Assembly (NCBI RefSeq): GCF_020804225.1
Contig: NZ_WJBI01000015.1
Coordinates: 116,296 to 172,065, forward strand
Direction of reading: 5' to 3'
DNA from: Methanosarcina sp. DH2
Lineage (GTDB): Archaea > Halobacteriota > Methanosarcinia > Methanosarcinales > Methanosarcinaceae
DNA length: 55,770 nt
Positions 1 through 55,770 of the stretch are shown piece after piece. Positions within the stretch are counted from its first letter, which is position 1; each line of letters starts with the position of its first letter. The notes under the pieces were generated by a model. That model saw only the letters and a list, made by a program, of their open reading frames with translations. It was not told the origin of the DNA and searched no databases. Position numbers and translations under genes: made by a program.

Positions 1-139
1 AAATCGAGTACTACCGAAGTGTTTTTCCATAAGGGCTTTTTGTTCCTTATTAGGGTAAATTCTGTATCGGATTCCTCTTTTCATCGGCATTATATACGTT
101 TGGAAACTATATCAATATTAACAGGATAACTATCGGTAT

Positions 140-228
140 GATGTTGGGAAGTTGACGGCTCTCATCCCCTCCCTGTCCCATTCGGGCGAAAGCCCGATGT
201 GCTGAGGAAGGGGGCTTCCCGCCTTATG
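140..228 (-). ncRNA. TnpB-element 3'-end / omegaRNA-like relic
   Basis: Read on the minus strand, this stretch has the order GAAGCCCCC - spacer - hairpin CGGGC/TTTC/GCCCG - GGGAGGGGATGAGAG - CGTCAAC. That pattern is typical of the 3' end of IS200/IS605-type tnpB genes, where the last codons overlap the guide-RNA scaffold. No tnpB gene lies next to it; the upstream side is a tandem-repeat array. It is most likely a relic or a non-autonomous element end. The family assignment rests on remembered sequence style rather than an alignment. Confidence 0.45.
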
Positions 229-246
229 AGATAAAAGAAACGAATG

Positions 247-352
247 TGCATAAACGAGTACGCATAAACGAGTACGCATAAACGAGTACGCATAAACGAG
301 CACGCATAAACGAGTACGCATAAACGAGCACGCATAAACGAGTATACATAAC
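247..352. repeat. 14-bp tandem repeat array
   Basis: About eight head-to-tail copies of a 14-bp unit, CATAAACGAGTACG, with T/C variation at one position. The short reading frames across the array are artefacts of the repeat. No coding role is apparent. Confidence 0.9.
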
Positions 353-444
353 AGATCGGGGCAGGAAACAGAATAAGACAGGGAATCCTGACAAAGGCAG
401 CACAGGGCGGAAAATAAACTCGAGAAGAGAAATTCTCTGCTTTT

Positions 445-1026
445 TCAGCCGCTTCTATCCTTTTCCACAACTTTCATAACATCTGCACTCGATGCGGTCT
501 GCACAATAACAAACTGTTTGCTCACGGAAGCCGTTTTCTTTGCTGTGGTCTCCATGCAGAGCATAAGAATCTTCACTGCATTCTGGAGGTTACTTTTTTT
601 CGTCCATTTATCCTGGAAGCATTTGTTGGCTACCTGCTTTGTAAACTCGTTTCCGAAAGCTATGAAATTGCTTCCTTTTCCCTGGGAAGTCAGCGTCAGT
701 TCGGAATCCTTGAGTTCGGCAATTGCATAGTTTCCTGCTGAAGCATATAGCCTTCTTTTTTTGATGACTCCACCCTCAACCGAAGATACTTCCCCTACCA
801 GGACGCTGTTTCTCTCTGAGACTTTCTCCTTACAGTCCGTAACTATTATTTTGACCCCAAACTCCTCCGCCTTTTTTGCCAGTTCCTCATCCGTAACTAT
901 TGTGCCGCTGTAAAGCTCTTTTTCGAGCTTTTCCCTGTCGATTTTCTCTCCTTCAAAAGTGATCTCACGCATATCTCCTGCCATGACTGTGCCGTTCTTT
1001 CCAATAAAAGCTATAACAAGAGTCAT
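445..1026 (-). CDS. DUF2121 family protein (proteasome-like fold suspected)
   Basis: A 193-residue soluble protein with no signal peptide or membrane segment. The N-terminus (MTLVIAFIGKNGTVMAGDMR) matches my memory of the archaeal DUF2121 family (COG4079), which is conserved in methanogens and has no known activity. The pattern of a short beta strand followed by GTVMAGDMR recalls the N-terminal strands of Ntn-hydrolase/proteasome subunits, but no free N-terminal Thr, Ser or Cys is evident after Met removal other than Thr2, so catalysis is unproven. The start is supported by GGAG about 8 bases upstream. It is a single gene with no operon partner in the window. The family call is fairly secure; the function is unknown. 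Confidence 0.75.
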   Translation of the reverse strand: MTLVIAFIGKNGTVMAGDMREITFEGEKIDREKLEKELYSGTIVTDEELAKKAEEFGVKIIVTDCKEKVSERNSVLVGEVSSVEGGVIKKRRLYASAGNYAIAELKDSELTLTSQGKGSNFIAFGNEFTKQVANKCFQDKWTKKSNLQNAVKILMLCMETTAKKTASVSKQFVIVQTASSADVMKVVEKDRSG

Positions 1027-1175
1027 ATTAATTGCTCCAGAACCTGCCTTAAAAATCTTTCTGTTTTAAGGTATTTATATTTCTTAATAATTCTCCTAAA
1101 AGAAATATTTCGCATGGACCAGGAAATAATTTTCCTGACCCCTAAGACCGTATTTTGACCTGCAGTTTATAGAAT

Positions 1176-1720
1176 ACTCCCGCAGCTTGCCTGGCGGCCC
1201 TTCCCAAAAGGAAAAAATATTGAGACCTGAAAAAAGTGTATTTTGGTATTATTTAGTTCAGTTCTGTTGTATTTTCACCATTACACACTTTTTCGATATA
1301 TTTTAATTTTTGTATTTTTTCACTCTTTATTTCTAGCTTTTTCTCTTCTTTTTCGCGGAAAAGGCTGCTTTCCTGCATCAAACGTCATAAGGCTGGTCAG
1401 AGAAGGCCTGCCTCCAAAAAAACTCTTTTACCGGGATCGCTTTTTGATTGATATGTAAGATATAAAAGCCCCCGCCCGCTTGTCTGGTGGCCCTTTCCAA
1501 AAAGAAAAAGTAAAGAGAAATAGACGGAAGAAAACGAAACTGGAAAAAGCAATAAAGATAGATGCAGAAAAGAATTTTATTCAGGAAAATTCAATTCGGT
1601 TTCGTTTACATCTGCATAGACTTTTTATATCTTTATTCACTTTTGCTTTTTTCTTCTTTTTCTCTCTTATTGGGAAAGGACGTTCTCCCGCGTCGAACGT
1701 GACAAGAATGACACGGTATG
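1176..1720. repeat. Two related imperfect hairpin elements
   Basis: Two similar blocks lie in tandem, about 1176-1410 and 1468-1715. Each opens with a motif like GCTTGCCTGGCGGCCC followed by CCAAAAGGAAAAA, has an AT-rich middle, and closes with CTTCTTTTTC, GGAAAGG and a CGAACGT-like motif. In the second copy the arms pair imperfectly around 1550-1650 (AATAAAGATAGATGCAGA against its complement). I see no convincing gene; this looks like a duplicated non-coding, MITE-like element. Confidence 0.5.
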
Positions 1721-1842
1721 GCGAATAAAGTTGTCCTGGTCAGAAATATCTAATTTAGTCCTTCTGAGCAAAGCTCACTGCGATAAACTATAAATTAGTC
1801 TGCTTGAGCGAGCGAAGCGAGTGAAACAGACCGCGTACTCCC

Positions 1843-1995
1843 GAGGCGCAATTCGGGCGAGGCGCAATTCGGGCGAGGCGCACTTCGGGCGAAACGCAAT
1901 TCGGGTGAAGTATTCCGGGTAGAGTAATTTAGATGGAGTAAGCCGGATGGAGCAACTCGATCGGTTCAGGATTCAACTCGATCGATTCAGGATTC
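1843..1995. repeat. 16-bp and 22-bp short tandem repeats
   Basis: About four degenerating copies of a 16-bp unit (CGAGGCGCAATTCGGG) lie at 1850-1920. They are followed by two copies of a unit containing CAACTCGATCGGTTCAGGAT at 1952-1996, just past the stop of the leftward gene. The region from 1027 to 2000 otherwise shows no gene. Confidence 0.75.
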
Positions 1996-2000
1996 AGAAT

Positions 2001-2714
2001 TTAAGCCAGTTTTGTTTTACTTAAGGGACTCTTTGCTGTATCCCTGAGATTCGGAATGTACGCATAAAGAGGCATTACAAATGAGCTGGACTCTCCGGTT
2101 TCTTTTTGCTTGAGATGTTCCTGGAATTTTTCGATTACTTCCTTCTGTATCTCTTCCGGGATATTGCTACTGCTTGCCATTGAAATAAATACATCGTGAT
2201 CGGGCTCTTCTGCAGTTCTAATTAACCAGCATAAAATATTATGCCTTGTAGTTTCATCAGGGTGGCTTAGCAGTTCAAACATGGCGGAGGTATCTCTGGA
2301 GGAGAGAAAGTCACGGATGCTAACCGAAGCTCTTGCTGAAATAACCCCTCCAGAGGTTTTAAGAATTAAGATCAAACTCTCTCTTATCGCTTTTCTCTCC
2401 TCTTGTGAGAATCCTGTAGAATCAATGCCCTGAAGACCGACTGCAGAAGCCAGGATATAATACTGGTTTTCAGTCTCTCTCAGTCCCTTAAGAAGGCAGC
2501 TTATCCTGATATCCTCAGGTATGAGAAAGGGGTGAAAAAGCAGGTTGGCCACTGCCTGAGGTTTATTCCATTTTTTGAGTGTGAAGCGGATCTTCTTAAT
2601 ATCTTTCTCATCTAACTGCCTTAGTTTCGATCTGGCTTCCAGTAAATCATCCAGATCCTCTGCCTCAAAAAAAGCTTTAAGATCAGGACTTGTCCCAGTT
2701 GAAAAAATACCCAT
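2001..2714 (-). CDS. HEAT-like helical repeat protein, function unknown
   Basis: About 237 residues, predicted all-helical, with repeated amphipathic helices of about 30-40 residues (for example FELLSHPDETTRHNILCWLI and LLFHPFLIPEDIRISCLLKG). This resembles HEAT or armadillo repeats. There is no signal peptide, membrane segment or catalytic motif. ATG at 2714 is chosen because TTGGGGA lies about 9 bases upstream; a TTG at 2729 would add five residues. Such proteins usually serve as binding scaffolds, but no partner is suggested by the neighbourhood. The gene is monocistronic and precedes an AT-rich gap. Confidence 0.6.
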   Translation of the reverse strand: MGIFSTGTSPDLKAFFEAEDLDDLLEARSKLRQLDEKDIKKIRFTLKKWNKPQAVANLLFHPFLIPEDIRISCLLKGLRETENQYYILASAVGLQGIDSTGFSQEERKAIRESLILILKTSGGVISARASVSIRDFLSSRDTSAMFELLSHPDETTRHNILCWLIRTAEEPDHDVFISMASSSNIPEEIQKEVIEKFQEHLKQKETGESSSFVMPLYAYIPNLRDTAKSPLSKTKLA

Positions 2715-3153
2715 GTACCATATCCCCAAAGTTTTATACTCTAATTCTGCAAAAAGCTAATTAGAGACCCCGGCATGCCGGCATTGTTATAATACATAGT
2801 TACACATTTAGAACATATATGGGCTTAGAAGTTAATCTATTGTGATCTTATATCTAATTATACTTAAACTTATTTTTTATGTTCTTAGTTGAATATATAA
2901 TTTATTAGCTTATTAATCTCTTATGAGTCTTATTAATCTTTCACAGTCCAATAGTAAAAATATAAATTATCAGTTATATAGATTCACATTAAGTATCATA
3001 CAGTGAAAACCATATTTTCCCAACAAAACCAAATACCTCGACTACAGTATTTACATAGGGGATCGATGGGCGTGATACAATAATCGAGAATTCTGATGAG
3101 CTTGCGAATTATTGAAGATCAGAAAATTGGAACGAGGAAGAGTTGTGATGTGA

Positions 3154-3228
3154 TAGCAGTGACCTACATCTAGCAGTGACCTACATCTGTTTCGCTGCAC
3201 TCAACCGGATCCATTCTTTTTATATTTA
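3154..3228 (+). promoter_or_regulatory. Pirin promoter with a perfect 17-bp direct repeat
   Basis: A 17-bp sequence (TAGCAGTGACCTACATC) occurs twice without a gap at 3154-3187. An archaeal TATA element (TTTATATTTA) follows at 3219-3228, about 45-50 bases before the pirin start. The repeat lies where an activator would bind in archaea. The rest of 2730-3153 is AT-rich and holds no gene I can see. Confidence 0.55.
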
Positions 3229-3270
3229 TGAGAAATATGGTAGATTATTTTTCGAGAGGTGGTAACTATA

Positions 3271-4173
3271 ATGGCTAATCTCAGAAGAATAAGAAAAGTA
3301 AGGAAAAGTATGCCAACCGTCGAGGGTGCAGGGGTACACCTTAAGAGAGCTTTCGGGTTCCAGCATGTGCCTGAGTTCGACCCATTTTTATTGTTTGATG
3401 AATTTCATTCGGAAAAACCTGAGGAGTACAGTATGGGATTTCCATTTCACCCTCACAGGGGGATTGAGACTATTACTTATGTCCTGCAGGGGGAGGTAAG
3501 GCATGAGGACAGCCTGGGAAACAGGGGTATAATTCGGCCCGGCGAAGTACAGTGGATGACTGCTGGGAGCGGGATTATCCATCAGGAAATGCCACAGGGG
3601 GATGAAAACGGGGCTTTATGGGGTTTTCAACTCTGGGCTAACCTTCCGGCTTCGCAAAAGATGATGGAGCCGCGCTACCAGGAGATCAAAAGCAACCGGG
3701 TGCCTGAACTTTTAATGGAGAAAGGGCTGAAAGTAAGAATTATTTGCGGGGAAGTTAACGGGGTTGAAGGACCCGTGCGGGAAATAATAACCGATCCTGA
3801 GTATCTGGACGTGACAGTACCGGCAGATGAGAATTTTTCCCATATAACAGTCCCGGGCTATACTGTCTTTGCATACGTGATCGAGGGCAGCGGGCGTTTT
3901 GATAAGGAAAAAGACCCATGTGCCTTTGAAGTTGAAGGGGGAAGGTATCTTGACCCTGCAGAGGGTTGTGTGATAGGTCCGGAAACCCTTGTTCTCTATG
4001 GAGATGGGGATTCGATCGAGGTGACTGCAGGGGATAAAGGGATAAGGTTCCTTCTTATATCGGGAAAACCTATCGCTGAGCCTGTTGCCTGGTACGGACC
4101 GGTTGTTATGAACACAAAAGAAGAACTGAAAGTGGCTTTTGAAGAATACAGGCAAGGGTCATTTACAAGATAA
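3271..4173 (+). CDS. Pirin family protein
   Basis: About 300 residues, the usual pirin length, forming two cupin domains. The N-terminal cupin carries the metal motif: His in FHPHRGIETITYVLQG (around residues 55-70), then H and E in GSGIIHQEMPQ. The typical WMTAGSGIIHQEMP segment is intact. Pirins are iron-binding proteins; some oxidise quercetin and others act as redox-dependent cofactors. ATG at 3271 is preferred over the in-frame GTG at 3259 because that GTG lies inside the Shine-Dalgarno sequence GAGAGGTGG. The gene has its own TATA element and stands alone. Physiological substrate unknown. Confidence 0.92.
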   Translation: MANLRRIRKVRKSMPTVEGAGVHLKRAFGFQHVPEFDPFLLFDEFHSEKPEEYSMGFPFHPHRGIETITYVLQGEVRHEDSLGNRGIIRPGEVQWMTAGSGIIHQEMPQGDENGALWGFQLWANLPASQKMMEPRYQEIKSNRVPELLMEKGLKVRIICGEVNGVEGPVREIITDPEYLDVTVPADENFSHITVPGYTVFAYVIEGSGRFDKEKDPCAFEVEGGRYLDPAEGCVIGPETLVLYGDGDSIEVTAGDKGIRFLLISGKPIAEPVAWYGPVVMNTKEELKVAFEEYRQGSFTR

Positions 4174-4383
4174 ATGGAAACAAAAAATTAAATTTATTAT
4201 TCTTTTTATAAATGCATTATCGTTACTGAGAATGAACGCCTTATTCTGCCTAAACTGTAGACCTCTGAAATCAGCTTTAAAGTGAGTAAACTTTTTTATC
4301 GGTATACGATGTTTTGTCGGATTTTACTTGCAAGGTTATTGAGTTCTAATTAAGTTTTTACAAAGCCTTAAATGTTAAAACAT

Positions 4384-4429
4384 GTTATTTATATCTAACA
4401 CATGTTAGCTAAATCTAACTAAATGTTAG
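4384..4429 (+). promoter_or_regulatory. TATA box with two palindromic operators
   Basis: A TATA-like element (TTATTTATATC) at 4384-4394 is followed directly by two palindromes: CTAACA-CA-TGTTAG at 4395-4408 and CTAAC-TAAAT-GTTAG at 4415-4429. Their centres are about 20 bp apart, close to two helical turns. Both sit where transcription should start, which suggests a repressor site. The XRE regulator encoded second in the downstream operon is the obvious candidate ligand, though this is inference. Confidence 0.6.
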
Positions 4430-4537
4430 TGATTTCGAATAATATGTTGTAAATAAAGAACATAATTATTGATTTCCAATAAGAGATGTTCAATAAAGCC
4501 GCATTAAATAGAACAAGATTATTGAAGAGGATGTAAA

Positions 4538-4933
4538 ATGAAAAATATAAAAAAAGAATATACGTACAGGCTTGCTTTAGGAATAGCCATTATGCTTGCG
4601 GGGATGTTTTCGGTAGTTTTTCATATATTTGAGACTTCTATCTCTATTTTTCTTATCAACCTCGGCCTGATCCTCTTTGTTATAACAGCTTTCAAACATT
4701 TCAGGCTGGGGGATCTCCCTGACAGAGACGAGAGAACAAAAAAACTGGCAGCTTACGGGATAACTTATTCCTGGCTTCTGACATTGGTGCTAATTGCAGT
4801 GCTCTACTGGATAGAATACTTCAAACTGATTGAATTTACTGCAGGAGATGTGCTTGGCATACTTCTTATTTTTATGACTATCTCAGCGAATGTCTTCAGG
4901 TGGTATTTCATGCAGAAAGGCGATGTTGAGTAA
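4538..4933 (+). CDS. Small four-helix membrane protein, DUF2178-like
   Basis: 131 residues with four predicted membrane helices (about 12-30, 33-50, 73-92, 100-120) and a conserved-looking cytoplasmic loop, DLPDRDERTKKLAAYG. This architecture matches the DUF2178 group, which is habitually encoded next to a small XRE-type repressor, as here. The stop is followed after 19 bases by the regulator gene, so the two form an operon behind the palindromic operator. An analogous role would be a membrane partner controlling the repressor, but no activity is known. The leader is about 110-120 bases. Confidence 0.7.
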   Translation: MKNIKKEYTYRLALGIAIMLAGMFSVVFHIFETSISIFLINLGLILFVITAFKHFRLGDLPDRDERTKKLAAYGITYSWLLTLVLIAVLYWIEYFKLIEFTAGDVLGILLIFMTISANVFRWYFMQKGDVE

Positions 4934-4952
4934 AGACTTCGGAGGATAAAGA

Positions 4953-5159
4953 GTGAAAACAAGGATCAAAGAGCTTCGGGCAAGGCATGACCTTACTCAG
5001 GAGGCTCTTGCAAATCTGGTAGGAGTAAGGAGAGAAACCATCGTCTTCCTGGAAAAAGGGAAGTATAATCCCTCTCTGAAACTTGCCTACAGGATAGCCA
5101 GAACACTTAACGCCACAATTGACGAACTGTTCATTTTTGAAGACTCGGACCTCGAATAA
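4953..5159 (+). CDS. XRE-family HTH regulator, minimal size
   Basis: 68 residues, consisting almost only of a lambda-repressor-like helix-turn-helix: [45 protein letters not shown]. It starts at GTG 4953, supported by GGAGG at 4941-4945. Small regulators of this type are usually autorepressors coupled to a membrane protein. The two palindromes at 4395-4429 are the likely operator. The domain call is firm and the target is inferred. Confidence 0.9.
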
Positions 5160-5385
5160 ATATCAAGGTTCTCGGATCTCGAATAAATACCAGGGTTGTT
5201 TCTAAAACTGTTCCGAAAAAAACCGACACCAGCCAATATTATATTTATAATTTCTCTCCAGAGTATCAAACAATTAAAGTCCAGGGAACCGGGAAGACTG
5301 AAAAAGAGTCTGGAAGCAGCCAGTTTGAGAGTCCGGTTAGAAAGACTCATAAAAGGTTAATTAAAAGTAGTTTATTGTGTTTTAA

Positions 5386-5553
5386 TTTATTCTGAGAAGT
5401 CTATATGAAGCCCATCTACCTGAAACTAAAAATGTATCAGATCCTAAAGAGTTGCTTTTGCCTCCCAATTAACTGACAAAGGAGCAATTGAATGAGATTA
5501 TATCTAAAATATAAAAGCGTGAAGGAATTAAGTCGAGGCTGTAATTGCAGTAA
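5386..5553 (+). pseudogene. Possible decayed short coding relic
   Basis: One frame reads LYEAHLPETKNVSDPKELLL, then LTKEQLNEIISKI and KREGIKSRL, the three pieces separated only by TAA codons. The protein-like composition suggests a decayed gene rather than random AT-rich DNA. I do not recognise the family. The rest of the 5160-5677 gap is AT-rich with no other gene. Confidence 0.25.
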
Positions 5554-5612
5554 TGCTCACTTTGCTTTTTTGAATTTCACATTATATGGAGAACTTAGCT
5601 TTCTAAAGGGAA

Positions 5613-5642
5613 GAAAAATTAAATAAGTTTTTTAAATAACAT
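5613..5642 (+). promoter_or_regulatory. Probable promoter of the ABC operon
   Basis: Two TATA-like stretches (TTAAATAAG and TTTTAAATAAC) lie 35-65 bases before the ATPase start. Either would place transcription initiation just ahead of the Shine-Dalgarno sequence CAGGAGA. No operator-like symmetry was seen. Confidence 0.4.
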
Positions 5643-5677
5643 ATTATATTTACTAAACGAGTCATTCAGGAGAAAAC

Positions 5678-6391
5678 ATGGAAAATACACTGATTGCCTT
5701 TCAGAATGTCTGGAAAACCTATCAGATGGGAGAAGTTCAGGTCAATGCTTTGAAAAATGTAAGTGTGAAACTTGGAAGAAGGGAATTTGCCGCGATAATC
5801 GGGCCTTCAGGGAGCGGGAAATCCACTATGATGAACCTGGTGGGCTGTCTGGATATCCCTTCACAGGGCAAAATTTTCTTGAAAGGCAAGGATATAGCAC
5901 GTCTTCAGGAATCGGATCTGGCAGCCCTTAGAGGCAGGACAATAGGATTCGTTTTCCAGCAGTACAACCTGATTCCAGGAATGACGGCTCTTGAAAATGT
6001 GCTTTTACCTCTGGAAATTCAGGAAATTGATGATAATACTGCGGAAAAAAGGGCAAAGGAATTGCTTGACCTTGTAGGGCTTTCCGATAAGATGCAGAAC
6101 AAACCCTCCCAGCTATCTGGAGGCCAGCAACAGAGAGTTTCGATTGCAAGAGCCCTTGCCTGCGACCCCGAAATTATACTTGCGGACGAGCCGACAGGGG
6201 CGCTTGACAGCATCACCGGAAAAGAGGTGATTTCAATCCTTTACAGGCTCTGGAAAGAAAAAGGTAAAACAGTAGTTATGGTCACCCATGACATGCACCT
6301 TGCAGGATATGCCAGCCGGCACATTCAGCTCAAGGATGGAGAGATGGTCAGAGACGGGCCGAATAAAGAACAGATCAGTCCTGAAACATGA
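5678..6391 (+). CDS. ABC transporter ATP-binding protein, LolD/MacB type
   Basis: 237 residues with every ATPase motif: Walker A GPSGSGKST (about 42-50), Q-loop FVFQQYNLIPGMTALENVLLP, signature LSGGQQQRVSIARAL (about 145-160), Walker B IILADEPTGALD and the switch His in VMVTHD. The pattern GMTALENVLLPLE and the size match the LolD/MacB/FtsE-like subfamily that powers mechanotransmission or lipoprotein/macrolide exporters rather than a canonical importer. It is first in an operon with a secreted protein (6594) and a MacB-type permease (7969). The start has AGGAG 6-7 bases upstream. Confidence 0.95.
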   Translation: MENTLIAFQNVWKTYQMGEVQVNALKNVSVKLGRREFAAIIGPSGSGKSTMMNLVGCLDIPSQGKIFLKGKDIARLQESDLAALRGRTIGFVFQQYNLIPGMTALENVLLPLEIQEIDDNTAEKRAKELLDLVGLSDKMQNKPSQLSGGQQQRVSIARALACDPEIILADEPTGALDSITGKEVISILYRLWKEKGKTVVMVTHDMHLAGYASRHIQLKDGEMVRDGPNKEQISPET

Positions 6392-6593
6392 CCAGGAATG
6401 TCTGGGTGAACTTCAAAGGAAAATTGGTTACAAGAGAAAGAAACTGGTTACAAGGGGAAATTGGGTTCGGTAAAAAAATTGGACTCAGTAGAAAACTAAA
6501 CGGATTTCATGTTAATTTTCAAAATGGGTTTCTGATAAATCTTCTGGAAAAAAGTGGCAAAATTAAGAAATTAGTAAACTGAGGTATCCAAAA

Positions 6594-7943
6594 ATGAATT
6601 TTAAACAATTTATCCTTTTTATTTGCATGATTATGCTGAGTTTGTCTTTATGCAGCGGAACTGCCCTGTCTGCAAGTACTTATGACACAAACAGGAGTCT
6701 TGATAAAGGCATAAGTGTTAACCTGCTCAACCAGGATCCTGACCCTGTAAATCCCGGGGATATACTTGAAGTCAGGATTTCTATTGAGAACACCGGTTAT
6801 ACAGATATAGAGAACTGTTATCTGGAAATCAAGCCAGAGTATCCTTTCAGGGCTCTTTCGGGAGAGAAACTTGTAGAGAGTATAGGCACTCTCGGAAAAC
6901 GCTCTGAGGATGACCGTAGAAAAGTTGTTAAGTTCAAAGTCGGAATTGAAAATGACGTTAATGAAGGCAAATATCCACTCAAGGTATACCTTTACTCAAC
7001 AGGCAGCAAAAATAAAATCTCCCTTACCAGGGAGCTAACAATAGATATTGATAGTGAATCAAACGCTGAAATAGAGCATATTAACGTCGAGAAGCTGGTG
7101 CCCGGGGAGAAAACCAGGCTTATTTTCGGCATAAAAAATGTAGGAAATTCTCCTCTCAAAAACTCAATGTTCTCCTGGGAATGCACAAACGATGTGATCC
7201 TGCCTGTGGGTTCCAGCAATGTCAAGCACGTTAACCTTATTGATGTTGGAGAAACTGCCAATGTCAGCTTTGAGGTTCTAACCAATGTGAATACAAAGCC
7301 TGGGCTGTACAAGCTGGATATGATACTCACCTATGATGATATCGAGGCACTCCAGACAATTACAGAAGCAGGAACCGTAGAGAACCAGAAGAGAAAGACA
7401 ATCGAAAGCAAAGCAGGAATCTATATCGGAGGTACCACGGATTTCGATATTGCTTTTATGGAAAGGAGCCCTACCGGAGCTTATACGTTTTCAGTTTCTA
7501 ATATCGGGAACAACGGCGCAAACTCGGTCAAAGTTTCTGTCCCCCTTCAGGCAAACTGGACAGTAACGGACGGCAGCAATTCCGTAATTCTTGGCAACCT
7601 CCAGAAAGGGGACTACACGATTGCGGATTTCAACCTGGAACCCGGAACTGTTGGCAAGGAGCTTCCTATAAAATTTGAAATCAGTTATACCTCAAGTGAC
7701 GGGATGAGGCAGGTTGAGGAAAATGTACTCTCCCTTTATGCTTCCCCTTCTGCCCTTCCTGCAGGTTCCAAACTGCCAGAAGAAAGCAGCGGGTCGAGTT
7801 TCTCATATAAACTTGTATTACTTATCCTTCTCGGGGCTACAGGTCTTTTTATTTATAAAAAGTATCAGAAAAAAATGAAGGAAAATAATGCTGAAGGACT
7901 GAACGGCGAGAACCAGATAGAAGAAAAGAAGACGGACGAGTAA
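6594..7943 (+). CDS. Secreted, membrane-anchored CARDB/COG1361-like protein of the ABC operon
   Basis: 449 residues: a Sec signal peptide (about 1-27, ending near ALSASTYD), three or more Ig-like beta domains of the CARDB/COG1361 type with recurring phrases such as DPVNPGDILEVRISIENTGY and FSVSNIGNNGANSVKVSV, then a single C-terminal helix (about 404-422) and a charged cytoplasmic tail. The topology is an extracellular stalk fixed to the membrane. It sits between the ATPase and permease genes of a MacB-like exporter, the place where bacteria encode the MacA adaptor, so an adaptor-like or substrate-receptor role is plausible. This is inference from position. It starts at ATG after GAGGT. Confidence 0.8.
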   Translation: MNFKQFILFICMIMLSLSLCSGTALSASTYDTNRSLDKGISVNLLNQDPDPVNPGDILEVRISIENTGYTDIENCYLEIKPEYPFRALSGEKLVESIGTLGKRSEDDRRKVVKFKVGIENDVNEGKYPLKVYLYSTGSKNKISLTRELTIDIDSESNAEIEHINVEKLVPGEKTRLIFGIKNVGNSPLKNSMFSWECTNDVILPVGSSNVKHVNLIDVGETANVSFEVLTNVNTKPGLYKLDMILTYDDIEALQTITEAGTVENQKRKTIESKAGIYIGGTTDFDIAFMERSPTGAYTFSVSNIGNNGANSVKVSVPLQANWTVTDGSNSVILGNLQKGDYTIADFNLEPGTVGKELPIKFEISYTSSDGMRQVEENVLSLYASPSALPAGSKLPEESSGSSFSYKLVLLILLGATGLFIYKKYQKKMKENNAEGLNGENQIEEKKTDE

Positions 7944-7968
7944 ATTTGAAGCCCGGGCCTGTGGTTCC

Positions 7969-9315
7969 ATGAAACTGGCAAAGATTTTGAAAATCGCCCT
8001 GAATATGGTCAAAGCCAATAAATTGAGGAGCTGGCTGACCATCATAGGGGTTATTATAGGCATTGCCTCGGTAATGGCAATCGTTACGACCGGGGAGTAT
8101 TTCCAGGAGCAGGTGACTGAAACTCTGGAGGGACTGGGAGGTGATACCATTACAATCGTGGCATCAACTCCTTTCCAGATATCTTATGAAGAAGATGTGG
8201 GGTATGAAGAAAGCTCAGAAGAAAGTACAGTGACAACTGCAGAAAACAAAGAGGGATCTGAAAATGGCAGTTCTGAACCTATGGAAGTTGAACCCGTAAC
8301 AGAGGCAGAACTCACAAGGATGGACGTATTTGTCCTTCGGAGCATTCCGGCTATCGAATATCTGAACGTCAACGTTGAAGACGGGGCGGAATTGAAATTC
8401 GGAAGCGAGTCAACTTACGTATGGGTTAAAGGTGTTGATCCTAATGTCTGGCCTGAACTCACAAAAAAGAAGGTGGGAGAGGGCAGGATGCTGGCACCCG
8501 GAGACAGGTCAGTTGTGATTATTTCTAATGAACTCGCAACGAATACCTTTGAGCGGGAAATCAGGCTCAACCAGATGATCCTCCTCAATGGCAGGTCTTA
8601 CCGGGTAATCGGGATCCTGGCAAAGGACGGAGGACTTCTCGGGGGATTTGGAGGGCTTTTTGGGAGTAGCGTTTACATGCCTTACCAGGAGGTATATTCT
8701 CTTCAGTACAGCGATGAGGAAGTGCCTGAAAGGGAACGGGATGTCTACGACAATATAGAAATAAAGCTCTATAAAGGAGCAGATTACGATTTAGCCCTTC
8801 AGGAAATCGAGCGGAAATTAAGGCTATCGAGGAGAGTTACTGAAGATACTCAGGACTTTTATGTAAACTCTCAGAAAGAAGCAATTGAGAGTACTCAAAA
8901 ACTGATTAACGGCCTTACAGCGTTCCTCGCGCTTATTGCAGGTATTTCCCTTCTTGTAGGCTCCACAGGGATTGCAAATACTATGTTTACCTCTGTCCTT
9001 GAGAAAACAAAAGAAATAGGAATTATGAAAGCCATAGGAGCGAAAAATAGCGATATCATGCTGATATTTCTCTTCAATGCCGCAATGATCAGCCTTGTAG
9101 GCGGAATAATAGGTATTCTTCTGGGTACAGCTGCAGTACAGGTAATTCTGCTCCTGATTTCAATTAAAATGAACATTCCCTTCGAATTTGCCCTCAGCCT
9201 GAAAGGCACTGTTGTTGCAACTCTTGTTTCCATAGTTGTGGGGCTTATTGCAGGTCTTGTGCCGGCAAAGAATGCATCCGAACTGAAGCCTGTGGATGCA
9301 CTGAGGTATGAGTGA
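7969..9315 (+). CDS. MacB-like ABC transporter permease
   Basis: 448 residues with the MacB/FtsX layout: one N-terminal helix (about 22-43, preceded by NKLRSWLTIIGVIIG), a large extracellular MacB periplasmic-core-type domain (about 45-300), then three helices near the C-terminus (about 310-335, 360-395 and 408-432) with the conserved EKTKEIGIMKAIGAKNSDI coupling segment. It ends with PVDALRYE, as is usual for this family. An acidic Ser/Glu-rich insert (about 68-105) in the extracellular domain is unusual. It is the last gene of the exporter operon. Substrate unknown; family members move lipoproteins, peptides or macrolides, or act as mechanotransmitters. Confidence 0.93.
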   Translation: MKLAKILKIALNMVKANKLRSWLTIIGVIIGIASVMAIVTTGEYFQEQVTETLEGLGGDTITIVASTPFQISYEEDVGYEESSEESTVTTAENKEGSENGSSEPMEVEPVTEAELTRMDVFVLRSIPAIEYLNVNVEDGAELKFGSESTYVWVKGVDPNVWPELTKKKVGEGRMLAPGDRSVVIISNELATNTFEREIRLNQMILLNGRSYRVIGILAKDGGLLGGFGGLFGSSVYMPYQEVYSLQYSDEEVPERERDVYDNIEIKLYKGADYDLALQEIERKLRLSRRVTEDTQDFYVNSQKEAIESTQKLINGLTAFLALIAGISLLVGSTGIANTMFTSVLEKTKEIGIMKAIGAKNSDIMLIFLFNAAMISLVGGIIGILLGTAAVQVILLLISIKMNIPFEFALSLKGTVVATLVSIVVGLIAGLVPAKNASELKPVDALRYE

Positions 9316-9508
9316 AGAATTCAGGAGTGCGGAATTCTGGCAAACAGAAGATCTAAAAACAGAGCAGAAAAAGAATGAAGAAAGAAGAAGAGACCGAAAA
9401 AAGTAGAAAAATTAAAGTATATACTTTTATTTAAACTATAGATAATAGTGCCAATAACTCTATATAATTAAAAAAGTATGTATGTTACGTATTTATATGG
9501 AGGGAAAA

Positions 9509-10009
9509 ATGGATAGTATAAAATTATTTAAGCAGGTTACGGATGCAATCACCACAATCATCCTTTACATACTGCTGCTCGCGTTAATTGTGGGCATGGC
9601 AAAGACCTTACTTGATATTCGCTTTATTATTTTTGAGTCTCTTGAGAGCGGATTCACTCATATGGTAACAAGTGTACTGACAGTTTTTATTGTTATTGAC
9701 CTTTTCAAAGCTTTTGTTGATTACCACGAACACGACCGGATTAAGCTTACGGATATAACGGATGCCACAATTTTAATAGTACTCCGTGAGATCGCTGTGG
9801 GCCTTTATTCCCAGAAGTTCGGGTATGAATTTATTTTGAGCCTTGCTGTACTGCTTCTTGTGCTGGGCATAATGAGAGTTCTTGCTGTCACATATTCCCC
9901 GGCAAAAGTCCAGGTGCCTTCTGCCCCTTTAAAAGCTCAAGAGCAGCCTTCAAAAACAGGCATAAGCGCCTTGCTTGAACGGTGCAGTCCTGAGCCCGAC
10001 GGTAATTAA
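9509..10009 (+). CDS. PsiE-like four-helix membrane protein
   Basis: About 166 residues with four predicted membrane helices and the pattern FIVIDLFKAFVDYHEHDRIKLTDITDATILIVLREIAVG, which is characteristic of the phosphate-starvation-inducible PsiE family. A short Pro/Gln-rich tail follows the last helix. Translation probably starts at ATG 9509 (GGAGGG four bases upstream) rather than 9482. A 14-bp perfect palindrome, AAAGTATATACTTT at 9414-9427, overlaps a likely TATA region upstream. The biochemical role of PsiE proteins is not established. Confidence 0.8.
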   Translation: MDSIKLFKQVTDAITTIILYILLLALIVGMAKTLLDIRFIIFESLESGFTHMVTSVLTVFIVIDLFKAFVDYHEHDRIKLTDITDATILIVLREIAVGLYSQKFGYEFILSLAVLLLVLGIMRVLAVTYSPAKVQVPSAPLKAQEQPSKTGISALLERCSPEPDGN

Positions 10010-10523
10010 CCTCATACCTGAAAACAATTAATCTATTACCTGAATTAGTCTATTACCTGAAAAACCTCTTAACAGATCTCATTTGCCCCCAAAAGGCAAG
10101 ATGAGAAACACTACCTTTTTATCTGGAGAATCAAGAAAATGTAGATCCTATAATCGGCAGGTATTTTGTATTTTTTGAATAATTTTACCCGGTACCTTTT
10201 TTGCTATATTTTAGAAATACATCTGGTATCTATAATTCCATACACGCGCTCTCACTTATATGTGAATCGATGTATATGAATTGATATATATGAACCGAGG
10301 TTTCGAGCATGTGTAAACATTATCAAAAATTTTAAGACAGATATTATTGTTTCAAAAACAATACCATGAAAAAAGCTTAAATTTTTATGTCAACATGCCA
10401 AATATAGGTTAAATAGAGGAGAACCAATAGAAGAGAACCTAGTAAAAAATAAATATATAAATTAATTTTCTCTGTAAGCTCTCTCAACGTTACTTCCAAT
10501 TCAGTTGATTTTATTTTTTCTTC
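10010..10523. other. Intergenic gap between convergent genes
   Basis: AT-rich, with no credible gene. It contains three imperfect direct repeats of a 14-16 bp unit (TATATGAATTGATATATATGAACC type) at about 10255-10300. Two convergent genes end into this gap, so no promoter is required here. Confidence 0.5.
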
Positions 10524-11612
10524 TTATGTATCAAAGAAAATATACAGCGCACTATTGTGAATCATGAAATATGTCCCGGCTTCTGTGTCATATATTACCC
10601 GTGAATTCATATCAACAGCAGCATCTATAAGTTCCTGGAGTGAAGAAATCTCAACCTTCATAAGGGAATCCCTTTCTTCAGGGAGTTTGCCTTTGCTGAT
10701 AAATTCCTTAAAAGTAGAGCGTCTGCGTTCCTTTTCCAGTTTTTCGATATATTCGGGCTCAACCTTATTCATTTTCATGAAAGGAAGAATCATCCCTACA
10801 AGTACTGTGCTTAGAAGGAATAAGGACAGGGGTATCTTGATAATGGACACCGATGGGTCCTTCTGGACTCTAAACTTTTTATATGTATCAGTATCTTCGC
10901 TGAACTTCAGTTCTTCAGGCATCTGATAGTATGAAGAACCTACTACGAGCGGTATGGCAAACTCTTCTGTACCTTCGACATTCTCCCCGTTTATTTTTCC
11001 GTCATAGTTGACGCGGGTTACAATTTCTATTGTTGAATCCTGTGAGTATTTTAGCTGGTCCTGCACTCCTTTGACCATTGCCTGAATTTCGGGCACGTTA
11101 AGGGAAAACTCCTGGGTGACCGAATCCCCGTTATTAATATGATCAAATCCTTCAGATTTCAAAGGAAACTCTTTTTGCCAGAAGATTTTCTCTTCTTCCC
11201 CGGATACTTCCTTACTTGTCGCAACAATTATTGTCTCCCTCTCTACGCTGACGTCCGCAGAATCCGTAGCTTCAAGGCAGTACGTAAAAGAAACGTCAAC
11301 AGTTGGAGACACTGCAAAAAAATAAGCCGGCTTTCCCATCTCAAGTATTGTCCCCTTCGCATAGAGTGGGTTTGCCTCCGTTACAGGTGCAGTATATGTA
11401 TACGTGCCATACTGCGTATAGGAAGAAACCAGTTTTTCCTGGACATCATACCCTGACCCTGTATATGCCCCATAAGTCCACAGCCCGGAAAAAACCATGG
11501 TCATCCCGAATACGAATATAAGTAGTGCAAATTTTTCTATTATAACATTTTTAAGTTTAAGAGACACAATATTCAGAGTCTTACCTCCATTTCCCCGTGT
11601 GTCATTAAGCAC
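10524..11612 (-). CDS. DUF5305-like membrane protein of the SipW/TasA cluster
   Basis: Up to 362 residues: an N-terminal membrane helix (about 27-48), a large extracellular beta-rich domain (about 50-255), a second helix near residues 261-281, and a cytoplasmic tail of about 80 residues containing KLEKERRRSTFKEFISKGKLP. This corresponds to archaeal DUF5305 proteins, which I know as neighbours of signal peptidases and camelysin-like proteins in haloarchaea and methanogens. The start is unsettled: GTG 11612 lacks a ribosome site, while GGAGGT lies just before an in-frame CTG and GTG at about 11567. It is last in a leftward gene set after the peptidase at 11737. A role in export or assembly is inference. 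Confidence 0.72.
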   Translation of the reverse strand: MLNDTRGNGGKTLNIVSLKLKNVIIEKFALLIFVFGMTMVFSGLWTYGAYTGSGYDVQEKLVSSYTQYGTYTYTAPVTEANPLYAKGTILEMGKPAYFFAVSPTVDVSFTYCLEATDSADVSVERETIIVATSKEVSGEEEKIFWQKEFPLKSEGFDHINNGDSVTQEFSLNVPEIQAMVKGVQDQLKYSQDSTIEIVTRVNYDGKINGENVEGTEEFAIPLVVGSSYYQMPEELKFSEDTDTYKKFRVQKDPSVSIIKIPLSLFLLSTVLVGMILPFMKMNKVEPEYIEKLEKERRRSTFKEFISKGKLPEERDSLMKVEISSLQELIDAAVDMNSRVIYDTEAGTYFMIHNSALYIFFDT

Positions 11613-11736
11613 TTAAACATTTAAATCTTTTATCGGTTTTATGTATATCTTTTTATATTACGCTCAAATTATTGATTAAGTTCGGGGATAGGCAAACGTA
11701 GAGCTCAATTTCATCTGAAACGAATTCTCCGCAAGT

Positions 11737-12768
11737 TTAACTCATGTGTAACGTCCTTTTCCACTGTACAAACAACCGGTGGAATCTGACCCTCCTTCCC
11801 CTCCCTCCAACTGCCGATTTCCTGTACCAAAGAGGAAACAGGAGCAGTGTAAAAACTGAGGTATAAAGCAAAACTCCGGCAATCGCAGGAAGATAGGGGT
11901 TTATATCTGCCAGCAAAATTATCCAGAAGACCGGCAATATATAAGGCACTGAACTGACCGCAGCGGGTGTATTTTCCGGCGCAGTAACCTGAGTTATGTT
12001 GGCCGGGGGAACCACCCCGTACCAGGGTTCAATGGCAAGCCTCTGCCTCGAATCGTCAGGCACGAAAACATATACTGACGGCAGGAAGCCGGGGTTTTCT
12101 ACCATATTTTCTCCCTCCAGCACTACAGGACCGTTCTCCCCCAGGTTTTCCGCAACAACCCCTGTAAAAACAAGCCCGCTTATAAGAATGAGCGCTGCAA
12201 GCCTTCTTCCCTTAACGACATAAGAAACGCGCCTTGCCGCCTTTTTCTGTTCGCGTTCCATTTTGCGGGCACGGGCTGGATTGGAGTACTCTATTATATT
12301 CCTGACCTCATCCAGAATGATCAGGCCTGCAGGCAGGATGACCGTAAGGAAAAAAAGCATTTTATCATTTGAAGCCTCGGGCAGATATCCTGCAAAAGGA
12401 ATGACAAAAATCAGCTTTCCCACAATGTTCGATGCAGGCACCTTAAAGCTGTCTTCTTCCTCGTTTGCATCCCCTTTTGTCCTGAAAAGCCGTTCACCTC
12501 TCTCTTCGATGGATATAATCCTATGGGTAACAAAAGAATCAGGTTTACTGCCCGGGTCCCTGAAAGCTATAACGTCCCCTACCTCAAGCTCATCTGGATT
12601 GACAGATTTTACGGTTATCATATCTCCAGGCAGCATTAAAGGCGTCATACTCCCGCTCAACACTATCAGAGCCTTCGCTGACCCTGTAAAGAATGGAATT
12701 AAGGAACTAATAAGGAATACTGCAACCAGAAAGACAATTGCAGTCTGCAGGACTTCTTTTTCCTTCAC
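11737..12768 (-). CDS. Signal peptidase I, archaeal Ser/His type, with long C-terminal extension
   Basis: About 343 residues. The N-terminal half is an S26B signal peptidase: membrane helix, catalytic Ser in LSGSMTPLMLPGD (Ser40 from the GTG start), then box D VTHRI with His82 replacing the bacterial Lys, and RTKGDANEEED. Archaeal enzymes are normally 150-200 residues; this one adds about 170 residues with further helices (roughly 130-150, 190-208, 270-315) and an extracellular loop. GTG 12768 is preferred because AGGAG lies 7 bases upstream; ATG 12795 has none. Located in the SipW/TasA cluster, it probably processes the neighbouring secreted proteins. Confidence 0.88.
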   Translation of the reverse strand: MKEKEVLQTAIVFLVAVFLISSLIPFFTGSAKALIVLSGSMTPLMLPGDMITVKSVNPDELEVGDVIAFRDPGSKPDSFVTHRIISIEERGERLFRTKGDANEEEDSFKVPASNIVGKLIFVIPFAGYLPEASNDKMLFFLTVILPAGLIILDEVRNIIEYSNPARARKMEREQKKAARRVSYVVKGRRLAALILISGLVFTGVVAENLGENGPVVLEGENMVENPGFLPSVYVFVPDDSRQRLAIEPWYGVVPPANITQVTAPENTPAAVSSVPYILPVFWIILLADINPYLPAIAGVLLYTSVFTLLLFPLWYRKSAVGGRGRRVRFHRLFVQWKRTLHMS

Positions 12769-12877
12769 GCTTCTACTCCTTTCACAAATTTCCATCCAGG
12801 GAAATTTTTGACCTTCCTGACCCCCTTCTTCTGTATTTATAGCAGGAGAGGAAAATCCTGACTTTCCCCTGTATCTA

Positions 12878-13618
12878 TTACGTATTTTTCCTGTTACTGA
12901 CTATTTTCTGTACAGGTACAGGTGCTTCCTGCCCATTTACAGATCCATATTCTTGGCTACTTTCTGTCTCTATTACTTCTGTATTTGGCGCAGATACTTC
13001 CTGTTCTTTCTGGCCCGTATCTATTCCGGAAGCTTCCTGCGCATTCGGACTCTCTATTTGTGGATCTGCCGCAAAAGATTCCTGAAAATTCGAGCGGTAT
13101 TTGGGATCCGTTACAAAGCTCCTTACAGACCCATCACCCATAATAATGTTAATTGTGAAGGGTGCAAGGCTAAATATGTCGCTATCGAAATAAAACTCAA
13201 GATTTGCAGAAGAATCATTCCCAAGCACATAGTTCTCCACGTCCATTACTTCCCCTACTTTCCTGCTGCCTGTGAAGAATTCTTTTCCGTGTACCTTTAT
13301 CTCTGTTATAGATCTGGCATCACCCTTGGAAATATCCCACCAGATCTGGATTTTATCAATGGTCACACTCTGGGTCCCACTGACATCAAAAGTGATTCCT
13401 TGAAGTTTTTCACCGTTTTCAATGAGCTTGCTGTCGGAAACTATGAGATGATCGGCTTCATTGTCCCAGACAGCTGCTGTCATTGCGTTTCCAGCACTGT
13501 ATTCAACATCATAGAAATAAGCAAATGTATTTTCCGTCAAACAGTTGAATTCTGTTCCTGATAAAATGAGAGATGTTAACAGCATTCCATAAAGTATTAT
13601 CTTATTGAATGCCCTCAT
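12878..13618 (-). CDS. SipW-dependent-type secreted protein
   Basis: 246 residues. An N-terminal hydrophobic leader (about 7-25) is followed by AYFYDVEYSAGNAMTAAVWD, a variant of the camelysin/TasA hallmark W-x-FSDTE-xS-GN-LTAG. A beta-rich domain of about 150 residues follows, then a Glu/Gln/Ser/Pro-rich tail from about residue 180 that looks like a flexible linker. The start ATG lies two bases past the stop of the SipW-type peptidase gene, with GAGGCGA as ribosome site inside that gene's last codons, so translation is coupled. It is likely a substrate of that peptidase and a surface or matrix protein. Confidence 0.72.
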   Translation of the reverse strand: MRAFNKIILYGMLLTSLILSGTEFNCLTENTFAYFYDVEYSAGNAMTAAVWDNEADHLIVSDSKLIENGEKLQGITFDVSGTQSVTIDKIQIWWDISKGDARSITEIKVHGKEFFTGSRKVGEVMDVENYVLGNDSSANLEFYFDSDIFSLAPFTINIIMGDGSVRSFVTDPKYRSNFQESFAADPQIESPNAQEASGIDTGQKEQEVSAPNTEVIETESSQEYGSVNGQEAPVPVQKIVSNRKNT

Positions 13619-13620
13619 TT

Positions 13621-14100
13621 TTATCGCCTCATTGAACCCATAATCTCAAGCAATTCCTGTATAATCAGGATTGATGCAGGAAAAATTACAAGTATTAAAA
13701 ATCCCTTTGAAGTCCCTGCAAAATGAATTAAACTCCCAAAGTATGGTATCTTGAAAAGCATAATTCCTACAACGTCTTCAGGAGAAACCATGTAGTCATC
13801 TGGTTCAGTGTATGCGTCTCCTTTAGTTCTATAACTCCCTTTTTCGATTCCCACTATCCTGTGAGTGACTATAAGCCTCTCATTTTCTTCAAATGTATGA
13901 TGATAGGACACTATATCTCCAACAACGGGCTGCGTTTCTGTAGTGTCGACCACAATTATATCGCTGGCTGTTATTGTGGGCTCCATGCTGCTTCCTGTCA
14001 CAGTCATGAGCTGGACTGAGCCTGTTGGGATTATAGTGCTGAGAATTGGTATGATCACAATGATAAGCAATGTTGAAATAAAATTCTCTATTATTTTCAT
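13621..14100 (-). CDS. SipW-type signal peptidase I
   Basis: About 159 residues, the compact size of archaeal/SipW signal peptidases. An N-terminal helix (about 5-25) leads to TVTGSSMEPTI (catalytic Ser38 from ATG 14100), then VTHRIVG with catalytic His80 in place of bacterial Lys, and the conserved YRTKGDAYTEPDD box; a C-terminal helix (about 133-153) anchors the end. ATG 14100 is taken; TTG 14109 is the alternative, and neither has a strong ribosome site. It is directly coupled to the secreted protein gene downstream (two-base gap). It likely cleaves the camelysin-like leaders encoded on both sides. Confidence 0.9.
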   Translation of the reverse strand: MKIIENFISTLLIIVIIPILSTIIPTGSVQLMTVTGSSMEPTITASDIIVVDTTETQPVVGDIVSYHHTFEENERLIVTHRIVGIEKGSYRTKGDAYTEPDDYMVSPEDVVGIMLFKIPYFGSLIHFAGTSKGFLILVIFPASILIIQELLEIMGSMRR

Positions 14101-14219
14101 ATTCCACAAGTCGATCTTATTTTCTTAGTCCATTTGTAAAAATAGAAATGTGTGGAATGTGCTGTTCGAAGTTCCCCACATTTACTTGCTTGCCTCCTGA
14201 TTTACGGCGACTCCTATAG

Positions 14220-14804
14220 TCATACAAGTTTTATTAAGTGAGACATATTTAATTCCTTGGGAGATGGAAGGTTATCAAGTTTGGTTTTTGAGAGATCTCC
14301 AGGATATCTTACATTATTACAATTCTTATCGGATAAGAACTGATGATTGTACTGATATGAGCCACTTAGTACCATACGAGATCAGTTACAGGAACATTTA
14401 TTACCACAACAGAATATTTCATTCCGTCAACCATGAGGAACTTTGTCATTTTTAACACCATTTTTGTCAGCATCTGACTCGGATCTATTCCGTGACCATT
14501 ATTTGCTTTCCTATCGTCATCCTCATGTTCATCCTTATAAAAACGAATTTTGACATGGTTTGCTTCCAGGCTTCCAAGGTTGTGTATTCTGATATCTCCT
14601 CCTTAACTATGCTTCCGGGAGCCAATGACACTTCTACTAAGTATTAGGATGGAATTGTATCTGTTATATAAATTAAGAGTCCCAGCTGTCAAGGAATTTC
14701 CACTCGGTATCTCATATCGCGATTCTCTGCACACTCCCTATACAGGCTAGAAAACGCACAAGAGATATTGGCAGGACTGCAGAAGCAGAAGGTATCAGTT
14801 TCAT
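14220..14804 (-). pseudogene. Decayed TasA/camelysin-like gene
   Basis: On the minus strand a good ribosome site (TTAGGAGG) precedes ATG at 14804, but the reading frame breaks repeatedly. Pieces in different frames still read DTE, then SGNSLTAGTLNLY, then VSLAPGSIVKEE, IRIHNLGSLEANHVKIRFYKD and NNGHGIDPSQMLTKM, and a last piece containing GDLSKTKLDNLPSPKELN. The SGN-LTAGTLNL block is the hallmark of SipW-dependent camelysin/TasA proteins. At least two frameshifts and internal stops are needed to explain it. It lies between the peptidase and the intact family member at 14857, so the locus once had at least three secreted proteins. Confidence 0.78.
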
Positions 14805-14856
14805 TTTTGATGCCTCCTAATAAAAAATAGTAAGGAATAACCTTACTATTCCTTAC

Positions 14857-15429
14857 TCAGGTCTGAGTTAAAGCCTGATTCAGAGTGAACTCAAGGTCGA
14901 AGACAAATTTGTCAGTTTGAATCTCGTTGTTTGCATTGTCAACTGCATATGTAAGATCAATCTTCGTGTCTGCACCATTAGAGAGCGATCCAAGACTCCT
15001 TGTATATATACTACCTTTATTATAAATTGTTAGATTATCTGCATAAATTGTCAGATGCTTTCCAAGCTCTCCTATTTCAGGAGTTGTATCGTCTTGAATT
15101 TCAGGATCTATTATACTATTTTCAAGATTTTTTATAGTTGTTTCATTAATAGTTACGGAGAGATTTCCGTCAACAGAACCTTCGTTTTTTACGTATATGG
15201 GTCCAATATTACCTTTATCATTTGGATATAAGCCATCAAGAGTGAAGCCAGAGACTCCATTAGAATAGTTAGTTCCATCCTTCGATAACTTAAGATTCAT
15301 AGTTCCAGCCGTAAGTGTGTTTCCAGTACTTTTTTCAGTATCACTGAATTGTGCCCATGTTCCGGCACCTGTCACAGCAGCGACCAAGCCAATAATGAGC
15401 ACGCTCAAAAGTATCTTCTTGTTAAGCAT
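14857..15429 (-). CDS. TasA/CalY-like SipW-dependent secreted protein
   Basis: 190 residues. The leader (about 1-25: LLSVLIIGLVAAVTGAGTWA) runs into QFSDTEKSTGNTLTAGTMNL, an almost perfect SipW-dependent signature. The remaining 140 residues are beta-rich with the camelysin-type ending FDLEFTLNQAL. In Bacillus such proteins form biofilm amyloid fibres or act as surface metalloproteases; no zinc-binding motif is visible here, so a structural role is likelier. The start has GAGGTG 7 bases upstream. A TATA element lies about 150 bases upstream, implying a long leader. The gene is followed by the decayed paralogue and the SipW-type peptidase. Confidence 0.9.
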   Translation of the reverse strand: MLNKKILLSVLIIGLVAAVTGAGTWAQFSDTEKSTGNTLTAGTMNLKLSKDGTNYSNGVSGFTLDGLYPNDKGNIGPIYVKNEGSVDGNLSVTINETTIKNLENSIIDPEIQDDTTPEIGELGKHLTIYADNLTIYNKGSIYTRSLGSLSNGADTKIDLTYAVDNANNEIQTDKFVFDLEFTLNQALTQT

Positions 15430-15583
15430 TTCTTTACACCTCTTTGATCAATCCTATAATTGTCAATCGTCAATTTGCTTGTCATTTGCTCCCCAATCTC
15501 TGCAATAGAAAGGGAAGAAGCCAATTTCTGGTCTCGGTCCTTCGACCTCCTGCTCCCTCGATCTGAGCTATAGGACATATGAA

Positions 15584-15602
15584 TTTATTTAATATAGTTA
15601 TT
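15584..15602 (-). promoter_or_regulatory. Promoter of the TasA-like gene
   Basis: The minus strand shows TATATTAAATAAATT, a strong archaeal TATA element, about 155 bases before the TasA-like start. This predicts a leader of about 130 bases. The rest of 15603-15954 shows no gene. Confidence 0.45.
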
Positions 15603-15954
15603 GGCTGATTAGTGGTGTTTTAGGAGTGTTAATGGGCAATTAAGGTTATCAAGAGGCTTTATGATCTTATGGAAAGATAGGGTATGCTTAATACCTGAAT
15701 GCTGTAAAAAGGGAGACATTAACCAGGAAAAGGCTAAACTTCAATTTATTTTATATAAAGATTCTTCATCTAGGATCTTGAAAACTGGCCTGAGATTCGG
15801 GCAGAAGGATCTGGATTTGTCTACACGCTAAGAGGAATAGAAAAATGACTGGTTAAAAGAAATTTTTATCTTGATAATGTGGGGTTAACATTATCGGATG
15901 GCTTTTGGTTGCTACATGAAAAAACAGGGGTTAAATCTGCACTATGATATACGC

Positions 15955-16452
15955 CTATCCTTCAAGTTTACGGAGATGGCACATGTTGGTTGTTGAGGAG
16001 ACAAGAAAGATTATGCTTACGAAAAGCATCCACTGAGAACTTGAGATCCATTCGATGAGACCTGATAAGATGGTGAGGCTGCCACCAATGGCAAGGATGC
16101 TCAAGCCTAAGTAGAACTGGCTCCAGGAGATGTCACCTTTATCTACGGTTTCCATATATATATCGAAATCATGGACTGCGTGAAGAAGTTCCACAGTGTC
16201 ATGTTCCCTGTTGTAGGTGATTATTCCCAGGCTTTCCATTTTTGGGATATGTGTCTGGAGTAGAGAGATATATATGCTTTTTCTGACATTGCTATTTGGC
16301 TCTTCGGTTTCGGCTTCCAAACGGGCGATTTCTTCAGACAGGGAGCGTACACTCTGATTTCCCTGGCTGCGCAGGAGTTCCAGAACATGCCTTCTCCGAT
16401 CATTCTGGAGGACTCCAAAAATATCACTCTTTGACAATTGCGATTGTGTCAT
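15955..16452 (-). CDS. DUF7344-like winged-helix membrane regulator
   Basis: 165 residues. The N-terminal 85 residues form a winged helix (SDIFGVLQNDRRRHVLELLRSQGNQSVRSLSEEIA, then HIPKMESLGIITYNREHDTVEL). The C-terminus has two membrane helices (about 108-128 and 135-153). The DRRRHVLELL signature matches the DUF7344 family, common in haloarchaea and often encoded near SipW/camelysin genes. It is the upstream-most leftward gene of the cluster, separated by about 500 bases from the TasA-like gene. It probably regulates the cluster. GTGATC lies upstream of the ATG as ribosome site. Confidence 0.75.
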   Translation of the reverse strand: MTQSQLSKSDIFGVLQNDRRRHVLELLRSQGNQSVRSLSEEIARLEAETEEPNSNVRKSIYISLLQTHIPKMESLGIITYNREHDTVELLHAVHDFDIYMETVDKGDISWSQFYLGLSILAIGGSLTILSGLIEWISSSQWMLFVSIIFLVSSTTNMCHLRKLEG

Positions 16453-16831
16453 GAGAAGATCACTCTGAATTAATTTATACTGTTTTTGAGCATATAAACT
16501 TATTTAATTTCTCTTACTATATTTTTATGCAGATTGACCACAGATTGTTTTTTAATTATAAAAAGTAATAAAACACTGCAACCACGTATATTATCGAATC
16601 TTGTAACTAGGAAAATCTAAACAATAATGTATTGGCCGGGCGCTAAAGTTCCTTTTTTCAGAATAAAATCGGCAGTGCGAGGAGAGTTTTTGAACCTGTC
16701 TGAAAAAAGAATATATTAATCGTGCTTGAACATATCAAAGTTCCATTCTGCTACTCCTGAAATACAAATAATAACAAAACACATTTAAAGTTTGAATTTA
16801 AGCAATCCAGAAAATTGAAAAGAGAATCAAA

Positions 16832-17563
16832 ATGTCTAGCAACAGAAAATCCAGTGTTAAATCAGTCATTCAAATAATTTATGATTATCTCTTTAATTCA
16901 TACGGCCCTCAGGGCTGGTGGCCTCTGACAGAACTTCACTACATAGACGGGACAAACCCTACAAAAACAGGATCTGTCCGGGGGTATCATCCCGGAGACT
17001 ACACCTATCCACATACAGATAGTCAGCAGTTTGAAATCATCTGCGGAGCCCTGCTTACGCAGAACACGAGCTGGCAGCAGGTTGAAAGAGCTCTCATCAA
17101 CCTCCGGCAAACAAACTCCCTTTCTCCGGAGTCAATCCTTTCCATTGACCCGGAAGCCTTAAAAGAATTTATAAAGCCTGCAGGCTATTATAACCAGAAA
17201 GCAGCACGCCTCAAAACCCTTGCAGAATGGTTTCTGGAGTTGAAAAGCAGAATACCTCAGAGAGAAGAACTGCTCTCGCTAAAAGGTATAGGTCCCGAGA
17301 CTGCAGACTCGATTCTGCTTTATGCCTTTAAGCAGCCTTCATTTGTGGTTGACACATACACAAGAAGAGTCGTAAGCAATCTCGGTCTGGCTGATGAAAA
17401 AGCAAAATATTCTGAAATCAAGGAATTGTTTGAAGAGAATCTGCCGAAAGATCTGGTCATCTATCAGGAATATCATGCTCTTCTTGTGGAACATGCAAAG
17501 AGGTATTATCAAAAGAAGATTAACTATTCTAAGTGTCCGCTTCTAAGAAGCTTTCTGGACTGA
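16832..17563 (+). CDS. HhH-GPD DNA glycosylase, endonuclease III-related
   Basis: 243 residues. The HhH motif LLSLKGIGPETADSILLYA (about 150-168) and the catalytic Asp in FVVDTYTRRV (about 176-185) are intact, as is the substrate-flipping TQNTSWQQVERAL segment. The Lys of bifunctional endonuclease III is replaced by Glu in GPETA, so it should be a monofunctional glycosylase without beta-lyase activity. The C-terminal four-cysteine iron-sulfur loop is absent; only one Cys remains near the end. This fits the group annotated as endonuclease III domain proteins in archaea. Base-excision substrate unknown. Confidence 0.88.
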   Translation: MSSNRKSSVKSVIQIIYDYLFNSYGPQGWWPLTELHYIDGTNPTKTGSVRGYHPGDYTYPHTDSQQFEIICGALLTQNTSWQQVERALINLRQTNSLSPESILSIDPEALKEFIKPAGYYNQKAARLKTLAEWFLELKSRIPQREELLSLKGIGPETADSILLYAFKQPSFVVDTYTRRVVSNLGLADEKAKYSEIKELFEENLPKDLVIYQEYHALLVEHAKRYYQKKINYSKCPLLRSFLD

Positions 17564-17795
17564 AATTGCCGGTTTGAACCGTACAGGGTGAAAATTGTGG
17601 CCGTACGAACTGAAAATTCGTAGATTAAAAGGTTTTTAAGGGGAAGAAGTAGCTACTTGCGAAACTTCGGATGAAGTTCTCGCTGTATTATGTTTCTTAG
17701 CCCGACTTAAATACTGGTTTACGTGATCAAATTCTGGGCATTCAAATGTCCTTCCGTAATTGAATACTTGATCTAATCCAGAATTTCGTTACGCA

Positions 17796-17930
17796 TTGGT
17801 TGTGCTTTGGTTGTGCTTTGGTTGTGCTTTGGTTGTGCTTTGGTTGTGCTTTGGTTGTGCTTTGGTTGTGCTTTGGTTGTGCTTTGGTTGTGCTTTGGTT
17901 GTGCTTTGGTTGTGCTTTGGTTGTACTTTC
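17796..17930. repeat. 11-bp tandem repeat array
   Basis: About twelve nearly perfect copies of GGTTGTGCTTT run head to tail, ending with one variant (GGTTGTACTTT). The long frames across it are repeat artefacts. Copy number is likely to vary between strains. The preceding stretch 17564-17795 has an inverted repeat (AAATTCTGG...CCAGAATTT) and no gene. Confidence 0.95.
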
Positions 17931-17958
17931 CTGTTTTTTCCCGAGAGGGGCAGCATCC

Positions 17959-18171
17959 TTATAAGAGCTTTATTCCATACCAGTCGGAAAGTTCTGCATC
18001 AAGGACCCCTTCATGGACCATCTTCTCGATCTCGTTTTCGACCTGTCCGTAAGTGAACTTATAGTCATATGAGATCGCTGAGATTACATCCGGGCTATGA
18101 CAGAACCTGTCTGGAAATGCCTTATTGAATATTGTCACGTTCTCGATAATTAAGTTTCTAAGTTTTTCCAT
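17959..18171 (-). CDS. Small conserved-looking hypothetical protein
   Basis: 70 residues, soluble and acidic: helical segments around IENVTIFNKAFPDRFCHSPDVISAISYDYKF and QVENEIEKMVHEGVLDAELS. The second half resembles a winged-helix fragment in which YKFTYGQVENEIEKMVHEGVL could be a recognition helix and wing. The ATG is preceded by GGTGAT at a good distance. Codon use and start signal make this a real gene. No function can be named. Confidence 0.65.
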   Translation of the reverse strand: MEKLRNLIIENVTIFNKAFPDRFCHSPDVISAISYDYKFTYGQVENEIEKMVHEGVLDAELSDWYGIKLL

Positions 18172-18684
18172 TTTATATCACCTTTTTTATTTTTAATTTA
18201 TGGTTTATTCTTATTTTCATTTGTTTTCGGTTTCTCTTAGACATAATATAGTTTGTATGGCTCATATAAATAGATTATCCAAGTAGTCACTATATATCAT
18301 AGTGATCTATATATTTCTAAAACTCACATCATTGAGAATATTTTTGACTAATATAAAATTACTCACTCCGAATAATTACCCAGTTTACTTATATAAATTT
18401 TGTGTTCAGTCTGAGAAAAAGTGTAAGGATTGAACACCAGAGGAAGTAATTTATTAGAGTAAAAGTATATTATAATGCAATAGGAGCAAGAAAACAAACA
18501 ATAGCTACAAGAAAACAAACAATAGCTACAAGAACTTTTGTTCTAAACCTCTACCCGAGAAGAAATCTTAGGTCGTAGAGACGATTATTCAAAAATTTAT
18601 AAATGCTGGCGGATTTCTGGTCTGCGAATATTAATTTCTGACTGAGGGCTTTTAGAGGGGTAGACTCCTGGGGGAAGGAGCATA
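18172..18684. other. Divergent promoter region with 21-bp duplication
   Basis: An AT-rich gap between divergently transcribed genes, so it must hold promoters in both directions. A 21-bp unit (ACAAGAAAACAAACAATAGCT) occurs twice in tandem at about 18486-18527. No gene was seen. Confidence 0.5.
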
Positions 18685-20697
18685 GTGAATCAACTGGTGT
18701 TTCAAAATCCAAATCCTATTCTTCGGGCCGGGGCTGATGGGAGGGTCATCTATTCAAACACAGCAGGTGAGGCCCTGTTGCGCAGGTGGGATATTAAAGT
18801 AGGGGAGAAACTTCCTCATTCAGTAGAGGCTCTTATTAAAAGAGTTGTTTCCAGGACCGATCCGGAAAGAACAGAAGTTAAAGTGGGAAAAAAAGTGTAT
18901 TTCATAGCTTTTTATCCCGTGCCCGGGAAGGAGTATGTAAACATCTACGGGTCTGACATAAGCGGGCAAAAAAAGCTGGGAGAAAAACTCCGTATCAAAG
19001 AAAAGCAGTATAACGCTCTTTATACACTCGGGAGAATGGCCCTCAAATGTGAAAGTCTTCAGGCTTTTATGGATGAAAGTGTAAGGCTGATCGCTAAAAC
19101 CCTGGACCTTGAGTTTTGCAAAATCCTTGAACTCACACCTGACGGAAATTTCCTGCTCAGAGCAGGTACCGGCTGGAAACCCGGTTTTGTAGGAAAAGCA
19201 GTGGTAGAAGGAGGTAAATGGTCTCAGGCAGGATATACAGTGTTTTCAAAGGTGCCTGTAATAGTAAGAAATTTTGCAGAAGAAAACCGTTTTGAAGCCC
19301 CGGAAATCCTGAGAGAGCACGATATTGCAAGCGGGATTAGCGTCACTATAGGGGATGTAGAAAAACCATTCGGAGTGCTTGGCGCTCATTCTACAAAGAA
19401 AAGGAAATTTACCGCGGATGAAACCTACTTTTTAAATTCTGTTGCTTTTGTGATTGCGGAAGTTATTGAGCGCAGGCAGGCGGAAGAAGAGTTACGTCAG
19501 TACAAGGAACACCTGGAAGAGCTTGTTAATGAAAGGACTTCTGAGCTTACAAAAATAAATGAACAATTGTTCAGTGAAGTTTCGACCCGCAAACAGGTGG
19601 AAAAAGACCTTCAAAATAGCGTATACTTCCTTGAGACATTCCTTGATGCCATACCCTCTCCTGTGTTTTACAGAAACCTTGAAGGTATCTACCAGGGCTG
19701 CAATGAGATGTTTGCCAGACAGGTCCTCGGCCTTCCGAAAGAAAAAATAATAGGGCACTCCATGTACGAATTCAAGGGACAGTACTCTAAAGAGACGCTC
19801 AATAAATCCGTATATTATGACAATATACTTCTGAAAGAAGGCAAAAGCCTGCCTCACGAATTGAAAATAAAATGTGCAATAGATGGAGAGTTAAGGGATT
19901 TCCTTGCCCACAAAGCTATTTACAGTGATGTATCCGGGGAAATAATCGGGATTGTAGGCGTAATGCTTGATATTACGGAACGCAAAAAGGCAGAGCAGGC
20001 CCTTTTAAAAACTGAGGAAATCAGGAAAAAAGAGATCCACCACAGGATTAAAAACAACCTTCAGGTAATCTCATCCCTGCTCAGCCTCCAGGCCGAGCAT
20101 TTCAGTGATAAAAAAGTAAAGGAATCCTTCCATGATAGCCAGAACAGGGTTATATCGATGTCCCTCATTCATGAAGAGCTTTATAAGACCGGACAGAACG
20201 GAGATGTAGAGACCTTTGATTTTAAAGCCTACATCCAGAAACTGGCAAATGAGCTCTTCCGGTCATATATGATAGGAAATGAAGGTATCCACTTAAAGCT
20301 TGATATGGAAAGCGCATTCCTTGGGATGGATACCGGAATTCCTCTGGGGATCATTATCAATGAACTTGTGTCTAATTCTTTAAAGCATGCTTTTCCTGCT
20401 GGAAGAGGCGGGGAAATACAGATTAAACTCCACCGTACAGGTATTATCAGTCAAAATCAGGACAATAACCGGCACCCTGAAAGTTGTGAGGTCTCTGAGT
20501 TCTTACTGACAGTTTCGGATAATGGAATCGGTCTTCCTGAATATATTGATTTCAGACGTACCTCCTCTCTCGGCCTTCAACTTGTAAATATTCTTGTAGA
20601 CCAGATCGATGGTAGTATCGAACTTAAAGGAGGAAAAGGGACCGAATTCAGGATAAATTTCATGGAAGAAACCTGTCTTGAAGAGAAAAGTGGATGA
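18685..20697 (+). CDS. Sensor histidine kinase (PAS-GAF-PAS-HisKA_2-HATPase)
   Basis: 670 residues, soluble. A short PAS-like domain (about 5-95), a GAF domain (about 110-265), a coiled coil (about 265-310), a second PAS domain with PAC (about 312-435, ending GVMLDITERKKAEQ), then the HisKA_2-type phosphoacceptor KEIHHRIKNNLQVISSLLSLQ (about 448-468) and a HATPase_c domain with the N box IINELVSNSLKHAF and G box SDNGIGLP. This is the HWE/HisKA_2 type common in Methanosarcina. No response regulator is adjacent. It starts at GTG 18685 with GGAAGGAG upstream. Confidence 0.95.
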   Translation: MNQLVFQNPNPILRAGADGRVIYSNTAGEALLRRWDIKVGEKLPHSVEALIKRVVSRTDPERTEVKVGKKVYFIAFYPVPGKEYVNIYGSDISGQKKLGEKLRIKEKQYNALYTLGRMALKCESLQAFMDESVRLIAKTLDLEFCKILELTPDGNFLLRAGTGWKPGFVGKAVVEGGKWSQAGYTVFSKVPVIVRNFAEENRFEAPEILREHDIASGISVTIGDVEKPFGVLGAHSTKKRKFTADETYFLNSVAFVIAEVIERRQAEEELRQYKEHLEELVNERTSELTKINEQLFSEVSTRKQVEKDLQNSVYFLETFLDAIPSPVFYRNLEGIYQGCNEMFARQVLGLPKEKIIGHSMYEFKGQYSKETLNKSVYYDNILLKEGKSLPHELKIKCAIDGELRDFLAHKAIYSDVSGEIIGIVGVMLDITERKKAEQALLKTEEIRKKEIHHRIKNNLQVISSLLSLQAEHFSDKKVKESFHDSQNRVISMSLIHEELYKTGQNGDVETFDFKAYIQKLANELFRSYMIGNEGIHLKLDMESAFLGMDTGIPLGIIINELVSNSLKHAFPAGRGGEIQIKLHRTGIISQNQDNNRHPESCEVSEFLLTVSDNGIGLPEYIDFRRTSSLGLQLVNILVDQIDGSIELKGGKGTEFRINFMEETCLEEKSG

Positions 20698-20711
20698 TGT
20701 TGGATTATTTA

Positions 20712-20772
20712 TAAACCAATGAAGTGAACCAATGGAATAAACCAATGAAATAAACCAATGAAATAAACCGAT
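20712..20772. repeat. 14-bp tandem repeat after the kinase gene
   Basis: Four imperfect copies of AAACCAATGAAATA lie in the short gap between the kinase stop and the lipoprotein gene. No function is evident. Confidence 0.8.
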
Positions 20773-20813
20773 AAAATTAATCGGTACAGGCTAATAAAAA
20801 CCGAGGTTAGAGA

Positions 20814-21749
20814 ATGGGGTCTCAGAAGGCTTTGAGCTTCAGTTTGCTTTGTGGCCTATCAGTTTTTCTGGCTGTGCTGCTGTCGGGCTGTGGGTGCATT
20901 GAGGTAGGAGAGCTTCAGGTTGAGTCCAGATCGGTTGAGCCGGCGGGAGCCGAATCTGCAGACCTGGAGTTTGATATGGCCAGTGGAAATATGGAAATCA
21001 GTGGAGGCACGGACAACCTGCTTGATGCCGAATTCCGGTACAATGTTGAAGACTGGAGACCGGAAATGGGATATGAAGTACGGGAAAAAACAGGCAGACT
21101 TACAATCAGGCAGCCTGAAGTACAGGGAGTTGCAGGAGGAAATCGAATCCGGAACGAATGGGACCTGCGTCTCAATCAGGAAATGCCGATAAACCTGAGT
21201 GCTGATCTTGAAAATGGAAACTCCGAGCTTTCCCTTGGCAGCTCTTTGCTTAATACACTTGCTCTCAACACTAATAACGGAAATATGCAGGCAGAACTTA
21301 CAGGTAACCAGTCCCTGCTAAAAAAGGTGAATTTGATGCATTCCAATGGCAATGTCCTGCTAACTCTCTCAGGAGACTACCCCTCTCTATCAGGCATAAC
21401 AATAGAGTCAGCCAATGGGAATATTCAGTCAGAGCTTTCAGGCAGCTACTCTTCCCTGGATCATGTGAGAATCAAACTGAACAACGGAAACATCCTTGCA
21501 GACCTCACAGGTAACTGGAGCCAGAACTCCAGTATAGAAGTGCTGGTGAATACCGGTGAAATAACCCTGCTCCTGCCCGGAAACACAGGGGTTTATGTTG
21601 AAGCCGCTACGCCTGTCGCTGTAGAAGCTGCAGGTTTCAGGCAGGAAGGAGATGCTTACGTCAACGACGCGTATGGAGAATCAGAAGTAACCTTAAACAT
21701 AAGTGCCTCATCAAGCATAGGAAGTATTAAACTGCAGCTGGCAGATTAA
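20814..21749 (+). CDS. Toast-rack/DUF4097-like adhesin-fold lipoprotein
   Basis: 311 residues. A signal peptide with lipobox LLSGC (Cys near residue 26) marks an exported lipid-anchored protein. Residues about 35-105 match the toast_rack_N pattern (ESADLEFDMASGNMEISGG...LTIRQPEV). The rest is a right-handed beta-helix-like repeat built on SNGN/NNGN turns with a period of about 23-25 residues (NLSADLENGNSELSL, LNTNNGNMQAELTG, MHSNGNVLLTLSG, ESANGNIQSELSG, KLNNGNILADLTG). Bacterial relatives occur with membrane-stress systems. ATG follows GAGGT. Function unknown. Confidence 0.82.
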   Translation: MGSQKALSFSLLCGLSVFLAVLLSGCGCIEVGELQVESRSVEPAGAESADLEFDMASGNMEISGGTDNLLDAEFRYNVEDWRPEMGYEVREKTGRLTIRQPEVQGVAGGNRIRNEWDLRLNQEMPINLSADLENGNSELSLGSSLLNTLALNTNNGNMQAELTGNQSLLKKVNLMHSNGNVLLTLSGDYPSLSGITIESANGNIQSELSGSYSSLDHVRIKLNNGNILADLTGNWSQNSSIEVLVNTGEITLLLPGNTGVYVEAATPVAVEAAGFRQEGDAYVNDAYGESEVTLNISASSSIGSIKLQLAD

Positions 21750-21957
21750 AAGCCTCCAAGACCACAAGCGAAAATGATCATAAAATTATAAAACCGGCAT
21801 TTTTCAGGAAATTGACTGGCGCCAATTAAAAGTCATTGCAGATTATAAGCAGAACCACGCAGCAAAAACAGACAAAATAAGCAGGAAAATAGATAAATTA
21901 GCCTGTGAACGGCTAAATCAGCCCGCGAAAGTCGAGGGCGGCAGGAGGGCATAAAAC

Positions 21958-22767
21958 ATGGTATTTGTTACCAAATCTGTTGAGCTTCCCAACAGGGTCG
22001 TGCTTCCATATGTTGAGCAGGGAGACATATCGGGCGTTCCCGTATTGTTTTTGCATGCCGTTGCAGACTCATGGCGTTCCTTCGAACGCTTGCTGCTTAA
22101 CCTGCCCGAATCTATACATGCCATATCTCTGACGCAAAGGGGCCATGGTGATGCAAGCCGCCCTGAAGCGGGCTATCAACCACATGATTTTGCGGCTGAC
22201 CTTCTGGCTTTTATGGACGTACTTCAGCTTGAAGCAGCCGTGGTCGTGGGGGGTTCCAGCGGAGGCATTATCGCCCGGCGCTTTGCAATCGACCATCCCG
22301 ACCGCACCCTCGGGCTTGTGCTTCTGGGATCTCCTTTCACCCTGAAAGACAAAACGGTCCTGCAGGAGCTGTGGGACTCTACAATATCGAAAATGACAGA
22401 ACCTGTTGACCCGCGGATTGCACGTGAATTTGTAGAGGATACACTTGCTCAGCCATTGCCGCAGGCATTTTTAGAAACGCTGGTGCAGGAAAGCCAGAAG
22501 GTCCCTGCACGTGTATGGAAAGCGACATTCGAAGGTCTCCTGGAAGATGATTCTTCTGGAGAGCTCGATAAGATAAAGGTTCCCACCCTGGTTATCTGGG
22601 GAGATCATGATGCATTCTTACCCCTGAGCGACCAGGAAACCCTAAAAGAAGCAATCCCAGGCTCACAATTCATTGTATATCCCGGTGCCGGACACGCATT
22701 CTACTGGGAAGATCCCGCTCGCGTTGCATCCTACCTTGTGGCATTCATCGAAGAGATCACCGATTGA
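21958..22767 (+). CDS. Alpha/beta hydrolase
   Basis: 269 residues, the usual size. The nucleophile elbow is GGSSGG (about residues 97-102, the first of the two Ser being the nucleophile), the acid is in VIWGDHDAFLPL and the His in PGAGHAFYWEDP; the oxyanion segment LFLHAVADSWRSF replaces the more common HG motif. It resembles lactonase, haloperoxidase or esterase-like members; the substrate cannot be told. The gene stands alone, with GGAGG before the ATG. Confidence 0.88.
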   Translation: MVFVTKSVELPNRVVLPYVEQGDISGVPVLFLHAVADSWRSFERLLLNLPESIHAISLTQRGHGDASRPEAGYQPHDFAADLLAFMDVLQLEAAVVVGGSSGGIIARRFAIDHPDRTLGLVLLGSPFTLKDKTVLQELWDSTISKMTEPVDPRIAREFVEDTLAQPLPQAFLETLVQESQKVPARVWKATFEGLLEDDSSGELDKIKVPTLVIWGDHDAFLPLSDQETLKEAIPGSQFIVYPGAGHAFYWEDPARVASYLVAFIEEITD

Positions 22768-23045
22768 TTGTAAATGTATGGAAGGCAGTTACTGTCCCTT
22801 TATATTTTATATTTCTTAAAATCCCTCTGAATCCCTGAGCAATAAAAATCCCTTCTTTCTTTTTAAACTCTCTATTAACCTTATTTAACTCTCAATCTTA
22901 TTTAACTCTCTATTAAGGAATAAAGAAGATACAATTTCATGATTTTTGTTCTCGGTATTGTCTTCAGCAATGGTTATGAAGTCATTCCCAAAGTGAATAT
23001 TTGAAATTATATTTTTACCATTCCTAAGTTTTATTCACCCTCTAT

Positions 23046-23690
23046 TTACTCTCTATTAAGAAGATTCTTAGATGTCCCGCTCGACTCCAGTATCTTAACC
23101 GCTTCAGCAAGATCTTCAGCTATCATCACTCTTTTTGATTTCTCAATCAGGTAATTCTGTCCAGTCTGCAAATATGAAGGAAAAACCCGCTTTCCCTCAT
23201 AATAAAACTGATCCTTTCTTATTTTGTATGTAGAACCAGCAGGAATCGTATTTTTACCGTTCCGCCTCTTGCTGATGTAGTTGAAAGCCTTTATTGCAAC
23301 ATCCCCCATTAACAAATAAACCTCAATATTCGGAAAGAGAGAAAGCTCATTCTCCAGTACAAAAGAGCAATTTTTAATCGTTGCAGCTGAAATCCCATAC
23401 TGAGTTTTTGGGCATTTTACCGCAGTCGTCAGGTAGAATCCGAGATCAAGGATCTCCTGTATGCTGCTTACAGAAATTCCAGCGTCATTAAACGCCTGTA
23501 AGGTTGTTTTCAAGAAAAACGGTTCTCCTGAAGCATAAAAATAGTCATGAGAGTTTTCAGGAGGAGCTTCAGAAATCATAATTACTTTAACTTTTCCAGG
23601 ATCGATTTCCACAGCAGGCGCGAGACACCCGCTTTTATTGATATCGGAACAGGTAAAATCTTTACATTCAATATTTTCAGCAGGTTTCAT
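23046..23690 (-). CDS. Uracil-DNA glycosylase superfamily protein
   Basis: About 214 residues. The segment MISEAPPENSHDYFYASGEPFF corresponds to motif A of family 4/5-like UDGs (GEAPG...G-PF), TTAVKCPKT to the conserved region after it, and FPSYLQTGQ to the motif B site, although the usual His of HPS is absent. It also lacks the N-terminal four-cysteine cluster arrangement typical of family 4; only three Cys lie near residues 9-23. Activity on uracil is therefore uncertain. ATG 23690 has GAGGTGA 8 bases upstream and is preferred over GTG 23702. Confidence 0.72.
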   Translation of the reverse strand: MKPAENIECKDFTCSDINKSGCLAPAVEIDPGKVKVIMISEAPPENSHDYFYASGEPFFLKTTLQAFNDAGISVSSIQEILDLGFYLTTAVKCPKTQYGISAATIKNCSFVLENELSLFPNIEVYLLMGDVAIKAFNYISKRRNGKNTIPAGSTYKIRKDQFYYEGKRVFPSYLQTGQNYLIEKSKRVMIAEDLAEAVKILESSGTSKNLLNRE

Positions 23691-24023
23691 TTTTGGGTTC
23701 ACCTCGAGTTGACTCGCTGGTCACAGTGTAAGCTTTGCTTTCCTGCGGAATATCAAGCTGCTTTTAATCAGGTTTTCTTTGTGGGGCAGATTTGATGAAT
23801 AGAAAGCTGTAGCCTACGACAACATAAGGCATAAGAACCCCATGAAGCTCTGAGTTTGATATATTCCTTCAAGTGCAGGATATGCTCATGTAAACTAAAA
23901 TAATCTTTTAAGGTTACTTAATTTATTCGTGTATTTAAAGCTTCATTTAAAAAGCAACTAACAGGTAGCCGGTCAGAGCCCGGGGCTTTGGAGGCTGAAA
24001 ATAACCTGTCATTCCGGTTGATT

Positions 24024-24092
24024 AAAACAAACAGGACCAAAGAAACAAACAGGAGCGAAGAAACAAACAGGAGCGAAGAAACAAACAAAACA
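24024..24092. repeat. 18-bp tandem repeats in a gene-free gap
   Basis: Three to four copies of AAACAAACAGGAGCGAAG. Nearby, 24235-24325 has a degenerate direct repeat around CTCAGTTAAGTTACTACTTA. The whole gap 23703-24515 holds no gene I can support. Confidence 0.7.
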
Positions 24093-24515
24093 GAAGAACT
24101 GAGGCTGGTATAATTAATCCAGAACCAAAACAAAGGTAAATAGAGAAATATAGAAAACAGAAATCAAAGTAACAGAGATTAAAGTATTAGAAAAGAGGGT
24201 ATAAGTGACCCATAAGATCCGATCCACAATTCAATGTAGTTCTTTACTCAGTTAAGTTCTACTTATTTAAGTCACTACTCAGTTAAGTTACTACTTAGTC
24301 AAGTCATTACCTATTTAAGTTACATACCTTCTTCGTACGTCTTCTTCATAGATCTGGGACTGACCTTATGGATCAATTTATAATATGTTGTCAAGGTATA
24401 AAAAAATAGCGATAGAATACTTCTTTCTTTAGTAAGTAATAATTCCTGATATATAATCTGTATTTAAAAAACGATTGGCTAACCAGGAGTGGCTAGCCAG
24501 GTTATTAAGAAGGCG

Positions 24516-24866
24516 TTAGCACATTCCCAGGGCTTTAAGGAGTTTCCCTAAATCTGCCTTTGAGCTTTCGACAAAGACTCCCCTTGTTCCTGAGATCATA
24601 ACAGTCCAATCACCGCCGCTGTACATCCAGTTATTCTGAGGCACCCAGTTCATCTTGTAGAGCTTTGAGTAAGCGCTCGCCAGAGCATCAAACATCATAT
24701 TAACGGCTCCGCAGAACTTGGCGGTCATCTCTGCCATCTCCTTGGGCATCCCGTCCCTGGCTTTATAATCTACAAGCTTTCCTTCGGGACTGAAAATCCC
24801 AGCTGCCATTACCCCTTCAAACTTCAGGAGCTCATCTAACGATAGGTTGCATTCTTTTCCGTTCAT
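24516..24866 (-). CDS. DUF2173 family protein
   Basis: About 116 residues when started at ATG 24866, which has GGGGGGA upstream; an in-frame ATG at 24944 would add 26 poorly conserved residues. The sequence LSLDELLKFEGVMAAGIFSPEGKLVDYK, then AEMTAKFCGAVNMM, and finally YSGGDWTVMISGTRGVFVESSKADL follows the DUF2173 family closely. The fold is roadblock/profilin-like by analogy. Members occur in archaea and sulfur-metabolising bacteria; the role is unknown. Monocistronic. Confidence 0.82.
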   Translation of the reverse strand: MNGKECNLSLDELLKFEGVMAAGIFSPEGKLVDYKARDGMPKEMAEMTAKFCGAVNMMFDALASAYSKLYKMNWVPQNNWMYSGGDWTVMISGTRGVFVESSKADLGKLLKALGMC

Positions 24867-24944
24867 ATATTTCCCCCCAATAATTCCAGTATATACAGGT
24901 GAACTGCTCGCTAAATCTAAAGAGTTACAGGCTTCCTGCTTCAT

Positions 24945-25897
24945 TTTTCGAATTGCCTTTTACAAATCCACAGGCTCTTCTCTTTGCCTGTGCATAAGAT
25001 TAGTTTAGTAAGATAATAGCTCCTTTGTACCTGTTTTTTCTCATAAAGGAGTAGAAAAAGATTGACACAATATTATATAAATATATCAAATTAAAAAAAG
25101 AAAGTTAAAAACTTAAAAATCAGGCATTTCCATTTAATGAAAACCTGCTTAACACTGTTCTCAAAGTTAATTATAGACACTTTCAGGACTCTGTTTTGGA
25201 GAATATTGCATAATTAAAATCCAGTAAGGGCATTTTGGTAGTCTTAAAAACATACAGATTACTGAATACAAGCATTTGAATGACTGAAAAGAAGACTCAG
25301 ATAGCTGAGATAAGCCTTCAGCTGAGATAAGCCTTCAAAAAATGCAGGAATATGACTTGAAATCGGTTTACTGGAATTCAAAGATGGAAAAGAAATCCAA
25401 CTTATCCCAGTGTTCTAATTCAAAACTCTCATAAGGGATTTCATAGAGTTCAGGCATGTGAAAGGAGAAAAAGCAAACTGTCTTAAAAATGAAAAAATTA
25501 CCCGAAAAAACTGAGAATCAACAGGAGATTTGAGAGCAACAAGTGAAATTTATTTGCTATTTTGATAAATATATTTATACAGTGCAAGTATGTGTTTTTG
25601 GGGCTTTTTAGATTGAAGAGGTACAGTTTGAAAGAATAATAATAGATATAAATATAGGCAGATATTAAAGATACCCCCAATTAATTAGTTATAATTATAA
25701 ATAATTGATTGACTATACCAGCAGCATATGGGCGTATCCTGGCATAGACACCATAAATAATTTATATATTGAAAAATAATCAATTTAAAATATATGTTAA
25801 ACTCTTCCGTTGTAACGAAAAAGAATTTCCATGCTGGGCAGTCTTACCTGTGTTTTACATAAAAGACTCTATATAAAAGAAGGTTAGACTTTTCTTT
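24945..25897. other. Long gene-free AT-rich region
   Basis: No ORF here has a ribosome site and protein-like composition. A 17-bp direct repeat (AGCTGAGATAAGCCTTC) lies at about 25303-25337. Divergent promoters for the flanking genes must lie within; TTTATATATTG at about 25761 is a candidate TATA element for the rightward gene. Confidence 0.45.
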
Positions 25898-26365
25898 ATG
25901 CAGGAAGGAGAGGAAAAGGAACTCACAGCCTATTGCGGGCTTTACTGTGCTGACTGTATCCATTTTTGTAATAAACATAGTAAACTTGCGGGACAGTTAA
26001 AAGAGGCACTTGAGGATGCAGGCTTTCAGAGTTATGCCAGTGTAAAAAGTCCTTTTGGTTCGGAGTTCCAGCAGTATGATGCGTTTCTTACCGTGCTTGA
26101 AGCTCTTATAAATCACACCTGCTCTGAAGGTTGCAGAACCGCAGGAGGGTGCAGTGCAGTGCCCTGCCAGATAATTCAGTGCTGCAAGGAAAAAGGCTAC
26201 GAGGGATGCTGGGAATGCGGGGCTTTTGAAGCATGTGAGAAGTTTGAGTCCTTAAAACCCCGCTGTGAAGCTTCGGTAATGCATAACCTTAAGGAAATCA
26301 GGGAAAATGGTTTTGAAGGCTGGAGTAAGCGGCGCAGGCCTATTTATAACTGGCAGGAGGAGTGA
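25898..26365 (+). CDS. DUF3795 cysteine-rich protein
   Basis: 155 residues with 15-16 cysteines in clusters: AYCGLYCADCIHFC at the N-terminus, CSEGCRTAGGCSAVPCQIIQCCKEKGYEGCWECGAFEAC in the middle. This is the DUF3795 pattern, presumed to bind zinc or an iron-sulfur cluster. Many methanogens carry several copies. The C-terminal GFEGWSKRR stretch is also typical. No signal peptide, so it is cytoplasmic. Function unknown. Confidence 0.88.
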   Translation: MQEGEEKELTAYCGLYCADCIHFCNKHSKLAGQLKEALEDAGFQSYASVKSPFGSEFQQYDAFLTVLEALINHTCSEGCRTAGGCSAVPCQIIQCCKEKGYEGCWECGAFEACEKFESLKPRCEASVMHNLKEIRENGFEGWSKRRRPIYNWQEE

Positions 26366-26520
26366 ACGTAGGAAGAGCCAAACTGAGAAAGGGCCTGTTT
26401 GAGAAGGAATCAGAACTCAAACAAGCCCAAAAAAGTAATCATATTTAATGATCAACTGGCGTGACCTACAAATGAACTTGAATCCAACCCGAATCGGAGA
26501 AATATTTTGGAGGCACTTCT

Positions 26521-27585
26521 ATGGCAAATCCAGGCGATAAAATATCACCAATCGATGTAAAAACCGAAAAACTTAAAAACCTGCCAGTAATCAAAGATTA
26601 TTACCTTGTTCTGGGTGGTGGAAAAATTGGCACAGATTTTCTTCATTACGCCCGCAAGAATAAGTTCCCCTTTATGCTTGTTATCGACAGGGATGAAAAC
26701 GCGCCTGCTTCAAGAGAAGTTCAGGTTCTTAAAACCGAAAGCGAGATTGTAGATCTCCTCAAGAAAAGAGCAAAAGCTCCGGTTCAGGAAGGGATGAAGG
26801 AACAACTTCTCCGGGCAGAAGGGAAAAGGAAAGAAGAAAATAAGGAATCTGATAAGGAATCAAGTAAGGAATCAGGTAAAAAATCAGAAGCTTATTTTTA
26901 CAGAATGGACATGCAGAGAATCCCTTTTCTCCTCAGCTCTGGCATCCCTGAATATATTATCCCTGCCGTGCCATGCCATGCAGTTGCATATATGCTTGCA
27001 GATATCCTTAAGTTCCCAATGCAGGAGGCAAAGAAAGAAGAAAGCCTCAAAGAAAACCGCAAAGCAGGCCTTCCAGAAATAAATAGTCCTGAAAAAAGCA
27101 TTTCAGAGAAAAACAGCCCTGTAAATGAACTCTTTATCAGGCCTGAAGATTCGGAGCTAATGTCTTTTTTCAAAACAATTGCATCGGTGTTTCCTGAAGA
27201 TGTAATCGCAGGCAGTTACCCTGAACACAGCATGCTGTTTTTCTCGTATGCAAGGGAAGGAGAAATTTGTCCCGATGGCTGCCCCGGACCGAGAGATAAA
27301 TGTCCTACCTTCGGGCGGAAAAAACCGAAAACCATTACCGAATATACAAGAGAACTTATCCACACCATCCCGGGATGGGTCTTTGAAAGCCATCAAATGA
27401 AGCCTGGAATAGGTGGATTGAAGGGCGTGGAGTTTAAACGGAATATGCTGGAGATCCGGGAATTCGTAAGTAAGCTTCAGGAAAACGGGAGCGCGAAAAA
27501 GTCTGAAAAACTCGAGGACAGGGCTTTTTTCATAGCTACTACCTGCACATGCCATGGGGTTTTGAACATTTTCTACGTTACCTGA
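26521..27585 (+). CDS. Rossmann-like protein with cysteine clusters, function unknown
   Basis: 354 residues. The N-terminus (YYLVLGGGKIGTDFLHYARKN, about 27-47) is a dinucleotide-binding-like G-x-G-x-x-G motif followed by an acidic end of strand 2 (LVIDRDENAP). Two low-complexity Lys/Glu/Ser stretches (about 100-125 and 170-205) look like linkers. A cysteine cluster C-x3-C-x6-C (EICPDGCPGPRDKCPTFG, about 248-265) and a C-terminal TTCTCHGVLN suggest bound metal or an iron-sulfur cluster. I recognise it only as a methanogen-type conserved protein. GGAGG precedes the ATG. The family name and activity are unknown. Confidence 0.6.
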   Translation: MANPGDKISPIDVKTEKLKNLPVIKDYYLVLGGGKIGTDFLHYARKNKFPFMLVIDRDENAPASREVQVLKTESEIVDLLKKRAKAPVQEGMKEQLLRAEGKRKEENKESDKESSKESGKKSEAYFYRMDMQRIPFLLSSGIPEYIIPAVPCHAVAYMLADILKFPMQEAKKEESLKENRKAGLPEINSPEKSISEKNSPVNELFIRPEDSELMSFFKTIASVFPEDVIAGSYPEHSMLFFSYAREGEICPDGCPGPRDKCPTFGRKKPKTITEYTRELIHTIPGWVFESHQMKPGIGGLKGVEFKRNMLEIREFVSKLQENGSAKKSEKLEDRAFFIATTCTCHGVLNIFYVT

Positions 27586-27671
27586 ATTGATTATTGAACA
27601 TCCGCCGGCCCTATCCTGACTATCGAGCTCTTATCCGAAATATCAAGTCTCTATATACAAATTATCAAATA

Positions 27672-27715
27672 ACCTTTCATAGAACCTTTCATAGAACCTT
27701 TCATAGACCAGCCGT
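27672..27715. repeat. 12-bp direct repeats before the DUF72 gene
   Basis: Three consecutive copies of CTTTCATAGAAC/CC, with related ATAGACC motifs to about 27745. No gene lies in 27586-27802. Confidence 0.75.
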
Positions 27716-27802
27716 TCAAACGATCAAGCAGCTTTTCATAGACCAGATCTTCCATAAACCAAAGGTACATCTGTTAGCAGACACGATACTGATGGGGATT
27801 AC

Positions 27803-28486
27803 ATGGATGCATTTGTGGGCACAAGCGGCTGGTACTATGAGTGGAATAAAAAGAAAAATCTGGAGTGGTTTGTGGAGAACTCCGGTTTGAATTCCGTAGA
27901 GCTCAACGCAAGTTTCTACAGGTTTCCATTTCCAAACAATATAACAGGCTGGAGCACAAAAGGTGCGGAGCTCAGGTGGAGTGTAAAAGTCCACAGGTCT
28001 ATAACCCACTGGCGCCAGTTCAGTGAAAGCGCTCTTGATATATGGGAAAACTTTCGGCAACTGTTTGAGCCCCTGGACCACCTTATTGATTTTTATCTTT
28101 TTCAGGCACCGCCAAAATTCGATGATCTTGAAAAAGCCCTGTGGTTTGCAGGAGAAACGGGACTTGGCGAAAGATTTGCTCTGGAAATAAGGAATAAAGA
28201 ACTGCTTGGAAACGATGAGCTGTGTACAGAGCTTACGGAGAATGTGACCCTGGTATCGGTAGACTCACCGGATCACAGGGACCGAATATTTCCCGGAAAA
28301 ATCGTTTATATGAGAATGCACGGAAGAGAAGGCTGGTACAGTTACAATTACTCACAGGAAGAAATTAAAGAAACTGTCCTGAAAATAAATGAATCCGGGA
28401 GTGAGAAAGTCTACATTTATTTTAATAACAATCATAACATGCTCGAAAACGCAAGGACGGCATTAAAAGTCTTTTCAGATATGTAA
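27803..28486 (+). CDS. DUF72 family TIM-barrel protein
   Basis: 227 residues, matching DUF72 (YecE): the start FVGTSGWYYEWN, then LNSVELNASFYRFP and FALEIRNKE, and the end VYIYFNNNHNMLENAR all correspond to conserved family blocks. DUF72 proteins adopt a TIM-barrel with an anionic pocket, and their reaction is unsettled. Slightly shorter than the family mean of about 240-250. No clear ribosome site. Confidence 0.9.
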   Translation: MDAFVGTSGWYYEWNKKKNLEWFVENSGLNSVELNASFYRFPFPNNITGWSTKGAELRWSVKVHRSITHWRQFSESALDIWENFRQLFEPLDHLIDFYLFQAPPKFDDLEKALWFAGETGLGERFALEIRNKELLGNDELCTELTENVTLVSVDSPDHRDRIFPGKIVYMRMHGREGWYSYNYSQEEIKETVLKINESGSEKVYIYFNNNHNMLENARTALKVFSDM

Positions 28487-28776
28487 ACCCGGGAGTTTTA
28501 CCCCGGTTTTCAAAAATCTCTATTTTTATGGACTGAAAATATCTGGCTTAACGGCTTCAGACTTCTATTCTAATAAGAAAAAAAATTTGCTCCAATTGTT
28601 AACCAGTGATATGAATAAATTATTATATAAAGAGCTATATTTAAAGTTTGATCCGGATAACCCACATGGTCAAAAGTTATATGTCTCAAAATAAGAGTTT
28701 AATTCTATGGCATTGTAACTGGTGACAAAAAGGTATTTGCCCGGAACTCCCTATATATAAAAAAGAAGTGAAATAT

Positions 28777-29874
28777 ATGTTCTGGAGTAAAGATGATATT
28801 GTCGAAAGGCTAAGCAAAATACCTAGAACGCTGGAAGATATCTCAATAGAGGTCTTTGAAGGCGTACCCCCAGCCAATGATCTGGTATACAAAACAGACC
28901 TTTCGAGAGAACATTGTGCAGATGCATCCAACGGCTGCAGAAACCCACAAACAAATATAAGTATAGAACAGGTGAGCATAGAGAAGGAACTTATGTATCC
29001 TTATATGGATGGCTCTCTTTCGAATGAATTTGCCATTCACTCAGATCAGTACCGGTTTATGCTGCCTTATGAGATCCTGGGCTACAATATAAAGAAAGAA
29101 TACAGAATCTTTCAGCCGGAGGAGTTAAAGACCAGGTTCCCAATAGCTTATAAACAGCTGATGGAAACAAAACAAGAGTCTGGAACCGAGAAACAGGAAC
29201 TGGATTCTGCCGAGTGCTATCGTCTGGAAAACGAAAGCTTCCTGCAGTATATAAAAACACCTAAAATAATCATTACCAACCACTACCGACTTCATGCTTC
29301 ATATGATGCGAATGGAAAACACGTGTTTGCAGACGGGATAGGAGTTGTTCTTGGAGATCCCACACTCTACCATTATGTCACATCCGTGCTTAACTCTTCG
29401 ATAGCAAGGGCTCTTCCTGATATATGGAACCGTGAAAAAATGCAGAATAACCAGCATTTGAACTCAAAAATGCTGAAAAGGTTTCCAATTGAGTTTCCTA
29501 AAAAAGAAGTTACTGAGACCCTTATAAGCACAATCTGCAGATACCTGATTTATCTCAACAGGCAAAAGCAGACAGCAAAAGCGTACTCCATACCAGGTTA
29601 CCAGAACCTGATTGATTTTTACAAAAGAATTGCAGATCTTCTGATCCTGGACACCTATATCACAAATGATCTTGATCCGAAGCTCCTTGAAATCCTTGCA
29701 GAAAATATCACAGCATCCGGAGAAGAATTCGAGTACAGTAACGACATAAGCCTTTTAATAGGGCTGCAGGCAATAAAGAAAAATATCCTGGACTCTGCTG
29801 ATTTCCGGAAATGCAGGTTCAACAATGAATTCACCAATATTCTGGCTACCCTGAAAAACAACGGTGTCTGGTAA
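28777..29874 (+). CDS. Solitary TaqI/Eco57I-like specificity domain protein
   Basis: About 365 residues without a methyltransferase NPPY motif or nuclease motif. The N-terminus resembles the target-recognition part of type IIG/TaqI-like enzymes (ISIEVFEGVPPANDLVYKTD, then MYPYMDGSLSNEF and PKIIITNHYRLHASYDANGKHVFADGIGVV, followed by YHYVTSVLNSSIARAL). These blocks normally follow an N6-adenine methylase domain. The C-terminal 120 residues are helical, including LLILDTYITND. It may be an orphan DNA-binding subunit, or a decayed restriction-modification gene that kept only its recognition half. ATG 28777 is chosen; GTG 28768 is possible. Confidence 0.55.
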   Translation: MFWSKDDIVERLSKIPRTLEDISIEVFEGVPPANDLVYKTDLSREHCADASNGCRNPQTNISIEQVSIEKELMYPYMDGSLSNEFAIHSDQYRFMLPYEILGYNIKKEYRIFQPEELKTRFPIAYKQLMETKQESGTEKQELDSAECYRLENESFLQYIKTPKIIITNHYRLHASYDANGKHVFADGIGVVLGDPTLYHYVTSVLNSSIARALPDIWNREKMQNNQHLNSKMLKRFPIEFPKKEVTETLISTICRYLIYLNRQKQTAKAYSIPGYQNLIDFYKRIADLLILDTYITNDLDPKLLEILAENITASGEEFEYSNDISLLIGLQAIKKNILDSADFRKCRFNNEFTNILATLKNNGVW

Positions 29875-29927
29875 AAAAGAACAGGGACTCTGGCTTTTAA
29901 GAATTTTTTAGTTTTCTTATTCCTTTT

Positions 29928-30062
29928 CTTTTTCAGCCAGTCTTTTTTCCAGCAGACATTTTTCCAGTATATATTCTTTCAGTAGATATTTTTCCAGCAG
30001 ACATTTTTCCAATATATTCTCTCAGTAGATATTTTTCCAGTAGATATTTTTTCGGTCAGCCT
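29928..30062. repeat. T-rich degenerate 17-bp repeats between convergent genes
   Basis: About seven copies of a loose unit TTTTTCCAGTAGATA/TTTTTCCAGCAGACA. They follow the stop of the rightward gene and precede the end of the leftward kinase gene, so they may also serve as T-tract terminators for both. Confidence 0.7.
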
Positions 30063-30133
30063 TTTTCGGTTAATTCTCTTTTCAGGTCATTTATCAGGTC
30101 TTTTTATCAGTTTGGTTCTCTCAATTAATTCCT

Positions 30134-32884
30134 TCAGTCTTGAATGAATTGTGATGGACGGTCGCCGTGAGTAGCTGAAAAGGCACATGTCCCACAACTA
30201 TCTCCCTTTGATTCAAAGCTATTTATTAACTGCAGAAGCGTCTGTTTATTTAAGTCCTCTTTTTGCATGACAAACGAAACATTGTTGTTTAATATTTTCA
30301 TTTCCTGCGCGCTCAGGTCTTTTGCAGTGCATACGATTATAGGGATATCCACGGTCTCAGGGTTTTTCTTAAGGGCCCTTACAACCTCAAAACCTGATAC
30401 ATCAGGCATCATCAGATTCAGGATTATAGCATCCGGAAGTTCTGTAGATGCCCTTTCAATTGCTTCCTTTCCGCCATATGCCCGGCTGATAACATAACCT
30501 TCCTCTTTAACCAGAGAAGCTATAAGTTCAGTCATAGTTTCCTTGTCATCCGCAATCAGAATCTTTGGAGATTCCTTTTTCATTTTCTCTTTTAATCGGT
30601 CCAGAGTTGAAAGCAGGATTGACTTTTCGACCGGCTTTACAAGATGGTCAAAGGCACCCCAGAGCATTTTGCAGTCACTTCTTTCATCTATTGAGAGAAC
30701 AAGTACTGGAATTCCTGCAGTCCCGCTGTCTTTTTTCAGGTTTTGAAGCACGTCCCATCCATTCATTTCGGGCAGCATAAGGTCCAGAGTAATTAAAAAA
30801 GGCTTTAATTTCCGGGCAAGAAAGAGAGCTTGCTTCCCTGTGACAGCCTGGGCTACTCTGTAGCCTGCTTCCTTTAATGTGAACATGAGAAGTTCTCTGG
30901 ACAGCTTATCATCCTCAACAACCATAACAAGGGGTCCGGATCCTTCTGATCCTTCGGGCTCAAAAATATCAGAGAAACCTTTTTCTTCGTTATTTCCTGC
31001 CTGATCTTCGGTCTCAGGTTCATCTGTTTCGCCTTTTTTGTCAGAGGGTTCGAGAGTTTTCCCTATTTCATCAGGAGTTTCGAGAGGTTTCTCTATTTTA
31101 TCAGGAGCTTCAAGAACCTTTTCTCCATTTATCTCACAGGTTTCAGGTATCCTTATTTTTTCACCGGCACACAGGATCTTTACAGGCATCTCAAAAGTGA
31201 AGGTTGAACCTTTACCGGGTTCACTCTCAACCGATATCCTGCCTCCGTGCATCTCTACAAATTTTTTAGCGAGAACAAGACCAAGGCCAGTACCTTCGTA
31301 TTTGCGGCTGAGGGCAGAGTCAATCTGCTTGAAGGGTTTGAAAAGATGTTTTATGCCATCTTTTGAAATCCCTATACCTGTGTCGGATACGGCAACCCTG
31401 ATCCCGTTTTCGGATCTTGACCCCAGGACTTCGACAGAGCCGCCAGCAGGAGTGAACTTTATCGCATTGCTTACAAGATTATACATAATCTGTTTGAAAC
31501 GGGTCCTGTCCGCGTAGATAAAGAAACCTGATTCAACATTGAAATTCATTGAAATGTTTTTCTTCAGGGCAAGAGGGGAAATTATATTTTTAGTATCAGT
31601 AAAGGTATCGTAAAGTGTAAAATAGTCAAGTTCAAGGTCCATTTTCCCGGCTTCTATCTTGGAGAGGTCCAGAATACTATTTATGAGCGAAAGAAGATGT
31701 TTTTCGCTATTTGAGATATTTCCAAGAAACTTTTTGTTCAGTTCGTCGAACTCACCAGTGGTCCCTCCAAGCATGAGTTCCGAAAAACCGATTATGGCAG
31801 TAAGGGGGGTACGCAGTTCGTGGCTCATGGTCGCAAGGAATTCGCTCATTGCGCGGTTCGCCCCTTCGGCTGCAAGCTTTGCCTGCAGGAGGTCTTCTTC
31901 AGCTTTTTTATACTCCGAGAGATCTATAAAGCTTTCAACAAAATAACCGTTTCCTCCTATTGAGACAGGCACGACATTTCTAAGAATTGGTATGGGATCT
32001 CCTCTGGCTTTGAAAAGCAAACTTTCAGAGAGATCTTCAGCCTGGTCCAGAGAAAGGGCAGTGCATCTTTCTTCCCCGGCCTGGCAGATTAACTGGCTGC
32101 AGACCATTCCTATAAGTTCCTTTTCGGAATAACCAGTCGTTTTCAGGGCAACAGGATTTGCATCTACAATTTTCCTGGAGGAGGCCTCGATCAGCAGGAT
32201 ACTGCACAGCGTATTATCAAGGATAGTTTTAAGCCTTTCCCGATTCTCCTGTTCCCACCTTTCTGCATTTTTCCTATCGGTAATATCCTGGGCTACAATC
32301 TGAACAATATTATCTTTCCTGTCGATAAGGGACAGGTTAACTTCTATGTCAACAATTTCCCCGTCAGGCTTCTGATACCTCATTTCAAAGTAAGAAGAAT
32401 CCTGTTTGAAAGTTTCCTTAAGTGCCTGTTGAAGCTCAGGAAGGTACTCACCTGGAATAAAGGACATTAGAGAAGCATTAAGTGGGCGCTTCTGTCCGAA
32501 ACCGAAAATTTCGCAGCCTTTTTTATTAATATCCATGACCTTTTTTCCGTCTGAAATGATAACAGCATCATTGGACTGCTCAAAAAGAGCTATGTACATC
32601 TTATCTTTTTCCTTAAGGTCGTCTTCTGCTTCCTTGTAAAGTACGAGAGCATTTTCGAGCTCCATCCATCTCCTGAGAGAAAATATTCCCATTCCAAAAG
32701 AGACATATATTGAAAGAACGAGCAGAAGACCCAAACCCTCACGGTCGTAATTTTCAACAAACAACACAACAGATTCAAAAAGATTGTAGTTAGAAGCTGC
32801 CAGTGTAAATATAAAGCCCAGGACAAGAATAAGTACGAGTTCGTTAGACCTTTTTGTGAATGGCGACTTTGAAATATTTACCAT
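30134..32884 (-). CDS. Hybrid sensor histidine kinase with two C-terminal receiver domains
   Basis: About 916 residues. Two N-terminal membrane helices (about 15-35 and 50-70), PAS (about 95-215, ending VAQDITDRKNAE), a second PAS (about 215-330), HisKA with phosphoacceptor FLATMSHELRTPLTAIIGFSEL (about 350), HATPase_c with N box YNLVSNAIKFTP and DTGIGI, then a Pro/Glu-rich linker with repeats (KIEKPLETPDEIGKTLEP, about 570-620) and two receiver domains (phospho-Asp in LITLDLMLPEMNGWD; the second has AIILNLMMPDVSGFE, where Asn replaces the acceptor Asp). ATG 32884 has AAGGGGG upstream. The next gene upstream encodes a single-domain response regulator. Confidence 0.93.
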   Translation of the reverse strand: MVNISKSPFTKRSNELVLILVLGFIFTLAASNYNLFESVVLFVENYDREGLGLLLVLSIYVSFGMGIFSLRRWMELENALVLYKEAEDDLKEKDKMYIALFEQSNDAVIISDGKKVMDINKKGCEIFGFGQKRPLNASLMSFIPGEYLPELQQALKETFKQDSSYFEMRYQKPDGEIVDIEVNLSLIDRKDNIVQIVAQDITDRKNAERWEQENRERLKTILDNTLCSILLIEASSRKIVDANPVALKTTGYSEKELIGMVCSQLICQAGEERCTALSLDQAEDLSESLLFKARGDPIPILRNVVPVSIGGNGYFVESFIDLSEYKKAEEDLLQAKLAAEGANRAMSEFLATMSHELRTPLTAIIGFSELMLGGTTGEFDELNKKFLGNISNSEKHLLSLINSILDLSKIEAGKMDLELDYFTLYDTFTDTKNIISPLALKKNISMNFNVESGFFIYADRTRFKQIMYNLVSNAIKFTPAGGSVEVLGSRSENGIRVAVSDTGIGISKDGIKHLFKPFKQIDSALSRKYEGTGLGLVLAKKFVEMHGGRISVESEPGKGSTFTFEMPVKILCAGEKIRIPETCEINGEKVLEAPDKIEKPLETPDEIGKTLEPSDKKGETDEPETEDQAGNNEEKGFSDIFEPEGSEGSGPLVMVVEDDKLSRELLMFTLKEAGYRVAQAVTGKQALFLARKLKPFLITLDLMLPEMNGWDVLQNLKKDSGTAGIPVLVLSIDERSDCKMLWGAFDHLVKPVEKSILLSTLDRLKEKMKKESPKILIADDKETMTELIASLVKEEGYVISRAYGGKEAIERASTELPDAIILNLMMPDVSGFEVVRALKKNPETVDIPIIVCTAKDLSAQEMKILNNNVSFVMQKEDLNKQTLLQLINSFESKGDSCGTCAFSATHGDRPSQFIQD

Positions 32885-32925
32885 CCCTTCATCCCCCTTA
32901 AAGGACCAGAAACTGCGTAAACTCC

Positions 32926-33303
32926 TTACACTGCTCTGCATTCACCTGTGCACATCTCTAATATTGATTTGAATCTGCCGATGTCAATGGGTTTAGAAAC
33001 ATACCCACTGCAACCTGCTTTTAAAAACCTGTCCTCATCCCCCTGCATGGTATGAGCTGTAAGGGCAATTACAGGTGTCCTCTGGATTTCGGGGATTTTT
33101 TTGATTTCTTTAAGGACTTCAAGCCCGTCAAATCCTGGCAGCTGTATGTCAAGAAGTATGAGATCGAACCTGTTTTCTTTAGCAATTCTGAGAGCTTCAA
33201 ACCCATCACTCGCTTCTTTACTCTCATAGTCAAAAGTAGTAAGAAGGAATTTGATAAGTTCCATAATTACAGGACTATCCTCAACTACAAGTATACTTTT
33301 CAT
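32926..33303 (-). CDS. Single-domain response regulator (CheY-like)
   Basis: About 125 residues forming one receiver domain: acidic pair VVEDS, phospho-Asp in LILLDIQLPGFDGLE (about residue 54), Thr in PVIALTAHT and Lys in GYVSKPIDI. There is no output domain. ATG 33303 is preferred over ATG 33309 because GAGGGG then lies about 8 bases upstream. It is 41 bases upstream of the hybrid kinase gene and co-transcribed with it. Its likely phosphate donor is that kinase. Confidence 0.93.
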   Translation of the reverse strand: MKSILVVEDSPVIMELIKFLLTTFDYESKEASDGFEALRIAKENRFDLILLDIQLPGFDGLEVLKEIKKIPEIQRTPVIALTAHTMQGDEDRFLKAGCSGYVSKPIDIGRFKSILEMCTGECRAV

Positions 33304-33778
33304 TTCCATGACCCCTCAATCTGCATATATTAAGAGACCTGGCAAAATACAGATGCTTCCCTAGCAAAGTGATTATTTTTCCAAGCTCTGGATTGGTACG
33401 AACTCTGGATCGATATTTTAAGTAGATGCCTCTACCAGTCCATCTAAACAATTACAAGTCCATATAAAGGTTATATATCCTTTAAAACATCAGAGCTAAA
33501 AGCAAAGAGTATTTTTGGCAGACTCGGTAAGACAATTGCATCTAGACCCTGTCGTTTTCCCCTATTTGATAAACTTACTAGACAGTAAGTTAATATATTA
33601 TTCGTTTTCCCCGAATATAATAGAATTTAGTAAAGTTTAAAAGTTACAAAGTAATTGTATTCCATACATATAAAAATTTTGTTTTTTGCCAAGAAAAAGC
33701 CTGATCAGCAGGTAAATAGAACCGGCTTTCTTAAAAAAAGAAGTTATGTTTCCCAAAAAACAGGATAATAATGGGAGA

Positions 33779-33825
33779 ATAGCTGAAGAATAGCTGAAGA
33801 ATAGCTGAAGAGTAGCTGGAGACTA
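33779..33825. repeat. 12-bp tandem repeats
   Basis: Four copies of AATAGCTGAAGA with minor variation. They lie in a 1.2-kb region (33304-34566) that holds no gene, only this array, a MITE-like element and a promoter. Confidence 0.85.
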
Positions 33826-34125
33826 ACCTGGGATTGACCATGCAAAAAGTACCCAGCTAAATATGAAAAACAAAGATGGGAAACGCTCTGGAGATTGAAG
33901 CTGTTTAAGATATGAAAAATGATGTTAAGAATAACGAATAAAATTTGAAAGTTGAGGGTTAAAAATCAACTTTTAACTTACAGGTCCTTTTCTTCCCGTA
34001 TTCTTCCACAATACACGTTACTCTCCGTTGATTAAATAACTTGAATTTAACACATGGGTTTGGTAGCCTTTGATTAATCAGTTTACTTATTCAGGATCAG
34101 GAGAAAGAGTGTTTAGTTCTTTTCT

Positions 34126-34258
34126 TGAGCTTATCCCAAAACTAGGTTTCTTCTTAAATTAATAAAAGTTTCAGAACTATTTTCTATGATCATAAACTCG
34201 ATTGATTGTTCAAAATTCGAGATTCAGAGGATCAATTTTCAGTTTTGGGATAAGCTCA
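34126..34258. mobile_element. MITE-like element with IS5-related inverted repeats
   Basis: A 133-bp segment bounded by perfect 18-bp inverted repeats TGAGCTTATCCCAAAACT. It contains no ORF. Compared with the inverted repeats of the IS element at 53311-54182 (GAGCCTATCCGAAAAGT), 14 of 17 positions agree, so an IS5-family transposase of that kind may have moved it. No target duplication is apparent. Confidence 0.6.
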
Positions 34259-34566
34259 TAAAACAATTCTCTTTTTCTATGTGAATCAGTAGATCTTAAT
34301 CTCGAAGTACAAATCTGAGATTACGTCTTTTTAAAACTTGTTTTCTATTTTACGTACTTTATAAATTCGTAAAAATATTTATATGTCTCTGAGCATTCTA
34401 TATATCGTAGTTTTTTCTCTATGGGGGGATCCAATATGATTTGGATTTTTGACATTTCAATTGTCTTTTTATTTATCCATAGATGGGAAAAAAGGTAAAA
34501 AAACTGACTATAAAAGATCTTCAAATAAAAATTATAAAAAATAATATGGGAGTAAGGAGAGTTTTT

Positions 34567-35826
34567 ATGACTAGAAGATTTCCAAGTCCTAGTTTGGTAC
34601 TTTTCATAGCTGTCCTATTGGGGGTTTTGCTGGTTGTACCAGCCACAGCACACACTATTGATTATATTGCGACTGATATACAGCCTGAGGCCGAATTTTC
34701 CGGTCAGTCCGGCCACTTCAAGGTAATCGATCCTATTGCTCCCGGGGGCAATGTTACATTTATGCTTACTTTTGAATTGATAGAAAGCTCTGGAGGGCCT
34801 ACAACAGCGCTTCCTTTGACTTCCACTTTCTCCGTCAAGAACAAAGGTGGTCCCGCGGACTTTGACGTAACATTTGGTCCTGCACCTGGCACGGCGACGG
34901 CCTCCTATATGTATGAAAAGAACGCTGGGAAGATTATGCCGTTCACTACACAGGTGAAAGCTATAGCTCCCAGTACCCCCGGAAGCTACCACTTCAAAAT
35001 TCAAGCTGAACAAGGCACTCTGAGCAAGGGATTGCAGCCGGGTGAAGGCATAGTCATTCACTTCAAGGTTGCTGAGCCTGATCAGCCATGTGATCCAGTT
35101 GAAACGGTGCTTATTATCGACGAACCAACCTGTACACTTTTTAAACAGCCCTCGATCGATTATACAGCCACGCTGACCTACAACAATGGTGGTACCTATG
35201 TGCCACTGTCTGACAAACAGATTGATTTCTCTGTAGATGGCAAATCCATCGGCTCTGCGACCACTTCTACCGATGGTAAGGCAACGATCACTTACAACCC
35301 CAGCGCTCTGTCGGTCGGTGACCATACTGTCGTAGCTAAATACCAAGGTGAAGAGTGCGCATATATGTCTGACAGCCACTCTGCCACTTTTGGAGTAATA
35401 TACAGGTTCCTGGGCTTCCAGCCCCCAGTCCAGATTGACGGAGTAGGATCAGGTCTCTTCTCAGGCAAAGTCATACCTGTCAAGATCAAGATCGCCGACT
35501 ATTATGGTAATCCGGTAACGGATGCGACAGCTCGCGTCTACTTTACTCAAACGACTCAGGCTCTGGAGATTCAGGCAACAGCTATCCAGTCAGTGATTGT
35601 GGATACAGGCAATCTTATGCGTTATGACGCCACCCTGGATCAGTACATTCTGAACTGGGACATCAGCAACATGCAGAATGGTGCCTATAACATCCGTGTA
35701 GCGATGGGCGAAGGAGAAAAGTGCGCTGTAGGTCACTGGGCCCCAGTAATGATCCAAAAGAGTGGAAAGAAATCTACTACAACGTTGGCACTCAGTTTCC
35801 CAGCTTTGTTTCAGATAAAAATTTAA
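34567..35826 (+). CDS. Secreted protein with Ig-like and PxKF domains
   Basis: About 419 residues from ATG 34567, which follows AAGGAGA; longer in-frame starts at 34483 and 34546 lack one. A Sec signal peptide (about 1-29, ending PATAHT) precedes a beta-rich domain, then a big-Ig-like domain (about 175-280, YVPLSDKQIDFSVDGKSIGSATTSTDGKATITY), then a PxKF domain (about 285-400: FSGKVIPVKIKIADYYGNPV ... MRYDATLDQYILNWDIS). PxKF modules are usually near the C-terminus of surface proteins. The last 20 residues look unlike the family and may come from a frameshift caused by duplication and decay just downstream. Probably cell-surface. Confidence 0.75.
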   Translation: MTRRFPSPSLVLFIAVLLGVLLVVPATAHTIDYIATDIQPEAEFSGQSGHFKVIDPIAPGGNVTFMLTFELIESSGGPTTALPLTSTFSVKNKGGPADFDVTFGPAPGTATASYMYEKNAGKIMPFTTQVKAIAPSTPGSYHFKIQAEQGTLSKGLQPGEGIVIHFKVAEPDQPCDPVETVLIIDEPTCTLFKQPSIDYTATLTYNNGGTYVPLSDKQIDFSVDGKSIGSATTSTDGKATITYNPSALSVGDHTVVAKYQGEECAYMSDSHSATFGVIYRFLGFQPPVQIDGVGSGLFSGKVIPVKIKIADYYGNPVTDATARVYFTQTTQALEIQATAIQSVIVDTGNLMRYDATLDQYILNWDISNMQNGAYNIRVAMGEGEKCAVGHWAPVMIQKSGKKSTTTLALSFPALFQIKI

Positions 35827-35844
35827 GACAACCGCATTTAGACG

Positions 35845-35990
35845 ATGATCAAGAATGCAGGCAGTCTGATGCGTTATGGCGCCGTCTAAGGCTAGTACAT
35901 TCTGAGCTGTGACGCCATAAAACGCAGAGCAGCACCTTTAAAATCCGTGATGTGGTGGGTGAAGGACAGAAAAACTCCTTCGCCCATGAG
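35845..35990 (+). pseudogene. Decayed duplicate of the PxKF C-terminal segment
   Basis: The DNA from 35860 (GGCAGTCTGATGCGTTATGG, then CAGTACATT-like and AAAATCCGTG-like blocks) aligns with 35608-35725 of the upstream gene, including GGTGAAGGACAGAAA against GGCGAAGGAGAAAAG. The copy carries stops and small indels, so it cannot be translated. It is a relic of a tandem domain or gene duplication. Confidence 0.7.
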
Positions 35991-36177
35991 CATCTTCCAG
36001 GATCTAAGACAGATTGATATTACGTATCCTCTAGATCGAAACATTTTTTGATGAGCTCAATTATTAGGGGAGCTTTAAACCTCATCATTCTTAAAATAGA
36101 GAAGCGGTTATAGTTATATTGGTCTCTTCGAAACCTCTATAAAGATACGCTCTTGATCATTAAATATAGGTATTTTT

Positions 36178-36485
36178 ATGACAGAAAGCTTTGATAAAAT
36201 AGACGCACATCTTGACAAAAAAGCCAAGCCCACCGAAGGTGAAGCTACCAAAATGAACATATGATGTTGGAAAAGGTCTCAATGAATCCTTCAAGAAGAA
36301 AGCTTCTCAGGGTTGTTGGGGTCTTCGGAAAAGACGAGAAACAATTAAGGGAAGAATCGGGATTAAACGATTTCTTTTTTAAATACAGTATGGATTTCCT
36401 TCTCAAAGAGAATTTACTTAAGTTAGAAGATGGAGTGTACCGCCTTACAGATCCCGGAATTGCTCTACATGACTCTGTATGTTAA
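36178..36485 (+). pseudogene. Winged-helix protein gene with a one-base frameshift
   Basis: ATG 36178 opens a 28-codon frame (MTESFDKIDAHLDKKAKPTE ... KMNI) that stops at TGA 36262-36264. Overlapping it, the +1 frame from ATG 36261 encodes 74 residues (MMLEKVSMNPSRRKLLRVVG ... LTDPGIALHDSV) with a clear winged-helix fold. Inserting one base near 36260 would give a single protein of about 103 residues with a continuous K-M-N-I-M-M-L-E join. This could be a recent loss, a sequencing error in the run AACATATGATG, or translational coupling of two short proteins. Confidence 0.65.
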
Positions 36486-36782
36486 ATAAGGGGTATCAAC
36501 CTTTGCCTCAAAAATTTTTAGCTCCTTAAAGCTTAGCAGTTTTAATATATTTCATTTTATATAATATTGCTTTTAGGATAGGCTCGAAGATAAATAAATG
36601 GTTTCTTATTAATATATGATTTAAAATGCAGATATATAACTGACCTATAATATTCTAGTAACGTATACAATACTCTAATATATCCTGCAGTATCCTAATA
36701 TAGCATCGATCCGGAATGTTTACAATTAGAAATTTCACTGAAGATCTTAATTATTCTGCTTTTCATTCAGGAGGGGTGATTT

Positions 36783-38195
36783 ACGGCTAATTTTACAAAA
36801 AATTCAGAAAATGAGAAAGTTTCTGCCGAAAGAGGCTCTATTGAAAACCACGAAATTCTGCTTGAAAGATACGGAGAGCGGTTAAGGAACCTGGACCCTG
36901 AACTGGTCACATCTGAGGATGAAATTATCTTAAAAGAAGGTTACAGGCATGCAAAAGAGGTTTTAGAGCCCGAGGGGCTGGTAAACTGGTTTAGAAATGC
37001 TGCCGAGCCGTTCTACAGGTCAGCAACCTGGGAAGTGCTTTTACCTATATACGAAGAACTGCTTGATACCGCGGAAAAAGAGCTCGGACCGGAAGCCCCC
37101 GGAACTGCAGCAGTGCTGAACGGGCTTGCAGGGATTTATCGTTATATAGGAAAGTACGAAGAAGCCCTGAGGTTATTTACAAGAGCACTCAGCATCCGTG
37201 AAAAATTTTTAGGTCCGGAGCAGCCTGAAACCGGAGACACTCTCGGTGAACTTGGAATTCTCTACTATGTTATGGACAGGCAGGAAGAAGCCCTTTCATA
37301 CTACAGCAAGGCTCTCGGAGTTCAGGAAAAATTTCTGAATCCGGAGAATCTGGGAGCTATAAGGACACTTAACAGGATGGCTTTTTATTACAAGGGAATG
37401 GAAAGGACGGAAAAAGCGGAAGAACTTTTCATCCGTACCCTCGGGATGCTTGAAAAACTTGAGGAAAAAGACCCAGAGAATAAAAAAGTCCTGGCTTATA
37501 CTGCCGGCACCCTGAATAATCTTGGGGTTCTACTTGCAGAAATGGGCAAACTTGAGGAAGCTGAGGAAAGATACGGACAGGCTTTAAAACTTCAGGAAAA
37601 TATATACGGAAAGGAACACCCGCAGATAGCTCAGACATTAAACAACCTTGCCCTTCTCTATTTTCAGACAACAAGATATGAAAAAGCCCTTATTCTCTAT
37701 ACTCGCTCCCTTGAAATCATGCAAAACCTGGGAAAAACCGAGCACGCCGGCTTTGCAACAACCCTGAATAACCTTGCAGGGGTCTATGTCCAGAAAGGCC
37801 GCCATGAAAAAGCCCTTGAACTCTACACGCGAGCCCTCGATATCCGGGAACGTGTCCTTGGTCCGGACAGTCCAGAGGTTGCCAAGACGTTAAACAACCT
37901 TGGCGAACTGCACAGAATCCTGGGCCAGCACAAAAAAGCTCTCCCTCTCTACTCCCGCGCCCTCAAGATCTATGAAGCCACACTCGGCCCCACCCACCCC
38001 GATGTCGGAACCACTCTGAACAACCTCGCAGGCCTGCACGAAAGTATGGAGGAGTACGAGACTGCAATCGAGCTTTATGAAAAAGCCCTCGATATAATAG
38101 AAAAAGAATACGGGCCTGACCACCCTTATTTCAAGATCACACGAAACAATTTACTCGGCCTGTACGAGAAAATGGAAAGAAGCTGGCGGAGCTAA
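36783..38195 (+). CDS. TPR repeat protein with apparent ACG start
   Basis: About 470 residues. From about residue 105 it consists of about eight tetratricopeptide repeats of 42 residues (kinesin-light-chain-like: TLNNLAGLHESMEEYETAIELYEKALDI, with the linker GPDHP/GPTHPD). The first conventional start in frame is GTG 37035, but the coding frame continues upstream to ACG 36783, with no stop from there on, and a textbook ribosome site GGAGGGGTGA lies eight bases before it, followed by GCTAAT, a common second-third codon pair. So ACG is either a used start or a mutated ATG. Role: protein-protein scaffold, partner unknown. Confidence 0.82.
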   Translation, partial: TANFTKNSENEKVSAERGSIENHEILLERYGERLRNLDPELVTSEDEIILKEGYRHAKEVLEPEGLVNWFRNAAEPFYRSATWEVLLPIYEELLDTAEKELGPEAPGTAAVLNGLAGIYRYIGKYEEALRLFTRALSIREKFLGPEQPETGDTLGELGILYYVMDRQEEALSYYSKALGVQEKFLNPENLGAIRTLNRMAFYYKGMERTEKAEELFIRTLGMLEKLEEKDPENKKVLAYTAGTLNNLGVLLAEMGKLEEAEERYGQALKLQENIYGKEHPQIAQTLNNLALLYFQTTRYEKALILYTRSLEIMQNLGKTEHAGFATTLNNLAGVYVQKGRHEKALELYTRALDIRERVLGPDSPEVAKTLNNLGELHRILGQHKKALPLYSRALKIYEATLGPTHPDVGTTLNNLAGLHESMEEYETAIELYEKALDIIEKEYGPDHPYFKITRNNLLGLYEKMERSWRS

Positions 38196-38471
38196 ACTTT
38201 TAATGGGTTAATAGGTTAAAATTAATTGCCTTTATTTTTATTCTTATTAAGCCTGCCAATTACTGAATAAAGATTAGATGCGGTTGAAATTAGATGTAGT
38301 TGGAGATCAGATGCAGACTCGCGGAAGAAAAATGATAGTCCTGTATCAGCTCTCCAAACTTAAAAGCATGAAAGCAACGAGTGCTTCACATGACTAAAAA
38401 TTAATGTACGGCGAGTTAAAATAACAGACGGCAGGATACTGTTAATAAGGGAGCCAATAAGGGGGAATTTT

Positions 38472-39320
38472 CTGGCTATAATTGGCAGCACAACGTTCAG
38501 TATCTGGAATTTAATATTTCTTTTGTTCGTTTTCCTTTTTCTTTATGCCATAATTTACCCGCGGTCTCAGCTCAAAAAAATCCGTATGCAGCGTATAGCA
38601 AAACTGAAATCTATGGAAAGGCGTCACGGCTGTAAAGTGCTGACAATGATCCACAGGCGGGAAGCGATCTCCTTTTTCGGGCTGCCTGCTTACCAGTTCA
38701 TAGACGAGGAGGATGCCGAACAGATCCTGCGCTGGATAAGGAAATACAGGGATTACCCCCTTGAACTGATTCTGCATACTCCGGGAGGGCAGCTCCATGC
38801 AAGCATACAGATTGCCCGTGCCCTGAAAAACCACCCAAAAAAGACCCGTGTGCTCGTCCCCCATTACTCAATGTCAGGGGGCACAATTATTGCTCTTGCA
38901 GCAGACGAGATAGTAATGGATAAAGATGCTGTCATAGGACCTATCGACCCTCAGGTAGGAGATCTCATGCGAGGTCTCTTTCCTGCGCCTTCCTGGATTT
39001 ATGCTGCAGAAATGAAAAAAGAAAATGCTGAAGATGTCACCCTTGTTATGAGTGATATATCCAGAAAAGCCCTTAAACTTACCAGAAACGTCGCAACCGA
39101 ACTCCTTGAAGGCAAAATCACACCTGTTCCCGGCAGGGAAAACAGCCTGGATAAAGTGGTCGAAAAGCTGGTCAGCGGAGAAATGATCCATAGCACTCCC
39201 CTTTCAGCCGCAGAAGCTAAAGAAATAGGGCTTTCAGTAAGCACGGATTTTCCCGAAGACGTGCACGAGTTTATGAAACTCTTCCGACCTGTAAAAAGGA
39301 ATGTGGAGTATGTGGAATAA
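38472..39320 (+). CDS. SDH/ClpP-fold membrane serine protease
   Basis: 265 residues from TTG 38523, or 282 if read from CTG 38472, which has AAGGGGG upstream and would restore a complete N-terminal membrane helix (about 13-32). The soluble part is a ClpP/crotonase-type protease of the SDH_sah family (PF01972): LILHTPGGQLHASIQIARAL forms the oxyanion region, the nucleophile Ser is in HYSMSGGTIIALAAD, followed by DAVIGPIDPQVG. The catalytic Asp/Lys partner cannot be assigned with certainty. It is likely a cytoplasm-facing membrane protease for membrane-protein quality control. Confidence 0.88.
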   Translation: MAIIGSTTFSIWNLIFLLFVFLFLYAIIYPRSQLKKIRMQRIAKLKSMERRHGCKVLTMIHRREAISFFGLPAYQFIDEEDAEQILRWIRKYRDYPLELILHTPGGQLHASIQIARALKNHPKKTRVLVPHYSMSGGTIIALAADEIVMDKDAVIGPIDPQVGDLMRGLFPAPSWIYAAEMKKENAEDVTLVMSDISRKALKLTRNVATELLEGKITPVPGRENSLDKVVEKLVSGEMIHSTPLSAAEAKEIGLSVSTDFPEDVHEFMKLFRPVKRNVEYVE

Positions 39321-39390
39321 ATCCTCTGCACGTTAAAACTTTCAGAATCGGGTTCCGTATAACTGTTTTAAAGTGAATATCTCCTGCAAT

Positions 39391-39545
39391 ACACTCCTAC
39401 AAAAGTACATCCACCAGAGTACATTCCTACAAAAGTACATCCACCAGAGTACATTCCTATAAAAGTACATCCACCAGAGTACATTCCTACAAAAGTACAT
39501 CCCCACGAGTACGTCCCTACCAGAGTACACCCCAGCCAGAATACA
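39391..39545. repeat. 30-bp tandem repeat array
   Basis: Five copies of a 30-bp unit beginning ACATTCCTACAAAAGTACAT and ending CCACCAGAGT; the last copies diverge. Within each unit GTACATCC/AGTACATTCC forms a sub-repeat. The following stretch to 40203 is very AT-rich and holds no gene I can support. Confidence 0.92.
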
Positions 39546-40203
39546 TCTTTCCAGGCTACCTCAAAATTAACTTTATCTCCCATCTGGTCGATGGGCAGTA
39601 TTGACTAAACTCGATAGGCAATGTTATGAACATTAAATTCTGATTAACTGCAGTATGAAATATTTTGTTCTAAATGTAAATATTTGTCAGGTTTTGTGAC
39701 AGCCATTTTTGGTTTTTTATTGACATTTTTTTAAAATAGTAGAACTGCCAACTAAATCATATTTTTTATCACAGTTTAAATTTAAAAACAATAATGCTAT
39801 TTAAATCTTCCCCCGATTTCTAATTAAATAATGGCTTTTGATGGCTTTTTTATACAGAATAAGTATTTATACGACTATAACGATTATACTATTGATAGAA
39901 TATAATACTATCAGACAAACAAAAATCATGGTTGTTGGGGATAATATGATTTTTCTATTTCTAAAAAAATTTCAGTTGATAATACAGCTTTTGCAGCAAG
40001 TACTGGATACGCCGGGACGGGGAAGAGGATACAGGTTACGAAATCCATACATGTTCATGATTGAGAGAAATGTTTGCATCTCCGAATGAATTCATGAAAA
40101 ATAAAGCATAAACTAAGGCAACAGTAGCTATGAAACAGTGCTGAAATTAAGAAAATGTTAAAATCAGTATAAAAGAAACTAAATCTTCGGGGAGTGGCGC
40201 TAG

Positions 40204-40395
40204 ATGGTTCTTTCTAACCTGACTGAAGCTGAAAAAACAATATTGATGGATGAAACCGTTACTGACTTAAAGCATTCTTTAGAAACTGTCATTAAAAACT
40301 TACTTGCAGAATACGAGACAGATCTTGAATCTAACCTTAATATTTCGAGAGTTGAGGTAAACTTCATTGTAAAACTGGATGATATTGAAGTATGA
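40204..40395 (+). CDS. Small acidic hypothetical protein
   Basis: 63 residues, helical and acidic: LTEAEKTILMDETVTDLKHSLETVIKNLLAEYETDLESN followed by a beta-like end ISRVEVNFIVKLDDIEV. GGGGAG lies about 9 bases before ATG. It stands between an AT-rich gap and the porB relic. Not recognised; composition and start signal favour a real gene. Confidence 0.5.
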   Translation: MVLSNLTEAEKTILMDETVTDLKHSLETVIKNLLAEYETDLESNLNISRVEVNFIVKLDDIEV

Positions 40396-40565
40396 AGTTT
40401 ATGACTCCGGGAATGCGGAGGTTCACGGATACCCTGCCTTGGGAGCTGGGATAAAGTGGATTCCCGCAGGCTTTTCTTCCTGTTCTTTTAACTTGACAAA
40501 CAGCGACTATTGCTAAATATAAATACCTGATATTCTACAGTAAGCGAGTTAAAAAAGATTAAGAA

Positions 40566-41377
40566 TTGATTGAGGGTGTCTGTTGTTGTTTTACACCTTT
40601 CCCGTTATCTTCCTGGCAGGTCCCTGGATTCACTCCCTTTTTGAAAAATACAGGTGCTGTGGCTTCAGATATAGAAGTTGCCCTAAAAGCTCTTGGAAAA
40701 GAGAAAGATATCAAAGTAATAGCTATAGGGGGCGACGGCGCTGCTATGGATATAGGCTTCGGGGCCATCTCAGGTTCATTTAAGCGCGGCTATGGCTTTA
40801 CTATATCTGTATGGACAATGAAGCCTACATGAACACTGGAGTCCAGCGCAGCAGCGGAACTCCTTTTGAGGCCAGCACCACAACGACTTCCCTGGAAAAT
40901 TCTCTTTCGTAAACCCATTTCCAAAAAAGAACATGGTTGCAATTATGGAAGCCTATGGTTCTCCATACGTAGCTACAACCTAAATCGGCTTTCCGAGAGA
41001 CATGATGGTAAAGTCAAGAAAGCCACGGAATCGTGGGCCTGACCTTATATCCACGCCCATGCCCCCTATATCACAGGCTGGGGTTTTGATACTTCCAAAG
41101 ACTCTGGAAGTTACCAAACTTGCAGTAGAGATGTGCCTCTGGCCAATGTACGAAATGAACGGAGAAATCACGCAGGTCACAGAAAGGTAAAGGACCTGAG
41201 ACCGGTCGAGGATTACCTGAGAGTTCAGAAGCGCTTTAAACACCTTTTCATCATGGAGGAGGGCGAAGAAGAATTATAGAGGATGATGAAGAAAAAATCA
41301 TGGAGGATGGTGAAGAAAAAATCAAGAAAATCCAGACAATGGCGAATTGGAACATAAAACACTATGGACTTCAGTAA
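40566..41377 (+). pseudogene. porB: Decayed 2-oxoacid:ferredoxin oxidoreductase beta subunit (porB-like)
   Basis: Pieces in different frames reproduce the beta subunit of pyruvate:ferredoxin oxidoreductase: KVIAIGGDGAAMDIGFGAIS (TPP-binding GDG motif), then [73 protein letters not shown] and the end TMANWNIKHYGLQ. At least four frameshifts and several stops separate them. The 5' end, with the cysteine-containing GCAGC region, is not recognisable. An intact por operon must lie elsewhere in a methanogen, so this is a dead duplicate or transferred copy. Confidence 0.88.
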
Positions 41378-41525
41378 AAACTATGTTCTATTTTTGTTTT
41401 GATTTTGTACTTTAAATACTTGATCAACCTCAAATACTTAGCTCAAATATTTAGCCCAAATATTTAGCCATATACATTTTTGTCTATTAAATAACCTCTA
41501 GAAACTCACTATTTGCATGGCTCAG

Positions 41526-43313
41526 TCACTTTTTCGCTTTTTTAACCTTTGCATTCTCTTCACTCAGCCCTGTCCAGATTACTTTATACCCAAGGTATTC
41601 GAGCACAGGATAATAGAGGCTGCTGTCAAGCCCGAAACCCTCAAAGACTTTTACCGCATCGGCGTATGTTTCTGCAGCGCCTGGCTTTTCAAGCTCAAGA
41701 TTTATTCTCTTAAGCAGCTGCCTGTGAATTACGTAGTTTTCAAGAAGCACATAGTCTGCATATTTTCCGGACTCTTCGGGCTCTTTAGGCTCTTTGAATT
41801 CTTTTTGCGCCCTCAATTTTTTAGATTCGCGGGCTTCTGCAAGCCTTTCTGTAAGCACTCCTTTTAAAGCTCCGGACATGACTCCTTTCTCGGCTGCAAT
41901 TTCTGCAAGGCTGATCATTTCCCCGGAAAGAGGGAGCTCCATTTTCTGCAGTTTTGACAGGTCTTCTTCAAACTTTCTTCCCTCATATTTTCTGAGCACC
42001 TGCATGACTTCATTTGCCGGAATCTTCCTGTCAAAGAAAATCACATCCTGGGCAGGAAAGTCTTTTTCCGAACACTTGAGTTTCCTGTTAATCAGGAGAA
42101 TAACTGGTTCCTTTACTTCCTTCAGTTTCTCGATCTTCTTTTTAAGATATTCCGGTGTCCAGAAACCGACAACCTCGACGTACACTTTCATCCCGTCCCT
42201 TTGCAGGGAAAAGTCCGGAATAAATGCGTACCTGCCTGCTTTCAGGATCGTTGGTTCTCTTTTTGCTTTCCAGCCTCCTAAACTTAAGCTGGCAAACTGT
42301 TGTTCATAAGTGCTGTCATAAGCTGCAATTTCAGCATCTATTTCAGCATCTGCTTCTACTACCTGAGTTCCAGCTTCCTTTCGCTCAACCCCGCTCCCAT
42401 TCTCAATTCCTGTTCTGTATCCTTCCTGCCCTTCCGCAAGCTGAAACTCGGGAGAAACTCTTTCAGGATATCTGGCTGCTTCCCGTGTGAGTGTGAAAGT
42501 TTCTTCCGAGCTGTCAAGGGCAAAATCAAGGATGCGCTTCCCCTGGTAACCTTTATGGAGAATTCCTGCCTTCAGGCTCCAGCCCTTTGATTTCAGGAGG
42601 GTGGGGAAGAGTTTTGCAAAAGAATTTCCATATCGTTCCGACATCCTGAAAAGAGATGCTGGCCCGTCAAGGTGAAGGTGAACGCTTTTCAACCTTTCAG
42701 TTTCTTCTTTTTCGCCTGCTTTCTCTTCAGCTTCCTCCAGAGAATACATAAGCCCGGATCTGAGAATCTTCCAGAGAACGTTCTGGAAATCGCCTGTTAT
42801 CCAGATATCCAGATCAACAGCGCGGAAAAGGAGGGTCTGGGTCAGAGAGATATTATATTGCCTGAGAAGCTCTGCAGGGGAAAGGGGGTTGAATTCTTTG
42901 AGGATCTGATTTTCCTCAAGGTCTGCCCAGAGAGATTTTTCAAGCTCAGGAATTGAAATCGAGAGTTTTTTTGCGGCTTTTTGAAGCGCCTTTTTTCTTT
43001 CAGCAGGGGAAAGCGCCATCCCGGCACAGGCTTCAAAAACCGCTTCCCTGGCTATGGAAGGGTCAACAGCTGAAGATGTTTCAACTACAGCCCGCCTTCC
43101 AAGGAGCTGGGAAAGCCCCCGGATGAAGCGGTAATTCATCTCTTCATAACCTTCAAGCTCTGCCAGGAGGTCGCCGTAGGCTTTTCCTGTATGCTGCTCA
43201 AAGGTATCTATAAGGAGCCCTGCAAGCTCAAGATTTTCGGAATTAAAGGATGCATATGCCGGTTTGATTTTTCCTCCGGAAATACGGGTTACAAGAAGGT
43301 CAGAAGTTAGCAT
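41526..43313 (-). CDS. Bax1-type nuclease (DUF790/COG3372)
   Basis: About 595 residues. The sequence matches DUF790: N-terminal LTSDLLVTRISGGKIKPAYA, then KGWSLKAGILHKGYQGKRILDFAL, and the nuclease-like core FIPDFSLQRDGMKVYVEVVGFWTPEYLKKKIEKL with the D...E-V-x-G pattern of PD-(D/E)XK-type enzymes. Bax1 binds XPB and cuts DNA bubbles in archaeal nucleotide excision repair. Its ATG (43313, with GGTGG upstream) lies inside the last codons of the XPB gene, giving a 14-base overlap and coupled translation. An insert with Glu/Ala-rich sequence around 285-320 is variable. Confidence 0.92.
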   Translation of the reverse strand: MLTSDLLVTRISGGKIKPAYASFNSENLELAGLLIDTFEQHTGKAYGDLLAELEGYEEMNYRFIRGLSQLLGRRAVVETSSAVDPSIAREAVFEACAGMALSPAERKKALQKAAKKLSISIPELEKSLWADLEENQILKEFNPLSPAELLRQYNISLTQTLLFRAVDLDIWITGDFQNVLWKILRSGLMYSLEEAEEKAGEKEETERLKSVHLHLDGPASLFRMSERYGNSFAKLFPTLLKSKGWSLKAGILHKGYQGKRILDFALDSSEETFTLTREAARYPERVSPEFQLAEGQEGYRTGIENGSGVERKEAGTQVVEADAEIDAEIAAYDSTYEQQFASLSLGGWKAKREPTILKAGRYAFIPDFSLQRDGMKVYVEVVGFWTPEYLKKKIEKLKEVKEPVILLINRKLKCSEKDFPAQDVIFFDRKIPANEVMQVLRKYEGRKFEEDLSKLQKMELPLSGEMISLAEIAAEKGVMSGALKGVLTERLAEARESKKLRAQKEFKEPKEPEESGKYADYVLLENYVIHRQLLKRINLELEKPGAAETYADAVKVFEGFGLDSSLYYPVLEYLGYKVIWTGLSEENAKVKKAKK

Positions 43314-44829
43314 GAGAACCACCTTTCTGTCTTTCAGAGCTTTCTACTCCTGTGCCCTGATTTTCTTTTTCTGCTTTTTCTTTTTCTGCCTTCTGTTTTT
43401 CCATCTTCTGTTTTTCGGTCTTCTGTTTTTCGGTCTTTTTCCCGGGATCTTCTACCGAACCTTTTCCAGAAGAGAAAGCCTCTTTTCTTCTCTGTGCAGT
43501 TCCTTTTTCTGTGGTCTCCTCAGCAACAATTTCGTAGAGCACGGCTTCCTTTCCTTCTTTTTTCCTGAGGATCCTTCCAAGGCGCTGGATGTATGCCCGT
43601 TTGCTGCCTGTCCCGCTTGCTATAATTCCTATATTTGCTTCCGGGACATCAATTCCTTCATCCAGTACCTTTGAGGTAACGACAGCTCTGTAGCTGCCTG
43701 TCCTGAACTTTTCAAGAATGGAGTTCCTTTCTTTTGAAGGAGTCCGATATGTAATTGCAGGGATAAAGAATATATTGGAAATCCGGTGTACAAGCCGGTT
43801 GTGTTCCGTGAAGATAAACACCCTGTCTTCTCTGTGCTGCTCCAGGATCTCTCTCAGTTTCTCAATTTTGGAATCGCTGTTGAAAGCAAGGTCTCTTGCT
43901 GCATTTCTTGCAAGGAGGGCTTTTCGGGCTTCAGGGTCTCTTCCGCTTTTCATGACAAGTTTTTGGAAATCCTGCGGGCCTCTCATGATCATCCCGGTTT
44001 TTCTGAGGTAATCAAGGAATACGGAATAGTTCTGATCGTACTCTCTCTGTTCTTCATCCGTGAGAGCCACAGCAACCCGCTTTATCGTATAAGGGGCGAG
44101 GTGTCCGCCTGCAAGTTCCGAGACCTTTTTCTCGTAAACCTTTCCCCCTACAAGCCGGTTGAGTTCAGTATGCAAACCATCTTCCCTTTCGTATGTGGCT
44201 GTAAGCCCGAGCCTGCAGGGGGCTGCTGAAAACTCGGCAATGCTCCTGTACCCGGCTGCAGGCAGGTGATGAACTTCATCAAAAACAAGAAGGCCGAATC
44301 TGTTCCCGAGGGTTTCGGCATGAATATAAGCAGAATCGTAAGTGGAAACCGTTATCGGAAGGACTTTCTTTTCCCCGCCCCCAAGTTTTCCGATTTCCAT
44401 GGAAAAGGCTTCTTCAAGCTGCTTTTTCCACTGTTCAAGCAGGTCAAGGGTCGGGACAACTATAAGGGCAGGTGTATTGCACCCTGCAATTGCCCTGATT
44501 CCAGCAAGGGTCTTTCCGCTTCCTGTTGGCAAGACGAGCACTCCCCTTTTCTCGTTTTCCCCCCAGGCGATGAGAGCTTCTGCCTGGTAGTCTCTCAACT
44601 TCAGCTTCTTTCCCGAAGCCTCATAAGCTGCTGCAAGGTCAGGACAGGGAAGAAGGTCAAGGACAGTATCTTCAAAATCGATCCTGGACTCTTTCAGATA
44701 GTTAATAATATCTCTATAGTACATTGCAGGAGCCCTGAAACTTCCACTCCTTTCGTCCCATATGGAGTTCGGGACCCTGACATTGCCCTTTATGAGAATA
44801 GTTCCCTGCTTGAAGCTGATTTTGATCAT
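43300..44829 (-). CDS. XPB-type superfamily 2 helicase
   Basis: 509 residues with all motifs: damage-recognition-like N-terminus, Walker A LPTGSGKT (about 102-109), DEVHH, LTATYEREDG containing the XPB-specific RED motif, a thumb domain segment (KRVAVALTDEEQREYDQNY), VVTSKVLDEGIDVP and motif VI QRLGRILRK. It unwinds or translocates DNA in nucleotide excision repair with Bax1, encoded next. The last 55 residues are an unusual Lys/Glu/Gln repeat (KTEKQKMEKQKAEK) that is probably disordered and variable. It precedes Bax1 and is the first gene of the pair. Confidence 0.94.
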   Translation of the reverse strand: MIKISFKQGTILIKGNVRVPNSIWDERSGSFRAPAMYYRDIINYLKESRIDFEDTVLDLLPCPDLAAAYEASGKKLKLRDYQAEALIAWGENEKRGVLVLPTGSGKTLAGIRAIAGCNTPALIVVPTLDLLEQWKKQLEEAFSMEIGKLGGGEKKVLPITVSTYDSAYIHAETLGNRFGLLVFDEVHHLPAAGYRSIAEFSAAPCRLGLTATYEREDGLHTELNRLVGGKVYEKKVSELAGGHLAPYTIKRVAVALTDEEQREYDQNYSVFLDYLRKTGMIMRGPQDFQKLVMKSGRDPEARKALLARNAARDLAFNSDSKIEKLREILEQHREDRVFIFTEHNRLVHRISNIFFIPAITYRTPSKERNSILEKFRTGSYRAVVTSKVLDEGIDVPEANIGIIASGTGSKRAYIQRLGRILRKKEGKEAVLYEIVAEETTEKGTAQRRKEAFSSGKGSVEDPGKKTEKQKTEKQKMEKQKAEKEKAEKENQGTGVESSERQKGGSHANF

Positions 44830-45097
44830 TGTTTATTAAGAATCTGGACATTATATATAACAATTCAGTCATCAGCGGGCTCAGATAGATTTTTTGGAAA
44901 TTACAGTATTTGTGCAGTAGAATTGCGCCAGCCAAATTTTGCTTCGCCCGAATTTTCGTTAACTTCGCATACATCCAGGGCAGCCAGCTCACACCGTCTC
45001 CTGACCGCTTCCAGTAGGCGGTGTTGCTCGGCACGAGCTCATGTACGTAGTCAGGCTGCCACAGTACCCTGGATATTGATCAGCTGGACATTTTATC
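44830..45097 (-). other. Gap with possible remnant of an unknown gene
   Basis: On the minus strand one frame reads DYVHELVPSNTAYWKRSGDG then VSWLPWMYAKLTKIRAKQN without a start. Composition is protein-like but I cannot identify it. The base composition here is more GC-rich than the usual gaps, consistent with the accessory region that begins at this point. Confidence 0.25.
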
Positions 45098-45916
45098 TCA
45101 CCCCTCCTTCGGCATGGGTGCGTCGAGAAAATCCGTAATCATCGAAAGAAGCCAATCAGAGCGATCCACAAGTGTAACGTGAGTGGTGCCTGGAAGTACT
45201 GCAAGCTGGGATCGCGGGAGGCCGACGAGGTCCCCAGCCACTCCGCCGCCTAGCAGTCGGAATATTTCAATTACGTGCTCGGGGCGGACGATGTCGGAAT
45301 CTCCTATTATAACCAGCGTGGGTGCTTTGATCGCCTGAATATCATCAGGTGTCCAGCCCTTAAACTCCCGCGTAAGTTGCTGCTCTTTGGCGATCAACAC
45401 ATGCCAATGTTCCGGATTCGGTGCGATCCTTGCGTAAGCTTTTTGCCACTCTGACCCGTCAAGATCCTCAGGCTTCATTTTTTCTTCTCCTTCGAGGATT
45501 CCAGGGTAGAGCCCTTCATTAGTGTAAGCTAGAGAAGCAACCACAAGTTTGCGTACTATGTCCGGATGCTTAATAGCAATTTGCAGAGCAATGGCGGCTC
45601 CCATGCTGTATCCAAAGAAATCGGCTTTTTCTATCTTGAGCTGTCTCAGAAGCTCAATGGCATCCTCAGCCATTTGCTCATAGGTCAACAGGCGGTCGAT
45701 ATCGGCTGTACGGCCGTGTCCCTGCTGTTCCATTGCGATTACCTGCCCTTTCTCTGAGAGGGATGGCAGAAACTTTCCAAAAGAGGTATCGATTGTTGTC
45801 AGGGAGCCGTGAAGTAGAACCAGTGGTCTGCCTGTGCCGTGGATTTCATAGTACATCCTGAGTCCGTTCACGGAAGCATAGCCGCTCCTGTAACTTTTAT
45901 TTCTTTCACTGTGCAC
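45098..45916 (-). CDS. Alpha/beta hydrolase
   Basis: 272 residues: oxyanion HGSL (LVLLHGSLTTI), nucleophile elbow GYSMGA (about 100-105), acid in VIIGDSDIVRP and His in PGTTHVTLVDRSD. This is a classic single-domain hydrolase of the type common in soil bacteria, similar to 3-oxoadipate enol-lactonase-like esterases. It starts at GTG with GGGCGGA upstream. It belongs to a run of transferred-looking genes. Substrate unknown. Confidence 0.9.
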   Translation of the reverse strand: MHSERNKSYRSGYASVNGLRMYYEIHGTGRPLVLLHGSLTTIDTSFGKFLPSLSEKGQVIAMEQQGHGRTADIDRLLTYEQMAEDAIELLRQLKIEKADFFGYSMGAAIALQIAIKHPDIVRKLVVASLAYTNEGLYPGILEGEEKMKPEDLDGSEWQKAYARIAPNPEHWHVLIAKEQQLTREFKGWTPDDIQAIKAPTLVIIGDSDIVRPEHVIEIFRLLGGGVAGDLVGLPRSQLAVLPGTTHVTLVDRSDWLLSMITDFLDAPMPKEG

Positions 45917-46052
45917 TCTTTCCGCCCTGATACCCCCTTTGCTATTCAGGTTCCGTAGAAGTATTCTGCTTTGATTTTTACTCTATATTTTTTATACTCA
46001 TCCTGTTATAAAATAGCTTCTTATTTTTCCAACAGATGTTAGTATAATGATC

Positions 46053-46874
46053 TCAGACCGACGGTCGGGCATATCTGAATTGGGCTAATGTGTCTGGCCC
46101 CCACAAGAACGCCACAATTACAGCCACAATTGCAAAAACCGAATAGTGAACGTCCGGGTAATCGACCAGCGGGTTATGAGTTTTATCGGCTGGAAACGTA
46201 GCCCTGCATACATTGTGTATAGCATGGAAGAGGATGACTGCAAACACGCTCTTTCCTGTATTGTTGTAGAGCCAGACCATCACGACCCGCAAAGCAGTGA
46301 TGCCGAAAGTAGACCATGCTATCCATTTCAGGCCCCTGCCCTGCACAATCATTGACGGATAATGCCCTATCATTGTCACCAATCCAAGAACAGTGGCGGC
46401 TTTTAGCGAGCTCCATCGTTTCTGCATAGGATCGATAGCATATCCCGTCCAGCCTATCTCTTCACCCACGGCAAGGGCAAAAAACAAAACGAACAGGAAT
46501 GGTATCTTCTGGAATGGAATTTGAGTTTTGGCCGGGAGTGGTCGCCCCAGTATGAGCATTGCACCATAGATTAGCGAAAATAGAAGAAAACTCAACAAAA
46601 CAGTGGGCACGTACCAGATCTTATTTTTTGGTCTCTTATAATCGAAAACTCTTTTTAGTAACCGCTTTGCGCCGCTCAGACCCTCTTCCCTGCAAACAAG
46701 GATCGCGGCTGCTGTCAATGGCATGAACGCGAGCATAAGATCAGTAACAGGAATATTCAGTGGAAGTCCTTCAACTTTGACCACTAAGTTAAGCATCCAG
46801 AACGGAGTAGCAAGAGCGAAGGTCAATATAAAGAATTTCAAAGACGACCTTTTAGATAATGTACAGGCTTTCAT
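46053..46874 (-). CDS. CPBP family intramembrane protease
   Basis: 273 residues with about eight membrane helices. Active-site motifs of CPBP/ABI (Rce1-like) proteases are present: EEIGWTGYA (about 145-153), the His in MIGHYPSM, and LFHAIHNVCRA. In this subgroup the usual EExxxR is EExGWxG. Such proteases cleave prenylated or peptide substrates in the membrane, or act in bacteriocin self-immunity. GGAGA lies upstream of ATG. A homologue follows at 46986, suggesting a tandem duplication. Confidence 0.87.
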   Translation of the reverse strand: MKACTLSKRSSLKFFILTFALATPFWMLNLVVKVEGLPLNIPVTDLMLAFMPLTAAAILVCREEGLSGAKRLLKRVFDYKRPKNKIWYVPTVLLSFLLFSLIYGAMLILGRPLPAKTQIPFQKIPFLFVLFFALAVGEEIGWTGYAIDPMQKRWSSLKAATVLGLVTMIGHYPSMIVQGRGLKWIAWSTFGITALRVVMVWLYNNTGKSVFAVILFHAIHNVCRATFPADKTHNPLVDYPDVHYSVFAIVAVIVAFLWGPDTLAQFRYARPSV

Positions 46875-46985
46875 AGCTTGTTGTCTCCCTGACGGCTAAA
46901 CTTAATCTTAATTAAATGCGAATTTTCCTTTTGTGCTGCATTCGTTCTCTGTTTTCTTGTCATTCAACCGTTGAGCATAATAGCC

Positions 46986-47795
46986 TCACGCTCCTGAACG
47001 GGCATACCTGAGTGTAGCTAACGTTTTTGGACCCCACAGTAAAGTCACGATCGTAGCGACAATTGCGGTAATTGTTCCGGTAATAACAGGGTCGTAATGT
47101 GAACCGTAATCTGGAAAAAGAAACTCGCTGACGTTCATCATGTCGTGGAAGAGGATTGCCGCAAGCACACTTCTTCCAGTATTATTATAGAGCCAGAAAA
47201 TAATGACTCGAAGTGCTACTGTAGAGATAAATTGTCCTGTGGTCCATGTTAGAGTATGGTGAGTTTGATAATACCATCCCACAAGATGCCATAATCCCCA
47301 TACCGAACCCATGATAATGCCAGCTCTTAATGCACCCCAACGATATTGCATGGGATCAGCGGCATATCCCATCCAGCCTGCCTCTTCACATACAGCAGGT
47401 ATTAAGAACAGGATAAAAAATAACGGTATTGCAAGAAACGGAATCTGCGGTTCGGGAAGCGGTCGCCCGATCAGGCGCATTACCCCATAAGAAAGTAGCA
47501 TAACAGCAGGCATCAGCAAAAAGATCGGCAGATACCAGATCTTTGGCTTTATTCTCCTGTAATCGAGAGCTTTTTTCAATAGCTGTTTTATTCCATCGAA
47601 TTTTTTTTCTTTATATACCAGGATTGAAGCCGCTATGAGCGGGCAAACGAACATGAACGCACTCACGGGGAGATTTATCGGAAGTGGAAGTCCCTGCTTA
47701 GCAATAGCCCCAATTAGCCAGAATGGAATAGAAAGAGCGAAAATCAATAAAAAGAATTTTGAAGGCGACTTTTCTGATAATGTATTTGCGTTCAC
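46986..47795 (-). CDS. CPBP family intramembrane protease
   Basis: 269 residues with about eight helices; motifs CEEAGWMGYAADPMQ, GLWHLVGW and LFHDMMNV. It is clearly related along its whole length to the neighbour at 46053 (shared NANTL/KACTLS start, DPMQ, FWLYNNTGRSV/FAVILFH, TLRYARSGA end), so one is a duplicate. It starts at GTG with AGGAGA upstream. The spacing of about 110 bases with the downstream gene suggests one transcript. Confidence 0.87.
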   Translation of the reverse strand: MNANTLSEKSPSKFFLLIFALSIPFWLIGAIAKQGLPLPINLPVSAFMFVCPLIAASILVYKEKKFDGIKQLLKKALDYRRIKPKIWYLPIFLLMPAVMLLSYGVMRLIGRPLPEPQIPFLAIPLFFILFLIPAVCEEAGWMGYAADPMQYRWGALRAGIIMGSVWGLWHLVGWYYQTHHTLTWTTGQFISTVALRVIIFWLYNNTGRSVLAAILFHDMMNVSEFLFPDYGSHYDPVITGTITAIVATIVTLLWGPKTLATLRYARSGA

Positions 47796-47838
47796 AATTT
47801 AGTCTCCTGGAAAGCTTAATTTTTCCTTTCTGTGACTC

Positions 47839-48396
47839 TCAGATACGTTTGAACATTTTCGGAAAATCTGTCACCAGTCCTTCATCGTCTACCGTAATAT
47901 CGGAAACGAAATCAGGCAGTATAATGTCCTCATATCGATATGTTTGCTCATTTACCTTGCTGTAAATTTGCTGCAGCCGGGATAGTGAAAATTTGTTTTC
48001 GTCAAAGTAGATAACGTCTACTTTTTGCGTTTTCTCTTCATCGAACTTCAGCCGCTTAATTGGCAGAGTATTTGTAAACGGTGAGATCGAAATGTCCACC
48101 AGTTCTACGCCATCAAACTCGGTCAGATGCTTACCCGAGCTGTCATACCACTGGTTACTCTTGCGCACAAGCTTAATAAAACGGTCATCCAGCAGTGATT
48201 TAATCGACACCTCTTTAATATCCCAGCCTATCGTCAGCTCCATATCATACTCCATAGCAAATGGGATATTGTGATCAGTTTTACCAACCGCCAGGCCATA
48301 GCCATTAATGCCTTTATCGACCGTGTGAGTATGAACAACTGTGCTCGGCCATGACAATGCCTGCCAAACAATCATTCGCTTTTTATCCATTACCAT
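47839..48396 (-). CDS. Putative glycolipid-binding family protein (DUF1089-like)
   Basis: 185 residues, soluble and beta-rich. The order VWQALSWPSTVVHTHTVDKGINGYGLAVG ... FAMEYDMELTIGWDIKEVSIK ... DVELVDISISPFTNTLPIKRL ... YRYEDIILPDFVSDITVDDEGLVTDFPKMFKR follows the putative glycolipid-binding domain (PF06475). It is frequent in bacteria and rare in archaea. It may be co-transcribed with the CPBP gene that starts 44 bases further on. Function unproven. Confidence 0.75.
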   Translation of the reverse strand: MVMDKKRMIVWQALSWPSTVVHTHTVDKGINGYGLAVGKTDHNIPFAMEYDMELTIGWDIKEVSIKSLLDDRFIKLVRKSNQWYDSSGKHLTEFDGVELVDISISPFTNTLPIKRLKFDEEKTQKVDVIYFDENKFSLSRLQQIYSKVNEQTYRYEDIILPDFVSDITVDDEGLVTDFPKMFKRI

Positions 48397-48617
48397 TACT
48401 CTATGTTTCGAGGATCAGGTAATGAGTCTTTTCTGCTATATTTTTTCTTTTTAGTCTGTAACCAGTACACTATAAACCTGTGCAGAGCCTGAATCTATTG
48501 AATATCCTGCGGTGATACCCATCCAACTATACCAGGTGTAAATTCGTATGCAAAGATACTTTAGTGCAGGGAACGGTTGAATGTATAGTGGTTACTTTTG
48601 AGAGGGCAATAATACAT

Positions 48618-49403
48618 ATGGACAAAGTAAGGTCTAAAGACGGAACACTTATTGCCTACGAACGGAGTGGGTCAGGGCCTGCTCTGGTTCTGGTACATGG
48701 CACAAGCGCGGATCACACACGATGGGCATCTGTCCTTCCCATGCTGGAGCAAAAATTTACCGTTTATGCCCTTGATCGGCGTGGCCGCGGTCAGAGTGGA
48801 GATTCGGCAGTCTACTCCCTAGAACGTGAATATGAAGATATTGCCGCGGTAGTAAGTTCTATCCATGAGCCGGTGAATCTGCTGGGTCATTCGTATGGCG
48901 CATTGATTTGTCTGGAAGCAGCTCTCCGTGTCACTAATCTCAATAAACTGATACTCTATGAACCACTCTTTCATTTAAATGGGTCCTTATATCCGCCTGG
49001 CTTTCGGGCACGAATCCGGTCACTACTTGATTCAGGGGAGAGGGAGGAAGTCGTGGCAGTATTCTTCCGAGAGATTGTTGGTGTATCGGAGGATGAACTC
49101 GAAGGATTGCGAAACGAGCCAGCCTGGGCAGGCCGGTTGGCGGCGGTTCATACCATTCCACGGGAATTCGCTGATGATGACTACATACTCGACCCCCAGC
49201 GCTTTAAGAACTTAACTGTCCCTACTATTCTCTTGCAGGGTAGCGAAAGTCCTGATTATCTCAAGACAGCAACGGAGGCATTACAGGCAGCATTACCCAA
49301 TAGCAGGATTGTTGTTATGCCAGGGCAGCAGCACATCGCTATGAGAACAGCACCGGAAATGTTTGTGCGCCTGGTCACTGAATTTTTGATAGGGTCAATC
49401 TAA
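48618..49403 (+). CDS. Alpha/beta hydrolase
   Basis: About 261 residues from ATG 48618; an upstream frame from 48564 adds 18 residues with no family similarity. Motifs: HGTSADHTRW (oxyanion), nucleophile GHSYGA (about 92-97), acid near LLQGSESPDYL and His in PGQQHIAMRTAPE. Similar to bacterial hydrolases annotated as chloroperoxidase- or esterase-like. GAGAGGG lies upstream. It is followed by the remnant of another hydrolase. Confidence 0.9.
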   Translation: MDKVRSKDGTLIAYERSGSGPALVLVHGTSADHTRWASVLPMLEQKFTVYALDRRGRGQSGDSAVYSLEREYEDIAAVVSSIHEPVNLLGHSYGALICLEAALRVTNLNKLILYEPLFHLNGSLYPPGFRARIRSLLDSGEREEVVAVFFREIVGVSEDELEGLRNEPAWAGRLAAVHTIPREFADDDYILDPQRFKNLTVPTILLQGSESPDYLKTATEALQAALPNSRIVVMPGQQHIAMRTAPEMFVRLVTEFLIGSI

Positions 49404-49640
49404 ATGGTCAAGAACGATTAGCAGCACGCCTCTTTATTATTCGCGGCGCCCTCATTATGGACCCCTTCCGACCATTGTTGACCGAGGTTGGGAAAATTCA
49501 CCAGTTGTTATTGGAGCGGTTGCCACATGTCCACGGTTTTATCCTTCCAGGCGCAGTGCACGGGCTGCAGATGCAGAACCTACATGAAATGGCCAAGGCT
49601 CTCAAGGACTTCTTCATGCACCACTCCCGACCAGTGCACC
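49404..49640 (+). pseudogene. C-terminal remnant of another alpha/beta hydrolase
   Basis: One open frame reads RLAARLFIIRGALIMDPFRP, then LERLPHVHGFILPGAVHGLQMQN and LHEMAKALKDFF. This is the last strand-helix-strand of a hydrolase, including the catalytic-His region GAVHGLQ. There is no N-terminal half and no start. The order suggests an ancestral tandem pair or a recombination scar. Confidence 0.6.
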
Positions 49641-49801
49641 ACCCCCGACCAGACCTGGCCTTTAACCCATGGAGAGCTTGCCTTTGAGCATGGACTTCGA
49701 TCTCTATAACTATCAATCAAAATTAATGCCACATGGCGCTCATGACCCTGTGGTAGCGACATCAGACCATACAATCCCATGGATTGCTCCGATGTCGTTC
49801 C

Positions 49802-50359
49802 TTACAGCCTGGCAATAATGATATAATGATACGGCCCGGCCTCCTTTACTGACGCCACATGAAACCCGGCAGACTCAATTAGTTGCCGAGCTTTATCGAT
49901 GGAGAACCTCTTTCCCGGTGGCGGGCCAAATGACATCGGCTCGGGTTTCCAATCGAGGTCGACTAACAGCCCTGATGGTCGGAGCATCCGTTTGGCATTC
50001 CTGATCACCTGTGCCGGGTCAGCAAAATCATGGAGATCTATCCCAAAGAAAACGAGGTCGGCACATCCCTCGCAGGCGATGAATTCCTCCGCAGCCTGCG
50101 CTTCAGCTGATAGATGTCCGAATCCCTCTTCTGCTGCCTTTTGCTGGAGTCGTATTATGGAACCTTTATCGATGTCTACTGCGATCACTTTTCCTTCCTT
50201 TCCTACTATCCTCGCTGAGGGTATGGCGAAGTACCCGTCGCCGCATCCCACATCCACAAATGTCATACCCGGCTCCAGGCCGATGTCGGTCAAAATCTTT
50301 TCCGGGTCCTGCCATTTCCGGCGCTCTGGATCATTTATCGGGAATTGTCTATGTACCAT
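49802..50359 (-). CDS. Class I SAM-dependent methyltransferase
   Basis: About 185 residues. Motif I is FVDVGCGDGYFAIP (about 31-44), motif II VIAVDIDKGSI, motif IV DLVFFGIDLHDFADP. It resembles the small methyltransferases of the UbiE/COQ5-like type. ATG 50359 is preferred because GAGGTTC lies 7 bases upstream; the track ATG at 50377 would add six residues. Substrate unknown. About 200 gene-free bases separate it from the arginase-like gene. Confidence 0.88.
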   Translation of the reverse strand: MVHRQFPINDPERRKWQDPEKILTDIGLEPGMTFVDVGCGDGYFAIPSARIVGKEGKVIAVDIDKGSIIRLQQKAAEEGFGHLSAEAQAAEEFIACEGCADLVFFGIDLHDFADPAQVIRNAKRMLRPSGLLVDLDWKPEPMSFGPPPGKRFSIDKARQLIESAGFHVASVKEAGPYHYIIIARL

Positions 50360-50575
50360 ATAATGAACCTCATGCAACTACTGGTCAGGTAAAAAACGTT
50401 TCATGCAAATTTATTTTTTATGCATCTCTACTGGCTACCACTGGCTATTGTTCAATCAGAACTATCATTGAGCCAAAATTTGATATTCACTACCCTAGGC
50501 CGTCAAGCCTGGGCAGTTGACTGCAACTACTTGTTGAGTAAGGGCACAGGTGAGGATATAACACTCCCTGCCAAC

Positions 50576-51457
50576 TTACGAAAGGCCCGCAATAATGCTC
50601 TGCGTAAATTTGCTAGCAATCGAACCATCTGGATCAAGCGTGGGATTGAAAATAGTAATCGTTATACCCTTTGCCTGATCTGATACCATTAGAGCTCTCA
50701 ACAGATCACTTAACTCATCCCATTGTAAACCACCACCCTGTAAGGGGTAATCTACTGCCGGCATAATCGCATTGTCCAGCACATCAGCATCGAGATGAAT
50801 CCAGAACCCGTCGAGCTGGCTTTTTTGTAACCTGTCGAGAGATTTTTGAGCAGCTTTGGCGCTTCCCAAGCTACGTATCTGCTCCAGGCTAAAAGCGTTT
50901 ATCGAAGTCTCTAGAATATCCTGGCTGGCGTATTCCTTCTGTTCTTCAGTATCGCGGTAGCCGAATGCGATGATGTTTTCATCTCGCACGAGCGGCTTAA
51001 GCCCGTCTATATTCGTCAGAACGCCTGGGCCTCTACCGGAAACGATAGCCAATTCCATAGAGGCAACCTCACCGTTTGGCTCAGCCTCCGGTTGATAAAA
51101 ATCGGCGTGACCATCAATAAAAAACAACCCGTATTTGCCTGAATGCCGTAAAGCTAACATACACCCAATCAGAATGCTGCAATCGCCCCCGAGCACAATG
51201 GGAAACTGCTCCTTCTTTCGCACGTCGGCAACTTTCTCTGCCAGATGCAAAGAAAATTCTTTGATTGAATACGGATTAAGAAGGAGCGTGGATTTGTCTC
51301 TTTCCGGTTTATAAGGTGAAGCATCAACCCGGCCCGCATATTCGGCCTGTAAGCCATGGATCAAACCGGCTTTTTTCAATGCTTCCGGTAAAGTTTCAAC
51401 TCCTGTAGGTTTAAGCCCTAAAATAGAGGGAGCATCAACTACTGAGAATTGTAACAT
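50576..51457 (-). CDS. Arginase/agmatinase family protein
   Basis: About 293 residues from ATG 51457 (an upstream ATG at 51505 lacks support). The metal-binding motifs are present: LGGDCSIL (His of GGDHS replaced by Cys), FFIDGHADFY (D-G-H-A-D) and IHLDADVLDN. The ureohydrolase fold is certain, but replacement of GGDH by GGDC removes a metal ligand, so the active site may hold one metal or act on another guanidino compound. Bacterial formimidoylglutamase- or arginase-like members match best. Monocistronic. Confidence 0.85.
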   Translation of the reverse strand: MLQFSVVDAPSILGLKPTGVETLPEALKKAGLIHGLQAEYAGRVDASPYKPERDKSTLLLNPYSIKEFSLHLAEKVADVRKKEQFPIVLGGDCSILIGCMLALRHSGKYGLFFIDGHADFYQPEAEPNGEVASMELAIVSGRGPGVLTNIDGLKPLVRDENIIAFGYRDTEEQKEYASQDILETSINAFSLEQIRSLGSAKAAQKSLDRLQKSQLDGFWIHLDADVLDNAIMPAVDYPLQGGGLQWDELSDLLRALMVSDQAKGITITIFNPTLDPDGSIASKFTQSIIAGLS

Positions 51458-51718
51458 AGTTTCTACATCCTTGTTATTTGAGTAAGGACTTTCGACATAT
51501 TTCAAAGATTCAGCGAGCTTGTCGGAGAATTATTTTCCAGCCAGCTTCGGTCAAAAGATATTTTCGTCCTTCGGGGCACAAATATGACGCAGGGTAAGCT
51601 GACCCAGTACAAATGAATAAAACCCACAACGATAAAAGAAATACACACGCAATCACATATAACTCATCATGGTGAGTACGGTGAATGGGAAAAGATTACG
51701 TAAGGCGGGTGGCGGGTA

Positions 51719-53361
51719 ATGAAGTTCACCCAGTATTCCGATATCTACGTCGCTATGCAGGATGCCGGCGTCAATCGGATCCTTAACCACATTATGGCAC
51801 AGCGACCCTCACTCTTCAACTACGGGTCAATTCTTCCTGCAACCAATCCCCGGCCTATCTGCAGGGAAATCCATACTGTGCCGCAGGTGGTGCAGGCAAA
51901 CAATCCTCTTATAAGCAGGACGGATCCATTGTCGATCATCCGGACGCCCATCACGCTAGACTACATCATTCAATTGACCAGAGGGACGATAGACTTTTTC
52001 CCGGGAAGCGCTTTCAGTCTCCCGCCGGAACTGGACCCTCCTCTCAAAGAGCAGCAGTTTGCTGTTAACTTTAAGGTATGTACCAGCCTGATCTGCCAGC
52101 CCTGGAATAGCATTTTGCCTTTTGCCAGTAGCGGTAAGAAAGAGGAAGGAGATATCGACTGCTTTTGCTTAAACCTTTTTGCGACCGGTGGCTTTGGGAT
52201 AGCGGGAATTCCAGGAAAGCAGAATATTTCGATGAATATATCCGGCATAGAGATTCCTGAGCTCAATCTGGAAAGTTTGGAGAAGATGATAGGGTGCTAT
52301 GCTCTCCTTACCCTGAACCAGGGAATTTTCCCCCAGATAATGGATGCGATCTCTGCGCTCGCTTTCAATGCCATTAATCTCCCCAAGAGCATGGGTAGCC
52401 TTATCATTTCCGCATCGGCGACAGCTCCCCATAACCCGGCTGTAGAGGATAGCCAGTTAAAGGTTTTTGCCAATCTTGACAGCATTACGTTCAACCTGCT
52501 GCCTTCAGAGCCAACTCCCTCCGAGAAAAAATCTGCCGGAGCCGTAACGCGGATCAGTCGGCCGAGGAATAGAAAGGGAACCTTTGACTTTAATGCCGCC
52601 GTTTCCGCCGCCGCCTTCGAAAAAATCTTTACCGCTATTGTGAAGGGTTTTCGTTTCTCAAAGTCGGGTACAGATAGCTATGGCCCATTCTCCGTTAACT
52701 ATGATGTGGTGGCGCACTTCGAAGGCGGTTCCCTCGAGATGCGAGACGACGGCACGATTGTTATCAAAGAACTCGACGTCAAATGGGATGAATTCAAACT
52801 CAGTATCGGGATTAATATCCCCAAGCTCTGTGTTGGAGGTGGTGAGGTCTGTTTAATGCCGCCGTATCCTTCCTGCAATGTCCCTGTAGTGGGATGCAGG
52901 GATTGCGTGGCGCTCCCATCATACTGCTTTTTCAGCGACAGCCCGGATATTACCGTCCCGATAGACTTAAGCGAATCCATCACATCGGAGGTAACCTTCA
53001 ACGCACGGGTAGAAGCATTTTACGGAGTATATTCAGGGACACCAAATCGATGGCAGATTGTTGCCATTCCGACCTTACCCTCAGATCTCCACGTCACCGG
53101 CATTGCAGACACCGTTGGAGATCTCTTCAAAAACCGCGTGAAGGGTTCGATCGACAACCTTCTTAGCTCTTCAAAGGCGCCCGACTGGGCAATTAACCTT
53201 ATCTACGAGATTTTGGGAGGGATAGATAACATCATCAGGAACATCCTCAATATCCCGGAAGATATCGGGAAATGGTTCATAGATATGATTCACAAGATCG
53301 GGATAACTAAGAACCTATCCGAAAAGTCCTGCTGCTCTGAGTGTTATCCATGCGCATGCTA
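51719..53361 (+). pseudogene. Large unknown protein gene, 3' end interrupted by an IS element
   Basis: Codons 1-530 are original; the next 17 or so (NLSEKSCCSECYPCAC end) come from the IS left end. Removing the IS (53311-54182) and one TAA copy joins the frame to KSLFNDLHDYLTFKIPTALE ... HEIVIKGDVGD, stopping at 54369, a 591-residue protein. The intact part has no signal peptide, is beta-rich, and contains a cysteine group (CVGGGEVCLMPPYPSCNVPVVGCRDC, about 380-405). An amphipathic helical segment follows (GSIDNLLSSSKAPDWAINLI). It may resemble a lipid-binding or tail-fibre-like protein, but I recognise no family. GC content is higher than usual for the window. Confidence 0.7.
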
Positions 53362-54182
53362 AATGTAGCATAGCAAGGTAATTCTCAATTTTCTTTTCCC
53401 ATCTTATAAGCAGTCTTCTGAATCTGTTTATCCAGGAATGTGTCCTTTCGACAACCCACCTCCTTGCCCTAAAACCTGGTATCTCTATTCTTACTTTTTC
53501 CTCCCCACGGCTTTTGATATGGGCAGTGTAACCATATTCTTTAACCAGTTCTCTGATATCAGGAAAATCATATCCTTTATCCATACACATATTCTGAATA
53601 ACATCATCTGGAGAAGTTCTTTCAAAAATAATGGCATCTAAAGTCTCTTTTACAAGCTTTTTATCGTGACGATTTGCTCCATCAACAGTAACCGATAATG
53701 GTATACCTTTACCATCTGTTAACAGACTCCTTTTTGTACCTTTTTTGCCACGATCAGTTGGATTCGCTCCGGTCCCAGGTCCACCTAATGGCGCTTTTGT
53801 CATAGCACCGTCAATTGCTTGCCATTCCCACTCTAATCCTTTTTTATTATCATACTCAAGAAGACCAGCTTTCCACATAGTCTCAAATAATCCAGCTTTT
53901 TGCCATTCCTGAAATCGATCATGGACAGTGCTTGGAGCTCCATAAAATCGTGGCAGAGATTTCCATTGGCAACCAGTACGAAGGAGATAAAAAATACCAC
54001 TCAGTATTCTCTTATCATCTTTTCGAGGTCTTCCAGCCTTCTTTTTCGGTTTAGAGAGAGGTAATAATGCTTTTATTTTATTCCAAAATTCGTCAGAAAT
54101 CTCATAGTCTTGTACGTTTTTTCGTCTTACCACTAATCAATATTACCCTAAAATCTAGTTAGTCTACTTTTCGGATAGGCTC
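53311..54182 (-). mobile_element. IS5-family insertion sequence, 872 bp
   Basis: The ends are imperfect inverted repeats of about 17 bp: left GAACCTATCCGAAAAGT, right (complement) GAGCCTATCCGAAAAGT. They are flanked by a 3-bp target duplication TAA at 53308-53310 and 54183-54185. This TNA duplication is typical of the IS1031/IS427 groups of IS5. The single ORF is a DDE transposase. Insertion interrupts the gene that begins at 51719. Near-perfect ends and target copies indicate a recent event. Confidence 0.92.
53315..54133 (-). CDS. IS5-family transposase
   Basis: 272 residues. The N-terminal DUF4096-type domain (YEISDEFWNKIKALLPLSKPKKKAGRPRKDDKRI...FYLLRTGCQWKSLPRFYGAPSTVHDRFQEWQKAG) is followed by a DDE core: first Asp in AIDGAMTKAPLGG, second in MCMDKGYDFPD, and the Glu in RWVVERTHSWINRFRRLL. 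It begins at GTG 54133, 49 bases inside the right end. It is uninterrupted, so the element is probably active. It reads almost to the left inverted repeat. Confidence 0.94.
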   Translation of the reverse strand: MVRRKNVQDYEISDEFWNKIKALLPLSKPKKKAGRPRKDDKRILSGIFYLLRTGCQWKSLPRFYGAPSTVHDRFQEWQKAGLFETMWKAGLLEYDNKKGLEWEWQAIDGAMTKAPLGGPGTGANPTDRGKKGTKRSLLTDGKGIPLSVTVDGANRHDKKLVKETLDAIIFERTSPDDVIQNMCMDKGYDFPDIRELVKEYGYTAHIKSRGEEKVRIEIPGFRARRWVVERTHSWINRFRRLLIRWEKKIENYLAMLHLACAWITLRAAGLFG

Positions 54183-54185
54183 TAA

Positions 54186-54369
54186 ATCACTCTTTAATGA
54201 TCTCCATGACTACCTTACCTTCAAGATACCGACAGCTCTCGAGATCGAGGACCCCTTTCAGGTCCTGAGACCCGACGACCTCATGATTCCGGTGAAGATT
54301 CCTATCGAGTTCATCGAGGTCAGTGTGAATTCCCATGAGATAGTGATAAAAGGAGATGTGGGAGATTGA
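54186..54369 (+). pseudogene. 3' fragment of the IS-interrupted gene
   Basis: In the frame continuous with codon 531 of the interrupted gene, this encodes 60 residues: SLFNDLHDYLTFKIPTALEI ... PFQVLRPDDLMIPVKIPIEF ... EVSVNSHEIVIKGDVGD and a TGA stop. It has no start of its own. A nearby ORF (54409-54537, 42 codons, MASNRVSVLAEYPTGSR) cannot be supported as a gene. Confidence 0.78.
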
Positions 54370-54543
54370 TGATGAAATCCATACTGGACTGCACTCTGGC
54401 TATTGTTAATGGCCAGTAATAGAGTTTCAGTCCTTGCTGAATATCCCACGGGTTCGAGGGACAGCTTCAGGCAGGTAATTTCCGGAAGCTCTATCGTCCC
54501 TTCTTTACAGCGTTTCCCGGTGCGGCAGATTACTTAACAAAGA

Positions 54544-55620
54544 TTATTTAACGAGAACTGCAGGGATTCCCACAAACTTTCCATATCGAATAACCTCTGA
54601 TCCTAATGCCTCTTGCTCGTCTTCTTTCAATTGCCGAAACGGATTTAGCCTGATTTCAAACGTGCTTTTCTTCAAAGCTTTATTCCAGGTACCCGCTACT
54701 TTGCCGTTTAAGATGATGACTGCAGTCAAAGCATTACCCATTGAAATCATTCTCTCAATGTCTCGAGCCTTACTTATATCGCTTCTATCTTTGTAGGCGA
54801 TCGTGTACTCATCATAAATAGATAGTAAAAATGCGGATGGTGACTTCGGTATTGTCACTTCTTCGTGGGCAGGGAACCAGTACGTTTTGCCATCAAACGT
54901 TGCTTGCTTTAATTCTGATTTGATTAAATCGAGGGCGTCTCTCGCGTATTTAACTGTAAGTCCCGACCACCAGGAAAAGTCTTTCAGCTGGGCTGGCCCG
55001 TGACCTGTAAAATAATTGAGTGCAAGTTTAGCAAGAGCCTGTTCTCGATCCAACTTTTTTGTTTTTTCCGCACGTTCTTCCAGAAGTGCATAGGTAAATT
55101 GTTTCCCACGCCTTGGTCCGCTGCAAATCAATCCGTCCAGCTCTGCCCACATAATGATGTGAGCCAGACGTTGGACATCGGTCTCGATACCTATGCTCGT
55201 CAGTACAATCTTAAGCTCTTGCCTGGTGAGATATGTATGACTCTGCAGAGCTCTGGCGATTTCGGCATTGCTTCTGGCAAACAACGCGTCGTCGAGATCG
55301 AGTTTCCTATTGTAATGCGCAAGGAGCGCTTTCACTCGCGGTGCCGTCAACTCAAGCATCCAGCGGATATCTTCAGGCACGACAAAATGCCAGGTTGGAC
55401 GCATCACATGAGTGCGCAGGATCGTACCTTCGTTGAAAGCTTTTTCGATGTCTTCATCGGTTGAATTTTTAACACGAAGCCCGAGCGCCCATTTGGCAGC
55501 AGCAAAATTCTGCGCCTGAACTGCACCCAGATGAGAAACCGCATTAGCTGGACTTTTAAACGGAGAATGACTTAAACCGGTATTTTGAAGCCGAAGTCTG
55601 GGAATTTCTGAAGCATTCAT
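54544..55620 (-). CDS. Winged-helix DNA-binding AlkZ-like protein (HTH_42)
   Basis: About 358 residues from ATG 55620; 55644 adds eight residues. The family hallmarks are present: HLGAVQAQNFAAAKWALG (the catalytic QxQ motif of AlkZ), THVMRPTWHFV, a tandem winged-helix core, and SAFLLSIYDEYTIAYKDR near the C-terminus. AlkZ-family glycosylases remove bulky alkylated bases, usually unhooking crosslinks from natural products; this homologue may act similarly but is uncharacterised. It lies at the edge of the accessory region, next to the gene fragment interrupted by the IS. Confidence 0.85.
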   Translation of the reverse strand: MNASEIPRLRLQNTGLSHSPFKSPANAVSHLGAVQAQNFAAAKWALGLRVKNSTDEDIEKAFNEGTILRTHVMRPTWHFVVPEDIRWMLELTAPRVKALLAHYNRKLDLDDALFARSNAEIARALQSHTYLTRQELKIVLTSIGIETDVQRLAHIIMWAELDGLICSGPRRGKQFTYALLEERAEKTKKLDREQALAKLALNYFTGHGPAQLKDFSWWSGLTVKYARDALDLIKSELKQATFDGKTYWFPAHEEVTIPKSPSAFLLSIYDEYTIAYKDRSDISKARDIERMISMGNALTAVIILNGKVAGTWNKALKKSTFEIRLNPFRQLKEDEQEALGSEVIRYGKFVGIPAVLVK

Positions 55621-55770
55621 GTTAGTAATGTAGGACTTACGCATTTGCCTGCTTTGCAGGCAACTTTTTCATTTTCTCAATTTTTAAACTAAAGTATAGA
55701 TTGGCTTTCTTATAAATTGATTAACAGCGTTTCTAGTAATGTTCCATTTCGTTTCAAACCATGTAATGCC

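Follow-up and report, generated by a model that had tools for sequence, protein, structure and literature searches.

The fibres formed by TasA in Bacillus are now seen as donor-strand fibres and not as classical amyloid (PMC9674648, PMC10151520), and in B. subtilis the N-terminus of TapA supplies the first donor strand (PMC10151520, PMC10903470). Operons of the TasA/SipW kind are known from both Bacillus and Clostridium (PMC9674648, PMC10151520, PMC7395162), and an archaeal filament of the TasA type, AbpA of Pyrobaculum, is likewise known (cited in PMC9674648, PMC10903470). The amyloid fibres that a preliminary description of the locus treated here had attributed to the Bacillus gene logic are therefore to be replaced by donor-strand fibres. 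The same description regarded the archaeal version of this logic, with two Ser/His peptidases and a DUF5305 partner, as poorly described; TasA-type filaments as such are known from archaea in the form of AbpA. Given this precedent, novelty lies in the DUF5305 module, in the arrangement of two peptidases and in a variable initiator slot.

The locus lies in a stretch of 55,770 nucleotides from Methanosarcina sp. DH2 (contig NZ_WJBI01000015.1), hereafter the window. We consider it probable, with a rough probability of 0.75, that it is dedicated to a donor-strand surface fibre of the TasA/AbpA type, comprising a TasA-like subunit (TasA1), a secreted protein (SEC) as TapA-like initiator, dedicated signal peptidases, DUF5305 as a membrane partner and DUF7344 for control.

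Gene content and conservation of the cluster

Six open genes were confirmed on the minus strand between positions 10524 and 16452 (Table 1); the five intact leftward genes, the relic and the regulator proposed earlier are all placed as described, and families were assigned to all intact genes but SEC. In the order of transcription, the cluster consists of DUF7344, TasA1, the TasA2 relic, the short signal peptidase, SEC, the long signal peptidase and DUF5305. Its nearest named relatives are found in Methanosarcina spelaei MC-15 and in Methanosarcina MAGs. When compared with M. spelaei, the intact genes show dN values of 0.13-0.38, below the corresponding dS values of 0.8-1.6, and thus the remainder of the locus does not resemble decaying sequence. 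The TasA2 relic matches the TasA2 protein of locus L049 in two frames (tblastn, 2e-7) and is interrupted by several stops and frame changes, while its start retains 86.5% DNA identity over 52 nucleotides. As an intact TasA2 gene occupies the same place in L048/L084, L049/L085, L050 and L061 and that of the window is dead, the system may be reduced here.

Table 1. Features of the cluster in window coordinates
Feature	Position	Strand	Basis
DUF5305 membrane protein, 362 aa	10524..11612	-	PF17231 E 1.7e-41, residues 145-359
Long archaeal type I signal peptidase, 352 aa	11737..12795	-	TIGR02228 109 bits
SEC, TapA-like secreted protein, 246 aa	12878..13618	-	TasA-like N-terminal segment
Short archaeal type I signal peptidase, 162 aa as listed	13621..14109	-	TIGR02228 82.6 bits
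Relic of a second TasA-like subunit gene (TasA2)	14259..14825	-	Broken frames matching TasA2 of relatives
13-bp inverted repeat followed by a T-run, possible partial terminator	14829..14857	-	Directly behind the TasA1 stop codon; pattern scan only
TasA1, TasA-like candidate major subunit, 190 aa, SipW-type leader	14857..15429	-	TIGR04088, TasA profile match, fold
Presumed donor strand, TasA1 mature N-terminus, residues 27-46, QFSDTEKSTGNTLTAGTMNL	15292..15351	-	Common to SEC; kept during body swaps
DUF7344 winged-helix protein, likely dedicated regulator	15955..16452	-	PF24035 E 6.5e-25

Searches for regulatory elements yielded little: no Rfam match was obtained, sigma-70-type promoter matches occurred only at the level of shuffled sequence, no conserved operator could be discerned upstream of TasA1, and in the pattern scan sites with an inverted repeat and a T-run were as frequent as the shuffle expectation.

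The order DUF7344, TasA-like gene or genes, short peptidase, SEC, long peptidase and DUF5305 recurs in M. spelaei (L084), MAG UBA11020 (L085) and G151 (L050). It is likewise kept in Methanococcoides seepicolus (L091) with one TasA-like gene and in G154 (L052), where a second TasA-like gene lies past DUF5305; L051, L059, L060 and L061 are rearranged Methanosarcina loci. In a distant family of the same phylum with genomes of 1.2-2.3 Mb (f5), two genomes (G075, G117) show the cluster order with between two and four TasA-like genes, no DUF7344 being seen in the flanks examined, and two others (G024, G034) carry a version without the short peptidase. Moreover, TIGR04088, DUF5305 and DUF7344 each have a single match above cut-off in the genome of the window, all of them inside the cluster. 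This, together with the recurrence of the order in other genera, places the cluster far from chance.

The co-occurrence across archaea, which the preliminary description had named as its own test, proved clearly positive in Methanosarcina, Methanococcoides and f5. Among the 31 genomes of the genus, DUF5305 is present in 11, DUF7344 in 12 and SipW-type leaders in 11, in nearly the same genomes. DUF5305 and DUF7344 occur together in 10 and are both lacking in 18 (Fisher p 1.5e-5, kinship ignored); for DUF5305 and SipW-type leaders the corresponding counts are 10 and 19 (Fisher p 2.6e-6, and 1.2e-7 in the phylum, kinship again ignored).

The TasA-like subunit and the SEC slot

The leader of TasA1 is of the SipW type (TIGR04088, 32 bits; cut-off 19). 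A profile built from 12 TasA-like proteins was searched against PDB chains with hmmsearch and matched Bacillus TasA (5of1, E 6e-7; 8aur, E 8e-7) over profile positions 33-182, that is, most of the mature protein, which bears out the earlier designation as TasA-like. Weaker PDB matches (E 0.02-0.03) were regarded as chance, AbpA gave no sequence match at E up to 1, and the Bacillus TasA equivalog NF046066 scored 22.2 bits, below its curated cut-off of 450. Judged by the homology to TasA across the mature protein, TasA1 belongs to the TasA/camelysin superfamily of fibre subunits.

Structure prediction, to which the preliminary description had pointed for a fibre-type fold, supports this assignment. 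The AF2 model of TasA1 has a mean pLDDT of 78.1 with a core above 90, and its top structural neighbour is CanA (9dlo, Z 8.1, 3.0 A, 107 residues aligned). AbpA (7ueg, Z 7.3, rmsd 3.9, 121 aligned) is tied with other beta-sandwiches and is followed by CanA 7uii (Z 6.9), the Sulfolobus thread 7pnb (Z 6.8), TasA 8aur (Z 6.8) and chaperone-usher pilins. The neighbours are thus mostly subunits of donor-strand filaments, each with a modest Z; as scores of 6.8-8.1 fall within the range of unrelated beta-sandwiches, the fold alone is no proof. Foldseek alone placed carbohydrate-binding modules on top with low TM-scores, which we regarded as generic jelly-roll similarity. Residues 21-38 are unpacked in the monomer model, as predicted for a strand that is to enter the next subunit; low model confidence by itself would give the same picture. 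By analogy with TasA, we presume that residues 27-46 act as the donor strand.

The prominence of CanA raises the question of whether TasA1 forms an assembly of another shape within the TasA superfamily, for instance cannula-like tubes or a sheet and not a thin bundled fibre. The CanA monomer is indeed the best structural match, though within 1 Z of AbpA, and in some relatives the cluster contains two or three TasA-like genes. However, the sequence profile matches TasA and not CanA, and the TapA-like SEC together with the peptidase arrangement parallels the Bacillus fibre operon. We therefore consider another shape unlikely and retain the TasA/AbpA-type fibre as the preferred reading.

SEC consists of a leader and a TasA-like N-terminal segment, an unrelated middle part and a polar tail (residues 176-246). 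It matched no family above cut-off and reached 15.3 bits (E 0.011) with the TapA model TIGR04087, below the curated cut-off of 80 bits. The hhalign comparison of SEC with the TasA-like proteins revealed that the leader and the adjoining N-terminal strand are held in common (44 columns, E 1.6e-9, 96%), with little similarity beyond. SEC and TasA1 are hence related in the same way as TapA and TasA in B. subtilis, which have only the leader and N-terminus in common. By functional analogy, SEC combines a body of its own with a TasA-like N-terminal donor segment, as befits a TapA-like initiator.

In relatives, the SEC slot is occupied either by small proteins of 144-344 aa or by proteins of 338-1343 aa, the latter defining a second cluster subtype (e.g. 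L086, L088, L051, L057); M. spelaei and G151 possess both subtypes. Of the long slot proteins that were scanned, all except the 338-aa protein of L089 contain tandem PKD domains; in L089 the PKD domains sit on the next open frame. From this alternation between a small protein and a PKD-repeat protein, it would seem that the slot determines how long the fibre end is or what it binds.

In addition, the subunit itself varies. The clusters of M. spelaei (L084) and UBA11020 (L085) are about 95% identical in DNA over most of their length. Residues 1-46 of their TasA1 proteins are 91% identical, and the body from residue 47 on shows 38% protein identity with a dS of 1.6. When L084 is compared with L061, the TasA1 bodies are 90% identical (dS 0.04), while the short peptidases show a dS of 1.45. 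On these comparisons, the TasA1 body has been replaced by recombination with the leader and the donor segment spared. Such a swap is expected of an exposed polymer that is bound to keep its interlocking strand, and points to strong selection at the cell surface.

Signal peptidases, DUF5305 and the DUF1102 loci

Both cluster peptidases exceed the TIGR02228 cut-off of 51.85, whereas with the Bacillus SipW model NF046067 they reach 78.2 and 85.2 bits, below the curated cut-off of 190. The listed start of the short peptidase is a TTG codon and the relatives of this protein begin at an ATG three codons on, so that the true start is likely at about 14100. Residues 166-352 of the long peptidase provide extra membrane spans and an outside loop, with transmembrane-like segments starting at residues 12, 143, 196, 276 and 301. 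S41, H83, D98 and D104 (numbering of the first row) are invariant in the peptidase alignment, and the catalytic S/H/D residues are kept in the long peptidase as well.

In the peptidase tree, a single clade (95/97) unites the short peptidases from Methanosarcina, Methanococcoides and f5 and excludes the long ones, and the third peptidase of the genome (L094) lies far from both groups. Owing to these separate lineages across genera, the pair is no recent tandem copy; judged by the tree, either the pair is old or the whole cassette moved as a unit. Five related loci (L053, L054, L056, L062, L063) lack the short peptidase, and two peptidases are hence not strictly required. Archaeal type I signal peptidases are in general of the Ser/His kind. 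Correspondingly, of the two Ser/His peptidases that had been singled out as distinctive, the presence of two stands, but the Ser/His character is nothing special, as L094 has both motifs. What is distinctive is that two extra peptidase lineages are encoded beside their presumed substrates.

DUF5305 scored 142.5 bits against a gathering cut-off of 29. It is laid out as a transmembrane segment, a beta-rich ectodomain, a second transmembrane segment and a conserved cytoplasmic end (transmembrane-like starts at 22 and 253). Its AF2 model is poor (pLDDT 59, pTM 0.37), and its similarity to YEATS domains and to transglutaminase barrels of the Ig-like type (Z up to 9.2) was not counted as evidence. 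The family was found in 29 of the 148 genomes of the phylum, and at 24 of 30 loci examined a signal peptidase lies no more than 1.5 kb away, with several more within about 3 kb; a scan of genome contigs with the closer alignment set gave 8 loci, the 17 distant rows being too diverse. G078 encodes a 340-aa fusion protein in which a signal peptidase is joined with the C-terminal portion of DUF5305 (PF17231 E 1.2e-6, just under the gathering score).

At other f5 and haloarchaeal loci, the pair of peptidase and DUF5305, sometimes with DUF7344, adjoins DUF1102 proteins whose short leaders are similar; in these neighbourhoods, as derived from listed coordinates, no TasA-like gene was seen. These loci resemble the window in the long peptidase, DUF5305 and, in part, DUF7344, but differ in their secreted proteins, which are unrelated to TasA beyond the leader: DUF1102 was rejected as a TasA relative, as no match extends past it (hhalign 12%). 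Neither DUF5305 nor DUF1102 is mentioned in the literature searched, which comprised sources other than the original description of Pyrobaculum AbpA. Peptidase and DUF5305 may thus act as a common pair in processing or assembly, serving more than one client.

The DUF1102 loci also bear on a reading in which the long peptidase and DUF5305 form a module for leader processing and quality control of non-polymerising surface proteins, the TasA-like protein being a soluble or wall-bound client. The occurrence of the pair beside DUF1102 proteins without TasA would fit, as would the PKD-repeat proteins in the SEC slot; yet the donor-strand segment that is common to the TasA-like proteins and SEC, and that is kept while bodies change, argues for polymerisation and renders a mere processing module rather improbable. 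That the locus encodes a secreted metalloprotease of the camelysin type along with genes for its secretion, as hinted at by the Pfam family name (Peptidase_M73, camelysin metallo-endopeptidase; E 4.8e-4, below cut-off), is highly improbable, since the 190-aa TasA1 has a single histidine and no HExxH-like motif and its structural neighbours are filament subunits.

Lastly, the DUF7344 protein contains a hydrophobic stretch from residue 113, probably a membrane-spanning C-terminal part. It lies upstream of the cluster in relatives and is the sole DUF7344 protein of the window genome; it is likely a dedicated regulator of the cluster.

Proposed assembly and comparison with known systems

The reading as a donor-strand surface fibre draws on gene content, conserved order, homology to TasA, the common N-terminus of SEC and TasA1, catalytic residues, peptidase lineages, co-occurrence and subunit swapping. 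With TasA, TapA and SipW as the models for every functional step, we infer leader cleavage by the cluster peptidases, donor-strand polymerisation, the roles of SEC, DUF5305 and DUF7344, and a function in adhesion or matrix formation. TasA1, and TasA2 where intact, would be exported by Sec with the unusual leader, and the two cluster peptidases would cut the leaders of TasA1 and SEC, thereby freeing the N-terminal strand. The latter would slot into the next subunit, yielding a chain by donor-strand exchange. SEC, carrying the same strand on another body, would start and anchor the fibre in the manner of TapA, as the first strand would come from SEC; in other strains, PKD repeats may extend the slot protein to form a stalk or an adhesin. 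DUF5305 and the long peptidase would constitute a membrane site joining processing and assembly, providing anchoring and coordination, with DUF7344 controlling expression.

Beyond this locus, the long peptidase and DUF5305 might be machinery that archaea use generally to assemble surface proteins capable of self-polymerisation. It would serve two or more mutually unrelated classes of client (among them TasA/camelysin and DUF1102) and would couple leader cleavage to strand hand-over; strains would trade the client bodies in the way of allele-variable pilins, driven by viruses or partners. We put this forward tentatively, as an idea that may well prove wrong. For the cluster itself, methanogens gain a concrete candidate for a biofilm or cell-cell fibre, and DUF5305 becomes tied to surface-protein processing. 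As far as searched, the new elements are an archaeal cassette that pairs two peptidases with DUF5305 and DUF7344, an initiator slot extended by PKD repeats, the loci with DUF1102 in place of TasA, and the exchange of subunit-body alleles between strains.

With Pyrobaculum AbpA the locus has an archaeal TasA-type subunit in common, and 7ueg is among the top structural matches; however, it stems from a different phylum and lacks a sequence match to AbpA. The sipW-bsaABCRSD locus of Clostridium perfringens, according to the available text of its description (PMC7395162), has a two-component regulator in place of DUF7344 and no reported DUF5305, but likewise combines a dedicated SipW-type peptidase, a polymerising secreted subunit, accessory secreted proteins and in-operon regulation. 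When compared with tapA-sipW-tasA of B. subtilis, SEC is no TapA by score and a SinR-type regulator is lacking among the cluster genes. Both systems comprise a TasA homologue with a SipW-type leader, an adjoining archaeal-type S26 peptidase and a small secreted partner, whereas the window cluster in addition encodes a second peptidase, one of the two bearing a long membrane extension, as well as DUF5305 and DUF7344. The TasA/SipW scheme is thus found again among archaea, there equipped with a regulator and peptidases of its own.

TasA1 and its 3′ flank

As revealed by comparison of the M. spelaei locus L084 with locus L085 (MAG UBA11020) and the rearranged Methanosarcina locus L061, the mature body of the presumed fibre subunit TasA1 is swapped between clusters that are otherwise approximately 95% identical. 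The leader and the N-terminal strand of the protein are kept despite this exchange. The hairpin with T-run behind TasA1, a type of site found in the window at the number expected from shuffling, is possibly a partial terminator, which would raise the mRNA of the TasA1 subunit over the accessory mRNA. Elsewhere in the window, a tandem array opens artificial reading frames.

Coordinates of features in the window and in compared genomes and loci
Feature	Location	Remark
13-bp hairpin + T-run	window 14829-14857	directly 3′ of TasA1 stop codon
Tandem array, unit TTGGTTGTGCT (11 bp)	window 17796-17929	12.2 copies, 99% matches
Swapped TasA1 body	L084:4462-4854	
DUF7344 gene	G174:C2:3736013-3736243	Methanosarcina genome
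DUF7344 gene	G165:C205:1835-2062	Methanosarcina genome
Large protein in SEC slot	L086:4961-8704; L057:4913-8944; L051:6580-9213	877-1343 aa
KaiC-like/DUF7504 protein	G052, L067:4039-4755	immediately after TasA-peptidase cluster
Signal peptidase-DUF5305 fusion	G078, L031:658-1677	

Partner genes at related loci

The slot of the TapA-like secreted protein SEC can be occupied by large proteins, and both of those scanned (L086, L051) contain PKD domains in tandem. DUF5305 was not detected in the DUF7344-bearing Methanosarcina genomes G174 and G165; in G165, the contig with the DUF7344 gene also encodes a SipW-type leader. DUF1102 secreted proteins, rather than TasA-like ones, adjoin pairs of long peptidase and DUF5305 at L080, L081, L077 and haloarchaeal loci. 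In genome G078, a signal peptidase and the C-terminal part of DUF5305 are joined in a single protein.
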